Positions 1-64,000 of a stretch of DNA of 64,000 bases are shown here, in pieces. Each line of letters begins with the position of its first letter. Within the stretch, counting starts at the first letter, position 1. A program made the translations under genes and the position numbers. The stretch lies in NCBI RefSeq assembly GCF_015482765.1, contig NZ_JADMLB010000070.1:1-64000 (forward strand), read 5' to 3'. The DNA comes from Halodesulfovibrio sp. Lineage in GTDB: Bacteria > Desulfobacterota > Desulfovibrionia > Desulfovibrionales > Desulfovibrionaceae. Under the pieces are notes generated by a model, which ran no database searches, was not told the origin of the DNA, and was given only the letters and a program-made list of their open reading frames with translations.

Positions 1-54
1 CTGCGTGAAAGGCAGGTGTCCTGGGCCAGGCTAGACGATGGGGACGCTTCTTAG
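1..54 (+). CDS. C-terminal end of an upstream gene (partial, unidentified)
   Basis: Frame 1 is open from the window edge to a TAG at 52-54 and would encode a 17-residue tail ending WARLDDGDAS. The stretch is clearly richer in G and C than the bases after it, as expected at a coding/non-coding boundary. The piece is too short to assign a family. It could instead be the 3' part of a structured RNA, since it contains the self-complementary CCTGGGCCAGG, and a hairpin follows at 57-82. No start is visible. Confidence 0.35.
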   Translation: MRERQVSWARLDDGDAS

Positions 55-394
55 TGCTTCGTGAGTTCCCTCACGTGCGAAGAGGTATTTATGGAAAACA
101 GTGCTGACTGTCAAACAGTTTTTTATCTTTTTCTCAGTTTTCTTTCTCCAAAAAACGACACAATGCAAACAACACCTTTAAAAGCAAAATGTTAGCTACT
201 AAAAAACGTTTAACCTTTGTTCTGCCTAACGTTGCAGAACAAAGTTTTTGTATTTGCAGCGAGCAAGGTAAGCAGGTATCATTCGTTTTTTGCGCTAACA
301 GATGCAGGTGAAGCGGCAGCCACTCTCTTACTTCCATTTCTAATTACACAGCAATGCCGCCAGTAATACAACCCCCAACACCTATCTATATTAT
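55..394. other. Gap before polA with hairpins
   Basis: No convincing gene. A hairpin at 57-82 (GTGAG/CTCAC core) lies just past the upstream stop. A weak ACTGT/ACAGT hairpin with a T run lies near 108-126. A strong terminator is listed separately at 215-250. From 250 to 394 the sequence is AT-rich and probably holds the polA promoter, but I cannot fix -35/-10 boxes with confidence. Confidence 0.5.
213..250 (+). terminator. Rho-independent terminator upstream of polA
   Basis: A perfect 11-base-pair stem, CTTTGTTCTGC (215-225) with GCAGAACAAAG (234-244), encloses an 8-base loop and is followed by TTTTT at 245-249. The polarity fits the plus strand. It lies 160 bases after the nearest upstream stop, so the terminated transcript may have a long 3' tail or be a separate small RNA. 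Confidence 0.7.
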
Positions 395-3034
395 ATGTCT
401 TTACAAGAACGCCTCGGTCTTACATCTAAGCCAGTATACCTTATCGATGGCTCAGCTTTTATATTTAGAGCTTTTTATGCCATGCAGCACCTTAAACGTG
501 CAGATGGTTTTCCAACAAACGCACTGTTTATCGTTTCCCGTATTCTTATGAAAATACTGCGAGACGAGTCTCCCGAATATATTACGTTTGTTCTTGACGG
601 GCGCGGTAAGAATTTCCGCCATGAACTTTATGGCGAATACAAAGCTAACCGCTCTGCTACACCAGAAGACCTGGTCCTTCAGCTTGAACCAATTAAAGAA
701 ATGGTTCAGCACCTTGGTATTCATCTCATTGTTTCTGATGGCTGCGAGGCTGATGACTGCATTGCCGCGTTGGCAAAAAGACTTAAAAAAGATCATCCTG
801 TTATTATTGTTGGGGCAGATAAAGATTTAAAACAGTGCCTTGATACCAATGTTTTCATGTGGGATCCGGGTGCAAAGCAAGAAAAACTTACAAGTCTTGC
901 TGACTTTGAAGAAGAAACTAGTCTCACACCAGCACAATGGGCTGATTATCAGGCAATTATCGGTGACTCCTCCGATAACATTCCCGGCGTACCGGGCATC
1001 GGCCCTAAAACCGCTGATAAAATTTTTGCTCAATTCAAAACTCTGGAAGAAATTCGAGACGGCTTTGAAGAATTAAAGCCAAACCTGCAAAAGAAATTTG
1101 CAGACCACCTTGAAAATATGTTTGTGTTCCGTCAGTTAACGACCCTCAATACTGACACATGCGACCACGAACAGCTGGACAGCTTCAAGCTGAAACAAAT
1201 CGAGCGCGATACTGTTTTAGACTTTGTCAAAGAGTACGAACTGCGCGCACTTGTTCGCGAAGTAAATGCTCTGTCTCATTCAGACACTCCAGCACCTGCT
1301 CCAAAAAAGAAAAAAGTAGCAACCGATCAACTCGGTCTCTTTGGTGGCGGGGAAAAAACTCTGCCAGATGAACCGGATGCAAGCCCTGCTATGTCTGTCA
1401 ATGACGTTACAGGCATTACATCCTGCAAAGACAAACGAGTCGCTGTTCTTCTTGCAGAACAAACAGAAAGCAATTCTGTTCTTGTGGCTGTTGAACAAAC
1501 AGAATTTTTGTATGCAGGCAAAATGGATGAGCTTGCAGAGTTCTGCACCGTAGCGAAACAGATAATTACTCCAGACGCAAAAGCACTTTTCCGTAAACAT
1601 GCCGGATGGGCTTCTATTGCCCCAGAAAAGCTTCTCGACCTTGGGCTAATGGCATACTTACTGAACCCCGAGGATAGAGACTATTCATGGAAAAAATTAT
1701 CCCGCAAAGCTGATGAACTCGAAATTTCCCGTAAGAACGGTGGGCTGTTAGCACTTGCCATTGCTGAAGAACTCGAGCGAAGCCTTGACGGCGGACACTT
1801 GCGCCCTCTCATGCTTGATATCGAACTTCCTTTGGTAGGTGTACTTGCTGACATGGAAGAAGCCGGAATCCGCATCGACAGATCAGCTTTTGCTGACTTC
1901 TTAAAGGAAGTTCAGGCTGATCTTGATAATCTGACCCGCTCCATTTACGAAATCGCTGGCAAACCATTTAATATTCGCTCATCGCAACAGCTTGGAAAAA
2001 TCCTGTTCGAAGACCTTGGCTTAGCGTCAAAAACTAAAACCAGCGGTGGTCAGGCTTCCACCTCACAAGCTGTTCTTGAAAAGCTTGCAGGTGAACACAA
2101 AATTATTGATCTCATTCTTGAGTACAGAAAGCTTGAAAAACTTCGCTCAACTTACCTTGAGCCACTGCCGAAGCTTGCAGATGAAGAAGATCGCATCCAT
2201 ACCACATTCAATCAGCTTGCGACAGCAACAGGACGCCTTTCTTCCAGCAACCCGAACCTTCAAAATATTCCGGCTCGAGGCGAATTCGGCACTCGTATGC
2301 GCGGATGCTTTGTTGCCGCAGAAGGGAAGAAACTGGTCTCTGCTGACTACTCCCAAGTAGAACTTCGTGTTTTGGCCCATTGCTCACAAGATCCAACACT
2401 ACTTGAAGCGTTCAAACAGGATCGGGATATTCACAGCAGTACCGCTGCTCTTCTCTTTGATGAGTCAGTAGAAGCTGTGACTTCAGACCAACGACGTGAC
2501 GCCAAAACCATTAACTTCGGCTTAATCTACGGCATGGGACCACAGAAGCTTGCAGGCGAACTGCAAATTTCTCTCAAGGAAGCAAAAGAATTTATTGCCC
2601 GCTACTTTGAAAAGCTCCAACACTTAAAAGAGTTCTATGACAAAGTAGAAGAAGACACGAAAAAACTTGGTTATGTAGCAACGCTCGCCAGCAGACGTCG
2701 TTACCTTCCGGAAATTAATTCCGGAAACAACATGCTGCAATCGCAAGCACGTAGACAAGCTATTAACACTGTTATTCAGGGCAGCGCCGCAGACATTATC
2801 AAAATAGCGATGATCAAGACCGCTCGCGACGAGAAGCTTAAAGAACTCGGCGCACAGCTTATCCTGCAAATTCACGATGAACTGGTACTTGAAGTACCTA
2901 CTCAAAACGCAGAAGCTGCCGCTGTACGACTTCAGGAAATCATGTCTAATGTAGCGCCTGACGGTAAAACAATGATGGACGTTCCGCTAAAAGTTGATGC
3001 TGGAATCGGTGACCGCTGGAACGAAGCTCACTAA
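395..3034 (+). CDS. polA: DNA polymerase I
   Basis: Family A DNA polymerase of 879 residues, used in Okazaki-fragment maturation and excision repair. The N-terminal third is a 5'-3' nuclease/FEN domain (DGSAFIFRAFYAM near residue 18, then an Asp-rich DGCEADDCIAAL region and a helix-hairpin-helix GVPGIGPKTA). The C-terminal half has all polymerase motifs: A (DYSQVELRVL, Asp651), B (RRDAKTINFGLIYGMG, near 700) and C (QIHDELVLEV, near 827). In the middle domain I cannot find the Asp/Glu residues of a 3'-5' proofreading site: the motif I position reads RVAVLLAEQTES and the motif III region YSWKKL. Proofreading is therefore probably lost, as in Taq and Bacillus Pol I. The start gives MSLQERLGLTSKPVYLIDG, a normal N-terminus. 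Confidence 0.98.
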   Translation: MSLQERLGLTSKPVYLIDGSAFIFRAFYAMQHLKRADGFPTNALFIVSRILMKILRDESPEYITFVLDGRGKNFRHELYGEYKANRSATPEDLVLQLEPIKEMVQHLGIHLIVSDGCEADDCIAALAKRLKKDHPVIIVGADKDLKQCLDTNVFMWDPGAKQEKLTSLADFEEETSLTPAQWADYQAIIGDSSDNIPGVPGIGPKTADKIFAQFKTLEEIRDGFEELKPNLQKKFADHLENMFVFRQLTTLNTDTCDHEQLDSFKLKQIERDTVLDFVKEYELRALVREVNALSHSDTPAPAPKKKKVATDQLGLFGGGEKTLPDEPDASPAMSVNDVTGITSCKDKRVAVLLAEQTESNSVLVAVEQTEFLYAGKMDELAEFCTVAKQIITPDAKALFRKHAGWASIAPEKLLDLGLMAYLLNPEDRDYSWKKLSRKADELEISRKNGGLLALAIAEELERSLDGGHLRPLMLDIELPLVGVLADMEEAGIRIDRSAFADFLKEVQADLDNLTRSIYEIAGKPFNIRSSQQLGKILFEDLGLASKTKTSGGQASTSQAVLEKLAGEHKIIDLILEYRKLEKLRSTYLEPLPKLADEEDRIHTTFNQLATATGRLSSSNPNLQNIPARGEFGTRMRGCFVAAEGKKLVSADYSQVELRVLAHCSQDPTLLEAFKQDRDIHSSTAALLFDESVEAVTSDQRRDAKTINFGLIYGMGPQKLAGELQISLKEAKEFIARYFEKLQHLKEFYDKVEEDTKKLGYVATLASRRRYLPEINSGNNMLQSQARRQAINTVIQGSAADIIKIAMIKTARDEKLKELGAQLILQIHDELVLEVPTQNAEAAAVRLQEIMSNVAPDGKTMMDVPLKVDAGIGDRWNEAH

Positions 3035-3316
3035 CGAGCGTACCTACGGTAACAATAACGCCCGTTTAAAAAACGACGTGCCAGGATAATGTCAGCTTCT
3101 CCTTATATACCGTTACCGAACGTACCTAAGCCGTTTTCTTTATAATAAGTAGCTTATTTCGTCATACGAATCATAATAACGATTTTTTGGAAGGCGCTTT
3201 GAGGGATGCAGATTCCATGTACGTCCTCTCAGTCACCAAAACATAAATGCACACATCGGGGCGCATATCGCGAACCCGAGCCTAACAGTATGGTTTACAG
3301 GAAACCAAAAGAACAG

Positions 3317-4504
3317 ATGAAACAATTAATTCTCAAAAAAGGTGAAGACCGTCGTATCCGCCTCGGTCACCTCTGGATTTTCAGCAACGAAGTAGACACA
3401 AAAAAAAGCCCGCTCAAAGAGTTTGAACCGGGTGAAAGCGCTGTTGTTGTAAACGCTCAGGGACGTCCAATCGGCTCAGCATATGTGAACCCAAATTCTC
3501 TTATCTGCGCCCGCATGATCAGCAATCGTCCTCATGAAGGACTTTCTGAAGCACTGCTCGACAAACGTATTTCTCAGGCACTTACCCTGCGCGACTCAAT
3601 GTTCGACAAGCCATTTTACCGTATGGTTTTCGCAGAAGGTGACTTCCTGCCGGGTCTCGTAATCGATCGTTACGATGATCTTCTTGTAGCCCAGCTCACA
3701 ACAGCCGGCATGGAAAAAATGAAAGATCAGATTACATCTGTTCTGTGCGATATTATGCACCCTAAAGCAATTCTCTTCCGTAACGACTCTGCAAACCGCC
3801 CTCTGGAAGGGTTGGATCGTTATGTTGAACAAGCGGTAGGCACTGTCCCTGCTAAAGTTGCTATCGAAGAGAATGGCGTTAAATTTGAAGTTCCGATGAT
3901 CGAAGGTCAAAAGACGGGCTGGTTCTATGACCAGCGCACGAACCGCCGTGACTTTGCATCGTTCTGTAACGGCAAACGTGTTCTTGATGCGTTCTGTTAC
4001 GCTGGCAGCTTCGGCTGTAACGCAGTCAAAGCAGGTGCGAAAGAAGTTACGTTCCTCGATGCTTCCAAAATAGCTCTTGAAGCTGCTGTGCACAACGCAG
4101 GGCTGAACGGCTCACCGGACAAAGTTGATACCGTCTACGGAGATGCTTTAGATACATTGCAGGAGTTAAAAGATTCTGGCGCACAGTTTGATGTCATCTG
4201 CGTCGATCCGCCAGCATTTATCAAACGCAAAAAAGCGTTTAAAGAGGGACTCTCAGCATACCAGCGTGTCAATAAACTCGCTATGGACCTTGTGGTTGAT
4301 GGCGGTATTGTTACCAGCTGTTCCTGTTCACAGCACCTTAGCGCTCAGGACTTGAACCGCGTTCTTCTTCACGCAGCTTCCAAGTCCAAAACACGCATCC
4401 AAACCCTCATTCAGGGTCATCAGGGTCCAGACCATCCTGTTCACCCTGCAATGCCAGAAACTCACTACCTCAAAAGCTACACTGTCCGCGTGTTCAAAAG
4501 CTAA
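3317..4504 (+). CDS. Class I SAM-dependent rRNA methyltransferase (RlmI-like, PUA domain)
   Basis: Predicted 23S rRNA cytosine-5 methyltransferase of the RlmI/COG1092 type. An N-terminal PUA-like RNA-binding domain (about residues 1-75) is followed by a linker domain and a Rossmann methyltransferase. SAM motif I reads VLDAFCYAGSFGCNAV, the acidic motif II end is VTFLDAS, motif IV is VDPPAFIKRKK, and the cysteine motif is CSCSQHLS. The frame is open from 3206, but the first 37 codons look non-coding; the ATG at 3317 begins MKQLILKKGEDRRIRLGHLW, the usual family start, with AGGAAA upstream. The result is 395 residues. The exact target base cannot be told from sequence. Confidence 0.9.
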   Translation: MKQLILKKGEDRRIRLGHLWIFSNEVDTKKSPLKEFEPGESAVVVNAQGRPIGSAYVNPNSLICARMISNRPHEGLSEALLDKRISQALTLRDSMFDKPFYRMVFAEGDFLPGLVIDRYDDLLVAQLTTAGMEKMKDQITSVLCDIMHPKAILFRNDSANRPLEGLDRYVEQAVGTVPAKVAIEENGVKFEVPMIEGQKTGWFYDQRTNRRDFASFCNGKRVLDAFCYAGSFGCNAVKAGAKEVTFLDASKIALEAAVHNAGLNGSPDKVDTVYGDALDTLQELKDSGAQFDVICVDPPAFIKRKKAFKEGLSAYQRVNKLAMDLVVDGGIVTSCSCSQHLSAQDLNRVLLHAASKSKTRIQTLIQGHQGPDHPVHPAMPETHYLKSYTVRVFKS

Positions 4505-4530
4505 GAACCATCGCGTATAAATATAATAAA

Positions 4531-4560
4531 AAAGGCGGAGCACTTGCTCCGCCTTTTTTA
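4531..4560. terminator. Bidirectional terminator between convergent genes
   Basis: The hairpin GGCGGAGC ACTT GCTCCGCC (4534-4553) is flanked by A7 on the left and T7 on the right. It can therefore stop both the plus-strand methyltransferase and the minus-strand lipoprotein gene. Confidence 0.85.
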
Positions 4561-4598
4561 TTAACGCTTTTATGGTGCGTCAGCTATGCCTTCTCAAT

Positions 4599-5507
4599 CT
4601 AATCAAAGGTGGTATCCGGCATAACCACAGCCTTTCCGTCTTCTATGCGCACATCAATGGAGTATACAGTATCTGGATCTCCATGATGATCAAACACAAA
4701 ACGAACTTCTTCAAACGGTGAAAGAAGTGGTAATTCATCAAGGCTTCTTATCCGAAGATTATGTCCGTCCTGAACGTATATTTCTTCTTTTTCAGCAGCA
4801 GCACGTGCAGTCTTTTCGATCTGATCCCGTGATATCTGAGGCTGTACAGAAGGGTTCAGCGGATATTTTTTACCGTCATTTACCATCACATGCTGAACAC
4901 CTTTACTGGTAATAATCAGGTCATTCCAGCCGTTTGTTTTTTTCTCGAAAACAAATACTGGTGGTTCAGATACTGTAAAACGAGATAGTTTTTTCCCGTC
5001 AGCTGAAAACAAAAATGCTGTACATCCTCCAGAACCGCAAAAGTACGGATCCTGAATCAAAACAAACAATTCTGCTTTCCCGTCACCGTTCAAATCATGT
5101 TCACCATACTTAAACGGAGTACGATCTTTTGGCATTTCAGCTTTTTCAGGAGCGAAAACCTGTTTTTCAACAAGTGCATACACATCTTGCTCAGAAAATT
5201 GCGGAGCTACTTTTCCAGCTGCTTTAACAGCGCTGGATGTTTTCGTATCCTTTGCTGAACTATCCTCGGGCTTATTCTCTTTAACAGATTGATCTGGTGT
5301 ACTCTTATTTTCGATGACAGTAGACGTCCCTGTCTTACCGGCACTATCCTGTTGATGAGAGCTCTCAGGAGAAATTGACTCCGCCGGCGCTGCCGTTGTT
5401 GCGGGTTCAGCAGGCTTTTCCGGTGCTGAATCACAACTTACAAGAGCAAGCTGAAGCAGCAGTGCTGCAACGATCCAAACCAAAATAAACATGTTTCTCT
5501 GTTTCAT
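4599..5507 (-). CDS. Putative lipoprotein with low-complexity linker
   Basis: A predicted 302-residue exported lipoprotein of unknown function. The ATG at 5507 has GGAAG five bases upstream and starts a lipoprotein signal peptide (MKQRNMFILVWIVAALLLQL followed by ALVSC, with Cys as the lipidated residue). Residues 25-100 are Ala/Pro/Glu/Ser/Thr-rich and likely a flexible spacer. The globular part contains DLNGDGKAELFVL, a calcium-binding-like loop of the FG-GAP/EF-hand kind, and a CGSGGC motif. A longer reading from 5711 adds 68 residues without signal-peptide character, so I reject it. It stands alone, convergent with the methyltransferase. No enzymatic motif is visible. Confidence 0.75.
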   Translation of the reverse strand: MKQRNMFILVWIVAALLLQLALVSCDSAPEKPAEPATTAAPAESISPESSHQQDSAGKTGTSTVIENKSTPDQSVKENKPEDSSAKDTKTSSAVKAAGKVAPQFSEQDVYALVEKQVFAPEKAEMPKDRTPFKYGEHDLNGDGKAELFVLIQDPYFCGSGGCTAFLFSADGKKLSRFTVSEPPVFVFEKKTNGWNDLIITSKGVQHVMVNDGKKYPLNPSVQPQISRDQIEKTARAAAEKEEIYVQDGHNLRIRSLDELPLLSPFEEVRFVFDHHGDPDTVYSIDVRIEDGKAVVMPDTTFD

Positions 5508-5885
5508 ACTAACTTCCAATTTTAAATTTCGACGCCCTAAAAATTGCGACCGAACTGCCACTATCCCACAGACAACGCTGTATGACCATACAGCTGTAAA
5601 AGGTTGTCTACTGGAGTAATGCGCCCGAAGATTCGGATTGTCAACGCAACATAACGTTATATAAAAAGATTTTGCTCCCATTGTGCATAATAAATTGTTT
5701 TTTTGCCTCACTTGCTTGCTTTTATTTTTTTCATTGCCAATGTAGAGTCAACAGGATGAAGTTTGGTTCAAAAGCAGGAGACTGTTCCCTGCCTTCCCGC
5801 CGAGCAAAGGAAAAACGTCCGTGCCGGCCTTTATATTGAACCCCGAATATCTCATTCAGCATTTACTACCATTGCGGAGAAGATC
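5508..5885. other. Divergent promoter region, lipoprotein / aminotransferase
   Basis: About 380 bases separate two divergent starts. It contains the palindrome ATAACGTTAT near 5655, a T-rich tract at 5695-5735, and a small GCAGG/CCTGC hairpin at about 5776-5795 in the probable aminotransferase leader. The plus frame is open from 5763 but encodes no recognisable N-terminal extension. No known riboswitch pattern could be matched. Confidence 0.4.
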
Positions 5886-7040
5886 ATGCTTAACAAAAAT
5901 AGATTGTTAGCACCGGGTCCGACCCCGGTTCCAGAACGTGTCCGTCTCGCATTAGCGCAAGACATGATCCATCACCGCAAGCCTGAGTTCAAAGCTATAA
6001 TGGCGCAGGTTCAGCAGCGGTTACAGAAACTTTTTGGCACAGCACAGCCGGTTATGCCGCTGGCATGTTCCGGCACTGGTGTTATGACAGCAGCAGTAAC
6101 CAACCTATTTGCTGCCGGTGAAAAAGTTCTGGTTATTGAAGCAGGTAAGTTTGGCGAACGCTGGTCAGAAATCTGTGAAGCCAGTAACGTAGCAGTAGAA
6201 AAAATCATCTTGGACTGGGGACAGGCAGTTACTGCAGATGCTGTTGCAAACATGCTGGATCGTCACCCTGACTGCAAAGGTGTTCTCATTCAGCTTTCAG
6301 AAACCTCCACAGGCGTACTTCATCCTGTCGAAGATGTTGCAGCCGTAACCAAAAAACGGGATGTACTTCTGGTTGTTGACGGTATTTCTGCTGTATCAAT
6401 TTCTCCATGTGCTATGGATGAATGGGGGATTGACTGCCTTCTCACCGGTTCTCAAAAAGGATTAATGCTTCCTCCGGGGTTAGGTCTCATTGCATGCAGC
6501 GACAAAGCTTGGAAAAAAGCTGAATCAGTTACTCCATCTTGCTTCTACTTCAATCTCCTCGCTGAAAAACAAAAAATTTTGCAGGATCAAACACTGTTCA
6601 CCACGCCGGTAAGTCTCATTGTTGGCCTTAACGAAAGTCTTGCAATGTTTGAAGAAACAGGATTTGATGTTGTCTTTAAAAAACAATGGGCTTTGACCAT
6701 GATGGCACGCACGGCCGTTACTCACATGGGACTCGAGCTGCTTGCTAAAGATCACTTCACCTGGGGTCTCACAAGTGTTCTGGTTCCTGAAAACGTAAAT
6801 GCCGGTGAAGTGCTCGCATATGCCAAGGACAACTTCGGTGTTATCCTTGCCGGTGGCCAAGCTCACATGAAAGGGCGTCTTGTTCGCATAGGACATATGG
6901 GCTGGGTAGATTGGGCAGATCTCGCTGCCGGTCTGCATGCGTTTGCCGAAGGTTGCAAAGCTTGCGGCGGCACCATAGCTTCAGGCTACCTTGAGAAGGG
7001 TCTGACAGCATACCATAGTACATTGAACGCCTCTGAATAA
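5886..7040 (+). CDS. Class V aminotransferase, alanine-glyoxylate / serine-pyruvate type
   Basis: PLP-dependent aminotransferase of 384 residues in the AGXT/serine-glyoxylate group. It probably interconverts alanine or serine with glyoxylate or pyruvate. The start MLNKNRLLAPGPTPVPERV is typical, with GGAGAA upstream at 5876. The cofactor Asp lies in LLVVDGISAVSIS, and the Schiff-base lysine in GSQKGLMLPPGLGL. The length fits the family. It is followed after 17 bases by a DUF1844 gene and then argC, so the three are probably co-transcribed. That hints at an amino-acid role; the substrate cannot be read from sequence. Confidence 0.9.
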   Translation: MLNKNRLLAPGPTPVPERVRLALAQDMIHHRKPEFKAIMAQVQQRLQKLFGTAQPVMPLACSGTGVMTAAVTNLFAAGEKVLVIEAGKFGERWSEICEASNVAVEKIILDWGQAVTADAVANMLDRHPDCKGVLIQLSETSTGVLHPVEDVAAVTKKRDVLLVVDGISAVSISPCAMDEWGIDCLLTGSQKGLMLPPGLGLIACSDKAWKKAESVTPSCFYFNLLAEKQKILQDQTLFTTPVSLIVGLNESLAMFEETGFDVVFKKQWALTMMARTAVTHMGLELLAKDHFTWGLTSVLVPENVNAGEVLAYAKDNFGVILAGGQAHMKGRLVRIGHMGWVDWADLAAGLHAFAEGCKACGGTIASGYLEKGLTAYHSTLNASE

Positions 7041-7057
7041 TATCAAAGGAGCGCACC

Positions 7058-7333
7058 ATGGCTGACCAAAACACAGAACAAACCGGCATGCCGGAAGTAA
7101 CTTTTTCCACATTCATACTTTCCATTGGCTCTTCTGCACTTGTACAGCTTGGCGAAGTCCCTGATCCAGAAAGCGGACAAATGATGGAAAACCTGCTCGC
7201 AGCAAAACATTCCATTGATATCCTTTCAATGTTGCAGGAAAAAACAAAAACCTGCCTTGAAAATGACGAAAAGCAGCTGCTCGATACACTGCTTTACGAT
7301 CTGCGTATGAAATACGTAATGAAGACAAAATAA
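7058..7333 (+). CDS. DUF1844 domain protein
   Basis: A 91-residue protein matching the DUF1844 pattern: PEVTFSTFILSIGSSALVQLG followed by a mostly helical second half (AAKHSIDILSMLQEKTKTCL). Family members are small acidic proteins of unknown function, common in delta-proteobacteria. AAAGGAG precedes the ATG. It sits 17 bases after the aminotransferase and 18 bases before argC, so it looks like the middle gene of an operon. No signal peptide or catalytic motif is seen. Confidence 0.85.
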   Translation: MADQNTEQTGMPEVTFSTFILSIGSSALVQLGEVPDPESGQMMENLLAAKHSIDILSMLQEKTKTCLENDEKQLLDTLLYDLRMKYVMKTK

Positions 7334-7351
7334 CAACCAACACAAGGTATA

Positions 7352-8410
7352 ATGCAAATGGCACAGACTAAAGTAGGCTTAGTAGGGGTTACCGGATACA
7401 CCGGAATGGAACTGATGCGCCTTTTGCAAACTCACGATCACTTCGAACTGGTACGTGTAACCTCACGTGCCGAAGCCGGCAAAAAATTACGCGAAATCTA
7501 CCCGTTCATGCAGGGCATGGAAAACGGAGAATTACCGATAACTGAGCCGGATGCAGATGATCTTGCACAAGCGTGTGACCTCGTTTTTCTTGCAGTTCCT
7601 CATCGTACTGCAATGGAAATTGCAGCTGTTCTTTTAGAAAAGGGTCTCAAAGTTGTTGACCTTTCTGCTGACTTCCGCCTGCGAAGCAAAGATGAATATG
7701 AACATTGGTATGCTTGCGATCACACTCAGGAAGCCTTGCTTTCTCAAGCGGTATACGGATTACCGGAGCTGTATTCCGATGCTGTGACCGACGCTCAGCT
7801 AGTTGCAAACCCGGGCTGCTACCCGACTTCAGCAATTTTAGGTCTCTACCCTGCGCTTAAAGAAAATATGATTCTTACAAGCGGTATTGTTGTTGACTCC
7901 AAATCCGGAACAACTGGTGCAGGACGTAAAGCCAGCGTTGGAACTTTGTTCTGTGAAGTTGCTGACAACTTTAAAGCATATGGGCTGACAACGCACCGTC
8001 ATACTCCGGAAATCGAACAGGAACTTTCTGTAATTGCAGAAGAAGATATTACAGTATCTTTCAATACACATCTGTTGCCGATTAACCGCGGAATCTTATC
8101 TACGATCTACACAACACTTTCAAAAGACATGACTCTAGATGACGTTCACGCCATTTACGAAGAAGCTTACCGGACACATCCTTGGGTTCGAGTTTTGCCT
8201 AAAGGCAAGCTCCCTGAAACCAAGCACGTCCGGGGTACTATGTTCTGCGATATCGGTATCGCTGTAGATAAGCGTACCAACCGCCTTATTATCGTCAGTG
8301 CAATCGACAACCTTTGTCGAGGCGCTTCCGGACAGGCTTTGGCAAACGCAAACCTTATGTGCGGTATTAATATCGATGAAGGGCTCAAACTCGCCCCGCT
8401 GCTGCCGTAA
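7352..8410 (+). CDS. argC: N-acetyl-gamma-glutamyl-phosphate reductase
   Basis: Third step of arginine biosynthesis: NADPH-dependent reduction of N-acetylglutamyl phosphate to the semialdehyde. It has 352 residues. The NADP-binding loop is VGVTGYTGMEL, the nucleophilic cysteine lies in NPGCYPTSAILGL, and the downstream His is in THRHTPEIEQEL; the C-terminal segment DNLCRGASGQALAN is also typical. Starts at 7352 (ATG CAA ATG) and 7358 are both possible; AAGG at 7343 suits 7352. A strong terminator follows. No other arg gene is in view. Confidence 0.96.
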   Translation: MQMAQTKVGLVGVTGYTGMELMRLLQTHDHFELVRVTSRAEAGKKLREIYPFMQGMENGELPITEPDADDLAQACDLVFLAVPHRTAMEIAAVLLEKGLKVVDLSADFRLRSKDEYEHWYACDHTQEALLSQAVYGLPELYSDAVTDAQLVANPGCYPTSAILGLYPALKENMILTSGIVVDSKSGTTGAGRKASVGTLFCEVADNFKAYGLTTHRHTPEIEQELSVIAEEDITVSFNTHLLPINRGILSTIYTTLSKDMTLDDVHAIYEEAYRTHPWVRVLPKGKLPETKHVRGTMFCDIGIAVDKRTNRLIIVSAIDNLCRGASGQALANANLMCGINIDEGLKLAPLLP

Positions 8411-8426
8411 GTAACAACTCAATAAA

Positions 8427-8461
8427 AAAGGTGAACCGAATAACCGGTTCACCTTTCTTTT
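8427..8461 (+). terminator. Terminator after argC
   Basis: A 9-base-pair stem, GGTGAACCG (8429-8437) with CGGTTCACC (8444-8452), loop AATAAC, followed by TTTCTTTTTT. Confidence 0.85.
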
Positions 8462-8784
8462 TTGCCCACACATACCTTTCTTTACACTTCCCAATAAAAG
8501 CTTACCCCGTAAAGTCAGGCTTTATCCCTAAATTTACCTTTCAAGCATGTACTTTTAATGTAGTTCAGTTCATTTTCACGTAAACACTATTCACCCTACA
8601 ACGCAGCTAGCTGAGCAGATTCTCTACCAAAAAAGCGCTACACTGTTATATGCCAAAGCAGAACACGTTGTTACACATATTTGTCACCCTGTTCGGTACA
8701 TTATATCCAACCGTATTTATATACTCAGCACTTTATAAAACGTAATTGTGAATAGTTGTGTCTCTACAAAAGGAAGAAAAAAGT

Positions 8785-8850
8785 ATGCTTAAAAATCAGA
8801 CCTTTTGTGCTACACATCACTTACTTCGTAAAAAATGCGTTTTTTATTAA
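8785..8850 (+). CDS. Possible 21-residue small protein or leader peptide
   Basis: The frame MLKNQTFCATHHLLRKKCVFY ends in TAA and is preceded by AAAGGAAG at good spacing. The last codons are Val-Phe-Tyr-stop, and a 12-base-pair inverted repeat follows directly at 8861. That arrangement recalls an aromatic-codon leader peptide with a downstream hairpin, but the permease starts 400 bases further on. A chance ORF is at least as likely. Confidence 0.2.
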   Translation: MLKNQTFCATHHLLRKKCVFY

Positions 8851-8860
8851 TAAAGCTGAA

Positions 8861-8894
8861 AATTTTGAAAAACTAATCAATTTTTTTCAAAATT
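8861..8894. repeat. Perfect 12-base inverted repeat
   Basis: AATTTTGAAAAA (8861-8872) and TTTTTCAAAATT (8883-8894) are exact reverse complements around a 10-base loop. The stem is weak because nearly all pairs are A-T. It could be a protein-binding site or a terminator-like structure after the small ORF at 8785. Confidence 0.6.
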
Positions 8895-9182
8895 CTACAT
8901 TAGATCGATAGACAAATCGTGACCGTAATGACGTGCTTCACATAATAGAAATACTGATTGTAAGTGTATCGTTCACTTTTGTTCGAAAAAATTTGTCCAT
9001 TTTTTGGCCGCCGACAACGACAGAGATATTTGCTTCGTTATCAGCTGATTATTTCTTTCACCCCTTGCATGACGGCAACAAAAGATAGACCCCATCAGGG
9101 CGACAAAAGAACATACCTTTCCTTTCATCATCTGGTTACTGTTCAACAACCATTGTATTTCCATGAAGCACCCTTGTAATAG

Positions 9183-9228
9183 TGTCCTGTCTCGCAAGAG
9201 AGTAACCGGTTACCAACCGCTAAGGACA
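9183..9228 (+). promoter_or_regulatory. Foldable leader element / palindrome upstream of the aromatic permease
   Basis: The outer arms TGTCCT (9183-9188) and AGGACA (9223-9228) enclose TCTC-GCAA-GAGA (9190-9201, a GNRA-capped hairpin) and the perfect palindrome GTAACCGGTTAC (9202-9213). As RNA this could be a small three-way junction ending just before the GGGAGG ribosome site. As DNA the palindrome resembles operators with a central CG, such as those of LacI-family proteins. Either reading is speculative. Confidence 0.35.
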
Positions 9229-9251
9229 AAGCAAACTGGGAGGTTCTGTTT

Positions 9252-10427
9252 ATGGCTAGTAAGGCTTTTAGTGCTGGATGTATTGTTGCAGGCTCAACTA
9301 TTGGCGCAGGAATGCTCGGTCTCCCCATGGCCGTTGGAAATCTTGGCTTCACTATGAGTTGTGTACTGCTCGTCTTCATGTGGGCACTGGCTCTTTACTC
9401 CGGATTACTGCTTGTTGAGGTAGATATGCAGGTAGGTCCAGGACTTAATTTTAATAAAATGGTTAAAAGTGTTCTAGGATGGCCGGGGCAAATAGTCGCG
9501 GTATTAAGCCTTGGTTTCCTTTTGTATGCGCTGTTAGTTGCTTACATCACAGGCATGGGCAGTATTCTGGCTAACACATTCCACATTGCAGACAGCGGAT
9601 TCGGTGCTCCTGTCTGTTCAGCAGCATTTGCACTTATCATGGCTTTCATTGTTTTTTGCGGAACAAAAACCATCCTCCGCTTTAACAACGTCTTCTTTAT
9701 CACTATGCTCTGTGCAATGACGTTCGCCTTCTTTTCTCTCAGCTCGACCGTAAATTTTGATAACCTTCTTGCTGTAGCGCCTAACTACAACCACTTCATG
9801 GCAAGCCTGCCTATCCTCTTTGCAGCATACGGCTACCATTTCTGTATTCCAAGCACCTGTAAGATTGTTAACGGTAATAAAACAATTCTTTACTGGGCTA
9901 TCATTGGCGGTACCATTGCCCCTCTCGTTTGCTATGTACTGTGGCTGTTCCTTGCTCTCGGCAGTGTTCCTATGTCTCAGATCGCCCTCATGGACGGCAA
10001 CGTTGACTCCTTGATTGCAGCTATCTCTCAAAGTTCCGTTTTCATCAAAGCTGTTCTTTCTGTATTTGCTTCCTTCGCACTCGTAACCTCCTTCTTCGGT
10101 GTTTCCCTTTCATTATATGACCTCGCATCTGAAACACTGAGTCTTGGTGAATCTCAGACTCATCGTTTGATCGCAACCGTTGTTGTATTCGCACCACCAA
10201 TTGTTGCTTCTTACCTCTGTCCAGGCAGCTTTATTGCTGCGCTTGCTCATGCAGGTATCGGCTTTGCAGTTCTCTGTCTCTGTTTGCCATGCATTATGAG
10301 CTGGAAACTGCGTAACGAACGCAAAAGAACTAACACTGAGGCACCATATCAGGTCGCCGGCGGTAAATTCTCCATTGCTCTCGCTTCCGCATGTGGTATC
10401 TTCATCATCTTTGCTGCATGTGTTTAA
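9252..10427 (+). CDS. Aromatic amino-acid permease (HAAAP family, Mtr/TyrP/TnaB-like)
   Basis: Inner-membrane amino-acid:proton symporter of 391 residues with about 11 hydrophobic segments. The N-terminus contains the family signature SAGCIVAGSTIGAGMLGLPM. A later stretch, AAYGYHFCIPSTCKIV, matches the conserved PSxxxY-like loop of tryptophan/tyrosine carriers. GGGAGG precedes the ATG at a suitable distance. Which aromatic amino acid it carries cannot be decided. It is a single-gene unit with a foldable leader and a strong terminator. Confidence 0.88.
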   Translation: MASKAFSAGCIVAGSTIGAGMLGLPMAVGNLGFTMSCVLLVFMWALALYSGLLLVEVDMQVGPGLNFNKMVKSVLGWPGQIVAVLSLGFLLYALLVAYITGMGSILANTFHIADSGFGAPVCSAAFALIMAFIVFCGTKTILRFNNVFFITMLCAMTFAFFSLSSTVNFDNLLAVAPNYNHFMASLPILFAAYGYHFCIPSTCKIVNGNKTILYWAIIGGTIAPLVCYVLWLFLALGSVPMSQIALMDGNVDSLIAAISQSSVFIKAVLSVFASFALVTSFFGVSLSLYDLASETLSLGESQTHRLIATVVVFAPPIVASYLCPGSFIAALAHAGIGFAVLCLCLPCIMSWKLRNERKRTNTEAPYQVAGGKFSIALASACGIFIIFAACV

Positions 10428-10440
10428 ACAGCTCTTACAA

Positions 10441-10475
10441 AAAAAGCGCCCGTTATTTAACGGGCGCTTTTTTAT
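10441..10475. terminator. Bidirectional terminator, permease / rdgB
   Basis: An 11-base-pair stem built on AGCGCCCGTTA (10445-10455) and TAACGGGCGCT (10458-10468), with A and T runs on either side. It serves the plus-strand permease and the minus-strand rdgB. Confidence 0.85.
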
Positions 10476-10493
10476 TTCTATTATGAAAACGAA

Positions 10494-11123
10494 TTACTTT
10501 TCGACATCACTCCAAAAAGAATCCCACTGAGTCAGCAAGGCAGCCAAAGCATTTCCTCGATGAGAGCGTTTATTCTTTTCTTCTCGGGTCAACAGCGCAG
10601 AAACAGATCCATCGGTTGCATCGATAAATAACGGATCATATCCAAATCCATTATCTCCAACTTCTTCAGTGCCGATAAAACCTTCCCATGCACCTGATGC
10701 TGTAATGCACTTACCTGACGGTGCACATGCAGACATTACGCAACGAAAACGCGCAGTACGTTTTTCATGCGGAATACCTTCCAGCTCCATAAGCATTTTT
10801 TCATTATTGCGTTTATCACGCGTTTCGCCTTTCAAATTCGGCGTATTATCGCTGTAGCGAGCGGAATATACACCAGGAGCTTTGTCTAACGCATCAACTT
10901 CAAGGCCGGAATCATCAGCCACTGCAACAAGACCTGTGTGCTCAGCTACAGTTCGGGCTTTAATCAACGAGTTGGCTTCAAAGGTATCGCCATCCTCAAC
11001 AATATCTCCAAGTTCAGGATACGCATCCAGCCCGCGGACAGAAAGACCATATTCACTCAACGTTTTTTCAAGTTCTGCAATTTTACCTGCATTACGAGTA
11101 GCAAGCACAATAATTTTTTCCAT
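10494..11123 (-). CDS. rdgB: XTP/dITP pyrophosphatase (HAM1/RdgB family)
   Basis: Hydrolyses non-canonical purine nucleoside triphosphates (XTP, dITP, ITP) to the monophosphate, keeping them out of DNA and RNA. It has 209 residues. The N-terminus IIVLATRNAGKIAELE contains the TxNxxK substrate motif, the acidic metal site is VADDSGLEVDAL, and the C-terminus has SHRGNALAAL. The ATG at 11123 matches the family start and has AGGGA upstream; the longer frame from 11195 adds 24 unrelated residues. It lies 182 bases downstream of the sensor kinase gene. Confidence 0.95.
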   Translation of the reverse strand: MEKIIVLATRNAGKIAELEKTLSEYGLSVRGLDAYPELGDIVEDGDTFEANSLIKARTVAEHTGLVAVADDSGLEVDALDKAPGVYSARYSDNTPNLKGETRDKRNNEKMLMELEGIPHEKRTARFRCVMSACAPSGKCITASGAWEGFIGTEEVGDNGFGYDPLFIDATDGSVSALLTREEKNKRSHRGNALAALLTQWDSFWSDVEK

Positions 11124-11305
11124 AATTTCATCCCTGCATCCTGCGGACGCTATATATGACCAGACAACAACTTCTGCCAGATAACAGTTGTGCATTTTTC
11201 AATTCGCTATATTAACTGCGCACACACTAGTAAGTTATGCTGCCGGACATCAAGCAGAAAAACTTAGAGTACAAGTTCAAAAAACGTTCTCTCTCACTCT
11301 GTCTC

Positions 11306-12865
11306 TTATGGCTTACCAATAAAATCAGAAGGAGAGCCTAGAAAATCAACGCTTCCTGATCGTTCTCTTACTTCATCCTCCTCATGCTTTTTAACAACTG
11401 CTTGAGAAAGAGATAACGGAGGCAGATAAAATGACAGAATGGTTCCTTTGCTCAATTTGCTCCGCAACTTAACCTTGCCACCCATATCTTCAATAATCTT
11501 TTTTGTCATCGCTAACCCAAGTCCAGAACCACCACTTTTTGTGGTAAAAAATGGATTAAAAAGATGTTCCAACAAATCTTCCGGAATACCTTCGCCTGAG
11601 TCCATTATCCGGATAATAATCCAGTTATCTGCACTTAAAGACGTTTCAATCCGCATTGTTCCACCATTCGGCATGGCTTCAAAACCATTCTTAATACCAT
11701 TGATAACACATTGTTTTAATTGATCCGGATTTCCCCGCACCTTTGCAACATTAGACTTTAAGTTCGTCGTTACAACGCCTCCCTGCGATTCAAATTTCAT
11801 ACGCAGTAAACCTAATGCTTCTTGAATTACTTCATTAACGTCTATCTCGCCGTCTTCACCATGCGCAGGACGAGCGAAATTCAAAATAATCTTTAATATT
11901 TTCTCTAATCTTTTAGATTCATTGTAAATAATCTTTACTTTTTTCGTATCTTTTTCGTTCAAGTTTTTTTGTCTAAGAAGCGCTCTTGCAAAACCGCCAA
12001 TAGCAAAAAGCGGATTACGAATTTCGTGCGCCACGAATGCGGACATCTCTCCAATAGCAGCAAGCTTCTCTGTCTGTTGGAGCTTACGCACCATAAAGTA
12101 GTTCTCGGTAATATCTTTACGGGTAAGAATCACCGAACGTACCGTGCCGTCACGCTTTACTGCGGGGTATGCCGACAACCCAAAATATTGCAGATCACCA
12201 TTGCTGGTGACTTTTGTGATAACCTGATCTGCCCTTTTTGCCGTCTCAACAGCTCGCATAACAGCATTATCCGGCTTTGTTGCGTAAGGAAGAACATTAT
12301 TAATAAGTGTCCCTTCCCTGCCCTCAAATTCAAGGTCACGCGGTCGATCGAGCACAGCACTGTTCGCATCAAGCACAACACCATTACTGTCTAGAAGCCA
12401 AAATTCTTCCTCTGCCTGATCTACGAAGGTGCTGAACAGTCCTAAGGCTCGATTCAAATTGCACGCCTTCAGGTCCACTGGATCAGGATCAATAGACGTT
12501 TTCTTAAAGACTAAAAGGGCTTCGCCACCGACAACCGACACTGCAGCAGGTACACAACGCTTAAGATGCTCTATATATTTACATTCTTCGGAAAGATCGA
12601 AGACTATGTTGACATCATCTATATTCTCGCATAGCTCCTCAACACTGTCATAGAAATCTACGCCATCAAGACACGTCAAAGCCGGTAGTTCATCATGAGG
12701 CGCACACGCGATAGCGCGCACTTTTATCCGAACGACTCCTTCCGGAGTATCTATGGAGAAAAGATGCATCAGCATTTCACGATATATGCTACGATATCCG
12801 ACAGTCGCTATCTTGAGTGTCGTGAAAATCTCTTTACCGTTCTGGAATGGTTGCTTATTTTCCAC
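11306..12865 (-). CDS. PAS-domain sensor histidine kinase with N-terminal Rossmann-like region
   Basis: A soluble 519-residue sensor kinase; no transmembrane segment is visible, so it should sense in the cytoplasm. Residues 15-140 start LKIATVGYRSIYREML and look like an alpha/beta nucleotide-binding fold rather than a receiver domain (inference). A PAS domain follows (about 150-270, FWLLDSNGVVLDAN). Then come the His box FVAHEIRNPLFAIGGFARAL, the N box NGIKNGFEAM and the ATP-lid glycines DSGEGIPEDL and GGSGLGLAMTKKI. This is the NtrB-like subgroup. No response regulator lies next to it. It is divergent from rimO with a 76-base shared promoter region. The signal is unknown. Confidence 0.9.
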   Translation of the reverse strand: MENKQPFQNGKEIFTTLKIATVGYRSIYREMLMHLFSIDTPEGVVRIKVRAIACAPHDELPALTCLDGVDFYDSVEELCENIDDVNIVFDLSEECKYIEHLKRCVPAAVSVVGGEALLVFKKTSIDPDPVDLKACNLNRALGLFSTFVDQAEEEFWLLDSNGVVLDANSAVLDRPRDLEFEGREGTLINNVLPYATKPDNAVMRAVETAKRADQVITKVTSNGDLQYFGLSAYPAVKRDGTVRSVILTRKDITENYFMVRKLQQTEKLAAIGEMSAFVAHEIRNPLFAIGGFARALLRQKNLNEKDTKKVKIIYNESKRLEKILKIILNFARPAHGEDGEIDVNEVIQEALGLLRMKFESQGGVVTTNLKSNVAKVRGNPDQLKQCVINGIKNGFEAMPNGGTMRIETSLSADNWIIIRIMDSGEGIPEDLLEHLFNPFFTTKSGGSGLGLAMTKKIIEDMGGKVKLRSKLSKGTILSFYLPPLSLSQAVVKKHEEDEVRERSGSVDFLGSPSDFIGKP

Positions 12866-12941
12866 GTATGATCTCTCCTATGACAGTGCAGCAAACACAT
12901 GATTCATCAGTCAAAATAGTATATATACTGGAAACCACCCC

Positions 12942-14240
12942 ATGATTAATATTTATTCCATCAGCCTCGGCTGCCCGAAAAACAGGGTTGATACCGAATG
13001 GTTGCTCGGCGCGGTAAGCGAAGAGATTACTCCGGTTGAAGCACCGGAAGATGCAGACCTAGTCCTGATTAACACATGCGGCTTTATTCAGCCTGCCATT
13101 GAAGAATCTGTTCAAACCATTCTTCAAGCCGTGGCTGATATTGAAGGCCTGCCATCAGGGAAACGTCCACTCATCGCTGTTGTCGGCTGCCTTGTCGGTC
13201 GCTTCGGAGAAAACGACCTTTCTTCAGAAATTCCTGAAGTAGATCTATGGCTCACCAACACACAGATGGAAGAATGGCCTGAGATGATCGCTAAAGCTAT
13301 GAAGCTTCCGCTCATCAAAGATCCTCTTCGCCTTATTTCCACAGGTCCTTCGTACGCATATTTAAAAATCAGCGACGGCTGTAACCACAAATGTGCGTTC
13401 TGTACCATCCCTTCCATCCGCGGCGACCTTCGCACCACTCCTGCGGAAACAGTTGTTCGCGATGCTAAACACGCCCTTGAACAGGGGGTGAAAGAACTTA
13501 TATTCGTTGCACAGGACGTTACAGCCTATGGTCGTGAGTTAGGTCTGAAGCACGGCCTGAGAGAGTTACTGGACAAAATTTTACCGCTGGACGGTCTTGA
13601 AAGATTACGTCTCATGTACCTTTACCCTGCCGGCTTATCCACAGAGTTTCTCAAGTACCTGCGTGATGCAGGTGAACCGTTTGTTCCATACTTTGATGTG
13701 CCTATCCAGCACGCCCATTCTGATGTACTTTCCCGCATGGGACGTCCGTTTGCCCGCAATCCGCGTGAAGTTATTGACCGGATTCGTGATGTATTTCCGG
13801 AAGCCGCAATACGCACCAGTATCATTGTAGGTTACCCCGGTGAAACTGAAGAACAATGGGAATACTTGCGCGACTTCATCATCGAAACCAGATTCCATCA
13901 TCTCGGTATCTTTGCGTATCAAGCCGAAGAAGGAACTCCGGCAGCAGCTATGGACAACCAAATTGATGACATTGAAAAAGAGTGGCGTCGTGATGCTCTT
14001 ATGGAAATCCAAGGTGACATCTCAGAAGATATTCTGGAGCAATACGAAGGCCAGCGCATGAAGATACTTGTCGACAATGAGCATGACGAATGGCCGGGGC
14101 TACATGTAGGACGCACATGGTTCCAGGCACCGGAAGTAGATGGCATTACCTATGTCAGTGGACCGGGCGTTGAGCCGGGTGCAATGGTAGATGCAGAAAT
14201 TGTAGAGACACGTGACTATGATTTAGTCGCACTTGCATAA
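12942..14240 (+). CDS. rimO: Ribosomal protein S12 methylthiotransferase
   Basis: Radical-SAM enzyme that methylthiolates the conserved aspartate of ribosomal protein S12. It has 432 residues. The N-terminal UPF0004 domain binds one Fe-S cluster (ISLGCPKNRVDTE, INTCGFIQPAIEES, VVGCLVGRFGE). The radical-SAM cluster motif is CNHKCAFCTIP, and a TRAM-like RNA-binding domain fills the last 65 residues. The SLGCPKNRVD start and the overall length separate RimO from MiaB. A T-rich tract and an 11-base inverted repeat (14260-14305) follow the stop. Confidence 0.96.
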   Translation: MINIYSISLGCPKNRVDTEWLLGAVSEEITPVEAPEDADLVLINTCGFIQPAIEESVQTILQAVADIEGLPSGKRPLIAVVGCLVGRFGENDLSSEIPEVDLWLTNTQMEEWPEMIAKAMKLPLIKDPLRLISTGPSYAYLKISDGCNHKCAFCTIPSIRGDLRTTPAETVVRDAKHALEQGVKELIFVAQDVTAYGRELGLKHGLRELLDKILPLDGLERLRLMYLYPAGLSTEFLKYLRDAGEPFVPYFDVPIQHAHSDVLSRMGRPFARNPREVIDRIRDVFPEAAIRTSIIVGYPGETEEQWEYLRDFIIETRFHHLGIFAYQAEEGTPAAAMDNQIDDIEKEWRRDALMEIQGDISEDILEQYEGQRMKILVDNEHDEWPGLHVGRTWFQAPEVDGITYVSGPGVEPGAMVDAEIVETRDYDLVALA

Positions 14241-14259
14241 TTAGCGGCGGTATTTTTTT

Positions 14260-14305
14260 TGTATGTTTTTTTATATAACTTCTTCTACCATGCGAAAAAC
14301 ATACA
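14260..14305. repeat. 11-base inverted repeat after rimO
   Basis: TGTATGTTTTT (14260-14270) and AAAAACATACA (14295-14305) are perfect complements with a 24-base loop. It may mark the 3' end of rimO or the start of the rpsA control region. Confidence 0.5.
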
Positions 14306-14403
14306 TAAAACAGGGCAAGCAGCGACATATTAAGGGTAAAATCCTGATATTCACAGCATTTTCTGTTGAGTTTACAACGGTAATTTGCTAACACTTCGCA
14401 TCT

Positions 14404-14434
14404 CACTTTCCAAGTGGGAAAAATTTTTTTTGTT
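14404..14434 (+). promoter_or_regulatory. Terminator-like hairpin directly upstream of the rpsA ribosome site
   Basis: CACTT-tcc-AAGTG (with flanking partial pairing) is followed by GGGAAAAA and then eight T. It ends two bases before the TTGG-TTGGAGGA region used by rpsA. A hairpin plus T tract inside a ribosomal-protein leader suggests attenuation or S1 autocontrol, but the stem is only five pairs. Confidence 0.35.
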
Positions 14435-14450
14435 GGTTGGAGGATTCTTT

Positions 14451-16163
14451 ATGGAAACCATGGAAAATAACTCACTCGAAGCTGAAATGAGCTTTGAGGC
14501 TGCTCTTGAAGATTACCTTAGCTCAGATTTTGGTGAGCTTGATGAAGGTTCAATCGTTAAGGGCGAAATCGTTCGCGTGGACAATGACTACGTTCTCGTT
14601 GACGTAAACTTTAAGTCAGAAGGTCAGATCCCTGCTTCCGAGTTTGCAGATGCAGACGGCGCAGTAAGCGTTGGCGTAGGGGACAAGGTGGATGTTTTCG
14701 TTGTTCGTAAGAACGAAATGGAAGGCACCATCACCCTGTCCTTTGAAAAAGCAAAACGCATGCAGATGTTCGACCAGCTCGAAGAAGTTCAGGAAAAGAA
14801 CTCCGTCGTTACTGGCCGCATCGTTCGTCGTATCAAAGGTGGCTACACAGTCGATCTCGGTGGTATTGAAGCATTCCTTCCTGGCTCCCACGTTGATCTG
14901 CGCCCAGTGCCAGACATGGACGCACTCGTGAACGAAGAGTTTGAATTCCGTGTACTGAAGATCAATCGTCGTCGCAGCAACGTTATCGTTTCTCGCCGTG
15001 TACTTCTTGAAGAAGAACGCGATTCCAAACGTCAGGACCTTCTCCTTACTCTCGACGAAGGCCAGATCGTTACCGGTAAAGCGAAAAACATCACCGAATA
15101 CGGTGTATTCGTTGACCTTGGCGGCCTCGACGGTCTCTTGCATATCACTGATATGTCTTGGAAACGTATCCGCCATCCTAAAGAGCTCGTACAGCTCGGT
15201 CAGGAACTCGAGCTTAAAATTCTCAGCTTCGACAAAGAGAACCAGAAAGTATCTCTCGGTCTCAAACAGCTTGTTGAAGATCCTTGGCAGGACATCACTG
15301 CTAAATTCCCTGAAGGCCAGCGTCTCAGCGGCAAGGTTACCAACCTCGTTGATTACGGTGCATTCGTGGAACTCGAGCCAGGCGTTGAAGGTCTCGTGCA
15401 CATTTCTGAAATGTCATGGACCCGCAAACTCCGTCACCCATCCCAGATGGTACGCGTAGGCGACGAAGTTGAAGTTGTTATCCTCGGCGTAGACGAAGAT
15501 AAAAAACGCATCTCCCTCGGCATGAAGCAAGTTAAGCCAAACCCATGGGAAATCGTTGCTGAAAAATACCCTGAAGGTACTATCCTCGAAGGTGTTATCA
15601 AAAACATCACTGAGTTCGGTATGTTCATCGGTATCGAAGACGGCATTGACGGCCTGATTCACGTTTCTGACATCTCTTGGACCAAAAAGATCCGTCACCC
15701 TAATGAACTCTTCCAGGTTGGCGACACTGTACAGGCAAAAGTTCTTACAGTTGATCAGGACAGCGAAAAATTCACCCTCGGTGTTAAACAGCTTTCCGAA
15801 GATCCATGGTCTAAAGTTCCTTCCAACTACCCTAACGGTACCATCGTTGAAGGTGTTGTAACTAACATCACCGACTTCGGTCTCTTCGTTGAAGTAGAAG
15901 AAGGCATTGAAGGTCTCGTTCACGTTTCTGAAATCTCTCAGAAAAAAGTGAAATCTCCTTCTGAAATGTTCAAAGAAGGCGTAACTATCAAAGCTAAAGT
16001 TATCCACGTTAGCGCTGAAGAACGTCGTCTCGGACTTTCCATCAAACAGCTTAAAGACGAAGAAGATCGCAAAAAGCCTCGTGAATTCCGTTCCGGCGGT
16101 TCCGATGCTGGTCAGCAGACCCTCGGCGACATCTTCAAGCAGCTTGAGGATGCAGGCGAATAA
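14451..16163 (+). CDS. rpsA: 30S ribosomal protein S1
   Basis: RNA-binding ribosomal protein with six S1 domains in 570 residues, which recruits mRNA to the 30S subunit. The repeats show the usual pattern: EGSIVKGEIVRVDNDYVLVD, then GQIVTGKAKNITEYGVFVDL, GQRLSGKVTNLVDYGAFVEL, GTILEGVIKNITEFGMFIGI and GTIVEGVVTNITDFGLFVEV. The start at 14451 (METMENNSLE) has TTGGAGGA upstream; 22 further codons to 14385 are not S1-like. Codon choice is strongly biased, as expected for high expression. The last 14 bases overlap the next gene, sppA. Confidence 0.97.
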   Translation: METMENNSLEAEMSFEAALEDYLSSDFGELDEGSIVKGEIVRVDNDYVLVDVNFKSEGQIPASEFADADGAVSVGVGDKVDVFVVRKNEMEGTITLSFEKAKRMQMFDQLEEVQEKNSVVTGRIVRRIKGGYTVDLGGIEAFLPGSHVDLRPVPDMDALVNEEFEFRVLKINRRRSNVIVSRRVLLEEERDSKRQDLLLTLDEGQIVTGKAKNITEYGVFVDLGGLDGLLHITDMSWKRIRHPKELVQLGQELELKILSFDKENQKVSLGLKQLVEDPWQDITAKFPEGQRLSGKVTNLVDYGAFVELEPGVEGLVHISEMSWTRKLRHPSQMVRVGDEVEVVILGVDEDKKRISLGMKQVKPNPWEIVAEKYPEGTILEGVIKNITEFGMFIGIEDGIDGLIHVSDISWTKKIRHPNELFQVGDTVQAKVLTVDQDSEKFTLGVKQLSEDPWSKVPSNYPNGTIVEGVVTNITDFGLFVEVEEGIEGLVHVSEISQKKVKSPSEMFKEGVTIKAKVIHVSAEERRLGLSIKQLKDEEDRKKPREFRSGGSDAGQQTLGDIFKQLEDAGE

Positions 16164-17052
16164 GCCTAACTTCTCGCAGAGACATCCGTTTCTGTTTGGC
16201 ATAATGCTAATTATTGCCGCAGTAGCCCTGTTTACAGGCGCTACTGCGGCTTTACGCATTTCAAACGGCACACCTGTCTCTTACTTTTCTCAAGACAAAT
16301 TTGGCGTTATCAACATCCAAGGCTTTATCAGCAGTTCGCGCAAAGTTTCGGACTGGGCATATAAACTGCGTACTGATGATTCTATTAAAGGTGTTGTTGT
16401 TCGCATCAACTCTCCCGGTGGTGGCGTTGCTGCCTCTCAGGAGATGTACTCTGCAATTAAACGCCTTGCAGAGGTAAAACCTGTTGTTATTTCAATGGGA
16501 ACCGTTGCCGCTTCCGGCGGATACTACATTGCAGCAGCCGGAGACAAAATTGTCGCCAATCCGGCAACCCTCACCGGTTCCATCGGTGTAAAAATGGAGT
16601 TACCTAACTTTAAAGGGTTAATGCAAAAAATCGGCGTTTCCTACCTTTCCCTTACAAGCGGAAAGCTCAAATCTGCTGGCAGCCCCTTCCAAACAATGAC
16701 GCCAGAAGAGCGTGCCTACCTTCAAGCTATCATCATGGACATGTATAATCAGTTTATTGATGTTATAGTTGAAGGCCGCCATATGAAGCGCGAACAAATT
16801 TTACCGTATGCAGATGGTCGTGCAATGACTGGTAAGCAAGCCCTTGAAGCTGGACTAGTTGATGTTCTTGGCGATAGGGAAACTGCCTATATGGAACTTG
16901 CAAAACTCTGCAAACTTGAAGCTCCGCTTCCTCTTGAAGAAGGCCCTAAGAAAGAAAAGAGCTTACTTAAGGACATTCTTTCTTCTGCTCTAGACCTTGC
17001 ACCGGTTAACACCGTGCGGGAACAGAACTCTCTCCAGCTTCTGTATAATTAA
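16150..17052 (+). CDS. sppA: Signal peptide peptidase SppA (short form)
   Basis: Membrane-anchored serine protease that cuts released signal peptides. It has 300 residues. An N-terminal anchor at about 13-36 (FLFGIMLIIAAVALFTGATA) is followed by one SppA domain. The nucleophile is in VAASGGYYIAAAGD, and the general-base lysine region is LTSGKLKSAGSPFQTM. The single-domain length fits the short SppA/36-kDa type. The ATG at 16150 lies inside the end of rpsA (14-base overlap), with GAGG touching it, so translation is probably coupled to S1. Longer readings from 16081 would overlap rpsA further and lack family sequence. Confidence 0.92.
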   Translation: MQANKPNFSQRHPFLFGIMLIIAAVALFTGATAALRISNGTPVSYFSQDKFGVINIQGFISSSRKVSDWAYKLRTDDSIKGVVVRINSPGGGVAASQEMYSAIKRLAEVKPVVISMGTVAASGGYYIAAAGDKIVANPATLTGSIGVKMELPNFKGLMQKIGVSYLSLTSGKLKSAGSPFQTMTPEERAYLQAIIMDMYNQFIDVIVEGRHMKREQILPYADGRAMTGKQALEAGLVDVLGDRETAYMELAKLCKLEAPLPLEEGPKKEKSLLKDILSSALDLAPVNTVREQNSLQLLYN

Positions 17053-17074
17053 GCTCCCACGCTAGTCTCCATCC

Positions 17075-17109
17075 TTACCTCCATGGTATCATCGGCAGGT
17101 AACTTTTTT
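17075..17109 (+). terminator. Possible terminator/attenuator between sppA and malQ
   Basis: TTACCT (17075-17080) pairs with AGGTAA (17097-17102), followed by C and six T. The T run ends at the GGAGG used by malQ. The stem is short and the loop long, so strength is uncertain. Confidence 0.35.
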
Positions 17110-17119
17110 GGAGGCTCCT

Positions 17120-18622
17120 ATGAATATTCGCTCCAGCGGAATACTTTTACACCTTACTTCCCTTCCATCACGCTTTGGTATTGGTGACTTAGGCCCTGCA
17201 GCTTATGATTTTGCCGATTTTCTCCGATCCCATGGCCAGCTTTATTGGCAGTTTCTTCCAACAACACCTACCACAGAGATCATGGGGAATTCACCTTACG
17301 CCAGTTGGTCTGCCTTTGCAGGAAATCCTCTGCTCATCAGCCCAGAAATGATGGTTGAAGACGGAATCATTACATGGGAAGAAGTGCGCGATTCTCCACA
17401 AGGACACGCAAGCTATGTAAATTATGGAGCAACAGAAATATACAAAGCACATTTATTACGCATTGCTTACGCACGTAAAAAGAAATCTCTAAGCTCCTGC
17501 CCACGCTTTGCCGTCTTCAAAGAAAACAATGCCAGCTGGCTTCGCGACTATGCTCGCTTCGTAACAATTATGGATGAACATCCCGGTAAAATTTGGAGCC
17601 AATGGCCAGATCCTCTTAAACATCGGGAGGAAGAAGCGCTCCTGAAGTGGGATGCTGAACATAAGGACGCAATTATCTTTGAAGAATTTGTCCAATTCCT
17701 TTTTTTCTCCCAATGGCGAAGATTGCGAGAGTATTGTAATAAAAATGGATTAAATCTGATCGGTGATGTTCCTATCTATGTCACTCATCATAGTGCAGAT
17801 GTTTGGACTACCCCGCATCTATTTAAACTTGATTCAGACGGAAACCCTACACATGTTGGCGGCGTTCCACCGGATTACTTTAGCGCAACTGGGCAACGCT
17901 GGGGAAACCCTGTGTTTAACTGGGATGCAATGCGAGAAGACAAATTTTCGTGGTGGGTACGCCGGATGAAACATAACATAAATCTGGTCGACAAAATCCG
18001 ACTCGATCATTTCCGCGGGTTTGCTGGATATTGGGAAATCCCTGTTGAAGAACAAACGGCTGTGAATGGCAAATGGGTTGAAGCACCGGGGATTGAGCTT
18101 TTCCGAATGTTCACGCTTAGGTTGGGAATGCTTCCGATAATTGCTGAAGATCTTGGGGTGATTACGGCAGATGTTCGAGAACTGAAGCAAAAATTCTCTT
18201 TACCGGGAATGAAAATTCTTCAATTTGGTTTTGGTGGTGATCTTTCACAGAATCCAGACACACCGTTTCACCATGAACCACACTCGGTTTTATACACTGG
18301 TACGCATGACAATTCGACAGTAAAGGGTTGGTATGTAACGGAAGCTGGAGATCAGGGGCGGAACAATCTTCACGAATTCGTCGGGCAATGTACTGATCTG
18401 GATAACGTGCACATCACGTTCTTACGACTTGCAATGCAAAGTGTTGCAAACACAGTGATTTTTCCTGTTCAAGATGTACTTGGTCTCGACAACGCCAGCA
18501 GAATGAATACCCCTTCTACTGCAAGTGGAAACTGGGAATGGCGTATGACAAGAGAGCAGATGCAACATCCTATGTTCATTAGACTTTCTCAGATGACAAA
18601 ATTGTTCGGCCGTTGGACATAA
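17120..18622 (+). CDS. malQ: 4-alpha-glucanotransferase
   Basis: GH77 amylomaltase of 500 residues, which transfers alpha-1,4-glucan segments between malto-oligosaccharides in maltodextrin or glycogen turnover. The N-terminus SSGILLHLTSLPSRFGIGDLG is diagnostic. The catalytic Asp lies in KIRLDHFRGFAGYWEIP, the acid/base Glu in IIAEDLGVITADV, and a third motif is YTGTHDNSTVKGW. The ATG at 17120 has GGAGG five bases before it. No mal or glg neighbours are present, but the next gene is a PFK-2/FBPase-2-like enzyme, so control of storage-sugar breakdown is a reasonable theme. Confidence 0.96.
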   Translation: MNIRSSGILLHLTSLPSRFGIGDLGPAAYDFADFLRSHGQLYWQFLPTTPTTEIMGNSPYASWSAFAGNPLLISPEMMVEDGIITWEEVRDSPQGHASYVNYGATEIYKAHLLRIAYARKKKSLSSCPRFAVFKENNASWLRDYARFVTIMDEHPGKIWSQWPDPLKHREEEALLKWDAEHKDAIIFEEFVQFLFFSQWRRLREYCNKNGLNLIGDVPIYVTHHSADVWTTPHLFKLDSDGNPTHVGGVPPDYFSATGQRWGNPVFNWDAMREDKFSWWVRRMKHNINLVDKIRLDHFRGFAGYWEIPVEEQTAVNGKWVEAPGIELFRMFTLRLGMLPIIAEDLGVITADVRELKQKFSLPGMKILQFGFGGDLSQNPDTPFHHEPHSVLYTGTHDNSTVKGWYVTEAGDQGRNNLHEFVGQCTDLDNVHITFLRLAMQSVANTVIFPVQDVLGLDNASRMNTPSTASGNWEWRMTREQMQHPMFIRLSQMTKLFGRWT

Positions 18623-18780
18623 CTCCTTAAAAAGACGAACAAATACACCTGAAACCTTCTGTTTTTGGAGTACGCTTTCACGCTGTTTCTTTGCGCCCAT
18701 CTGCTGGACATATTGGGAAGTTAGGGACAAACTGCTCCATCAATTAATGGTGACAGGTGTCTTCTTGCTAGCCGATAGGG

Positions 18781-18840
18781 CTGTATTTTATGTATAATTC
18801 GGTTGTTTTTTATATGCATTTTGTTGTTTTTTATGCGCAT
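18781..18840. repeat. Phased repeats upstream of the PFK-2/FBPase-2-like gene
   Basis: TTGTTTTTTATATGCAT (18803-18819) and TTGTTTTTTATGCGCAT (18824-18840) match at 15 of 17 bases with a 21-base period, two helix turns. A weaker third copy starts 22 bases earlier at 18781 (11 of 17). Such spacing suits a regulator binding one face of the DNA, about 105 bases upstream of the start codon. A TATAAT lies at 18793-18798 without a clear -35 partner. Confidence 0.45.
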
Positions 18841-18944
18841 GACATCATGATTTTCACACATAACGCACGAAAATCACCTAGTTTACACCATTATTCGATC
18901 TTTTTTTGATACACAGTCGACGGTATGCACACGCCGGAGGAAAA

Positions 18945-20168
18945 ATGCACAAGCTTTATATCGGGATGGTAGGATTACCTGCCCGCGGCAAAACCACAGT
19001 TGCTGCAAAAATTCTTGATGGACTTTCTAAAGAAGGTATCCGCACACAAATTTTTAATAACGGAGATATTCGTCGCGAACAGCTCGGATCAAAATCTTCG
19101 GAACCGCAATTCTACTGCCCGACAAATCAGGCGGGAAAAGCTGCGCGTGAAGATATTGCCGTTACCAATATGAATCGTGCTACAGAATTTCTCCAGAACG
19201 GTGGCAACGTCGCAATTCTTGATGCAACAAACGTAAGTCGTCATCGCAGATTAACGATTGAACGCATGGCGATTTATCCTATCCTCTGGATTGAATGCAT
19301 CAATAACGACGAAGAGCTGGTTGAAGCTTCCATTCTGAGAAAAACAAAGCTTCCTGAATTTACGCAGCTGACAGAAGAACAAGCGTGCATGAGTTTTAAA
19401 GAACGCATCAAATATTACGAACAAATTTACTCACCGCTTCTTGATGAAAAGATGTGGGTAATGGTCGACTCCCTGCACAATCTTATTCTGAATGAAAACG
19501 TACCGAGTGATGTTCCGTTTTATCCGAACATCAGAGACATTCTTGTTTCAGACTGGGTACGTAACCTGTACCTCGCACGACACGGGCAAACAGAATACAA
19601 TGTGATGGACAGAATCGGCGGCGACTCGTCCCTGACTGAACTCGGGCACAAACAGGCAAGTTGTCTTGGTGAATATTTTAAGGGACAAGAAATCAACTAC
19701 ATATTCACAAGTAAAAAACGCCGCTCAAGACAGACAGCTCAGTATGTGGTTGACCACATGCCGAACTGCACTGTTATTCCGCTTCCTGAATTTGATGAAA
19801 TTGATGCAGGGATTTGTGAAAACTTACAATACTCTGAGATTAAAGAGCAGTATCCGGAAATTGCCCGTGACCGCTCTTATGACAAGTACGGATATGTGTA
19901 CCCGAAAGGGGAAGGATACATTACCCTGAAAGAACGAGTGGACAAAGGTTTGAAAAAAGCTCTCTTCCTCTCTGGTAATGCAGAACGAGTGCTTATTGTG
20001 GGACATCAGGCAATCAACAGAATGATTCTGTCACACTTTTTGTTCAGGCGGCAAGAAGACGTTCCGTACATTCTTGTTCCGCAAAACTCGCTGTTCCATA
20101 TTATCTCGACACAGCAAAAGAAACTCTTTGAGCTTGTCAAATTTATGGATGTCGATCTCGGTAACTAG
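18945..20168 (+). CDS. Bifunctional 6-phosphofructo-2-kinase / fructose-2,6-bisphosphatase-like enzyme
   Basis: A 407-residue protein with both halves of eukaryote-type PFKFB. The N-terminal kinase has the P-loop GLPARGKTTVAAKIL, then NNGDIRREQLGS and the DATNVSRHRR segment. The C-terminal phosphatase has the histidine-phosphatase motif LARHGQTEYN, the acidic DEIDAGICENL and the second His in IVGHQAINRMIL. In eukaryotes this enzyme makes and removes fructose 2,6-bisphosphate; here the activity is inferred. The ATG at 18945 has GGAGG upstream. Similar bifunctional proteins are known from some delta-proteobacteria but are unusual in bacteria. It follows malQ by 322 bases and probably has its own promoter. 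Confidence 0.9.
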   Translation: MHKLYIGMVGLPARGKTTVAAKILDGLSKEGIRTQIFNNGDIRREQLGSKSSEPQFYCPTNQAGKAAREDIAVTNMNRATEFLQNGGNVAILDATNVSRHRRLTIERMAIYPILWIECINNDEELVEASILRKTKLPEFTQLTEEQACMSFKERIKYYEQIYSPLLDEKMWVMVDSLHNLILNENVPSDVPFYPNIRDILVSDWVRNLYLARHGQTEYNVMDRIGGDSSLTELGHKQASCLGEYFKGQEINYIFTSKKRRSRQTAQYVVDHMPNCTVIPLPEFDEIDAGICENLQYSEIKEQYPEIARDRSYDKYGYVYPKGEGYITLKERVDKGLKKALFLSGNAERVLIVGHQAINRMILSHFLFRRQEDVPYILVPQNSLFHIISTQQKKLFELVKFMDVDLGN

Positions 20169-20177
20169 GCAAAAAAT

Positions 20178-20212
20178 AAGGGGACTCACCATTGAGTCCC
20201 TTTATTTTTTTA
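20178..20212 (+). terminator. Terminator after the PFK-2/FBPase-2-like gene
   Basis: GGGACTCA (20181-20188), loop CCAT, TGAGTCCC (20193-20200), then TTTATTTTTTT. Confidence 0.85.
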
Positions 20213-20215
20213 TGC

Positions 20216-20522
20216 TTTGCTGCAACCACGCCTCTATCTTACAACAAAGCATTGCAAAACTGTATAAACCGTACAGTTTTACATCCTTCTATGTAATACG
20301 TACCGAGCCTACCCCTTCTTGTAAACTGCTTTTACAATTACTCATGTTATAAGTTCGCAGGCTGAACCCCTCGTATAATCAGTACAACGTCAATTTTGCT
20401 ATTTTTTTGGCACAACAATTCTATGCACACTATTGCAAATTGCCAAAGCATGACTATTTCAGTACACGAATTATAGAACCGTCAGTTCTAAACTGTAACC
20501 GCCCCGTAGAATGGATTTTTGT
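20216..20522. other. Gap before mutL with two inverted repeats
   Basis: There is no gene. AAAACTGTA (20256-20264) pairs with TACAGTTTT (20272-20280), and TTGTAAA (20329-20335) pairs with TTTACAA (20341-20347). TTGGCA near 20408 and TGCCAA near 20441 form a third, looser pair. These may be operator sites for mutL or leftovers of an older element. No promoter boxes could be fixed. Confidence 0.45.
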
Positions 20523-22559
20523 ATGACACAGAAAACTGATACCAGACGCCAGATTCAAGTGCTGCCATCAGACCTGCGCAACCAGATTGCCGCAGGTGAA
20601 GTTGTGGAACGCCCCGCCTCTGTTGTGAAAGAACTCGTTGAAAACAGCATTGATGCCGGAGCCACACATGTGGACATCACTATTGAAGAAGGCGGACAAA
20701 CTCTTATTCAGGTACGGGACAACGGTCACGGCATCCCGCAGGATGAACTGGAAATGGCTGTCACCCGCCACGCAACAAGCAAAGTCTCCAATCTTGAAGA
20801 ACTGATAAGCATCGGCAGCTACGGGTTCCGCGGTGAAGCCCTGCCGTCCATCGCCTCTGTCTCCACATTTACCATCACCTCCGCACCTGCACCGGAAGAG
20901 CCTAACACGCCGGCAGATGCTTTCTTTATCAAAGTGGAACACGGCAACACCATCAACCAAGGGCCTGCGGCACTCCATCAGGGGACAGTGGTTGAAATTC
21001 GCGATCTGTTTGCCAACATACCGGCACGCCTCAAATTTCTTAAAACAAAAAATACTGAAACAAAGCGTTGTCAGGAAATGCTGTCGCGCCTTGCACTCGC
21101 ACGTCCAGAAATCGGGTTCACATTCACCAACAACGGACGCGAAGTCTGGCGTTTTCCCCAAAACCAGACATTGCGTGATCGCCTTGCTACATTGTGGCCG
21201 CCTGCAATTACAGAATCACTCCTGCCATTAAACTTCACCCGTGACGGATACACCGTTCGCGGCTTAACCGGACACCCGCAAAAAGCCCAGCCTCGTGCTG
21301 ACAGAATGCTGTTCTGGGTAAACGGTCGAGCAGTCAACGACAGGCTGCTTATGCGTGCAGTGCGTGACGGCTACAAAGGACGCCTACTCAGCAAAGAATA
21401 TCCACAGATTGCCCTATTCCTTGAAATGGAACCTGAACTGGTTGACGCCAACGTCCACCCTGCCAAAAATGAAGTCCGTTTTCAGGATGAAAACAGCGTC
21501 TACCTTGCCGTTAGAAAAGGCGTTGAGCGCGCTCTGGATGACCTCACTGTGCTGGAACAGGTTGAAGCAGGTACTGATCCCTTTGCGCCTGCAAAAGCAG
21601 CTCCTGAGCCCGCACAGGCATCTATGGACATTCACACGCCGCCACCGAAACCCACTGGATTCTGGGGTGCGGCAGACGACAATAGCGTTATCGGGAAAAC
21701 CCCTGCTAAAGAAGCTACCGGATATGAAACGGAAGTTATGCATACAGCACATGCTGAGCCTGCAACAGAACACGAGAGTTCTGTTTCTATAAACTTTACC
21801 CCGTCCACAGCGCAGGAACCTGCACCGTATGCGCCGGTACTGGAAATAGAAGAACTCAGCAACGGCAGTGTTGAACAGGTCGATCTTTCCATTGCTCCGC
21901 CAACGCATGCATACGCTGAAGATGTGAACGCCGCAGTCGACACAGAACTTTCTGCACCAGAACACCCTGAACCGCACGTTGAACCAGAAGAGTCACACGC
22001 GGTAACCATTGGCGATTTGACGTATCTTGGACAACTGGCAGATACATATCTGATTATCCGCCAGCGTAACCAAAAACTGGTGCTGCTGGATCAGCACGCA
22101 GTTCATGAACGAATTTTATACGAACGCATTAAGCGTGATGCGTCCCAAGGACATTCACAGCTCCTTGCTCTGCCGATGAGTATGACGCTCCACCCGTCTG
22201 AGGCGAGCAGACTACAGGAAATGTGGAGTGATCTGGAAAAAATTGGATTCTCTTTAGCAACCTCCGGTGAAACGGAAGTACGAGTAAAAGGAATCCCGAA
22301 CGCACTGGAGACTTCTGAAGCTAAAGACTTTTTGCGCGAACTGCTTTCCGGTCAAATCAGTTCACTGGAAGATGTATGGGCAATGATGTCCTGCAAAAGC
22401 GCTATTAAAGCCGGTCAAAAACTCACTTCAGATGAAGCTGCCGGTCTTATTGCCCAATGGCTTGCCACTCCGGATAAAACATACTGCCCGCATGGACGTC
22501 CTGCAGTTTTACAGTTCACTATTGATGACCTTGAAAAAATGTTTAAACGCAAAGGATAA
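20523..22559 (+). CDS. mutL: DNA mismatch repair protein MutL (endonuclease type)
   Basis: A 678-residue MutL that couples MutS mismatch recognition to strand incision. The N-terminal GHKL ATPase is complete: IAAGEVVERPASVVKELVEN, then DNGHGI and GFRGEALPSIASVS. A Pro/Ala/Glu-rich linker spans about residues 365-490. The C-terminal domain has the metal-dependent nickase motif DQHAVHERILYE and the CPHGRP zinc motif, so this MutL should nick DNA itself, as in bacteria without MutH. Starts at 20511 and 20523 are both possible; the second has GGA six bases upstream and begins MTQKTDTRR. The length is normal. Confidence 0.96.
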   Translation: MTQKTDTRRQIQVLPSDLRNQIAAGEVVERPASVVKELVENSIDAGATHVDITIEEGGQTLIQVRDNGHGIPQDELEMAVTRHATSKVSNLEELISIGSYGFRGEALPSIASVSTFTITSAPAPEEPNTPADAFFIKVEHGNTINQGPAALHQGTVVEIRDLFANIPARLKFLKTKNTETKRCQEMLSRLALARPEIGFTFTNNGREVWRFPQNQTLRDRLATLWPPAITESLLPLNFTRDGYTVRGLTGHPQKAQPRADRMLFWVNGRAVNDRLLMRAVRDGYKGRLLSKEYPQIALFLEMEPELVDANVHPAKNEVRFQDENSVYLAVRKGVERALDDLTVLEQVEAGTDPFAPAKAAPEPAQASMDIHTPPPKPTGFWGAADDNSVIGKTPAKEATGYETEVMHTAHAEPATEHESSVSINFTPSTAQEPAPYAPVLEIEELSNGSVEQVDLSIAPPTHAYAEDVNAAVDTELSAPEHPEPHVEPEESHAVTIGDLTYLGQLADTYLIIRQRNQKLVLLDQHAVHERILYERIKRDASQGHSQLLALPMSMTLHPSEASRLQEMWSDLEKIGFSLATSGETEVRVKGIPNALETSEAKDFLRELLSGQISSLEDVWAMMSCKSAIKAGQKLTSDEAAGLIAQWLATPDKTYCPHGRPAVLQFTIDDLEKMFKRKG

Positions 22560-22583
22560 TCTCCTCTGCCTATATACCTGAAA

Positions 22584-22622
22584 AAAACGGTCAGCATGAA
22601 TTTCATGCTGACCGTTTTTTAT
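22584..22622 (+). terminator. Terminator after mutL
   Basis: A long inverted repeat centred on CGGTCAGCAT (22588-22597) and ATGCTGACCG is followed by seven T. Confidence 0.88.
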
Positions 22623-23024
22623 TGTGCATAGAGCGCCCCATACCCCATTACGACACATCCATTCTATTGCGGTATTCTCCATCGGGTATGGCGTTAATTT
22701 CATGTCAAAACGTCACGATATTTTTACAGGCTGATACAAATGATTGCCTACTGCGCCCGTCTGAAAAAATACATGTTCTAATGCCTCTACAATTATCACA
22801 CATTTCTTTTTAATAACAGAATGTTATCGACAAACCATGTAGACTCTCAACTATTCTCTTCCTGCCGAGAATACAAAGAAACTCCTTACTGCGTTAATAT
22901 AGCAGATACAACGCTGTAAAAACGGTATGGTGGAGTGGTATTCGTTGAACTTTATCCGAAAAAAAATACGCACGTATTTTTCCCATACAACGCAACGTTT
23001 AGAGCAGCTCCCACGGAGGCATAA
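22623..23024. other. Gap before the DUF190 gene with inverted repeat
   Basis: There is no gene. The main feature is the near-palindrome AAAAATACG-CA-CGTATTTTT at 22962-22981, about 45 bases upstream of the DUF190 start. It could be a repressor site or an attenuator. A fluoride riboswitch was considered because DUF190 proteins often sit beside crcB, but its conserved core is not recognisable here. Confidence 0.45.
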
Positions 23025-23369
23025 ATGAAAGAATGCGCAAAGGTAGAACGTATCACATGCATTGTTGATGAAGATAGAACCCACAATGGCGAACCGCTGT
23101 ATCGTGCAATTGTAGAAGAAGCACAAAAAGCAGGTATTGCCGGTGCTACCGTAAACAAAGGTATTATGGGCTATGGCGCCGGTAAACGGGTAAGTCAGGA
23201 AAAACCGATGGGACGTAATTCGAACCTTCCGGTCATTATCCGCATTGTGGACGATAAAGAAAAGCTTGATGCATTTTCCGACCAACTTTGTGACATGATC
23301 CAGCAGGGTATCATCCTGCGTGAACCAGTCACCATGTGTCTTGTACGCTGTGGCGGCAAGACTCTTTAG
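23025..23369 (+). CDS. DUF190 family PII-like protein
   Basis: A 114-residue protein with the DUF190 pattern: RITCIVDEDRTHNGEPLYRA, then a Gly-rich loop GIAGATVNKGIMGYGAG and a closing beta strand PVTMCLVRCGG. The family adopts a PII-like trimer fold and often accompanies the fluoride channel CrcB, which is not visible here. ACGGAGG lies upstream at good spacing. It is a single-gene unit with its own terminator. The ligand is unknown; a regulatory role is inferred only from the fold. Confidence 0.88.
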   Translation: MKECAKVERITCIVDEDRTHNGEPLYRAIVEEAQKAGIAGATVNKGIMGYGAGKRVSQEKPMGRNSNLPVIIRIVDDKEKLDAFSDQLCDMIQQGIILREPVTMCLVRCGGKTL

Positions 23370-23380
23370 CAAAGGCAAAA

Positions 23381-23415
23381 AAAGGGTGAAGCTGATATCA
23401 GCTTCAACCTTTTTA
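23381..23415. terminator. Terminator between the DUF190 gene and hldD
   Basis: TGAAGCTGATATCAGCTTCA (23387-23406) is a perfect palindrome flanked by A-rich and T-rich tracts, so it may work for both converging transcripts. Confidence 0.75.
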
Positions 23416-23463
23416 CATTCAATGACTGCCCACCCCGTCTAGCCGCAGGGGAACAGGTACTTA

Positions 23464-24435
23464 CTAGAGGTACGGATCTTCCTGTGCAAGGTAGTTCTGT
23501 ACGTAGTCTTTTGCCCCTTCTTCAAGGGAGCGGAATTTTACAGGGCAACCTGCATCCTGAAGACGCTTCATTGGTGCTTCTGTAAAGTACTGGTACTTAC
23601 CGCGCAGGATTTCCGGCATCTCGATGTAGCTGATGTTCGGTTCAATATCCATTGCTGCAAATACTGAGTTGGCAAGATCGTTCCAAGTACGAGCTGTGCC
23701 GGTACCAAAGTTGAAAATGCCGTTTGCCTGCGGGTTCTCAAGGAGCCACCACATGGCTTCTACGCAGTCTTTTACGTATACGAAGTCACGCTTCTGACCG
23801 CCGTGCGGGTAATCTGGATGGTAAGACTTAAAGAGTTTCATCTCTTTTGTCTCGCCAATCTGAGAGAACGCTTTGCACACAACACTCATCATGTTGCCTT
23901 TATGGTACTCATTAGGACCGTACACATTGAAGAATTTAAGGGACGCAATCTTATCAAGACGTCCGGTACGATCTGCCCAGAGATCAAAAAGCTGTTTAGA
24001 ATAGCCGTACATGTTCAGCGGCTTCAGTTTGTTCATAGTCTCAAGGGAATCCTCAAAACCAAACTGACCGTCGCCGTAGGTAGCTGCGGAGCTTGCATTA
24101 ATGAAGCGTGCGTTGTTCATAAGCGCAAGTTCGCACATCGCTTTGGTGTACTGCAGGTTGTTTTCCATAAGGAAATCTGCGTCTTTTTCTGTAGTAGAAG
24201 AACACGCACCCATATGGATTACAGCATCAACTTCCCATGGAAGCTGGTCGTGCATAACCATTTCGAGGAATGTGTCGCGATGAACATACTCTTCGTAGGT
24301 ACGGTTAACGAGGTTCTTCCATTTTTCAGTAGAAGCAAGATTATCCACTACAATAATATCTGTGATGCCCATTTCGTTGAGCTTCCAGATCATAGCGCTG
24401 CCGATCATACCGGCGCCACCAGTAACTATGTACAT
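23464..24435 (-). CDS. hldD: ADP-L-glycero-D-manno-heptose 6-epimerase
   Basis: Last step in making the ADP-heptose precursor of the lipopolysaccharide inner core. It has 323 residues of the extended short-chain dehydrogenase fold. The dinucleotide loop is IVTGGAGMIGSAMIWKL, the catalytic Tyr-Lys pair lies in NMYGYSKQLFDLW, and the family segment GPNEYHKGNMMSVV is present. GGAGG is correctly placed before the ATG. It is the last gene of a probable four-gene minus-strand operon (27286 to 23464) and starts 18 bases after the YkgJ-type gene. Confidence 0.95.
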   Translation of the reverse strand: MYIVTGGAGMIGSAMIWKLNEMGITDIIVVDNLASTEKWKNLVNRTYEEYVHRDTFLEMVMHDQLPWEVDAVIHMGACSSTTEKDADFLMENNLQYTKAMCELALMNNARFINASSAATYGDGQFGFEDSLETMNKLKPLNMYGYSKQLFDLWADRTGRLDKIASLKFFNVYGPNEYHKGNMMSVVCKAFSQIGETKEMKLFKSYHPDYPHGGQKRDFVYVKDCVEAMWWLLENPQANGIFNFGTGTARTWNDLANSVFAAMDIEPNISYIEMPEILRGKYQYFTEAPMKRLQDAGCPVKFRSLEEGAKDYVQNYLAQEDPYL

Positions 24436-24453
24436 TCAGTCCTCCAGAAGGAG

Positions 24454-25131
24454 CTAGCTAGCTTTTTTCTCGGTAAGTGTCTCAAGCTCAGGGCCGTGTT
24501 CAGTTTCAACAATACGCAGACCGAACATATGTACGGTTTCACCAAGGGTGCGACCGAAAAGAAATTCCATTTCTGCTGCCGGAACGCCTGCTTTTTCCTG
24601 AACAACCTTGCGGAATGCCATGTCGAAACGAACAGCCTCGAGGAACTCTTCCTTTGCAGAAGGATCGTCTTTCATACGTTCGTAGATGGTTCCGAGGTAC
24701 TCGTAACCACATTTTTCTTCATGCATGCGCACAAGTTCAGCATAGCCGTTGTTGTCGCCGAGAATGTCATAACGTGTGATGCGGTTTTCTTCATACATTT
24801 CCTGAAGTGCATCAGGATTCCAACAGTCCAGAGTTCTACATTCTGCAGGACGGTCATTGTAGATGAAGCAAAGACGGTCTACCACGTTAAAAAAGCAACA
24901 AGTCCAAGTAGTTTCGTTACGGCGGGTAAGTTTTACGATTTCCTGCTGAAGCGGTTCAAGATGACCGGTTACGTTGTTACGCACCAGCTCACCGCGACGG
25001 AAAGTCATAAGGTCTTTACGCTGAAAAACCCCTTTTTCGTATAACTCAATATCTTCTTTGTGCAGAGCCGGCCCGCCCTTGGCACAACAAGTACCGCAGC
25101 GGGTACATTCTTTCTGTATTTCTTGACCCAT
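24454..25131 (-). CDS. YkgJ-type cysteine-cluster protein
   Basis: A 225-residue protein whose N-terminus carries CTRCGTCCAKGGPAL, the C-x2-C-x2-CC pattern of the YkgJ/UPF0153 family, thought to bind zinc or an Fe-S cluster. Further cysteines in TWTCCFFNVVDRLCFIYNDRP and CRTLDCWNPDAL complete the usual set. The C-terminal 100 residues are helical with no recognisable motif. AGGAGA precedes the ATG. The gene sits 36 bases after the Ser/Thr kinase and 18 bases before hldD. The function is unknown. Confidence 0.88.
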   Translation of the reverse strand: MGQEIQKECTRCGTCCAKGGPALHKEDIELYEKGVFQRKDLMTFRRGELVRNNVTGHLEPLQQEIVKLTRRNETTWTCCFFNVVDRLCFIYNDRPAECRTLDCWNPDALQEMYEENRITRYDILGDNNGYAELVRMHEEKCGYEYLGTIYERMKDDPSAKEEFLEAVRFDMAFRKVVQEKAGVPAAEMEFLFGRTLGETVHMFGLRIVETEHGPELETLTEKKAS

Positions 25132-25167
25132 GTTAGGTCTCCTTTTTTATCTGTATGGATAGTTCGT

Positions 25168-26535
25168 CTACCCGCGCACCGCTCTGACTGCAAACTGGCA
25201 TGTCATATCCTGCCAGCCGACAAAGCCCATCGATGCACTCACAAACCATGCCGCCATATACGACTTTGTATCGCACGTCCAGAGTGTATCCTGAGCACTG
25301 TCCAGAAGCTGAGGCACACAAAAGGCTCCAAGCTCCGGTGGTTCCTGCACTAGTGACGATAATTCATCCACAGTAGGTAATTTCCAGTCATTGTAGCCAG
25401 CAAATTTATTTTCATTCAGCCCTGCAATATAGTCATGGGCTTCTTCCCATGTACATGCAAATTCGCTGCCGGACTGCTGCCACATTTTTCCTGTAGCGGC
25501 ATCCGTCACGGTTCCGTCTTCATTGTCCACGATATCTGCCATCCCCGCACAATCCGGACGCCATAAGGAATCCAGCCGGAACGTCTTCTGCGCATCATGG
25601 AGACGAACCTTCAACGGCTCTGTGCGCAACGCTGGGGCGTCTGTCGGGCACGGCTGCGTTTCCGCAAACTCATCAATAAAACGGCATTCATTTTCTACCC
25701 GTTCCTGCCATTTTTCTACCAGCACATCCAGAGCAAGACGCATTTCTTTTGCTGTTGCAAAGCGTTTTTCCCGATCATACGCCATTGCTGTGTCAAAAAA
25801 CGCATCCCACTCCGCATCAAGATCAAGAGAATACTGGCTGGCACGCGGAACGATATTATTTGTATACAGAGCTTCGTCCGTAGGCAACACCCCTGTGAGC
25901 ATTCTGTACAACATAACACCCACAGAAAAAATATCTGCTCTGCCGTCTACACTGTCCGGTGCAGCTTCCTGCTCGGGCGCAGCATAGTATGGTGAACCGA
26001 TACGCTCGCCCTTGGCGGCTGAGGTCGGCATCATTTCACCACGAAGTCGGGATAACCCGAAATCAATCAGCTTTATTTCATCAAGCCCTGTAATCATCAG
26101 GTTGAACGGCTTAACATCTCTATGAACAATGCCTGCCTGATGCATACGGTACAAGGCATCCAGAGTCTGGGAAGCATAAGAAACTGCGGTGGTAAGCGGC
26201 AGTTTTCGTGTCGGGGCTTCCACCCTGTAACTTTCTCCGATTACCATACCGAGGTTACGGCAAAAATACTCCATGATGAAAAAAGGAGTACCGTCTGCCA
26301 CATCGTAATCCCAAATGGCTGCGATGTTCGGATGATCCAGTTTCCCCATTATGCGCGCTTCTGCTTCAAAACGGGCAACAAGCTCTTCCTCGTCAACCAA
26401 AAGCTCCATCATATCTGACGGCTTCAGCACCTTAAGGGCAACTATGCGTCCGGTCACAGGCTGGCGGGCCTTAAATACAGCCCCCATGCCGCCTCTGCCC
26501 AGCAGGCCGCACACCGTATAACGTCCAATTTTCAT
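25168..26535 (-). CDS. Ser/Thr protein kinase with C-terminal DUF1566 domain
   Basis: A 455-residue Hanks-type kinase without a transmembrane segment. The kinase domain (about 5-265) has the P-loop LLGRGGMGAVFKARQ, the lysine in VALKVLKP, the catalytic loop IVHRDVKPFNLMI, LIDFGLSRL and YYAAPEQE, so it should be active. A linker of about 60 residues follows. The C-terminal 120 residues match the DUF1566/Lcl type (VDNEDGTVTDAATGKMWQQS, then WKLPTVDELSSLV), a C-type-lectin-like fold usually found outside the cytoplasm. The gene follows a metallophosphoesterase by 16 bases, so the pair may act oppositely on the same targets. Confidence 0.92.
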   Translation of the reverse strand: MKIGRYTVCGLLGRGGMGAVFKARQPVTGRIVALKVLKPSDMMELLVDEEELVARFEAEARIMGKLDHPNIAAIWDYDVADGTPFFIMEYFCRNLGMVIGESYRVEAPTRKLPLTTAVSYASQTLDALYRMHQAGIVHRDVKPFNLMITGLDEIKLIDFGLSRLRGEMMPTSAAKGERIGSPYYAAPEQEAAPDSVDGRADIFSVGVMLYRMLTGVLPTDEALYTNNIVPRASQYSLDLDAEWDAFFDTAMAYDREKRFATAKEMRLALDVLVEKWQERVENECRFIDEFAETQPCPTDAPALRTEPLKVRLHDAQKTFRLDSLWRPDCAGMADIVDNEDGTVTDAATGKMWQQSGSEFACTWEEAHDYIAGLNENKFAGYNDWKLPTVDELSSLVQEPPELGAFCVPQLLDSAQDTLWTCDTKSYMAAWFVSASMGFVGWQDMTCQFAVRAVRG

Positions 26536-26551
26536 CTCGTATTCCTGTTGA

Positions 26552-27286
26552 CTATGGCAGCAAACGCCTTGCGTATCGTTCCGGCAATCCGCGTTCTTTC
26601 ATTTTTGCCACAGTCTCTGTGGGATCGTACGCAACGCAGCGTACAATGAGTTCGTGAGTGTCTGTGTCCCACACCAAATATTTCGCCCGAGGATCGCCAT
26701 CACGCGGCTGGCCCACGGCTCCGGCATTAATCATGTAGCGGCTGGTAAAATCGAGGGTGTATGTGCCTTCTTTCAGGTCGCTCCGCTCCACTTCGCCATC
26801 CGCAGCACGAACCAGTCCCAGTTCATGGGTATGCCCGAGAAAGGCAATCTGCTCTGAAAAACGGGAGAACTTTAGGAGCACCCGTTCGTCGTCCAGCTCC
26901 CAGATATACTGGAATGCGGAACGTGGCGGTAAGCCGTGAACAAACAGGGAGCCGTGCAAAGAAAGCACGAGGGGAAGTGTGCGAAGGTACTCTATGGATT
27001 GTTCAGAAAGCAGTGCCGCTGTCTTATCCACCACTTCCACAGACTGCTTGTTGAAGCAGGATCGATATTTACTGCGCCCGACACCAAGCTCATGGTTTCC
27101 GGCAACAGAAATAATACCGCGTTCCCGAACGGTTGCAACGCACAGCTCAGGATCTGGCCCGTAGCCGACGATATCACCAAGAGAAATTCTCTCGGAAACA
27201 TCTGGAAAAGTATGGGCAATATCATGTAGCACACTAGTAAGGGCTTCATAATTTGCATGAATATCTGACAGAACGACAATTCGCAT
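26552..27286 (-). CDS. Calcineurin-like metallophosphoesterase
   Basis: A 244-residue phosphoesterase of the YfcE/MJ0936-like group with all five metal motifs: VLSDIHANYEAL, GDIVGYGPDP, AGNHELGVG, FVHGLPP and LGHTHELGL. The substrate is unknown; the family includes phosphodiesterases and PPP-like protein phosphatases. It is the first gene of the minus-strand run phosphoesterase, kinase, YkgJ-type protein, hldD. The ATG has no clear ribosome-binding site. Its place beside a Hanks-type kinase suggests, but does not prove, that it removes the phosphate the kinase adds. Confidence 0.9.
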   Translation of the reverse strand: MRIVVLSDIHANYEALTSVLHDIAHTFPDVSERISLGDIVGYGPDPELCVATVRERGIISVAGNHELGVGRSKYRSCFNKQSVEVVDKTAALLSEQSIEYLRTLPLVLSLHGSLFVHGLPPRSAFQYIWELDDERVLLKFSRFSEQIAFLGHTHELGLVRAADGEVERSDLKEGTYTLDFTSRYMINAGAVGQPRDGDPRAKYLVWDTDTHELIVRCVAYDPTETVAKMKERGLPERYARRLLP

Positions 27287-27644
27287 GAGCGGAGCATAGC
27301 AGGAAGTGTTTTAGCTGACAAATTTACGTCCTGACTTGTAAAAACAGGCTGTTACGCTGAAAAGCACAATTCTGAGTACAAAGGGTGCCATGAAAGCCTG
27401 CATCTATCATGACTACAGATTGCACTAACCCCGCAGCTCACGTATTTTGTAAAGTGGATTGTTTTTCCGGATATCGGAGCTGCCGCGGCTTTTCAGATTC
27501 TGGGTATACGGTACGTGCATTCGTTGTACAGCACGATTCAAACAGTGGCGTCCGTATTTATATTGAGTTTGTCAAACGTTCTAACAGGCAGCGTGATTCG
27601 GGGTTGTCATCAATCTGAACCAATTACGTTTTAGAGGTACTCGT
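27287..27644. other. Divergent control region, phosphoesterase operon / gnd-zwf
   Basis: About 358 bases. A 69-codon plus-strand frame at 27409-27618 has no ribosome site and no protein-like pattern, so I treat the region as non-coding. AGAGGT before 27645 serves gnd. A T-rich stretch and GTTTGTCAAACG near 27570 could belong to a promoter or operator, but nothing is clear. Confidence 0.45.
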
Positions 27645-28544
27645 ATGCAGATAGCAATGATCGGTCTTGGCAGGATGGGAATGAATATGGCGCGCCGTCT
27701 TCTTAAGGACGGTCATGAAGTTGTTGTTTGGAACCGCTCGCCGGATAAAGTTGCCTCAATGGTAAGCGAAGGTGCTGTAGGTGCACAAACAATTAAAGAG
27801 GCAGTACAGAAATTAACCGGCCCCCGCACGGTCTGGTGCATGCTGCCTTCCGGTAACGTGACCAAGATGGCGCTTAAAGAAATTTTAGACGCTCTGGAAC
27901 CGGATGATCTAGTCATTGAGGGGGGTAACTCCTACTGGAAAGATGATCAGGAAAACTCCAAAGCATTCTTTGAGAAAGGATGCGGCTACATTGATGCCGG
28001 AGTCTCCGGCGGCGTATGGGGACTGAAAGTCGGCTACTGCACTATGGTCGGCGGAAAAGATCGTTATGTTCAGCGGGCAAAACCTATTTTTGATACGCTT
28101 GCGCCTCCTCGAGGCTGGAAACATGTAGGCCCTGTAGGTTCCGGACATTTTGTAAAGATGGTTCACAACGGTATTGAGTATGCCATGATGGAAGCTATTG
28201 GCGAAGGGTTTGACCTTATGCGCAACGGGCCTTTTGACAAGCTTGATCTTGGCGGCATTGCCGACCTGTGGGGACAGGGAAGTGTTGTACGTTGCTGGCT
28301 GCTGGAGCTGCTGGTTCTTGCGTATGAACGTGACCCTGATCTTTCTTCAATCCGCGGGTATGTTGATGACTCGGGTGAAGGCCGCTGGACAGTGCTTAAC
28401 AGTGTTGAATACGGCGTTTCCGCCCCTGTGCTTGCTCAATCGTTATTCAAACGTTTTGAGTCACGTCAGGAAGACGTGTATTCAAACAAAGTTCTGGCTG
28501 CCCTGCGTAACGAGTTCGGCGGACACGCCGTTAAAAAAGAATAG
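27645..28544 (+). CDS. gnd: 6-phosphogluconate dehydrogenase, decarboxylating (short form)
   Basis: Oxidative pentose-phosphate enzyme converting 6-phosphogluconate to ribulose 5-phosphate and CO2. It has 299 residues, the short GndA/YqeC-type rather than the 470-residue form. The dinucleotide loop is MIGLGRMGMNMARRLL, the substrate motif VSGGVWGLKVGYCTMVGG, and the catalytic lysine segment GSGHFVKMVHNGIEYAMM. Short forms are usually NAD-dependent; the cofactor here is not proven. It is followed after 8 bases by zwf, so the two are an operon. No 6-phosphogluconolactonase gene is adjacent. Confidence 0.94.
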   Translation: MQIAMIGLGRMGMNMARRLLKDGHEVVVWNRSPDKVASMVSEGAVGAQTIKEAVQKLTGPRTVWCMLPSGNVTKMALKEILDALEPDDLVIEGGNSYWKDDQENSKAFFEKGCGYIDAGVSGGVWGLKVGYCTMVGGKDRYVQRAKPIFDTLAPPRGWKHVGPVGSGHFVKMVHNGIEYAMMEAIGEGFDLMRNGPFDKLDLGGIADLWGQGSVVRCWLLELLVLAYERDPDLSSIRGYVDDSGEGRWTVLNSVEYGVSAPVLAQSLFKRFESRQEDVYSNKVLAALRNEFGGHAVKKE

Positions 28545-28552
28545 GAACCGCC

Positions 28553-30157
28553 ATGATGCCCAACATTGAAGCCACTATGACGCCATCACACGCACCGTGT
28601 GAAGAAAGCAAGCCTGAGGGCTGCGGGATTATCATTTTCGGTGCGTCAGGCGACCTTGTTTACAGAAAGCTGCTTCCGTCGCTTTTCCATCTCTACTTGC
28701 GCAAACTGATGCCGGACACTTTTTATGTTTTAGGGTTTGCGCGCACGGAAATGACGGATGATGCGTTTCGGGAACGAGTTCGCGAAGCACTTGCTGATGC
28801 GCATGAAAACAGTGATCCGCAAATGGTTGATGCCTTTGTTGCAAACTGCCGGTACACTTCCGGCGATTATAGTGACATTGAAGCCTACAAACGGCTTCAG
28901 AAAAAGGCGACCGGTTGCGACTCTGATTTTACTAAAAAAGAAAACAAACTCTTTTACCTTGCCCTGCCGCCGCAGTTACATCCGGTTGTTGTCAGCCGTC
29001 TTTCGCAGTCCGGCCTGACGACTGAAGGAGAAGATGAAAAGCCGTGGGCGCGAGTGGTGTTTGAAAAGCCGTTCGGGCACGATCTACAATCTGCTCTTGA
29101 GCTGGATAAGCATCTATGCTCCATGCTCAGTCCGCGACAGATTTTCCGCATTGACCACTATCTCGGCAAAGAAACGGTGCAGTCTATTTTAATGCTCCGT
29201 TTTGCAAACATCATGTTTGAGCCGCTCTGGAATCAGCGGTACATCGATAATATTCAGATCACCGTGGCGGAGTCTGTAGGTGTTGAACACAGGGGCGGAT
29301 ATTATGAACAGGCAGGCTGTCTGCGTGATATGTTCCAGAATCATATGCTACAGATGCTCTCCCTTGTGACCATGGAACCTCCGACACGGTTTGAAGCTGA
29401 ATATGTTCAAGGAGAACGTGTAAAGCTTCTTAAAGCCATACGTCCGTGGTCTGAACGCACACTGAAAGATAACATTGTCCGTGCGCAGTATACGGCGGGA
29501 GATCTCGACGGTGAAACGGTTCCTGCATATCGAAAAGAAGCGAACATCGCGCCTGATTCTACCACTGAAACCTTTGTGGGAATGAAACTGTATATCGACA
29601 ACTGGCGCTGGCAAGGTGTGCCGATTTATCTGCGTTCCGGCAAACGCATGCATATGCGTGAGTCTGAAGTCGCGGTAACGTTCAAACGCGTGCCGCATTC
29701 CCTTTTCGGTTTTGAATCACAACATGAGATGCCGGCTAATATTCTGGTGATGAAAATTCAGCCGGACGAGGGTGTTGATCTTACCATCCACACCAAACAG
29801 CCGGGGCCGAAAACGTGTATGGCGAGTCTTTCACTTTCCTTTAAGTATGATGAAGTGTTCGACACTGTTCCTCAGGATGCATATGAACGCCTGCTGCTGG
29901 ACTGCATGCTCGGTGACAGGACACTGTTCCTTTCTCGCGAGGGTGTTGAGGCAGCATGGAAGATAATCGATCCTATTCTTACCTTCTGGGAAGAACAGCC
30001 TGAAAAGGCGCCTTTACATACGTACACTGCGGGATCATGGGGGCCGAAAGCGTCTGATGACTTACTTCTGCGTAGCGGGCATTTATGGCGCAATCCACCT
30101 CATGAACACGGAACGCATTTCAAAAGTCTCGCAAAGCCTCTCCTTATACGGAAGTAG
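28553..30157 (+). CDS. zwf: Glucose-6-phosphate 1-dehydrogenase
   Basis: First oxidative pentose-phosphate step: glucose 6-phosphate to 6-phosphogluconolactone. It has 534 residues. The coenzyme loop is IIFGASGDLVYRKLLPSL, the substrate motif RIDHYLGKETVQSIL, and YLRSGKRM occurs in the C-terminal domain. The first 24 residues are an extra non-conserved tail. GGAACC precedes the tandem ATGs. It is co-transcribed with gnd, giving reducing power and pentoses from stored sugar. A large foldable region (30210-30265) follows. Confidence 0.95.
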   Translation: MMPNIEATMTPSHAPCEESKPEGCGIIIFGASGDLVYRKLLPSLFHLYLRKLMPDTFYVLGFARTEMTDDAFRERVREALADAHENSDPQMVDAFVANCRYTSGDYSDIEAYKRLQKKATGCDSDFTKKENKLFYLALPPQLHPVVVSRLSQSGLTTEGEDEKPWARVVFEKPFGHDLQSALELDKHLCSMLSPRQIFRIDHYLGKETVQSILMLRFANIMFEPLWNQRYIDNIQITVAESVGVEHRGGYYEQAGCLRDMFQNHMLQMLSLVTMEPPTRFEAEYVQGERVKLLKAIRPWSERTLKDNIVRAQYTAGDLDGETVPAYRKEANIAPDSTTETFVGMKLYIDNWRWQGVPIYLRSGKRMHMRESEVAVTFKRVPHSLFGFESQHEMPANILVMKIQPDEGVDLTIHTKQPGPKTCMASLSLSFKYDEVFDTVPQDAYERLLLDCMLGDRTLFLSREGVEAAWKIIDPILTFWEEQPEKAPLHTYTAGSWGPKASDDLLLRSGHLWRNPPHEHGTHFKSLAKPLLIRK

Positions 30158-30209
30158 GCTACAACATATGCGGAAAGCAGGCATTTTGCCCCTTTCCCAG
30201 TCCACGAGG

Positions 30210-30266
30210 AAAACCTGCTTTACTGTCCGGCGGCTTCACAGCACAAAGGCAGCGAGGCAGGTTTTT
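30210..30266 (+). terminator. Probable terminator after zwf
   Basis: AAAACCTGC (30210-30218) pairs with GCAGGTTTT (30257-30265) around a 38-base interior that can form a smaller CTGT/ACAG hairpin; TTTTT lies at the end of the right arm. Confidence 0.5.
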
Positions 30267-30375
30267 CCATATTTATTCCAGCTAGCTCTTTTTAAAGACC
30301 GAAATTCATCTGTGTAAAAGGTTCGTTCCGCAAATCACAACTGACAGGCTTGTTTGCTTTTGGTATGTCAAAGGA

Positions 30376-33162
30376 ATGTTTCGCCCTTTCATGAACCCCA
30401 TTCACGATATCGCCATTGTCTTCGGACATGAACGAAGTCTCAGTAACGGTGAAAAGAGAATTTACTCCGTTGCTGCCTTGCGTATTACACAAGATGCCAC
30501 TGTCAGTGAGTTCACTTCACATATCCGCTCTGAAAAGCTTCGCGCACGGGAGTATGCTCATTCCCAGTTAAGTGAGTCAAAACTTCGCAATGCGCCTGAT
30601 GAAATTACGGTTTCCGGCCATCTTCAAGATTTTCTGGAAGGAATTGAGCACGTGGTGGGGTATGTTCCTAACGGGCACATTATTTCTCTGGAGCCTCTTT
30701 GCAACAATGAACGGATTATTGATGCCGCTCTGCTTGCAGATTATTTCATGCCATGGGCAGGTGCTGCCACTGCGAAATCGCTCTGGGAATATCTCCACAA
30801 ACAGGAGCGTCAAAAAGTTAGCTTCTCTGCGCTGGAAGGTGCACAGCTTTGCCAAAAGCTGCTGGAACATCTCTTCGGCACAGTGCTCAACGATACATCA
30901 TTTCCCGCGGCCTGCGCTCTGCGGCATTATCTTCGCGCCAGCAACACGCTTTTCGGAACATTCTGTTGTCATCTGCTTGAAAACTATGGCGGCTACTTCG
31001 GAAGTTCTCTCATTACCCCTGCTTCAAAACCTGATTCAGCAGACTGGCAACAATTCCTTGATACTGTTCCTAAAAAAGAAAAAGAGTCTGTTCAGCAGGA
31101 TGGTTTCCATGAACTGCCTGAAGACGACATTCAACAACTTTACGAGCAGCTTGCTCACAAGCGGAAGGGATATTCTGTACGCCAGCCGCAAGTCGAATAT
31201 GCTTCCCATGTGGCACACGCCATCAACACCAATGCAGTGGCATGCATTGAAGCAGGAACAGGCACGGGCAAGACGCTCGGGTACCTTCTTCCTGTCATGG
31301 AATTTCTTAAACGCAACCCGTCTCAGCGCGTCGCAATTGCGACCTACACCAAAAGTCTGCAAAAGCAGCTCTACGGAAACGAGCTGGATTCCTGTCGTGA
31401 GTTATTCGGACAGTATGACGATATCCCTGTGGCGCTCATCAAAGGGAAGTCCAACTATGTCTGCGCTCAGAAACTAAACGATATTCTCTCGCCGCTTATG
31501 GATGGTCTGGAGATGCTCTGCTGGCTCTACTTTGCCAACATTTGCTACCACTACCGTATTGCAGATTTAGATGACATGACGCCGCGTATGCGGGCATATT
31601 TTGATGAAGGGCGGACACTCAGCAACATTGCTCAGGAAGTTTCTGCAAAAAACGGCTGTTACAGCACGCACAAACAGTGTCCGGGGAACATTGTCACTGC
31701 TGAGGCTGCGCAATCACGTCTGGTGATTACCAACCACAACAAACTGGTGTTGATGGAACACGATCCGCAGCTGAGCGATCTTTTCAAACACTGCATTATC
31801 GACGAAGCAAACCACTTTGAAGATGCCGTGCGTACAACGCTGAGTCCTGAAGTTTCTACATCGGACATTGTGTTCTACTGCCGGTACCTGCGCGAGCAAT
31901 GCCGCAAGCTTATTATGGCTCCGTCAACACCCGAAGCTGTAGAGCATCAGGCAGAAGCTGTTGTCAGTGAAATTGCGTACACCATGACAAAAATCGACGC
32001 CCTGCGCGACCAGTTCAAGCAGATGAATCAGGGAGCAGCATTCGGGGCAGTTCCAGTTACCGCGTCACACAAAGCTTTTACCAAAGGCGACGCTGCAAAA
32101 GATCTTGAAATCCTAGGGAAACATCTGGAACGCATTCAAGATTTTTCAGCATTCTTTACGGGAAAAAAAGCCAAAGAACTCCCCATGGGATACAAAACTA
32201 TATCCCGCTGCCGCACCATGCGGACGTTGCTGCAAGAAGTCAGTGCAAACCTGACTTCCATTCGCAAGGGATTGCATGAGGACGGTACATGGAGCTCTAT
32301 CCACGTATTTCCCCGCAATTGGTTACTGTGCGGCGGAAAAGTCTACATGGGCGCATTTATTCGGGAAACCATCATCAAACAGCGCGATACTATTATTCTG
32401 ACTTCGGCGACACTTACGCATCAGGCAAGTTTTACACCGTATCGCCGCACTCTCGGGCTGGGTAAAGGGGACAGGGTCTTTTTCTCTGATCCTGAAGCTC
32501 CGCCCAAACCATGCTTCGTCGCCCGAGTTGCCCCGCCGTTTGTACCGGATTTTTCATTAGTAGTACCTGCTGATGCACCCAGTGCTCTTTATGAATATAA
32601 AAAACAATGGCTGGAATACACCCTTGCCGTGCTTCCAAAGCTGATTGAATACAACGACGGCGCAACGCTGGTGTTATGCGCCAGCTATGAAGATTTAGAA
32701 GCTCTTCGTAAGAATCTTGAAGCAACCTATGACGGAAGCTACCCGTTACTCTTTCAGCGTAAAGGGGAGCCTGCCACCGCACTTATTGAAGAATTCCGAA
32801 CAACACGCGAAAGTGTGCTCTTTGGTGTAGAAACGTTCTGGCACGGTGTTGATTTTCCCGGAAACACGCTGACACAGGTTGTCATTACCCGCCTGCCGTT
32901 TCCTGCTCCCAACTCCCCGTTAATGGATGCACGTAAACGATTTCTGCAGGACGGTGTGTTCTGGGAGCGCTATCGGTACGAAACTGCCATAAAATTCCGG
33001 CAAGGTGTCGGCAGGCTCATCAGACGTGAAACAGATTCCGGTCTTGTGGTTGTTCTTGATAATCGACTGCTGCGAAATCAGCGTCTGGCTCCATGCGAAA
33101 TTCTTCAGGGTATGCGGAATATTCCGCAACGCCATCGTGGACGCGGGTGGAAGAAATCGTAA
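30376..33162 (+). CDS. DinG-type ATP-dependent DNA helicase
   Basis: A 928-residue superfamily 2 helicase of the DinG/XPD group. Walker A is EAGTGTGKTLGYLLPVMEF at about 290-308, the DEAH-box equivalent IIDEANHF lies near 474, and the helicase C-terminal motifs SATLTHQASF and FRQGVGRLIRRETDSG are intact. Cysteines around residues 366, 390 and 425-435 (SNYVCAQKL, CWLYFANICYHY, CYSTHKQCPGN) suit the Fe-S cluster of this family. The first 280 residues are less clear; they may be a decayed DnaQ-like exonuclease domain, since no catalytic Asp-Glu pair is visible. Likely roles are unwinding of repair intermediates and R-loops. Frame starts at 30376 or codon 7 (MNPIHD). Confidence 0.9.
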   Translation: MFRPFMNPIHDIAIVFGHERSLSNGEKRIYSVAALRITQDATVSEFTSHIRSEKLRAREYAHSQLSESKLRNAPDEITVSGHLQDFLEGIEHVVGYVPNGHIISLEPLCNNERIIDAALLADYFMPWAGAATAKSLWEYLHKQERQKVSFSALEGAQLCQKLLEHLFGTVLNDTSFPAACALRHYLRASNTLFGTFCCHLLENYGGYFGSSLITPASKPDSADWQQFLDTVPKKEKESVQQDGFHELPEDDIQQLYEQLAHKRKGYSVRQPQVEYASHVAHAINTNAVACIEAGTGTGKTLGYLLPVMEFLKRNPSQRVAIATYTKSLQKQLYGNELDSCRELFGQYDDIPVALIKGKSNYVCAQKLNDILSPLMDGLEMLCWLYFANICYHYRIADLDDMTPRMRAYFDEGRTLSNIAQEVSAKNGCYSTHKQCPGNIVTAEAAQSRLVITNHNKLVLMEHDPQLSDLFKHCIIDEANHFEDAVRTTLSPEVSTSDIVFYCRYLREQCRKLIMAPSTPEAVEHQAEAVVSEIAYTMTKIDALRDQFKQMNQGAAFGAVPVTASHKAFTKGDAAKDLEILGKHLERIQDFSAFFTGKKAKELPMGYKTISRCRTMRTLLQEVSANLTSIRKGLHEDGTWSSIHVFPRNWLLCGGKVYMGAFIRETIIKQRDTIILTSATLTHQASFTPYRRTLGLGKGDRVFFSDPEAPPKPCFVARVAPPFVPDFSLVVPADAPSALYEYKKQWLEYTLAVLPKLIEYNDGATLVLCASYEDLEALRKNLEATYDGSYPLLFQRKGEPATALIEEFRTTRESVLFGVETFWHGVDFPGNTLTQVVITRLPFPAPNSPLMDARKRFLQDGVFWERYRYETAIKFRQGVGRLIRRETDSGLVVVLDNRLLRNQRLAPCEILQGMRNIPQRHRGRGWKKS

Positions 33163-33303
33163 GCGAAAATTCATCCGTAGAAGTCCAGCCCCTAACTGCT
33201 GCAGCGCACAATGAAGCTGCTTCGTAGCTATGCTACTCGCGCAGCATACAAAAGAACGCTCTTCGACAGCGCGTACGATTAAAAAAATATGATAACGCAC
33301 ACA

Positions 33304-33345
33304 AAAACGCCCTGTTTCGATTTGAATACAGGGCGTTTTGTAATT
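33304..33345. terminator. Bidirectional terminator, helicase / small exported protein
   Basis: AAAACGCCCTGT (33304-33315) and ACAGGGCGTTTT (33328-33339) are perfect complements. Just upstream, 33216-33245 forms a second hairpin (GTAGC-TAT-GCTAC core with GCTGC/GCAGC outer arms). Confidence 0.8.
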
Positions 33346-33359
33346 GGATTTTTTTCAGC

Positions 33360-33749
33360 TTATTTTTTCTTCTCTTTCAGCTGCGGCTTGCCGGAAGATG
33401 AAGGACACATTTTTTCATACGCATGTTTGAATACGTTGTTCACGTCTTCCATTGATGAAACTGCGCCCATCTGACTGGCTAAATATCCGTGCAGGAAGCC
33501 ACGTTCATACGCAAATACCTTAGCCATATCCATTTCTGTGGCTTCAGGATTCTGCTCTTTGAACATTGCTTCACCTTCAACAAAGTAATTTTTTGCAGCC
33601 TCATTGTTACGCATTTCCAGTGCCAGATATCCGCACTGGATTTTATTTTTGTAGTTTCCTTTTGCAGAATCGTCTTCTCCTCCTTGAGGAGCTGCCATAG
33701 CAACCTGCGCAACAAGCAGAAGGCTCAACGCCAGTACCAATGCTCTCAT
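33360..33749 (-). CDS. Small exported protein of unknown function
   Basis: A 129-residue precursor with a clear Sec signal peptide: MRALVLALSLLLVAQVAMA, cleavage before APQGG. The mature part is about 110 residues, rich in charged residues, with two cysteines (IQCGYLAL and EKMCPSS) that could form a disulfide, and a Lys-rich tail. A tetratricopeptide-like helical pattern (YLALEMRNNEAAKNYFVEGEA) is possible. The ATG at 33749 has AGGGAGA upstream; a longer frame to 33869 lacks any signal feature. It is divergent from nrdD. I do not recognise the family. Confidence 0.75.
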   Translation of the reverse strand: MRALVLALSLLLVAQVAMAAPQGGEDDSAKGNYKNKIQCGYLALEMRNNEAAKNYFVEGEAMFKEQNPEATEMDMAKVFAYERGFLHGYLASQMGAVSSMEDVNNVFKHAYEKMCPSSSGKPQLKEKKK

Positions 33750-34199
33750 TGTATCTCCCTGTTTTTCGAACGTAATTATGTGGTGTTGCCACCATATCCG
33801 AAACAGCAAACGGTAACAACATGACTCGACAATCATCCGTTTACTTTTTGAAAAAAGTGACAACACCACTTTTTACACATTTTGCTCATTTTTTAAAAGC
33901 TAAAGCACAACTAATTAGAATAATACAACACCTGAGTGTAACCGCTTTTTAGTCCTTTTTATGTAACCCAAGTCACAGTTTGCAGGGCTTTGAGAGCGAT
34001 TTTCACCTCAATGTAAGGCTCAATTAGTGAGTAATCAATCACGTTTACGAAACTCTGAGGTATGAATTTGTGCGTAAAAAAAATACTCCATACAATTCAA
34101 CAGGCTAAGCTGTGGATAACATGTGAATTTACCCTAAATTTACAACTCCATACTTGATGCAAAACAGGCTTTTTGTTAGCTCTTGGGCACCCAAAGAAT
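33750..34199. other. Control region between the exported-protein gene and the nrdD riboswitch
   Basis: There is no gene in 450 bases. It should hold two divergent promoters. A consensus DnaA box is at 34111-34119. Long A and T runs occur around 33845-33900 and 34075-34085. I could not find a pair of NrdR boxes by eye. Confidence 0.5.
34111..34119 (-). promoter_or_regulatory. DnaA box upstream of nrdD
   Basis: TGTGGATAA is the reverse complement of TTATCCACA, the high-affinity DnaA box. It lies about 90 bases before the cobalamin aptamer and 400 before the nrdD start. DnaA is known to regulate a ribonucleotide reductase operon (nrdAB) in E. coli. A single box can occur by chance in a window this size, so the function is unproven. 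Confidence 0.45.
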
Positions 34200-34340
34200 A
34201 CTCCTTCAGGAGCCGAAAGGCGCAAAGGAAATCCGGTAAAAATCCGGTGCGGTCCTGCCGCTGTAATCTTACTCTTGTTTTATGAAGCAGCCACCCACGG
34301 CGCGTACAGTAAGAAAGCCAGCCCCCTTCCTGAAGCCCTA
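34200..34340 (+). promoter_or_regulatory. Cobalamin riboswitch upstream of nrdD
   Basis: The conserved aptamer core is readable: AAAGGAAATCCGGTAAAAAT followed by CCGGTGCGGTCCTGCCGCTG and TAA, then GCAGCCAC and a B12-box-like AAGCCAGCC. The arms CTTCAGGA (34204-34211) and TCCTGAAG (34328-34335) form a perfect 8-pair closing stem. A GCC-GAAA-GGC hairpin sits at 34212-34221. A TACCGGT/ACCGGTA hairpin (34339-34363) follows and may be part of the expression platform, but no strong T run is present. Cobalamin riboswitches normally switch genes off when B12 is plentiful. Confidence 0.88.
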
Positions 34341-34519
34341 CCGGTATAAGCGTACAACCGGTATTTAATCACAATAATATAACCTGTGCCTGCGTATGTA
34401 AGGGTTCTGCCGTTGCGTACACACATCAGGCTGCAAGATGTCGAATTGCTATCGCAACGCATGCGTTCTTTTCGTGTGCCTTTCTTTTGCCATGCACTTT
34501 TATGACGTCCGGAGTTGTA

Positions 34520-36589
34520 ATGCCCAAACAGATTCTCAAGCGAGACGGTTGCATCGAAACTTGGTCCCTCGAACGAATTGCCCAAGCTATCCTCAAAGCA
34601 CTCAAAAGCAGTGGTATCAAAGACCCACTTCTTTCCAAAAGACTTGCACGCAAAGTTGAAGAAAAACTTGCAAATGTAGAAGCTCCTGAACAAGAGCAAG
34701 TACAAGACACTGTTCAACAAGTACTCATGGAAGCTCGCTTGTACGCTGTAGCAGAGCGTTACATTATTTACCGTGAAAAACGCCGCGAAATGCGCACTCA
34801 AGATCAGGCTTACTTTGACGTTTCCAGCATGATCGAAAGCTACCTTGACCGTAGCGACTGGCGCGTTAACGAAAACTCCAACATGGGTCACTCATTTCAG
34901 GGTCTTATCCTGCATATGGCTGGTTCTGTTCAGGCTCGTTACGTGCTCGAAAAATACCCGGAAGAAATCCGTCAGGCACACACCCACGGGTACTTCCACA
35001 TTCACGATCTTTCCTTCGGCCTCGCCGGTTACTGCTCCGGCTGGAGCCTGCGTGATCTGCTGCTTGAAGGTTTCAACCTTGAAGGTCGCTGCTGCTCAGC
35101 ACCTGCAAAGCACTTTGATTCCGCATGCGGTCAGATTGTAAACTTCCTCGGTACCCTGCAGAACGAATGGTCCGGCGCACAGGCATTCAACAACGTTGAT
35201 ACCTACCTTGCTCCGTTCATCCGTAATGACAACCTCGATTACCCGACTGTTCGTCAGCAGATTCAGAAGCTTGTTTACAACCTGAACACCACTTCCCGTT
35301 GGGGCGGCCAGAGCCCGTTCACCAACTTTACTTTTGATATGGTTGTTCCTGCTCATATTGCAAAAGAACCTATCATCATCGGCGGTGCATTCCAGGATAC
35401 TACCTACGGTGACTACCAGAAAGAAATGGATATGATTAACCGTGCGTTCCTCGAGGTTATGCTCGAAGGCGACGCAGACGGCCGTATCTTCTCTTTCCCT
35501 ATTCCTACATACAACGTTACCAAAGATTTTGACTGGGATTCCAAACCGGCTCAGCTTCTTATGGAACTTACTGCTAAATACGGTGTTCCGTACTTCCAGA
35601 ACTTCATCAACTCCGACCTTAATCCGGAAGATGTTCGTTCTATGTGCTGCCGTTTGCAGATGGACCTTCGCGAAATCCGCAAAAAAACCGGCGGCCTCTT
35701 CGGCGCGGGCGACCTCACCGGTTCCATCGGTGTTGTTACCCTGAACCTGCCTAAACTTGCTTACCTTGCGCACAACGAAGAAGACTTCCTCGACCTCGTT
35801 GAAGAATACGCAGAAATGGCAAAAGAATCTCTCGAGTTCAAACGCAAACTTTGCCAGCAGAACCTCGAAGCAGGCATGTTCCCGTTCTCACGCCGTTACC
35901 TCAAAAACGGGTACAAAGGTCACTTCTCCACCATCGGTCTCATCGGTGGTCACGAAGCATGCCTCAACCTGCTTGGTAAAGGTATCGAGTCTGAAAGCGG
36001 TCTGCGCCTCATGCGTCGTGTTCTCAACCACCTGCGCGCTCTTACAGTGCGTTTCCAGGAAGAGACCGGCAACCTGTACAACCTTGAAGCAACCCCAGGT
36101 GAAGGCACTTGTTACCGTCTGGCAAAAACAGACAAAGACCTCTACGCGGACATCGTTTCCGCCGGTAACGAAGTTCCTTACTACACCAACTCCACCCTGC
36201 TTCCAGTAGGTCTTACAAGCGACGTATTCTACGCTCTTGAGCACCAGAATGAGCTTCAGACTCTGTACAATGGCGGTACCGTATTCCACTCCTTCCTCGG
36301 CGAAGCAGTACCGGAACCGGAAAGTGTAAAGAACTACCTCATCAAAGCGATGACAAATACCAAAATTCCTTACATCTCCGTAACTCCTACCTTCTCCATT
36401 TGTAAGGAACACGGCTACATCAACGGCGAACACTTCAACTGCCCTACCTGCGGTAATGAAGCTGAAGTATACACCCGTGTTGTAGGCTACTACCGTCCGG
36501 TTAAACGCTGGAACAAAGGTAAACAGGAAGAATACCGTCAGCGTCAGGAATATGCTCTGACTGCACTCACTGATTGCAGCTGCGGTTAA
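34520..36589 (+). CDS. nrdD: Anaerobic (class III) ribonucleoside-triphosphate reductase
   Basis: Oxygen-sensitive glycyl-radical enzyme that makes deoxynucleotides. It has 689 residues. An ATP-cone allosteric domain occupies about 1-90 (QILKRDGCIETWSLERIAQA). The barrel follows, then the zinc site CKEHGYINGEHFNCPTCG, and the radical glycine in RVVGYYRPV, Gly656. The ATG at 34520 (MPKQILK) has GGAG five bases upstream; 11 further codons are open to 34487. The activase gene nrdG is not adjacent and must lie elsewhere. Control by the cobalamin riboswitch implies that this B12-independent enzyme is spared when B12 is available, presumably because a class II enzyme takes over (inference). Confidence 0.96.
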   Translation: MPKQILKRDGCIETWSLERIAQAILKALKSSGIKDPLLSKRLARKVEEKLANVEAPEQEQVQDTVQQVLMEARLYAVAERYIIYREKRREMRTQDQAYFDVSSMIESYLDRSDWRVNENSNMGHSFQGLILHMAGSVQARYVLEKYPEEIRQAHTHGYFHIHDLSFGLAGYCSGWSLRDLLLEGFNLEGRCCSAPAKHFDSACGQIVNFLGTLQNEWSGAQAFNNVDTYLAPFIRNDNLDYPTVRQQIQKLVYNLNTTSRWGGQSPFTNFTFDMVVPAHIAKEPIIIGGAFQDTTYGDYQKEMDMINRAFLEVMLEGDADGRIFSFPIPTYNVTKDFDWDSKPAQLLMELTAKYGVPYFQNFINSDLNPEDVRSMCCRLQMDLREIRKKTGGLFGAGDLTGSIGVVTLNLPKLAYLAHNEEDFLDLVEEYAEMAKESLEFKRKLCQQNLEAGMFPFSRRYLKNGYKGHFSTIGLIGGHEACLNLLGKGIESESGLRLMRRVLNHLRALTVRFQEETGNLYNLEATPGEGTCYRLAKTDKDLYADIVSAGNEVPYYTNSTLLPVGLTSDVFYALEHQNELQTLYNGGTVFHSFLGEAVPEPESVKNYLIKAMTNTKIPYISVTPTFSICKEHGYINGEHFNCPTCGNEAEVYTRVVGYYRPVKRWNKGKQEEYRQRQEYALTALTDCSCG

Positions 36590-36615
36590 TCCTTTCCGAC
36601 AGACTACATACAACA

Positions 36616-36650
36616 AAAGCCGTTCTGCTTATGCAGAACGGCTTTTTTAT
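36616..36650. terminator. Terminator after nrdD, shared with the UPF0210 gene
   Basis: AAAAGCCGTTCTGC-TTAT-GCAGAACGGCTTTTTT: a stem of at least 11 pairs with a T run rightwards and AAAA on the left. Confidence 0.85.
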
Positions 36651-36670
36651 TTTGTATGAAAAAAACTATG

Positions 36671-38041
36671 CTAGTTTTTCAAACTATGGATCGGTGCAGG
36701 AATACGTCCGCCTAGGTTGATAAACGGCTCTGCGTTACCACCCGGAACAGCCATAATCTGCGCTTCACCCAGAAGACCGCCGAATGAAACGTTATCTCCC
36801 ACGCCTTTGCCCGGAACAGGAATGATACGTACAGCAGTTGTTTTGCTGTTGATCATACCGATTGCCATTTCATCGGCAATAATACCGGAAAGGGTTGAAG
36901 CGGAGGTGTCGCCCGGTACTGCTACCATATCAAGCCCTACAGAGCAGACACTTGTCATGGCTTCGAGTTTTTCCATGGTCAGCGCGCCTGAAGCAGCGGC
37001 TGCCGCGATACTGGAGTCTTCTGATACCGGAATAAAGGCACCGGACAATCCACCCACATGAGAGGATGCGAACGCGCCGCCTTTTTTCACTGCATCGTTG
37101 AGCATTGCCAGTACTGCGGTGGAACCCGGAGCACCGATTGAGGACAGACCGATGGCTTCAAAAATTTCACCAACGGAGTCACCTACCTCCGGTGTCGGAG
37201 CCAGAGAAAGGTCTGCTACACCGAACGGCAGGCTGAGACGTTCTGCCACTTCTTTACCGATAATTTCGCCCACGCGGGTTACTTTAAATGCGGTACGTTT
37301 AATAACTTCTGCAATATCCCCGAGACTTTTGGCACTGCCGTCCTGCACTGCGCGGTCAATGGCTTTTTTAACAACGCCGGGACCGGAGACACCCACGTTG
37401 ATAACCGCTTCCGGCTCACCCACACCAAGGTAGGCACCAGCCATAAACGGTACATCCTGCGGAATGTTGGCAAAAACAACAAGCTTGGCGCAGCCAAGTC
37501 CGTCTTTATCCGCGGTACGGCTTGCAATGTCTTTAATGCGCTGACCCATAAGCGCCACTGCATCCATGTTAATACCGCTTCTTGAAGACGCAACGTTAAT
37601 TGAGGAACACACGCGCTGCGTAACTGCCAATGCTTCCGGAAGAGAATCAATAAGAGCACGATCGCCTTTGGTCATGCCTTTCTCTACCAGTGCACCGAAA
37701 CCGCCGAGAAAATCTACGCCGGCTTCCTGAGCTGCTTCGTCCAGAATCTGACACGCTTTTACCATCTGTTCCGGCGTGTATGATGCACAGACAACGCCCA
37801 TAGGGCTTACACTGATGCGTTTGTTAACGATAGGGATACCGTACTTGTCGCCCACTTCATTACAAGTAGCCACAAGCTTTTTTGAATAATGTCTGATCTT
37901 GGTACGAACCCGATCTGCAAACACGTCAAAGTCGTGGCTTGCACAGTCAAAAAGGCTGACACCAAGGGTTACGGTACGAACATCCAAATGCTCGTTTCGG
38001 AGCATTGCCAGCGTGCTGAGCACTTCGCGATCTGAAAGCAT
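36671..38041 (-). CDS. UPF0210 / PFL-family protein
   Basis: A 456-residue cytoplasmic protein of the UPF0210 family. It has long Gly/Ala-rich conserved blocks such as [63 protein letters not shown] and [12 protein letters not shown]. The family is structurally related to pyruvate-formate-lyase-like proteins, but no glycyl-radical motif is present, and its biochemical role is unknown. The gene follows an ACT-domain gene by 86 bases on the same strand. The same pairing (UPF0237 ACT protein with UPF0210) is widespread in Firmicutes and archaea, which suggests a conserved two-protein unit. Confidence 0.92.
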
Positions 38042-38127
38042 CTTTTTTCCTTATAAAATGATAGCTAAAAAACTCATCTTACACAGACGGTGACAAAAAT
38101 TTCCCAGTAGTTGTCACCTGCCTGAAG

Positions 38128-38691
38128 CTACACAGGTTGAACCCTGTGCACTGCTTCGAAAATATCCCTGTGCTGAAGACTGACGCGAAGAGAAAGTTCC
38201 TCCGCTTTAGTATTCAATGCATCACGCAGAGCCGCAAGCTCCACGGAACCGGGAACAATAACCTCAAAAACAATGAGGGCATGTCCGTCCGGCTGATCGG
38301 CAGGGACAATAGCTTTCAGGTTGGCAATATTCACATTGTGCTCTCCCAGAATACCTGAGATTGCCGCTACGAGCCCGTGTTGATCCGGCCCGTCTACGCT
38401 GACCACAAACGATTGTGGATCTTCAGCTGTCCAGCTCCTACCGTCGTAAAGGCGTGCTGTAACACTGAGGTCTACCTGTCGTTCAGCAAGCCCTTTCACC
38501 AGTGCTTCCTGCAAAGAGTCTACGGTGGTACCGTCCGGCATTTCTGCGATGACGATAGCGGCAAACTCACTATGCAGGATAGTTTGGCTTACTTCATTAA
38601 TGTTGCACTCCAGACCTGTAAGCAGGCTGGAGACCGCATGTACGACTCCCGGACCATCTTTGCCGAGAAATGATACAACTACCTTTTTCAT
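38128..38691 (-). CDS. Double ACT-domain regulatory protein (GcvR-like)
   Basis: A 187-residue protein made of two ACT domains. Domain 1 starts KKVVVSFLGKDGPGVVHAVS and domain 2 VVSVDGPDQHGLVAAISGIL; both carry the Gly in the loop typical of amino-acid binding. No DNA-binding or catalytic domain is attached, as in GcvR, so it probably acts by binding a ligand and a partner protein. The ATG at 38691 has GGAG eight bases upstream; the frame extends six codons further. It lies upstream of, and is likely co-transcribed with, the UPF0210 gene. Confidence 0.88.
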   Translation of the reverse strand: MKKVVVSFLGKDGPGVVHAVSSLLTGLECNINEVSQTILHSEFAAIVIAEMPDGTTVDSLQEALVKGLAERQVDLSVTARLYDGRSWTAEDPQSFVVSVDGPDQHGLVAAISGILGEHNVNIANLKAIVPADQPDGHALIVFEVIVPGSVELAALRDALNTKAEELSLRVSLQHRDIFEAVHRVQPV

Positions 38692-38979
38692 ATTTTGCAC
38701 TCCAAACATATAGATTCAGCGAGATTGATTGCCTCTTCAAATAATGTCAAGCCTAACTCCATAAAGAGCATGGACAAAGCTTAGCTGAAGTTCCCGCTGT
38801 TCATACCGGAACCGTGTACTCAGATATCCTGCGCGTCTTGCATTCCGTTACTCATTTCCTACCAAACCAATCCGGTAACACTATGTTTTATAAAACATAT
38901 TTTACATTCCATGCAGCTTATGCAAAGACACAGCTTATTTCACAAAACATGTTTTCACATAAGTTCAAAGGATATTTTC

Positions 38980-39672
38980 ATGAAAAAGATCGGATTATTA
39001 GGCGGAATGACATGGGGTTCTACTATTGAATACTACCGCCTCTTAAATGAAGAAACACGCAACCGCCTCGGCGGGCTGCATTCCTGCAAAATCCTTCTGG
39101 ACAGTGTTGATTTTGCCGAATTCCGTGAGCTTATCAGCAAAGACGACTGGGTTTCTGTAGGCACCAAACTGGCACAGGCAGGATTGAATGTTGAAGCAGG
39201 CGGTGCAGATATGGTGCTGATTGGTGCGAACACCATGCATCGTGTGGCAGATACTGTTCAGGGGGCGTTGGAAATTCCGGTTATCCATATTGCGGACGCT
39301 ATTGCTGCTAAGGCGAACGAACTGAACGTGAAAAAGCTTGGTCTGCTCGGAACAGCTTTCACCATGGAACAAGATTTTATCAGCAAGCCGCTGGCTGAAA
39401 AATATGACCTTGAAATCATCACACCGAATGAAGATGACCGCTCTGTGGTACACAACAGTATCTTTGATGAATTTGCGCATGGTAAATTTCTCGACAGTAC
39501 CCGCAAAGAATACCTGCGCGTTATTGCAGCGCTTAAAGAGAACGGGGCTGAAGCTGTTGTTCTCGGTTGTACCGAAATCGGGCTGCTGCTCAAATCTACC
39601 GAATGCGGCGTACCGTTAATCGATACAGTACAAGCACACGTTGATGCTGCGCTGGACAAAGCGATTGTTTAA
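38980..39672 (+). CDS. Aspartate/glutamate racemase family protein
   Basis: A 230-residue racemase of the Asp/Glu family, with the opening MKKIGLLGGMTWGSTIEYYR typical of aspartate racemases and E. coli YgeA. The second catalytic cysteine is present in VVLGCTEIGLL (Cys197). The first, normally in a CNTxH motif, is replaced by alanine in LIGANTMHRVAD (Ala83). In the E. coli L-Asp/Glu-specific enzyme the same position is a threonine, so this atypical subgroup is the best match. AAAGGA precedes the ATG at 38980. The substrate and direction cannot be fixed. It is a single-gene unit with a terminator. Confidence 0.88.
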   Translation: MKKIGLLGGMTWGSTIEYYRLLNEETRNRLGGLHSCKILLDSVDFAEFRELISKDDWVSVGTKLAQAGLNVEAGGADMVLIGANTMHRVADTVQGALEIPVIHIADAIAAKANELNVKKLGLLGTAFTMEQDFISKPLAEKYDLEIITPNEDDRSVVHNSIFDEFAHGKFLDSTRKEYLRVIAALKENGAEAVVLGCTEIGLLLKSTECGVPLIDTVQAHVDAALDKAIV

Positions 39673-39692
39673 CAACAATCATCTCGAAGAAA

Positions 39693-39725
39693 CAAAAAAA
39701 GCCACGCTATGCGTGGCTTTTTTTA
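39693..39725. terminator. Bidirectional terminator, racemase / metal permease
   Basis: AGCCACGC-TAT-GCGTGGCT (39700-39718) with seven A on the left and seven T on the right. Confidence 0.88.
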
Positions 39726-39746
39726 TGATTCAAAGGCAACTATGTC

Positions 39747-40841
39747 TTAATGACAGCCGCAAGTCTCACCATGATGATGTCCACGGCGTTTAATAAACTG
39801 ACGACCGACAAGGAAGAGCAAAAGAATTGCTGAGGCATAGGCGATAATGCCGTGCTCATGTGCTTCCACATTGTTAATCCAAGAAAATACGGACAGACCA
39901 AGTTTTGCGTAAAGCCAGTTTACGGCGAGCCCCAAAATCACGGATGTTACAGCAATGGAAGAAACATAAATCATCGCAACACGCTTACCGAGGGTTTGTG
40001 CCACAACAGTGATTGTCGCTGCGTTTGTTGCTGGCCCAGCCAGAAGAAAAACAAGTGCGCCGCCCGGTGAAAGTCCCTTCAAAGCTAATGCGGCAGCGAT
40101 TGGTGTTGACGCTGTTGCACAGACGTACATCGGTACACCGATGAAGACCATAAGGATCATGCTCAAAAGACCGTCGCCTACGTAATCCTGAAAGAATGTT
40201 ACCGGCAGGAAGGTTGAAACAACAGCAGCAATCAAAATACCGATGAGCAGCCATTTTCCGATATCTGCAACCAACTCACCAAAGGCAAACTGCATACCGG
40301 AGGTAAATTTTTCTTTAAACGTATTTCCCACAGAATGCGATGAGCAGCAGCCTGAAGTGCATTCCTCTTTCTCAAGAGTTGTAGGCTTGAAGTTAAGCGG
40401 CGTGAACTCCACTTTTCCCGGTTTAGGCTTTTCAGGAAACATATCTACGAGTGTCCCTGCTGTAAGAGCAGAAATAAATGCAGCAAACGGACGGACAATT
40501 GTCATAATAGGATCAAGCAGCGCATAGGTGATTGCAATAGAGTCTACACCTGTTTCCGGAGTTGAAATCATAAAGGAAGTGGTAGCCCCTTTACTTGCAC
40601 CTTGCTGACGAAGCCCTGCCGCGGCAGGGATAACACCGCAAGAACATAAAGGAAGTGGAATACCGAACAAAGAAGCTTTAACGACTGCTCCTTTTGTTTT
40701 ACTACCAAGGTGACGTGCTACAAAATCATCAGGCAGAAAACCTTTCAGCAACCCAGCGACAAAGAAGCCGAACAGAACGTACGGGGCAGCTTCCAGCAGG
40801 ATCTCCCAGACTTCTGTTACGTATTGTAATGCAATTTCCAT
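39747..40841 (-). CDS. SO_0444-type permease, probable metal (Cu/Zn) efflux
   Basis: A 364-residue integral membrane protein of the DUF318/YraQ group, SO_0444 subfamily, with 8-10 hydrophobic segments. The signature GIPLPLCSCGVIPAAAGLR is intact. The central loop has CTSGCCSSHS and the C-terminus HHHGETCGCH; both are Cys/His-rich and suited to soft-metal binding. The family has been linked to copper or zinc efflux, and an ArsR-type operator lies directly upstream, which supports metal control. CAGAGGT precedes the ATG. Convergent with the racemase. Which metal is moved is not determinable. Confidence 0.86.
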   Translation of the reverse strand: MEIALQYVTEVWEILLEAAPYVLFGFFVAGLLKGFLPDDFVARHLGSKTKGAVVKASLFGIPLPLCSCGVIPAAAGLRQQGASKGATTSFMISTPETGVDSIAITYALLDPIMTIVRPFAAFISALTAGTLVDMFPEKPKPGKVEFTPLNFKPTTLEKEECTSGCCSSHSVGNTFKEKFTSGMQFAFGELVADIGKWLLIGILIAAVVSTFLPVTFFQDYVGDGLLSMILMVFIGVPMYVCATASTPIAAALALKGLSPGGALVFLLAGPATNAATITVVAQTLGKRVAMIYVSSIAVTSVILGLAVNWLYAKLGLSVFSWINNVEAHEHGIIAYASAILLLFLVGRQFIKRRGHHHGETCGCH

Positions 40842-40860
40842 ATATTACCTCTGAAATAAA

Positions 40861-40890
40861 ATTACGTATGAATATGTGTTCATATGTAAT
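40861..40890 (-). promoter_or_regulatory. ArsR/SmtB-type operator upstream of the metal permease
   Basis: ATTACGTATGAA (40861-40872) and TTCATATGTAAT (40879-40890) form a 12-base inverted repeat with one mismatch and a 6-base spacer, 19 bases before the permease start. The inner TATGAA-N6-TTCATA matches the usual site of ArsR/SmtB metal-sensing repressors. The repressor gene is not in this window. Confidence 0.65.
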
Positions 40891-40964
40891 TAAGGCAGAA
40901 GCCTCCACGGGTCAAGTGGATAGATCAAAAGTTTCCATTCTCTTTTCATCATGCTGAAATACCA

Positions 40965-40996
40965 TAAAAAAAAGGGACATCTTTTCAGATGTCCCT
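40965..40996 (-). terminator. Terminator of the lysozyme-fold gene
   Basis: AGGGACATC (40973-40981) and GATGTCCCT (40988-40996). On the minus strand the stem is followed by eight T, so it ends the gene at 41111-42244 before the permease operator. Confidence 0.8.
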
Positions 40997-41110
40997 TCTA
41001 CATACAATATGATGCATAGGTTGCTAGTCTATAGAGTGGTCAACGTTCCGTCATGTAACCGTTGTCAAAAATATGAGTCGGTTATTTTCGGATATGCCAA
41101 CGTTTTCACC

Positions 41111-42244
41111 TTATGCAAGCATAGATAACGCCACGGTCAGCTCGGCATTAAGTCTGCTCTGCACACTTGCCTGAATCTGAGGTGAAGAGGTAGCAAACTC
41201 TTTTGTGCGCTGTGCGTATACGTTTTTAATAAACGCTTCCTGCATCTCTTCTGAGAAGCCGCCTGTTGCGCCAAAAGCTTTTGCAAAGATTTTTACTGCG
41301 CCGCTAGGCCCGTGCTGGAGAGAAGTGGAAAGTAACACTTCTTCCATGGCACTGCTCATGCGAGCCACGTTCATTTTATCCTGAAGCACGCTCGCCACCG
41401 GTGTGAAGTAGCGGGACTGCATGAAGGCATCCTGCATTTTCTCAAACCGTACAGGATCAATGCTTGCTACTTCCTGCCAAGCTGTTGGCATTTCGCCTTG
41501 TCTTGAACCTGTATTCACATCACCGGCTGCTCGCAAATGCAGTGAAATATCCGATGCATGTGTATCAAGATATGTCAAAAAATCGTCCATTGTTCCGCGC
41601 GCGGAGGAGAACTGGTATTTACCATATGATGTTCCGCCCGTTGCATCGTAGCCAATGGCAGCAATATTTCCGGCTGCGCCGGATTCGAACATTGTAGCTA
41701 ATGAACCACGAACTTCATTAGTTACAACAGGTTCTACCCTGTTTGCCTCATTCTGATCAGCACTATCACCCATAGCGCTTTCAGAGGCTTGAACTGTGCT
41801 TTTTACAGCTTCACTGACAATTTCCCGACTCATCATTCCTTCCAGATTAACTGGAATACCACTGGCAGAAGCTGTCTCGAGCTGATTTTTTTCAGCTGCT
41901 TCTGTCAATGCTTTGAGCGCACCGCTTAATACAGTCGGCTCTACGGACGATGTGTTGATAAGTGTTGCCAGAGCAGAAACGTTACGCAGGTTCATTCCTG
42001 AACGTGCTGACTTCTCTGCTTCTGTCAGTCCAAAATATTGATATTGAATAGGTAACGCCGCAGTATTCGTAGATTGCGTTGATGCCATGGCATCCGCAAT
42101 CTGCTGCGGTTCTCTAAGCAAGGCTTCGAAGCGGCTCATGCCGTTATCAGATGCAGCATCATTAAGTAAATTCGCACCATTGCGTCTCTTAGAATGCTGC
42201 AGGGCTCCCTGAACCTGCGTCATTGAGATTTGGGTAACAGACAT
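41111..42244 (-). CDS. Lysozyme-fold (VgrG-related) protein, putative peptidoglycan hydrolase
   Basis: A 377-residue protein without a signal peptide. The first 190 residues are Ala/Ser/Thr-rich and likely unstructured. The C-terminal 180 residues carry MFESGAAGNIAAIGYDATGG and TSYGKYQFSSARGTMDDFL, the pattern of lysozyme-like domains in VgrG-related and phage-tail proteins, with Glu of FESG as candidate catalytic residue. AGGAGG precedes the ATG, and a sigma-54-like promoter lies 51 bases upstream. In many Desulfovibrio relatives sigma-54 drives flagellar genes, so a wall-cutting role in flagellum assembly is a plausible but unproven guess. It is monocistronic. Confidence 0.75.
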   Translation of the reverse strand: MSVTQISMTQVQGALQHSKRRNGANLLNDAASDNGMSRFEALLREPQQIADAMASTQSTNTAALPIQYQYFGLTEAEKSARSGMNLRNVSALATLINTSSVEPTVLSGALKALTEAAEKNQLETASASGIPVNLEGMMSREIVSEAVKSTVQASESAMGDSADQNEANRVEPVVTNEVRGSLATMFESGAAGNIAAIGYDATGGTSYGKYQFSSARGTMDDFLTYLDTHASDISLHLRAAGDVNTGSRQGEMPTAWQEVASIDPVRFEKMQDAFMQSRYFTPVASVLQDKMNVARMSSAMEEVLLSTSLQHGPSGAVKIFAKAFGATGGFSEEMQEAFIKNVYAQRTKEFATSSPQIQASVQSRLNAELTVALSMLA

Positions 42245-42294
42245 AATATTCCTCCTAAAGCTCCCCCGAGCTCGACAACGTACGGCTCCTATTC

Positions 42295-42310
42295 AGCAAT
42301 TAGAATGCCA
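42295..42310 (-). promoter_or_regulatory. Sigma-54 promoter for the lysozyme-fold gene
   Basis: Read on the minus strand, TGGCATTCTAATTGCT matches TGGCAYRNNNNTTGCW at all but one position, with exact GG-N10-GC spacing. The predicted start site would give a leader of about 38 bases. A tandem repeat, ACTCGTTAG-ACTCGTTAT, lies just upstream (42311-42328 region). Confidence 0.68.
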
Positions 42311-42693
42311 ACTCGTTAGACTCGTTATAATCCGTGGGCTAGAGGCTTTCCGATAGTAATCACTCACTTTAGTTATCGAACAAAATGTCAGTAAATTGAA
42401 CACCATTAACTGCTGTAATAGATCCTGTTTCAGTAACAGCAACTTCTCAACCTGTATCATTTCCTTACTGCAATCATTTTGTAATATAGAGACAACGATA
42501 GAAAAGCCGGAAATTTTGCATTGTTCTTCAGGAACATATACCGTTGTAATCATAATTTTAGAAAATCGGCACTTGACGCTGACAGCATTTGCCGTATCTT
42601 CCCTTAACGGAAAAACGCTTAGCATCTGGTACACCTATTGATTTCTTTGTGGTGCCAGGTATTCCTTAACCAACATCGGAAACAGGACATTCA
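42311..42693. other. Gap between the lysozyme-fold gene and topA
   Basis: No convincing gene; the minus frame at 42293-42634 lacks a ribosome site and family features. The region should contain activator sites for the sigma-54 promoter on the left and the topA promoter on the right. I could not place -35/-10 boxes for topA with confidence. Confidence 0.45.
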
Positions 42694-44979
42694 ATGGGAA
42701 AAGACCTGATCATCGTGGAATCACCCGCAAAGGTGAAAACAATTAAGAAGTTCCTTGGCCGTAACTACATGGTGCACGCCAGTGTAGGTCACGTGCGAGA
42801 TTTGCCTAAAAAAGACCTCGGCGTTGACGAAGACAAAAACTACAAGCCGAAGTATCAGATCATTCAGGGTAAACAGAAAGTTGTTTCCACACTGAAAGAA
42901 GCAGCAGCGAAAGCTGATCACGTTTTCCTTGCTCCCGACCCCGATCGCGAGGGGGAGGCTATTGCGTGGCATATTGCTGAGATTATCAAGAAAGAAAATC
43001 CCAATGCAAAGCGTATCCAGTTTAACGAGATTACCGCCCGCGCGGTTCGTGAAGCACTTGAGCATCCTAAAGAACTGAACGAAAACCTTTTTGATGCACA
43101 GCAGGCTCGTCGCATTCTTGACCGCCTTGTGGGGTACAAGCTTTCCCCGCTGCTGTGGAACAAAGTAAAACGCGGTATCTCTGCCGGTCGTGTGCAGTCT
43201 GTTGCGTTACGTCTTATTGTTGAACGTGAAGCAGAACGCTATGCTTTTGATCCAGAAGAGTACTGGGTATTCAAAGCTGAAATGGAAGGCGAAACTCCGC
43301 CGCCATTCAAAGCTCTGTTGCATCAGATTGCCGGTAAGAAAGCAGTTGTGCCGAATGAAGAAGCAGCAAATGCGCTTCAGGAAGCTGTTCTTGCCTCCAA
43401 AATGACCGTAGAAAAAGTAGAAGAGAAAAAACGCAGCCGTCAGCCGCTGCCGCCGTTCATCACTTCTACACTTCAGCAGGCAGCAAGTCAGCGTCACGGC
43501 TATTCTGCCAAGCGTACCATGTCCATTGCTCAGCGCCTTTATGAAGGTGTTGAACTTGGCGATAAAGGTACAACAGCACTTATCACCTACATGCGTACTG
43601 ACTCCGTACGTATTGCTGATGACGCACGCGATGCTGCAAAAGAACTCATTCTTTCCCTTTACGGTAAGGAATATGTTCCGGCAAAACCGCGCTTCTTTAA
43701 AACAAAATCCAGCGCGCAGGACGCTCACGAAGCTATCCGTCCTGTTGACGCCTCTATTACTCCGGACTCAGTGCGTACTCTGCTCCCGCGTGAACAGCAT
43801 GCTCTGTACTCCCTTATCTGGTCCCGCTTTATGGCATCCCAGATGGCAGCAGCTCAATTCCATGATACCACGGTAACTATTGCTGCTGCACCGAATCCTG
43901 CAACTATCGACAATGCAGACGCTCTTGCAAGCACTTGGCGTGTAAAAGGCGAACGCATGCTCTTCCCCGGCTTCCTTGCGGCTTCTCCGCAAAAAACCAA
44001 GGAAGACTCCGTTGAGTTGCCGAAGCTTGAAGCAGGTCAGGATATCCGACTCATCAAGCTCGATAAGGAACAAAAATTTACACAGCCGCCTGCACGATTC
44101 TCTGAAGCGTCTCTTGTACGCGAAATGGAAGAATTGGGTATCGGCCGTCCATCTACATATGCTGCCATTATCTCGACACTGCTCGACCGTGGCTATGCAC
44201 AGCTTGAAGAAAAGAACTTTGTGCCGACAGACCTCGGTCGTGTTGTCTGCCAGCAGCTGGTAAAACATTTCTCCACCCTTATGGATGTTCGTTTTACTGC
44301 GCAAATGGAGACTCTGCTCGATAACGTTGCAGAGGGCACATTGAACTGGACTCAGCTCATGACTGACTTCATGAACGACTTCAATCCAACCCTTGAAAAG
44401 GCTGCCAAAGAAATGGAGTCTGTAAAACAGGGTTTGGAAACTGAGCTGACCTGTTCCGAATGCGGCAAGCCGATGATGATTAAATTCGGTAAAGCCGGAA
44501 CATTCCTTGCCTGCTCCGGCTATCCGGACTGTAAGAATACTTCGAACTTTACGCGCGATGAAAACGGGAATGTTGTTCTCGTAGAACGCCCTAAAGAAGA
44601 ATTACAGAAAATGGGCGAATGCCCTGATTGCGGCAAAGATCTGGTTCTCAAACGTACCAGAACCGGCGGACGTTTTATTGCCTGTACCGGATACCCTGAA
44701 TGCAAGCATGCAAAACCGTTCTCTACAGGTATTAAATGCCCACGATGTAACGAAGGTGAAATCGTTGAAAAATCTTCACGCTCCGGTAAAATCTTCTACT
44801 CTTGCAGCAGATACCCGCAGTGTGACTACGCATTGTGGAACTACCCTGTTGAGGAAGAATGTCCGCAGTGTGAATCCAAATTGCTGACGATCAAAACAAC
44901 AAAGGCACGCGGCAAACACATTGCGTGTCCTGAAAAAACCTGTCGCTACACTCGCAGTTTGGAAGAAGATTCTGAATAG
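42694..44979 (+). CDS. topA: DNA topoisomerase I
   Basis: Type IA topoisomerase of 761 residues that relaxes negative supercoils. The Toprim domain starts IIVESPAKVKTIKKFLG and has the metal site DPDREGEAIAWHIA. The active-site tyrosine is in TALITYMRTDSVRI (about Tyr299). The C-terminus has four zinc-ribbon repeats, beginning CSECGKPM, CPDCGKDL, CPRCNEGE and CPQCESKL. That is the usual number for proteobacterial TopA. A strong terminator and a second inverted repeat follow. Confidence 0.98.
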   Translation: MGKDLIIVESPAKVKTIKKFLGRNYMVHASVGHVRDLPKKDLGVDEDKNYKPKYQIIQGKQKVVSTLKEAAAKADHVFLAPDPDREGEAIAWHIAEIIKKENPNAKRIQFNEITARAVREALEHPKELNENLFDAQQARRILDRLVGYKLSPLLWNKVKRGISAGRVQSVALRLIVEREAERYAFDPEEYWVFKAEMEGETPPPFKALLHQIAGKKAVVPNEEAANALQEAVLASKMTVEKVEEKKRSRQPLPPFITSTLQQAASQRHGYSAKRTMSIAQRLYEGVELGDKGTTALITYMRTDSVRIADDARDAAKELILSLYGKEYVPAKPRFFKTKSSAQDAHEAIRPVDASITPDSVRTLLPREQHALYSLIWSRFMASQMAAAQFHDTTVTIAAAPNPATIDNADALASTWRVKGERMLFPGFLAASPQKTKEDSVELPKLEAGQDIRLIKLDKEQKFTQPPARFSEASLVREMEELGIGRPSTYAAIISTLLDRGYAQLEEKNFVPTDLGRVVCQQLVKHFSTLMDVRFTAQMETLLDNVAEGTLNWTQLMTDFMNDFNPTLEKAAKEMESVKQGLETELTCSECGKPMMIKFGKAGTFLACSGYPDCKNTSNFTRDENGNVVLVERPKEELQKMGECPDCGKDLVLKRTRTGGRFIACTGYPECKHAKPFSTGIKCPRCNEGEIVEKSSRSGKIFYSCSRYPQCDYALWNYPVEEECPQCESKLLTIKTTKARGKHIACPEKTCRYTRSLEEDSE

Positions 44980-45013
44980 CCTGTTGTAACGCGGTTCCGT
45001 TCATAAACAGAAA

Positions 45014-45047
45014 AATCCCGAATCACTGAGTGATTCGGGATTTTTTT
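45014..45047. terminator. Terminator after topA
   Basis: AATCCCGAATCACT-gag-TGATTCGGGATT followed by seven T; AAAAA on the other side could serve the opposite strand. Confidence 0.88.
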
Positions 45048-45088
45048 ATTTCTTTAACAGTCTCTGCTACAAGGACTGTTAAAGAAAT
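45048..45088. repeat. Perfect 15-base inverted repeat
   Basis: ATTTCTTTAACAGTC (45048-45062) and GACTGTTAAAGAAAT (45074-45088) enclose TCTGCTACAAG. It lies directly behind the topA terminator and is not needed for termination. Confidence 0.8.
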
Positions 45089-45091
45089 TTA

Positions 45092-45161
45092 CCTTACGGC
45101 CTGCTGCATAACCTAGGTAGGTCTTTTCGGGGGGGGGGGAATATTGCAGCAAGCCGCAAGG
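45092..45161. repeat. Imperfect 17-base inverted repeat enclosing a G11 tract
   Basis: CCTTACGGCCTGCTGCA (45092-45108) pairs at 15 of 17 positions with TGCAGCAAGCCGCAAGG (45145-45161). The loop contains eleven consecutive G at 45129-45139, the longest G run I noticed in the window. Such a tract is prone to slippage and also to sequencing error. Confidence 0.65.
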
Positions 45162-45212
45162 GTAAAGCAACGCAGTCTAACGTGAAGCAACCAGTCGGAC
45201 TATACGTATGCC

Positions 45213-45554
45213 TTAAACTCGCTTTGAACGGTCAAACTGCACAGCAGTGCCGTAGCAAGAGAAATATTTGCTGCCATCCGGATGAAACGCAACGTTTTCC
45301 TGATATCCGATAATGGCTTGTGCGCCTTTGTTTACTGCGCGTGCTGTCATGCCGAAAAATGCATCGTCAGAATCATATCCGCGACAAGCAACCAACCCGA
45401 GAACTTTTCCGATAGCGCGTCCTTCCAGCACTTCAGTAGTTACTACAGGGAAACGGCCGGCAAGAAATAAGTCCTTCACACGTTCCATATTTTCGGTACG
45501 AGCCTGTTCAGCCTGTGTCGGCTTTTTATCATTTCCACCAAGCAAAAATAACAT
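45213..45554 (-). CDS. YbjQ/UPF0145-like heavy-metal-binding-domain protein
   Basis: A 113-residue cytoplasmic protein. The pattern VVTTEVLEGRAIGKVLGLVA followed by KGAQAIIGYQ and FSCYGTAVQF matches the YbjQ/UPF0145 fold, a small pentamer-forming domain sometimes annotated as heavy-metal binding; the function is not established. The N-terminal 30 residues are charged and variable. GAGGAC precedes the ATG. It is monocistronic and divergent from the lurS-like kinase. Confidence 0.7.
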   Translation of the reverse strand: MLFLLGGNDKKPTQAEQARTENMERVKDLFLAGRFPVVTTEVLEGRAIGKVLGLVACRGYDSDDAFFGMTARAVNKGAQAIIGYQENVAFHPDGSKYFSCYGTAVQFDRSKRV

Positions 45555-45835
45555 TGCAGTCCTCCTGAATGGGCACTCTATCTATTCGGAACGCCACGTA
45601 ATTGTCTTTGCGAAGACTTATAGCAAGGAGCTTGCCATTTTTATAACATATTATTTTTACAGTAATATTTTTACTATTGTCAAAAATTCGCCGCTTTAGG
45701 GAAGATGACAATTGAGTGAATAAACGGTACATGAGGCGAGGGGGATGCAACAAAATTGGTAAAAAAAGGCTCCCTCCGGCTGTTTGCAGGAAGTTTTGCA
45801 TGCAATACATTAGTTGAGCATATGAGGGATCGGGT

Positions 45836-48800
45836 ATGGGTACACGAATTTTACATCTTATAGGTATAGCACTGTTCGCTGTTTTACTGACAGTTTCCGG
45901 TGCGGTTGCCAATCCTGCCTCGCAAACAAAACAGCGCAAAAACATTCTGTACCTCAACTCCTACCACAACGGCTACGCATGGTCGGACAACCTGCTCGAA
46001 GGCTTTAAGCAACGTATTATGGAAAGCCCTTATTCCATAATGTTGCAGGTTGAATATCTCGATTCCAAAAAATTTCCTTACGAACAGGCAGTGACGCATG
46101 TCATGGATCTGTTCCGTCGTAAGTTTGCCGACACTAAATTTGATCTAATTGCTGTTTCTGACAACGACGCCTTTAATTTCATCAATACATACGGGGAAGA
46201 ACTTTTCCCAGATGTTCCCATTGTCTTTGTCGGTGTGAACGATTTTAAGCCTGACTGGATAAAAAGCAAAGAAATAACAGGTGTTATGGAGACGTTTGAT
46301 GTCGCTTCAAACATCCGTCTTGCATTAGAAATGCACCCGAGTCTGAAACAGATGATTGTTATCGGTGACGAATCCGTTACCGGTAGAGCTATTCGCAAAC
46401 AGGTAATTGAAGGTCTTCCGAAAATTGACAAGGGATTGAAGGTTCAATTCTGGACGGACTTACCGCACAGAGAGATTATCCGCCGTGTACAACAGGTTCC
46501 ACCGGACACCTTTTTCTACTTTATTCCGATGTATCGGGAAATTGACGGTCAATTTTATTCTGCGCAGGAACTTCTGCAAAAAGTGCATGACAGCACCAGT
46601 GCCCCGCTCTACTCAAACTGGCGATTCCTGTTAGGTCACGGTATTCTAGGCGGACGCCTTATCTCCGGCTTAACCGACGGACAAAAAGCTGCGGAGCTTG
46701 GTTTACAGATTCTTGATGGCACCCCCGCTAGCGATCTTCCGGTCATATCCAAGACTGAATCTCCATGGGCGTTTGACTACAACGAACTCAAACGTCTTCA
46801 CTTGAGTGAACGTGAGCTTCCTGCTCCAGCAATTATGATTAACGCTCCAAGCAGATTCTATGAACTGAATAAGCAGGTATTCTGGACAATTATTGTCAGT
46901 CTTATTTTGCTTACCATTACGCTTGTGCTGTTGGTGATGAATATTGTGGAGAAAAAATCCGTTGAGCAGAAGATCAAAGACCAGCTCACCTTTCTGCGTC
47001 TGCTTATGGATACCATCCCTATTCCAATTTATTCCAAAGACAAATTCGGACGCTATAAAGAATGTAACCTTGCATTTGAAAAATTCTTCGACATCAAGCG
47101 CGACGACATTTTGAACTGTAATGAGTGGGAGTTGCAGGAGTTCGGACTTTCGCAGCTTCAGCATCCTGTAGACCATCAGTTGCTGAACGATCAGGGTGAG
47201 TCCATTTACGAACAGACCATCTCCTCCCGCGAGGGCAGTGTGCACAACATTCTGTTGCACAAAGCTACAAACGTGAACGCGCGCGGAGAAATTACCGGCA
47301 TGGTAGGCGTTATCTTCGACTTTACTGACCGCAAAAAAGCAGAAGACCGCTTACGCTTTGCTGAAGAAAAATACCGTTCTATCTTTGAAAACTCTCCGCT
47401 GGGCATTTTCCGAGTTCGCCCTTCCGGTGCATTTGTCGACGTAAACACAGCATTTGCACGAATGAACGGGTACACTACGCCTGAAGAGTTCATGGCGCAT
47501 GAAAATAATGCCCTTGATGAATTATTACTGGATGTAGACTTCCACAAAGCACGGGCTAACGAGATTTTGACATTCGAGCGCACTCTCATGCGTCCTGATA
47601 ACACAACCATTGCAGCGAATATGTCTGTGCGTGTTATCCGCGACCGACTCAATAATATAGAACTGCTCGAAGGCTTCTCTGAAAACATCACCACCCGTAA
47701 ACGGGCTGAAAAAGCATTACGTAATTCAGAGCGGATGCTGCAATCCGTTATGGACAACATTCCACAGCTTGTATCGTGGAAAAGCAATACATTCCGCTAC
47801 ATGGGCAGCAACCGTTCCTTTGACAAGTTTTTCGGCATCAACCATGCCCGCGAGCTTATCGGAAAAACAGATGCAGAGTTCCTTTTTGACAAACAGGATG
47901 CTCTGGCCATGCAACAGTCAGAAAACATGGTGCTTGCCCACAACATCCCTCAACTGAAATCCAAAGAGCGGATCACAGATAAAGACGGCAATCTTGTATG
48001 GCTGGAGATCAACCGATTACCATTACACGGTGACAAGGGTGAAGTTGTCGGTATGCTGACCACAGCCGAAGACATCACACAGCGGATCAACCTTGAGCGC
48101 CAGTTATTGCAGTCTCAAAAAATGGAAGCTATCGGCACCCTTGCCGGCGGTATTGCCCACGACTTCAACAATATTTTGACCTCCATCATCAACTCGGTAG
48201 AGCTGGCACTTATTGATATTGATGAGGAGACATTAACCTGCAACGACCTTGCCCGTGCTTTACGGGCAGCCCAGCACGGAAGCAGTCTTGTTAAGAAAAT
48301 TCTGACATTCAGCAAACCTTCTGTTGCCGGATTCCGCACCACCGATATTATCGACGTGGTTAACGAGTCTGTCGGGCTTGTATCAGCTTCCCTGCCGCGT
48401 AACATTACTATTGAAACAGAATACCATGTTGACCATGCCCATACCTTTGGTGATCCGACCCAGATGAACCAGATCATCATGAACATGTGTACAAACTCGT
48501 TTCAGGCACTACGTGAGCACGGCGGCAAACTCCGTCTGGAAGTAGACAGGGTGAATCTGACTGAAGAAAAAGCCAGTCAGGTAAACATTCCGGAAGGAGA
48601 ATACTTTACGCTTGTAATCGAAGATAACGGACCGGGTATTACGTCTGAAATTCAAGACAAAATATTTGACCCGTTCTTTACGACCAAAGGAAAGACAGAA
48701 GGAACCGGTTTGGGCCTGTCTGTTGTGCTCGGCATTATTAAAGGTCATGGTGGCGGTGTTGAAGTAAGCAGCATCCCGTTTGTCCGCACTGCGTTCACCA

Positions 48801-49240
48801 TTTATCTGCCGCACATTGACAAGCCTGTTCAGGAAGCGGATGACCAGCTGACGGAAAGCATTTTTCAGGGTGAAGGACGCATTCTTTTTGTAGAAGACGA
48901 TCCCGACCAGCTTGAGACAATCCCGAGAGTTCTCAGAAACTTAGGGTACGAGGTTGACCCCATAGCCAATGCTGCGGTAGCTGCTACTATGGTCAGTGAA
49001 ACTCCTGAAGCATGGGATTTGGTTATTACCGACTTCGACATGCCGGAACTTAACGGCCTTGAGCTGGCTAAACATATTAGTCTTGCTGCTCCGAACCTTC
49101 CAGTGATTATGGTTTCCGGTCGAAATATTGCCGCCAAGGGTGCAGAAGAAATCGCTTCAATTAAAACCCTTGTCAGTAAGCCGTACAACAGTTCGATAAT
49201 TGCCAAAGCAATTACTTCTGTATTGCATCCGTTGCAGTAA
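45836..49240 (+). CDS. lurS: Hybrid sensor histidine kinase of the lactate locus (LurS-like)
   Basis: A 1134-residue membrane sensor. A signal peptide (1-25) is followed by a periplasmic ABC-type substrate-binding domain (about 36-330, ILYLNSYHNGYAWSDNLLEG) and one transmembrane helix near 348-371 (WTIIVSLILLTITLVLLVMN). Three PAS domains follow (about 385-755), then the His box GTLAGGIAHDFNNILTSI, an ATPase domain with GTGLGLSVV, and a receiver domain (ILFVEDDPDQ, VITDFDMPELNG). It sits 59 bases upstream of the sigma-54 regulator gene and two genes before por, as in the Desulfovibrio LurRS arrangement. The ligand may be an organic acid such as lactate (inference). Confidence 0.85.
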   Translation: MGTRILHLIGIALFAVLLTVSGAVANPASQTKQRKNILYLNSYHNGYAWSDNLLEGFKQRIMESPYSIMLQVEYLDSKKFPYEQAVTHVMDLFRRKFADTKFDLIAVSDNDAFNFINTYGEELFPDVPIVFVGVNDFKPDWIKSKEITGVMETFDVASNIRLALEMHPSLKQMIVIGDESVTGRAIRKQVIEGLPKIDKGLKVQFWTDLPHREIIRRVQQVPPDTFFYFIPMYREIDGQFYSAQELLQKVHDSTSAPLYSNWRFLLGHGILGGRLISGLTDGQKAAELGLQILDGTPASDLPVISKTESPWAFDYNELKRLHLSERELPAPAIMINAPSRFYELNKQVFWTIIVSLILLTITLVLLVMNIVEKKSVEQKIKDQLTFLRLLMDTIPIPIYSKDKFGRYKECNLAFEKFFDIKRDDILNCNEWELQEFGLSQLQHPVDHQLLNDQGESIYEQTISSREGSVHNILLHKATNVNARGEITGMVGVIFDFTDRKKAEDRLRFAEEKYRSIFENSPLGIFRVRPSGAFVDVNTAFARMNGYTTPEEFMAHENNALDELLLDVDFHKARANEILTFERTLMRPDNTTIAANMSVRVIRDRLNNIELLEGFSENITTRKRAEKALRNSERMLQSVMDNIPQLVSWKSNTFRYMGSNRSFDKFFGINHARELIGKTDAEFLFDKQDALAMQQSENMVLAHNIPQLKSKERITDKDGNLVWLEINRLPLHGDKGEVVGMLTTAEDITQRINLERQLLQSQKMEAIGTLAGGIAHDFNNILTSIINSVELALIDIDEETLTCNDLARALRAAQHGSSLVKKILTFSKPSVAGFRTTDIIDVVNESVGLVSASLPRNITIETEYHVDHAHTFGDPTQMNQIIMNMCTNSFQALREHGGKLRLEVDRVNLTEEKASQVNIPEGEYFTLVIEDNGPGITSEIQDKIFDPFFTTKGKTEGTGLGLSVVLGIIKGHGGGVEVSSIPFVRTAFTIYLPHIDKPVQEADDQLTESIFQGEGRILFVEDDPDQLETIPRVLRNLGYEVDPIANAAVAATMVSETPEAWDLVITDFDMPELNGLELAKHISLAAPNLPVIMVSGRNIAAKGAEEIASIKTLVSKPYNSSIIAKAITSVLHPLQ

Positions 49241-49253
49241 CCAAACACTTTAC

Positions 49254-49283
49254 CGCCCCCGGGGGGCGTTGATCACCTCAACG
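49254..49283 (+). repeat. Two adjacent small hairpins between lurS and lurR
   Basis: CGCCCCC/GGGGGCG (49254-49268, one extra G) and CGTTGA-tcacc-TCAACG (49267-49283). No T run follows, so these may adjust the ratio of the two proteins or protect the mRNA rather than terminate it. Confidence 0.5.
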
Positions 49284-49299
49284 TTTCGGAAAATTGAGC

Positions 49300-50739
49300 A
49301 TGCCCAACATTCTTATTATTGATGATGACATTAATATCTGTGAGACCTTTGAAAGTCTTCTCTCACGCCTTCAGTATGACTGTGCCACAGCGCAAACCAT
49401 AGCACAGGGATTTGATCTGCTGCGCAAGCGTGAATTTGACGTGCTCTTCCTTGATGTCCGGCTTCCTGACGGAAACGGGCTGGACTATCTTTCTGATATT
49501 TCGCACTTCGACAACCCGCCGGAAGTCATTATCCTTACTGGCGACGGTGACCCTGCCGGAGCTGAAACAGCTATCCAGCGGGGAGTTTGGGACTACCTTG
49601 TAAAACCTGCATCCATTAAGGAAATTACTCAGACGCTTCGCCGTGTTTTAAAGTATCGTCAGGAAAAAAAAGAAAAAAGCAGCGATGCAAAACCGCTGGA
49701 AATTGCCCACATGGTGGGAACCAGTTCTATTATCCGAAACTGTTTCAATTTAATGGCGCAAGCTGCCTCAACTGATGCCAACGTTCTCATCACCGGAGAG
49801 ACAGGCACAGGCAAAGAGCTGACAGCACGCACCATTCACGCAAACAGCAAACGCACACAAGGCGATTTTGTTGTAGTTGACTGTGCGGCTCTTACAGAAA
49901 CACTGCTGGAATCCACACTTTTCGGGCATAAAAAAGGTGCTTTCACCGGTGCGCAGACAGACAAAGACGGCCTTGTAAAGCTGGCCGATAACGGCACATT
50001 GTTTCTGGACGAAGTTGGCGAGATGCCGCTCACTATCCAAAAGTCGTTCCTGCGGTTCCTTCAGGAGCGAGTATTTCGCCCTGTCGGCGGAACGGTTGAA
50101 GAAAAAAGTAATTTCAGACTTGTTTCTGCAACAAACCGAAATTTGGAAGAAATGGTGGAACAAGGTGAATTCCGTCAGGATCTTTTATTCCGTCTTAAAA
50201 CTGTACACATTGAGCTCCCCGCGTTACGTCTTCGTAATGACGATTTAGAATTGCTTTCAAAATTCCGTATTGAACAACTTTGTAAGCAATACAGTATTCC
50301 AGTAAAAACTTTTTCTGCGGATTTTTTCCCGACCCTTGCAAAATATGATTGGCCGGGAAACGTTCGCGAGCTTTTTAACGCCCTTGAACAGGCGTTAGTT
50401 GCTGCCGGCTCTGAATCTGTTCTCTATGCCCGTCATCTGCCTGCTGACATTCGTATTAAGATTGCTCAGGCAGGGCTGGTACGCGGAACGGAAAATCAGA
50501 CAGCGGAGAGTGTTTTGGCACCTGTGTCTGAAAAATCAGACCAGAAGTCCGGAACACCGGTTTCATTTTCGTTCGACTCACTGCCGACCCTTCGACAGTT
50601 TAAATCGGACATGGAAAAGAAGTACCTTTTACAGCTAATCGCAGAACATGGATCTAACATTCAAGAAATGTTGGAAACTTCGGGATTATCCCGCTCCCAC
50701 CTATATGCGTTGCTTAAAAAGTATAATATCTCCTTATAA
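49300..50739 (+). CDS. lurR: Sigma-54-dependent response regulator of the lactate locus (LurR-like)
   Basis: NtrC-family activator of 479 residues. The receiver domain (1-120) has the acidic pocket IIDDD and the phospho-acceptor in LFLDVRLPDGNGLDY. The AAA+ domain (about 145-380) has Walker A GETGTGKELTART, the sigma-54 contact GAFTGA, and Walker B NGTLFLDEVGEMP. A FIS-type helix-turn-helix ends the protein (NIQEMLETSGLSRSHLYAL). Start choice: ATG at 49300 (MPNILIIDDD); a TTG two codons earlier is also open. In Desulfovibrio vulgaris the equivalent regulator controls the lactate oxidation genes; the adjoining sigma-54 promoter and paired sites before por fit that role. Confidence 0.88.
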   Translation: MPNILIIDDDINICETFESLLSRLQYDCATAQTIAQGFDLLRKREFDVLFLDVRLPDGNGLDYLSDISHFDNPPEVIILTGDGDPAGAETAIQRGVWDYLVKPASIKEITQTLRRVLKYRQEKKEKSSDAKPLEIAHMVGTSSIIRNCFNLMAQAASTDANVLITGETGTGKELTARTIHANSKRTQGDFVVVDCAALTETLLESTLFGHKKGAFTGAQTDKDGLVKLADNGTLFLDEVGEMPLTIQKSFLRFLQERVFRPVGGTVEEKSNFRLVSATNRNLEEMVEQGEFRQDLLFRLKTVHIELPALRLRNDDLELLSKFRIEQLCKQYSIPVKTFSADFFPTLAKYDWPGNVRELFNALEQALVAAGSESVLYARHLPADIRIKIAQAGLVRGTENQTAESVLAPVSEKSDQKSGTPVSFSFDSLPTLRQFKSDMEKKYLLQLIAEHGSNIQEMLETSGLSRSHLYALLKKYNISL

Positions 50740-50839
50740 AACAAGATTGATAAAACAAGCAAAAATAAACGCGAACTTTCCGTAAACAACCATTGTTTGT
50801 GTACTCATTTTGTTGTAGAAGGAGCAACGATGTTATAGT

Positions 50840-50857
50840 TGTCTGATATTTAGGACA
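50840..50857. promoter_or_regulatory. Upstream activator site 1 for por (TGTC-N10-GACA)
   Basis: TGTCTGATATTTAGGACA matches site 2 (50938) at 15 of 18 bases and shares TGTC-N10-GACA symmetry. It lies about 190 bases before the -24/-12 promoter, a normal distance for a sigma-54 activator. Confidence 0.6.
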
Positions 50858-50884
50858 TGATAACCGTTTAATTTTATTTGCAAA

Positions 50885-50917
50885 GAATCAATGAACCCGC
50901 GGTTTACCGCGTGATTC
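50885..50917 (+). repeat. Nested inverted repeat between the two activator sites
   Basis: GAATCA (50885-50890) pairs with TGATTC (50912-50917) around CGCGG-TTTA-CCGCG (50898-50911). It is upstream of the predicted promoter, so it could be a terminator-like end for lurR (though no T run) or a protein site. Confidence 0.5.
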
Positions 50918-50937
50918 GGAGCAGATAGATTAGAACG

Positions 50938-50955
50938 TGTCTTATTTTTCGGACA
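50938..50955. promoter_or_regulatory. Upstream activator site 2 for por (TGTC-N10-GACA)
   Basis: TGTCTTATTTTTCGGACA, with extended symmetry GTGTC/GACAC, centred 98 bases from site 1 and about 93 bases from the promoter GG element. It is the likely LurR binding site, by position next to the regulator gene. Confidence 0.62.
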
Positions 50956-51038
50956 CTATCGTGATTTATAAAATCTCACTCCAACCGTCTTACCATGTAA
51001 CCGTTTGATTTGTTTGAGATTCTAAAAAATCACACAAG

Positions 51039-51054
51039 TGGCATATCTTTTGTA
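51039..51054 (+). promoter_or_regulatory. Sigma-54 promoter of por
   Basis: TGGCATATCTTTTGTA fits TGGCAYRNNNNTTGCW except for T in place of C in the -12 element, and keeps the GG-N10 spacing. The predicted leader is about 145 bases long and ends with AAAGGAG before the ATG. Confidence 0.6.
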
Positions 51055-51166
51055 TTGGTTAACCCGATCACCCTGTTTTTTTCCTTCGTGAAATGTGGGG
51101 CGGGGATAAACCCGCATTTCAGGCCGTCTGCTCTGCAGAGGCAGCGAACAGGAAAAAGCAGGATAG

Positions 51167-54862
<3,696 letters not shown>

Positions 54863-54885
54863 CGCGTAGCCTACTATATGCTGAT

Positions 54886-54932
54886 AAGGGCTCCCGGTAA
54901 GGGAGCGGAAGCCTGAGCCGGGAGCCCTTTTA
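54886..54932 (+). terminator. Terminator after por
   Basis: AAGGGCTCCCGG (54886-54897) and CCGGGAGCCCTT (54918-54929) form a 12-pair stem, then TTTTATT. Read-through to the permease would set relative expression. Confidence 0.7.
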
Positions 54933-54938
54933 TTCAAT

Positions 54939-54971
54939 CGTATCCGTTTTAATGGTGGATAAACGGATACG
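54939..54971 (+). repeat. 11-base inverted repeat between por and lctP
   Basis: CGTATCCGTTT (54939-54949) and AAACGGATACG (54961-54971) are perfect complements with an 11-base loop. No T run follows. It is candidate RNA processing, stabilising or protein-binding structure. Confidence 0.6.
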
Positions 54972-55003
54972 GTTGCTAACAACTAAATGAGGAGCGTTTT
55001 ATT

Positions 55004-56689
55004 ATGTTGGCAATGTATGCTGTTCTGCCTATTTTGGCAGCTCTTATCCTGATGGTAGGTCTTCGTTGGCCTGCAACAAAGGCGATGCCTGTTGCTTGGG
55101 CATGTGCTGTTCTCGGTGCTATGGCTGGTTGGGGACTCGACGCTAGTTACGTAGCTGCGATGTCTTTCCACGGTCTCATCACTGCTATCTCCGTATTGAT
55201 CATCGTTTTCGGTGCTATCCTCATTCTGTACACACTTCAGTACAGTGGCGGTATGGAAACTATTCAGTACGGCATGCAGCAGATTACTGGTGACCGCCGA
55301 ATTCAGGCTATCATCATTGGTTTCATGTTTGCAGCGTTCATTGAAGGTGCAGCTGGCTTTGGTACTCCAGCGGCTCTGGCAGCTCCACTGCTTCTCTCCC
55401 TTGGCTTCCCGCCACTGGCAGCAGCAGTTATCTGTCTCGTATTTAACTCCTTCCCTGTAACCTTCGGTGCTGTTGGTACTCCGGTTATTCTTGGTCTTAA
55501 ATACGTTCGTCCGCTCGTTGATCAGGCTGTTGCAGCTGGTATCCCAGGCCTTAACTTTGCCTCTGCTGACCAGTTCAACGCAGTAATCGGCCAGTGGGCT
55601 ACTGTTTTCAACGCACCTATGATTTACATTCTGCCTATCTTCATGCTCGGTTTTATTACCCGTTACTTCGGTCCTAACCGCAGCTGGAAAGAAGGCTTTG
55701 GCGCATGGAAATTCTGTTTATTTGCATCTACCGCGTTTATCGTACCTTACCTCACCTTCGCGTGGCTCGTAGGTCCTGAGTTCCCATCCCTTATCGGTGG
55801 TCTCGTTGGTCTCGGTATCATTATCCTTGGTGCTAAAAACGGTTTCTGCATGCCTAACGATCACTTTGACTTTGGTGATCACGAAAAATGGGAACCAGAA
55901 TGGACTGGTGATATCAAAGGTGGTGGCAACACCAACTTTACTGCTCACATGTCTCAGTTCCGCGCTTGGCTCCCGTACGTTCTTATCGGTGCGATCCTCG
56001 TGATCACCCGTATTCCGGAACTTGGCCTTAAAGGTATGCTTGCTGGCGTATCACTCAGCTTTGACGCTGGCTTCCTTGGTCACCCTGAAATTAAGAACGC
56101 TATTAAGTACCTGTACTTGCCGGGTACCATTCCATTCGTTCTTGTTGCTATCATCACTATCGGCCTCCACGGCATGAGCGGTGAAAACACCAAGAAAGCT
56201 TGGACTGAAGCTATCGCTAAGATGAAGAACCCTACCATCGCTCTCGTTTTCGCAGTTGCTCTGGTATCTATCTTCCGTCTTTCCGCGAACAACCCTGCAG
56301 GTCTTCCTTCCATGCCTCTGGCATTGGCGGAAGTTGCAGCTAACATTTTCGGTAGTGCTTGGCCTATGTTTGCTTCCTTCGTTGGTGGCTTAGGTGCATT
56401 CATTACTGGTTCCAACACCGTATCTGACCTTCTCTTCGCTGAATTCCAGTGGGGTATGGCAACTCAGCTCGACTTACCTCGTCAGCTTATCGTTGCTGCT
56501 CAGGCAGTTGGTGGTGGTATGGGTAACATGGTTTGTATTCACAACATCGTTGCAGCTTGTGCAGTAGTAGGACTCTCTGGTCAGGAAGGCGCCATCCTTC
56601 GTCGTACCTACGCTCCTTTCCTTCTGTACGGTATCGTGGTTGGTATCATGGTATCTCTCTGCATCGTTATGTTCCCGACCCTCTTCTAA
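55004..56689 (+). CDS. lctP: L-lactate permease
   Basis: LctP/LldP-family lactate:proton symporter of 561 residues with 12 or more hydrophobic segments. The conserved block [15 protein letters not shown]-type is present (here [20 protein letters not shown]), as are [13 protein letters not shown] and the closing [20 protein letters not shown]. It supplies lactate to the dehydrogenase encoded downstream. ATGAGGAG lies before the ATG. The gene is 141 bases after por, separated by the por terminator and an 11-base inverted repeat, and followed by two tandem terminators. Confidence 0.97.
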
Positions 56690-56696
56690 GTATACT

Positions 56697-56730
56697 GGCA
56701 GGAGACAGCCCTGCGCTGTCTCCTGTTTTT
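56697..56730 (+). terminator. First tandem terminator after lctP
   Basis: CAGGAGACAG (56699-56708) pairs with CTGTCTCCTG (56716-56725), loop CCCTGCG, then TTTTT. Confidence 0.87.
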
Positions 56731-56749
56731 CTTACTAGTGTATTGAAGA

Positions 56750-56783
56750 ACGGGGCTACTGCGGAAGTGTGCCCCGTTTTTTA
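56750..56783 (+). terminator. Second tandem terminator after lctP
   Basis: ACGGGGC (56750-56756) pairs with GCCCCGT (56771-56777), followed by TTTTTT. It is 20 bases after the first terminator. Confidence 0.8.
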
Positions 56784-56867
56784 AAAAGTACGGTCTAGCT
56801 GTTCGTTGCCGGTTACTGTGGGCAGTTAGCACCGATTGTAGACAACATAATTATTGAGGAGAACTCC

Positions 56868-58253
56868 GTGATTAGTGCGTCCTTGACTAAAGAATTTGAA
56901 GCCGTTGTAGGCAAAGAAAATGTTTTCACTTCTGAGCCGGAGCGTCAGGCTTACTCTTACGACTCCGCTGTACTTGATCCTGTAACCCCTTCATTGGTTG
57001 TTCGCCCGACCAACTCTGAAGAATTAGGCAAAGTTATTGCTCTTTGTAACGAAAACAACTGTCCTATTACCGTTCGCGGTGCTGGCACCAACCTTTCCGG
57101 TGGTACCATCCCTGACAAACGTAACGGCATTGTTATTCTCACAAACGGTCTGAACAAGATCCTCGAAATTAACGAAGAAGATCTTTACGCTGTTGTTCAG
57201 CCGGGTGTTGTTACTGCTAAATTTGCTCAGGAAGTTGCAAAACGTGGTCTGTTCTACCCACCAGATCCAGGTTCTCAGGCTGTTTCCACTATCGGTGGTA
57301 ACGTTGCTGAAAACGCTGGCGGTCTGCGCGGTCTTAAGTACGGTGTTACTAAAGACTACGTTATGGGTCTGGACTTCTTTGACGTAAACGGTCAGCTCGT
57401 TAAAACCGGTTCCCGCACAGTTAAGTGTGTTACCGGCTACAACCTTGCTGGTCTTATGGCTGCTTCTGAAGGTACACTTGGTGTATTTAACGAAATCATC
57501 CTTAAGCTTACTCCGCCACCAGCTGCTTCTAAAGCAATGATGGCTGTGTTTGATGATGTAAACAAAGCTTCTGAAGCTGTTGCTGCTATCATCGCTGCTC
57601 ACGTTGTTCCTTGTACTCTCGAGTTCATGGATCAGGCTGCGCTCAAACACGTTGAAGCTTACACTAAAGCCGGTCTTCCTGTTGAAGCTGCTGCTATCCT
57701 TCTTATCGAAGTTGACGGCCACCCAGGACAGGTTGCTGACGAAGCTGCTGTTGTAGAAAAATGTCTCACCAAAGCCGGTGCGACTGCTGTTCACGTTGCT
57801 AAAGACGCTGAAGAGAAATTTAAACTGTGGGAAGCACGTCGTAACGCGCTGCCAGCTCTTGCTCGCGCGAAGCCGACTACTGTACTTGAAGACGCTACAG
57901 TACCTCGCTCCCAGATTCCTGCAATGGTTGCAGCAATCAACGACATCGCTAAGAAATACGACCTTGCTATCGGTACCTTCGGCCACGCTGGTGACGGTAA
58001 CCTGCACCCTACTATTCTTTGTGACCGTCGTGACGAAAAAGAATTCCACCGTGTAGAAGAAGCTGTTGACGAAATCTTCGACGTAGCTCTTTCTCTCAAA
58101 GGTACACTTTCCGGCGAGCACGGCATCGGTATGGCTAAATCCAAGTGGATGGAAAAGGAAACTTCCCGCGCTACTATTGACTACTCTCTCAACATGAAGC
58201 GTGCGATCGACCCTAACAACATCCTCAACCCTGGTAAAATCATCGCAGGTTAG
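56868..58253 (+). CDS. dld-IIA: FAD-linked D-lactate dehydrogenase, GlcD-type subunit (Dld-IIA)
   Basis: A 461-residue flavoprotein of the GlcD/D-lactate dehydrogenase family. The FAD-binding domain has ITVRGAGTNLSGGTIPD and VQPGVVTAKFAQ; the C-terminal cap has GTFGHAGDGNLHPTILCD and LSGEHGIGMAKSKWM. It oxidises D-lactate (or glycolate) to pyruvate (or glyoxylate) and passes electrons to the next gene's Fe-S subunit. In D. vulgaris the same position between lactate permease and pta holds Dld-II, so D-lactate is the likely substrate. The start is GTG at 56868, with GAGGAGA upstream. The stop lies 4 bases before the partner's ATG. Confidence 0.93.
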   Translation: MISASLTKEFEAVVGKENVFTSEPERQAYSYDSAVLDPVTPSLVVRPTNSEELGKVIALCNENNCPITVRGAGTNLSGGTIPDKRNGIVILTNGLNKILEINEEDLYAVVQPGVVTAKFAQEVAKRGLFYPPDPGSQAVSTIGGNVAENAGGLRGLKYGVTKDYVMGLDFFDVNGQLVKTGSRTVKCVTGYNLAGLMAASEGTLGVFNEIILKLTPPPAASKAMMAVFDDVNKASEAVAAIIAAHVVPCTLEFMDQAALKHVEAYTKAGLPVEAAAILLIEVDGHPGQVADEAAVVEKCLTKAGATAVHVAKDAEEKFKLWEARRNALPALARAKPTTVLEDATVPRSQIPAMVAAINDIAKKYDLAIGTFGHAGDGNLHPTILCDRRDEKEFHRVEEAVDEIFDVALSLKGTLSGEHGIGMAKSKWMEKETSRATIDYSLNMKRAIDPNNILNPGKIIAG

Positions 58254-58257
58254 TATC

Positions 58258-59553
58258 ATGTCAGCAGATCTTACTAAACTTGCGAAGCTCCTTCAGGAGT
58301 TGGACGACCAGATGGTTGCCTGCATGAAGTGCGGCATGTGTCAGGCTGTTTGTCCAGTTTTCTCCGAAACAATGAGGGAGTCTGACGTTACCCGTGGTAA
58401 AATTGCCCTTCTCGAGCGCCTTGCAGCTGAAATGATCAAAGACGCAGAAGGCGTTCAGGAAGCCCTGAACCGTTGTCTGCTTTGTGGTTCATGTGGTGCT
58501 AACTGCCCATCCGGCGTACAGATCAGCGATATCTTCATTAAAGCTCGTAACATCGTTAACGAGTACATGGGTCTTTCCCCAGTGAAGAAAGCTATCCTGC
58601 GCGGCATGGTCGGTAACCCTAAACTCTTCAACATGCTTCTTGATTTCGGTTCTAAATTCCAGAACCTCATGACTTCTAAAGCATCTGAAGCACAGGGCAC
58701 CCGTAAAGCTCCATTGCTCGAGCCATTTATCGGCAACCGCCACTTTAATCCGGTTGCTAAAAAATCTCTGCACGCCAAATACGGTACAATTGACACACCT
58801 GCTGGTAAATCCGGCCTTCGTGTTCTCTTCTTCCCTGGCTGTGTAGCAGATAAAATGTACACCAACATGGGTGAAGCTTGTCTGAAAGTATTCAAACACC
58901 ACGGCGTTGGCGTTTGGATGCCTGCAACTCAGGCTTGTTGTGGCATCCCTGCTCTTTCCGCAGGTGATAAAACTGCCTATGACAAGATGGTGAAATACAA
59001 CGCGGAAATCTTTGCTGAAGGCGAATATGATTATATTGTCGCCCCATGCGGTTCCTGTATTTCCACTATCATGAAATACTGGCCTAAGTATGGTAAAGAA
59101 TACCCGGCCGACGTACAGAAAAAGATTGAAAAAATTGCTGCTAAAGCAATGGATATCAACGAATTCCTCGTAGATGTTCTTGGTGTGAAGCCGGAAGGCG
59201 ACGCTCCTAAGGGCGGAAAAAAGGTAACATTCCACGACTCTTGTCACCTGAAGAAGGGTCTTGGTGTGGCAGAACAGCCTCGTGACCTTATCCGCATGAA
59301 CAACAACTACGAACTGGTAGAAATGGACGAAGCCGATCGCTGCTGTGGTTGTGGCGGTACCTTCACATTATACCACTACGATCTTTCCAAGAAGATCGGA
59401 GGACGTAAGCGTAACAACATCATTGATTCCGGTGCGCAAGTTGTATCCACAGGCTGTCCGGCTTGTATGATGCAGATGAACGATATGCTTTCACAGAACT
59501 ACGACGACGTAGAAGTTAAGCATAGCATCGAACTCTACGCTGAAACCCTGTAA
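58258..59553 (+). CDS. dld-IIB: Fe-S subunit of D-lactate dehydrogenase, GlcF-type (Dld-IIB)
   Basis: A 431-residue electron-transfer subunit. Two 4Fe-4S motifs stand at the N-terminus (CMKCGMCQAVCPVF and CLLCGSCGANCPSG), then two CCG domains in the C-terminal half (CCGIPALSAGDK, CHLKKGLGVAEQPRDL, CCGCGGTF and CPACMMQM). It accepts electrons from the FAD subunit and probably delivers them to the membrane quinone pool. The ATG at 58258 follows the partner's stop by 4 bases with AGGTT upstream, so translation is likely coupled. A longer frame from 58201 would overlap the partner. Confidence 0.93.
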   Translation: MSADLTKLAKLLQELDDQMVACMKCGMCQAVCPVFSETMRESDVTRGKIALLERLAAEMIKDAEGVQEALNRCLLCGSCGANCPSGVQISDIFIKARNIVNEYMGLSPVKKAILRGMVGNPKLFNMLLDFGSKFQNLMTSKASEAQGTRKAPLLEPFIGNRHFNPVAKKSLHAKYGTIDTPAGKSGLRVLFFPGCVADKMYTNMGEACLKVFKHHGVGVWMPATQACCGIPALSAGDKTAYDKMVKYNAEIFAEGEYDYIVAPCGSCISTIMKYWPKYGKEYPADVQKKIEKIAAKAMDINEFLVDVLGVKPEGDAPKGGKKVTFHDSCHLKKGLGVAEQPRDLIRMNNNYELVEMDEADRCCGCGGTFTLYHYDLSKKIGGRKRNNIIDSGAQVVSTGCPACMMQMNDMLSQNYDDVEVKHSIELYAETL

Positions 59554-59803
59554 TCGCATTGCGATTAACGGTTCAGTGACGACGTCCTGAACTTACAGAC
59601 TGAAACAAATCCGTACATTGCCGACCGCGGAACAGTTTCATGAGCCTGCACATCACTCTCCCGTGTAAGCACTTGAAATTTATACCGCAATAGCGCAGTG
59701 TACGGGTTTGTCATCGGTCTGCAGAAGTATCCTCCAGGAAGCGGTTCTGGAGATGCAGGTTCGATAATTTGGCTAGTATCAATGGATATGCAAGGAGTCC
59801 ATA

Positions 59804-61918
59804 GTGTCCCAAAACCTTTACATTACAGCTACCGAAGCAAGAACAGGTAAATCTGCTGTTGTTCTCGGCATGATGCAATTGCTCACCAAAGACATCAGAA
59901 ATGTTGCTTTCTTCCGCCCTATCATCAACGACGATGAGAACGGAACTAAAGACCATGATATTAACCTGATTCTTGAATACTTCGGCATTGAAATTCCGTA
60001 CGAAGATACCTACGCGTACACCCTTAATCAGGCACGCGAGCTTATCAACAACGGTCAGCGTTCAATGCTTCTTGAGAACATTCTCAACAAATACACTCAG
60101 CTTGCTAACAAATACGACTTTGTTCTTTGCGAAGGAACTGACTTCCTTGGTAAAGATGCAGCGTTTGAATTTGACCTTAACGCAGATATCGCCGCTAACT
60201 TAGGCTCCCCTGTTCTCGTTGTTATCAACGGTCAGAAACAGGACTGCGAAGAAATTATCAGCTCCACCAAGCTCACCCTCGATTCCCTTGAAGACAAAGG
60301 TCTCGACATTGTTGCTTCTATCATCAACCGTGCAGAAGTAACCTCTGAGCACTGTGCTGACATCATTTCCCAGATCGCTACCAAAGAAGGTGCTGATCGC
60401 GCACTGGCTGTTTACATCATCCCTGAAGAACCTACCCTCAGTAAGCCGACCATGAAAGACGTGGCACAGTGGCTTGAAGGTGACGTGATTTACGGTGAAG
60501 ATCGCCTCGATACCCGTGTAGACGACCTGTGCGTTGCTGCTATGCAGATTGGCAACTTCCTCGATTATGTTAAAGATGCCAGTCTTGTTATTACCCCTGG
60601 TGACCGTTCCGACATCATCATTTCCACCCTTGCTTCACGTATGTCTTCTGCATACCCGGACATTTCCGGTATTGTGTTGACCGGTGGTCTTGAAATGCCT
60701 GAAAACGTTCGTCGCCTTGTAGAAGGTTGGTCTGCTGCCCCGATTCCAATCGTGAATGTTAAGCAGAACACCTACCTTACTATTCAGGTTCTGAACCAGC
60801 TTTACGGTAGAATTGATCCTGAAGATACCCGTCGTGTTGCGACTGCTCTCGGTATCTTTGAAGACAACGTGGATACCAAAGAAATTGCAAGCCGCGTTAT
60901 CTCCCGTAAATCTTCTAAAATCACGCCGAAAATGTTTGAATTTAACCTTATCGAAAAGGCTAAAGCAAACAAAATGCGCATTGTTCTCCCTGAAGGTCAG
61001 GAAGAACGTATTCTGCGTGCAGCAGAAATGCTCAACCGTCGCGGCGTTGCAGAGATCATCCTCCTTGGCAACATTGACGTTGTTAAACAGAAAATCTCTG
61101 ACTTAGGTCTCCATCTTCCAAATGTTGCAATTATCCAGCCTGAACTTGCGCCTAACTTCAATGACTACGTAGAAACCTACTTTGAAGCACGTAAGAAAAA
61201 AGGCATCAGCATGGAACAGGCACATGACACCATGTGCGATACTACCTACTACGGTACCATGATGGTTAAAAAAGGCGATGCTGACGGCATGGTTTCCGGT
61301 GCGGTTAACACCACTGCCCACACTATTCGCCCTGCATTTGAGTTTATTAAAACTAAACCTGATGCTTCCATCGTATCTTCCGTGTTCCTGATGTGCCTTA
61401 AAGACCGTGTTCTCGTATTCGGTGACTGCGCAGTTAACCCGAACCCTAGCTCTGAACAGCTTGCTGAAATTGCCATCAGTTCTGCAGACACTGCACGCAT
61501 CTTCAATGTCGACCCACGCATTGCAATGCTTTCCTACTCCACCGGTTCTTCCGGCAAAGGTGCAGATGTAGAAAAAGTTATTGAAGCAACTAAAATTGCA
61601 CAGGAACGCGCTCCTCAGCTCAAACTGGAAGGCCCACTCCAGTACGATGCTGCAATCGACGCAGACGTTGCTGCTACTAAGCTTCCGGACTCTGAAGTTG
61701 CCGGTCAGGCCACTGTTTTCATCTTCCCTGACCTCAACACCGGTAACAACACTTACAAAGCTGTACAGCGTGCTGCAAATGCCGTAGCAATTGGTCCGGT
61801 CTTGCAGGGACTCAATAAGCCTGTTAACGACTTGTCTCGCGGTTGTACCGTACCGGATATTGTAAACACTGTTGCCATTACAGCAATTCAGGCACAGGCA
61901 GAAAAAGGGCTTATCTAG
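59804..61918 (+). CDS. pta: Phosphate acetyltransferase (long form with BioD-like and DRTGG domains)
   Basis: Converts acetyl-CoA and phosphate into acetyl phosphate. It has 704 residues: an N-terminal P-loop-like domain (YITATEARTGKSAVVLGM), a central DRTGG domain (about 215-330, VITPGDRSDIIISTLASRM) and the C-terminal catalytic domain (about 375-704, RIVLPEGQEERILRAAEML, GMVSGAVNTTAHTIRPA, SYSTGSSGKGADVEKV). The start is GTG at 59804 with AAGGAG upstream. The 250-base spacer from the dehydrogenase may contain its own promoter. It pairs with ackA 27 bases downstream; together they give one ATP per acetate. Confidence 0.96.
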   Translation: MSQNLYITATEARTGKSAVVLGMMQLLTKDIRNVAFFRPIINDDENGTKDHDINLILEYFGIEIPYEDTYAYTLNQARELINNGQRSMLLENILNKYTQLANKYDFVLCEGTDFLGKDAAFEFDLNADIAANLGSPVLVVINGQKQDCEEIISSTKLTLDSLEDKGLDIVASIINRAEVTSEHCADIISQIATKEGADRALAVYIIPEEPTLSKPTMKDVAQWLEGDVIYGEDRLDTRVDDLCVAAMQIGNFLDYVKDASLVITPGDRSDIIISTLASRMSSAYPDISGIVLTGGLEMPENVRRLVEGWSAAPIPIVNVKQNTYLTIQVLNQLYGRIDPEDTRRVATALGIFEDNVDTKEIASRVISRKSSKITPKMFEFNLIEKAKANKMRIVLPEGQEERILRAAEMLNRRGVAEIILLGNIDVVKQKISDLGLHLPNVAIIQPELAPNFNDYVETYFEARKKKGISMEQAHDTMCDTTYYGTMMVKKGDADGMVSGAVNTTAHTIRPAFEFIKTKPDASIVSSVFLMCLKDRVLVFGDCAVNPNPSSEQLAEIAISSADTARIFNVDPRIAMLSYSTGSSGKGADVEKVIEATKIAQERAPQLKLEGPLQYDAAIDADVAATKLPDSEVAGQATVFIFPDLNTGNNTYKAVQRAANAVAIGPVLQGLNKPVNDLSRGCTVPDIVNTVAITAIQAQAEKGLI

Positions 61919-61945
61919 CCAAGCCATTTTAAAGGATAAAAATAG

Positions 61946-63148
61946 ATGAACGTACTCGTAATTAACTCCGGCTCCTCTTCTCTTAAATTTCAGCTGATCA
62001 ATATGGAAAACGAAACCGCTCTTTGTTCCGGTCTCGTAGAACGTATCGGTCAGGAAATGGGTAAACTTGTTAACAAGCTTGCTCCAGACACTGACGACGA
62101 ACGTAAAGTTGTTATCGACGAACCATTTGCAGATCATGAAACCGCTATGAAGCGTGTTGTTGAGCTGCTCACTGACGAAAACGACGGCGTAATCAAAGAC
62201 AAATCTGAGATCTACGCTATCGGTCACCGTGTTCTCCTCGGTGGTGAAGAGATTAAAGAATCAGTTAAAGTAACTGACGAAGTTAAAGACATCATTCGCA
62301 AATACATCCCGCTCGGTCCTCTGCACAACCCTGCTAACCTTGCTGGTATCGAAGTTTGTGAACATCTCTTCCCTGGTACTCCGAACGTTGGTGTATTTGA
62401 CACTGAGTTCCACCAGACCATGCCTGAGAAAGCGTTCCTTTACCCGCTTCCTTACGATCTCTACGAAGATCTGCGCATCCGTCGTTACGGCTTCCACGGT
62501 ACTTCCCACCGTTTCGTTGCTAAACAGGCTGCTAAGTTCCTCGGTAAAGCTCCTGAAGAGCTCAACCTCGTTATTTGTCACCTCGGTAACGGCTGCTCCA
62601 TGTCCGCTGTAAAAGCTGGCAAGTGTGTTGATACTACTATGGGTATTACACCTCTCGAAGGTCTCATGATGGGTACCCGTTGTGGCGACATCGACCCTGC
62701 ACTCGTTCCTTTCATCATGGATCGTAAAGGTCTTTCCGGTGAAGAAGTTGACACTCTCATGAACAAACAGTCCGGTCTCTTCGGTATCTGCGGCATGAGC
62801 GACATGCGTGACATCCACGCTGCAGTTGATAACGGCGACGAAAAAGCTAAAACTGCACTCGACATGTTTGTTTACCGCATTAAAAAATACATCGGCTCTT
62901 TCATTGCTGCACTCGGCAATGTTGACGCTATCGTATTTACTGCTGGTATCGGTGAAAACGACGACATCGTTCGTGAAATGGTTTGTGCTGATATGGAACT
63001 CTTCGGTATCAAAATTGACACTGAAGAAAACGCAACTCGTCGCGGCACTGAGCGTTCCCTGAACGACGGTGGCAAGACTGAAGTTCTTATCATCCCTACC
63101 AACGAAGAGCTCGAAATCGCTCAGGCTACTGTAAAAGTACTCGCCTAG
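61946..63148 (+). CDS. ackA: Acetate kinase
   Basis: Turns acetyl phosphate and ADP into acetate and ATP, the substrate-level phosphorylation step of lactate oxidation. It has 400 residues of the ASKHA fold. The N-terminal phosphate loop is LVINSGSSSLKFQL, the central motif RYGFHGTSHRFVAKQ, the second phosphate loop VICHLGNGCSMSAVKAGKCV, and the adenosine motif FTAGIGENDDIVREM. AAAGGAT precedes the ATG. It is co-transcribed with pta. A strong hairpin without a T run follows at 63176-63207. Confidence 0.98.
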   Translation: MNVLVINSGSSSLKFQLINMENETALCSGLVERIGQEMGKLVNKLAPDTDDERKVVIDEPFADHETAMKRVVELLTDENDGVIKDKSEIYAIGHRVLLGGEEIKESVKVTDEVKDIIRKYIPLGPLHNPANLAGIEVCEHLFPGTPNVGVFDTEFHQTMPEKAFLYPLPYDLYEDLRIRRYGFHGTSHRFVAKQAAKFLGKAPEELNLVICHLGNGCSMSAVKAGKCVDTTMGITPLEGLMMGTRCGDIDPALVPFIMDRKGLSGEEVDTLMNKQSGLFGICGMSDMRDIHAAVDNGDEKAKTALDMFVYRIKKYIGSFIAALGNVDAIVFTAGIGENDDIVREMVCADMELFGIKIDTEENATRRGTERSLNDGGKTEVLIIPTNEELEIAQATVKVLA

Positions 63149-63175
63149 TATTTCAGTTTTTTTTGCGAAGACAAT

Positions 63176-63207
63176 CCGGAGCAGAAACATGCCAGTTTCT
63201 GCTCCGG
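63176..63207 (+). repeat. Strong hairpin between ackA and the DRTGG gene
   Basis: CCGGAGCAGAAAC (63176-63188) and GTTTCTGCTCCGG (63195-63207) give 13 perfect pairs around ATGCCA. Lack of a T run suggests an mRNA stabiliser or partial terminator that lowers expression of the gene behind it. Confidence 0.75.
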
Positions 63208-63265
63208 CATTTGCCATTTTACCGAAAGAGGTATATCCCGAAGCATCTTCTTTGGGAGGGAATAC

Positions 63266-64000
63266 ATGATAGGAATTTACATAGGCTCAACAGACGCATT
63301 TGCGGGTAAAAATATTGCATTGATGGCTTTAGGGTTGGAAATGCAACGACGCGGCATGCGTGTAGGGTATATGAAACCTGTTGGTTCTCTTCCTAAACGG
63401 GTTGATGATGTTTTCGGGGATGAAGACGCCATTGTCATCCAGGAACTTCTCGGCCTTGAGATTTCCCCAGATATACTGACGCCGGTACTTATTCCTAACA
63501 ACCTGAGAGCCACTACCCTTTCAGATGAAACAGACGCTCTGGCTGCCATCCAGAGTGCCTACGACACAATATCCAAAGACAAAGACGTTATGCTTGTCGG
63601 CGGCTGCGGTTCCATCCAATATACCGGCACCCACAGGGGTGTGGATGGCATCACACTGTCGAAACAGCTTGGATTGAAAACCATACTTGTTGACCGCTAT
63701 CGCCGGAACAGACTCAACTACGACGCTATTCTCAATATCAAAAACACGCTCGGCGACGACATGCTCGGAGTTCTGTTCAACGATGTGCCGGAAGACTTTT
63801 CCCGCGATGCTGAAGACATCCTTATTCCTTTCTTAGAAAGAAACGGAGTTGATGTTTTTGGTACTGTACCACGCGACCCGATGCTCAACGCCATTAAAGC
63901 ATCGGAACTTGCATGGCGCCTCAAGGGAAAAATTATTTCAGGTAATTCTCAATCCCAGCGTATTATTCAGAACTTCCTGATTGGTACTATGCAGGTGGAA
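63266..64000 (+). CDS. DRTGG/BioD-like P-loop protein, 5' part (cut by window end)
   Basis: The first 245 residues are present and the frame is still open at base 64000. MIGIYIGSTDAFAGKNIALM resembles the BioD-like domain at the start of the upstream Pta, and later segments (LVGGCGSIQYTG, TILVDRYRRNRLNYDAIL, LGVLFNDVPED) align with the same region. This looks like a relative of the Pta regulatory half without, so far, the catalytic half. GGGAGGG precedes the ATG. In Desulfovibrio lactate loci a protein of this kind follows ackA. The function is unknown; a regulatory or nucleotide-sensing role is a guess. Confidence 0.8.
   Translation, partial: MIGIYIGSTDAFAGKNIALMALGLEMQRRGMRVGYMKPVGSLPKRVDDVFGDEDAIVIQELLGLEISPDILTPVLIPNNLRATTLSDETDALAAIQSAYDTISKDKDVMLVGGCGSIQYTGTHRGVDGITLSKQLGLKTILVDRYRRNRLNYDAILNIKNTLGDDMLGVLFNDVPEDFSRDAEDILIPFLERNGVDVFGTVPRDPMLNAIKASELAWRLKGKIISGNSQSQRIIQNFLIGTMQVE

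Follow-up and report, generated by a model that had tools for sequence, protein, structure and literature searches.

Background

B12-elements before nrdDG, the genes of the class III anaerobic ribonucleotide reductase, were described in 2004 for Desulfovibrio vulgaris and Desulfuromonas, with the B12-dependent class II reductase NrdJ in all genomes treated, and B12 control of nrdDG with NrdJ as the alternative enzyme was proposed (PMC545781). In Propionibacterium acnes, cobalamin riboswitches are annotated on both nrdAB and nrdDG (PMC3848588). More generally, one category listed for cobalamin regulons comprises the isozymes of B12-dependent enzymes (PMC3766115). The read-out by a kissing loop between L5 and L13 has been shown by mutation for the leaders of Priestia megaterium metE and A. 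halodurans cobT, and the published L5 consensus is UCCCG (PMC10653944).

The locus analyzed here lies in a stretch of 64,000 nt, referred to as the window, from Halodesulfovibrio sp., a halophilic sulfate reducer. A preliminary description of it had treated a class III reductase as an unusual target of a cobalamin riboswitch. Given the nrdDG control proposed in 2004 (PMC545781) and the annotation in P. acnes (PMC3848588), the target as such is not new. The oddity of the locus is rather that only one of two nrdD copies is switched and that the B12 box of this switch is partly altered.

Aptamer identification and coordinates

In an Rfam covariance-model search, the cobalamin riboswitch family RF00174 is matched over the full length of the model (1-189) at positions 34191-34347 of the forward strand, with 34.5 bits against a gathering threshold of 31.5 and an E-value of 4.6e-5, the search space being the entire window and 4227 families. 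No other match in the window reaches gathering level, and the 3' end of this one lies 172 nt upstream of the nrdD start at 34520. The search thus bears out the cobalamin riboswitch that the preliminary description had read upstream of nrdD, and the interval 34200-34520 is indeed the leader of this gene, with the ATG at 34520 and the Shine-Dalgarno sequence CGGAG, retained in the aligned leaders, at 34510-34514. Single-sequence folding is not unusual (z -1.09), so the evidence for a riboswitch comes from the family model and from relatives. The same element is found 5' of the orthologous nrdD in 9/9 surveyed genomes of the genus, the window's own included; five of these score above the gathering threshold, and the four below range from 25.8 to 30.7 bits, with E 0.012 or better. 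In the genome as a whole, which is assembled in 81 contigs and 99.97% complete, RF00174 is matched twice, by the window element and at C10:62353-62525 (99 bits). The latter precedes a cbiK-like frame (NF047852, 210 bits, below the cut-off of 400), which is followed by a frame that appears permease-like by eye.

The preliminary description had regarded the aptamer core, the B12 box and the closing stem as readable. This applies to the closing stem CUUCAGG/CCUGAAG (34204-34210 with 34329-34335), which is clear in the alignments, and to the P4/P5 core, but only to half of the B12 box (34316-34329). AGCCAG at 34316-34321 is intact; in the RF00174 alignment the consensus GAGACCUGCC is expected next, where the window has CCCCCUUCC, with pyrimidines in place of the J6/3 purines. 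The region reads CAG-CCCCC-UUCC. Measured against a B12 box of the AGYCAGGAGACCUGCC type, AGCCAG and the closing strand are retained and the J6/3 purines are absent (AGCCAGCCCCCUUCC). The element is filed as a divergent RF00174 member because the curated score is reached although the B12 box is half canonical; judged by these sequence features, the leader is a genuine but divergent member of the cobalamin riboswitch family.

The P4 hairpin loop UAAAAAU (34237-34243) deviates from a UGCAAAU-like consensus and varies between closely related species in both length and sequence. An assignment of this loop as L5, which would have meant that L5 is lost, was dropped, since the UCCCG consensus (PMC10653944) puts L5 at 34253-34257, where the RF00174 alignment has UCCUG.

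Conservation of the aptamer RNA

Sequence identity was compared over the six closest species, with the 298 four-fold degenerate sites of nrdD as neutral reference (0.63). The two P2-P5 core blocks reach 0.99 and 1.00, the 5' part of the B12 box 0.97 and the closing strand 0.93. Values of 93-100% against 63% at neutral sites point to strong selection on the aptamer RNA, with J6/3 apparently relaxed: identity is 0.73 there (four columns only), 0.71 in the stretch over the P4 loop (measured at 34235-34241) and 0.52 in the P6 arm. A decayed riboswitch that has kept its structure and lost B12 sensing, leaving this nrdD copy constitutive or otherwise controlled, is a rather unlikely reading. It would fit the low scores in the six closest species (25.8-36.7 bits) and the nearly neutral divergence of J6/3 and of the P4 loop stretch; the near-identity of the other core blocks argues against it.

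The J6/3 segment contacts the ligand. A first control of this position comprised 31 strong switches, namely the 30 top-listed loci of the family search, which are biased to canonical switches, and the C10 switch of the genome itself; J6/3 is purine-rich (GAAGACC-like) in 24/24 of those lying elsewhere than before nrdD or nrdGD. For a second control, 14 further non-nrdD switches were taken, eight from the genus and six from the genus group g8. The purine pattern fits 12 of them, the remaining two being AGCCAGAAGACG and, clipped by the match end, AGCCAGAAGAC, and the J6/3 purines are retained in all 14. With the C10 switch included, J6/3 is purine-rich in 15/15 other switches (genus 9/9, g8 6/6 examined). 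Among 61 nrdD switches of the family, the pattern fits 43, three of them only with C for a purine. The 18 that are off the pattern, L120 by a single base, fall into three genus groups: nine belong to this genus, seven to g8 and two to g36. Within the genus, J6/3 of the nrdD switches is pyrimidine-rich in the window and variable even between close species. Since this segment is altered and variable here but retained in the other switches of these genomes, the nrdD element may bind B12 weakly or differently, or not at all.

That each genome of the genus keeps J6/3 in its other switch is in line with decay of the nrdD element. It would also suit a variant aptamer, in which the changed J6/3 accommodates another upper ligand or corrinoid form, or a molecule linked to deoxynucleotide supply. 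The confinement of the off-pattern switches to three genus groups, with the purines kept elsewhere in the genus and in g8, speaks for such a variant, which is nevertheless distinctly improbable: a ligand preference would here be read from sequence, L5, P4/P5 and AGCCAG remain near-canonical, and J6/3 differs even between close species, which relaxation explains as well as a new specificity.

Leader and expression platform

A probable promoter, TTGATG and TAGCTC spaced by 17 nt (34154-34182, forward strand), was recognized by eye; a consensus promoter scan did not call it. TTGA and TA are retained in nine leaders, and identity among the six species is 0.82 compared to 0.66 just upstream. The transcript would then start at about 34189, at the 5' end of the aptamer.

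Downstream of the aptamer, three hairpins are predicted. Hairpin I (34339-34363, UACCGGUA with ACCGGUA) shows one compensatory pair among the six species and hairpin II (34383-34430) shows two; a few alignment cells are unpaired, among them the innermost pair of hairpin I in the window itself. Hairpin III (34437-34509) has a nearly invariant outer helix, GAUGUC/GACGUC, whose 3' end adjoins the Shine-Dalgarno sequence, and in L070 and L073 a different but complementary helix is predicted at this position. Inside hairpin III lies a weak terminator-like hairpin, GCAUGCG..CGUGUGC with the tail CUUUCUUUUG (34459-34489). Similar hairpins were found in the congeners by the same search, which gave 12 hits in the 61 switched leaders versus 3.9 expected from shuffles. 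If wider loops are allowed, they are found in 9/39 leaders of the window's clade and unplaced rows (1.0 expected) and in 0/22 of the remaining leaders (0.5 expected). An intrinsic terminator is thus plausible as the platform in this genus; that most nrdD leaders of the family gave no such hairpin in this search counts against the mode of control proposed below.

A candidate L13 partner of L5 is CAGG at 34427-34430, contained in a possible P13 stem (34423-34427 with 34437-34441) identified by eye. CAGG alone was rejected as evidence for a kissing loop, since it also pairs within hairpin II, and co-variation was used instead. Ten leaders with four different L5 loops were compared, six of them being close relatives that share one L5. 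The longest L5 complement has a mean of 4.0 bases at the own site and of 2.2 bases over 58 pairings with a foreign L5. It comprises four bases in the six closest leaders, five in L073 and L202, and three (CGG) in L067; for L070, the script scored a three-base match off site, and CGG is present at the site by eye. The result speaks for an L5-L13 kissing loop, and the joint change of L5 and its presumed partner is a point in favor of a live switch and against decay.

Hairpins II and III share sequence with the candidate P13, and the kissing stem would compete with both, so that a switch is possible; no sign of control could be read from the leader sequence. That P13 would compete with hairpin II as well as with the hairpin III outer helix also suits activation of nrdD by B12, and an activating corrinoid riboswitch exists in A. 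halodurans cobT (PMC10653944). The published nrdDG proposals and the logic of NrdJ as alternative enzyme, however, favor repression (PMC545781; PMC3848588), which makes an ON switch highly improbable.

The nrdD paralogues and their genomic context

The target gene (34520-36589, forward strand) encodes a class III anaerobic ribonucleoside-triphosphate reductase of 689 aa, with 1047 bits to NF006126 (cut-off 548) and 549 bits to TIGR02487. The nearest named NrdD, from Halodesulfovibrio spirochaetisodalis, is 99% identical. Near the C-terminus, the protein carries RVVGYY, presumably the glycyl-radical motif, and Cys 628, 641 and 644, common to both paralogues of the genome, which we take to be the C-terminal cysteine pairs of NrdD. 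There is no adjacent nrdG, and the next gene (36671-38041) is on the opposite strand. Elsewhere in the window, a protein-kinase-like frame with a C-terminal extension was noted by eye (25168-26535, reverse strand).

A second full-length NrdD is encoded at C67:10447-12480, directly downstream of nrdG (C67:12527-13078), whose product is the only match to TIGR02495 over the cut-off in the genome. This nrdG-nrdD pair (C67:10447-13078) has no switch: neither of the two RF00174 matches in the whole genome lies there. The arrangement is constant in the genus, as the nrdG coding sequence reaches the start of the second nrdD in 9/9 genomes, the own included. At 50 alignment columns the window-type and nrdG-linked copies differ, each being fixed within its set of nine. 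Cys203 and Cys531 occur in the nine window-type proteins and in four orthologues from other genera, including the switchless L206, and are absent from the nrdG-linked copies compared and from the distant switched group; a functional difference between the NrdD paralogues is possible.

The genome encodes a class II NrdJ on contig C75 (NF006417, 1209 bits; TIGR02504, 730 bits). As it is the only PF02867 protein in the genome, class II is present and a class I reductase was not found. Two proteins exceed the TIGR00379 (CobB/CbiA) cut-off, which makes B12 synthesis likely. A TIGR00244 match is absent from the genome, the same search being positive in 9/14 control genomes; the usual reductase repressor NrdR thus seems to be missing.

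The preliminary description had named the lack of a covariance-model match or of a B12-dependent reductase as what would speak against it; the match and such a reductase are both present. Its view that B12 would silence the class III enzyme is not supported as it stands. Since a second complete NrdD, located beside the only clear NrdG, is free of a switch, silencing by B12 could reach one class III copy and not the class as a whole. A B12-isozyme switch in the strict sense, with every B12-independent isozyme under a switch, is likewise excluded by the C67 nrdD, yet the window switch may act in this manner for one copy.

Distribution of switched nrdD copies in the family

NrdD was searched for in 149 genomes of the family, of which 142 gave a match at E 0.001 or better and 98 one over the cut-off. 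The survey counts rest on the best 150 NrdD places listed, with 147 upstream regions examined; in the three places outside the 147 (G016, G032:C66 and G118), nrdG lies between the switch and nrdD. Among the 147 listed regions, nrdG is immediately upstream in 84 and not in 63. RF00174 is matched in 61 of the 63 listed copies without adjacent nrdG, in 57 at or above the gathering threshold and in four below it (L056, L059, L060 and L073/L122, E 0.012 or better). The two misses are G093, which matches a sequence profile of the other aptamers, and G111, which does not. Against the 84 listed nrdG-linked regions, the profile gave one match (G036); these regions extend only about 230 nt beyond nrdG, and six of them were run against Rfam. 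When longer flanks were taken for 20 named nrdG-linked loci, part of them in neighboring families, a switch before nrdG was seen in three.

A rule that nrdGD operons carry no switch is overturned by G036, by the three operons with a switch before nrdG and by the 3/20 loci with long flanks. The lack of a switch on nrdG-linked copies holds for the position immediately upstream of nrdD and for the present genome, which was searched as a whole. As some nrdGD operons have a switch, the paralogue rule is not strict, and the switch is found mostly, not only, on the nrdD copy without nrdG. Of the 98 genomes represented among the listed places, 50 combine a switched copy without nrdG with an nrdG-linked copy lacking an immediately upstream switch. 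The corresponding Fisher p of 1.4e-39 derives from an uncorrected 0/84, ignores relatedness and is not relied on.

In a quick tree of 79 NrdD proteins, 24 switched orthologues of the window gene and two others form one clade (support 99). Within the clade, L202 (Halodesulfovibrio) has a similar element by eye without a match at gathering level, and for L206 (Salidesulfovibrio) no element was found by eye or at gathering level, which would agree with decay. Distant NrdD rows (group T) are also switched, so that gain or retention of the association happened more than once.

Several loci have additional cobalamin riboswitches. In L038 (3796-3998, reverse, and 4237-4426, forward) and L039 (642-831, reverse, and 1070-1271, forward), two of them point away from each other on the two strands, and one of the two reads into nrdD. 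In L216 (Desulfovibrio sp. UBA6079), a second one (4858-5064, forward) lies downstream of the switched nrdD.

A TIGR02504 (NrdJ) match is present in 59/61 genomes with a switched copy, but also in 128/149 overall, and the co-occurrence is weak evidence. Two genomes of another genus, G048 and G140 (L295 and L296), each assembled in one contig and 100% and 99% complete, carry nrdD switches of 53.7 and 51 bits (L134 and L118); no class I or II reductase was recognized in them with PF02867, TIGR02504 or the divergent NrdJ of a congener, by searches whose loose first look could miss some. Such persistence of the switch counts against the mode of control proposed below, would fit a role beyond a class II stand-in and is in favor of a variant ligand. 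Genus group g8 contains a divergent protein resembling NrdJ, about 870-900 aa long (L281 1-2607, reverse, in G007; L290 in G117), which scores only about 404 bits against TIGR02504 (cut-off 399.95). In G025, G032 and G143, the NrdJ match is split in two within a frame of 1119-1156 aa, the pattern expected from an intein.

Proposed mode of control

With the RNA family, the gene, its second paralogue, NrdJ, the selection on the core and the co-variation of L5 with its presumed partner as observed, the window nrdD is probably an orphan copy repressed by B12 through its riboswitch leader, which supplements the unswitched nrdG-nrdD when B12 is scarce. The cobalamin-family riboswitch would open a leader of about 330 nt of an nrdD paralogue without its own nrdG. 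With plentiful coenzyme B12, the aptamer would fold and its L5 loop would dock on the L13 loop of the platform. Expression of the window nrdD would then fall, by early termination or by a block of ribosome entry, and deoxynucleotides would be supplied by the B12-dependent NrdJ. Under B12 scarcity, the window NrdD would also be made and presumably be activated by the NrdG encoded with the unswitched nrdD. The switch would thus boost class III capacity under B12 scarcity and not turn class III on and off.

A more far-reaching proposal is a variant cobalamin fold in Halodesulfovibrio and two further genus groups, whose altered J6/3 senses another corrinoid or deoxynucleotide demand and tunes one NrdD paralogue. 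It is a long shot.

The basic logic, in which B12 lowers a B12-independent reductase, is an old proposal. The locus matters for other reasons. With a switched and an unswitched NrdD occurring naturally side by side in the same cell, the benefit of the switch can be tested directly. The same gene carries related aptamers that have or lack the usual J6/3, which, together with canonical ones elsewhere in these genomes, allow the need for J6/3 to be tested. Switch-bearing genomes without recognizable NrdJ question whether a class II stand-in is the whole reason for the switch. In the open-licence PubMed Central literature, no report was found of paralogue-specific B12 control of nrdD or of J6/3-variant nrdD switches.

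Comparison with known systems

The atypical switches of Mycobacterium tuberculosis metE and ppe2 resemble the window element in that a cobalamin riboswitch controls a B12-independent isozyme (metE); the excerpted text describes their B12 boxes as agreeing with the consensus, which that of the window does not (PMC11260477). The leaders of P. megaterium metE and A. halodurans cobT share the L5-L13 read-out, with L5 UCCCG compared to UCCUG here; their kissing loop was tested by mutation, whereas for the window it is proposed from sequence co-variation (PMC10653944). P. acnes, like the window genome, has a cobalamin riboswitch on class III and NrdJ in the genome. It possesses classes I, II and III as well as NrdR, in contrast to the window genome with no class I and no TIGR00244 match (PMC3848588).

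The closest systems are the nrdDG genes of D. vulgaris and Desulfuromonas, with Desulfovibrio among the hosts. They agree with the window in the RNA family, the enzyme class, the presence of NrdJ and the proposed logic (PMC545781). The window differs in that its target is nrdD without nrdG, that the nrdG-nrdD pair is unswitched and that the B12 box is non-canonical. The second nrdD copy and the altered box, neither mentioned in the excerpted text of PMC545781, are features of the window genome.
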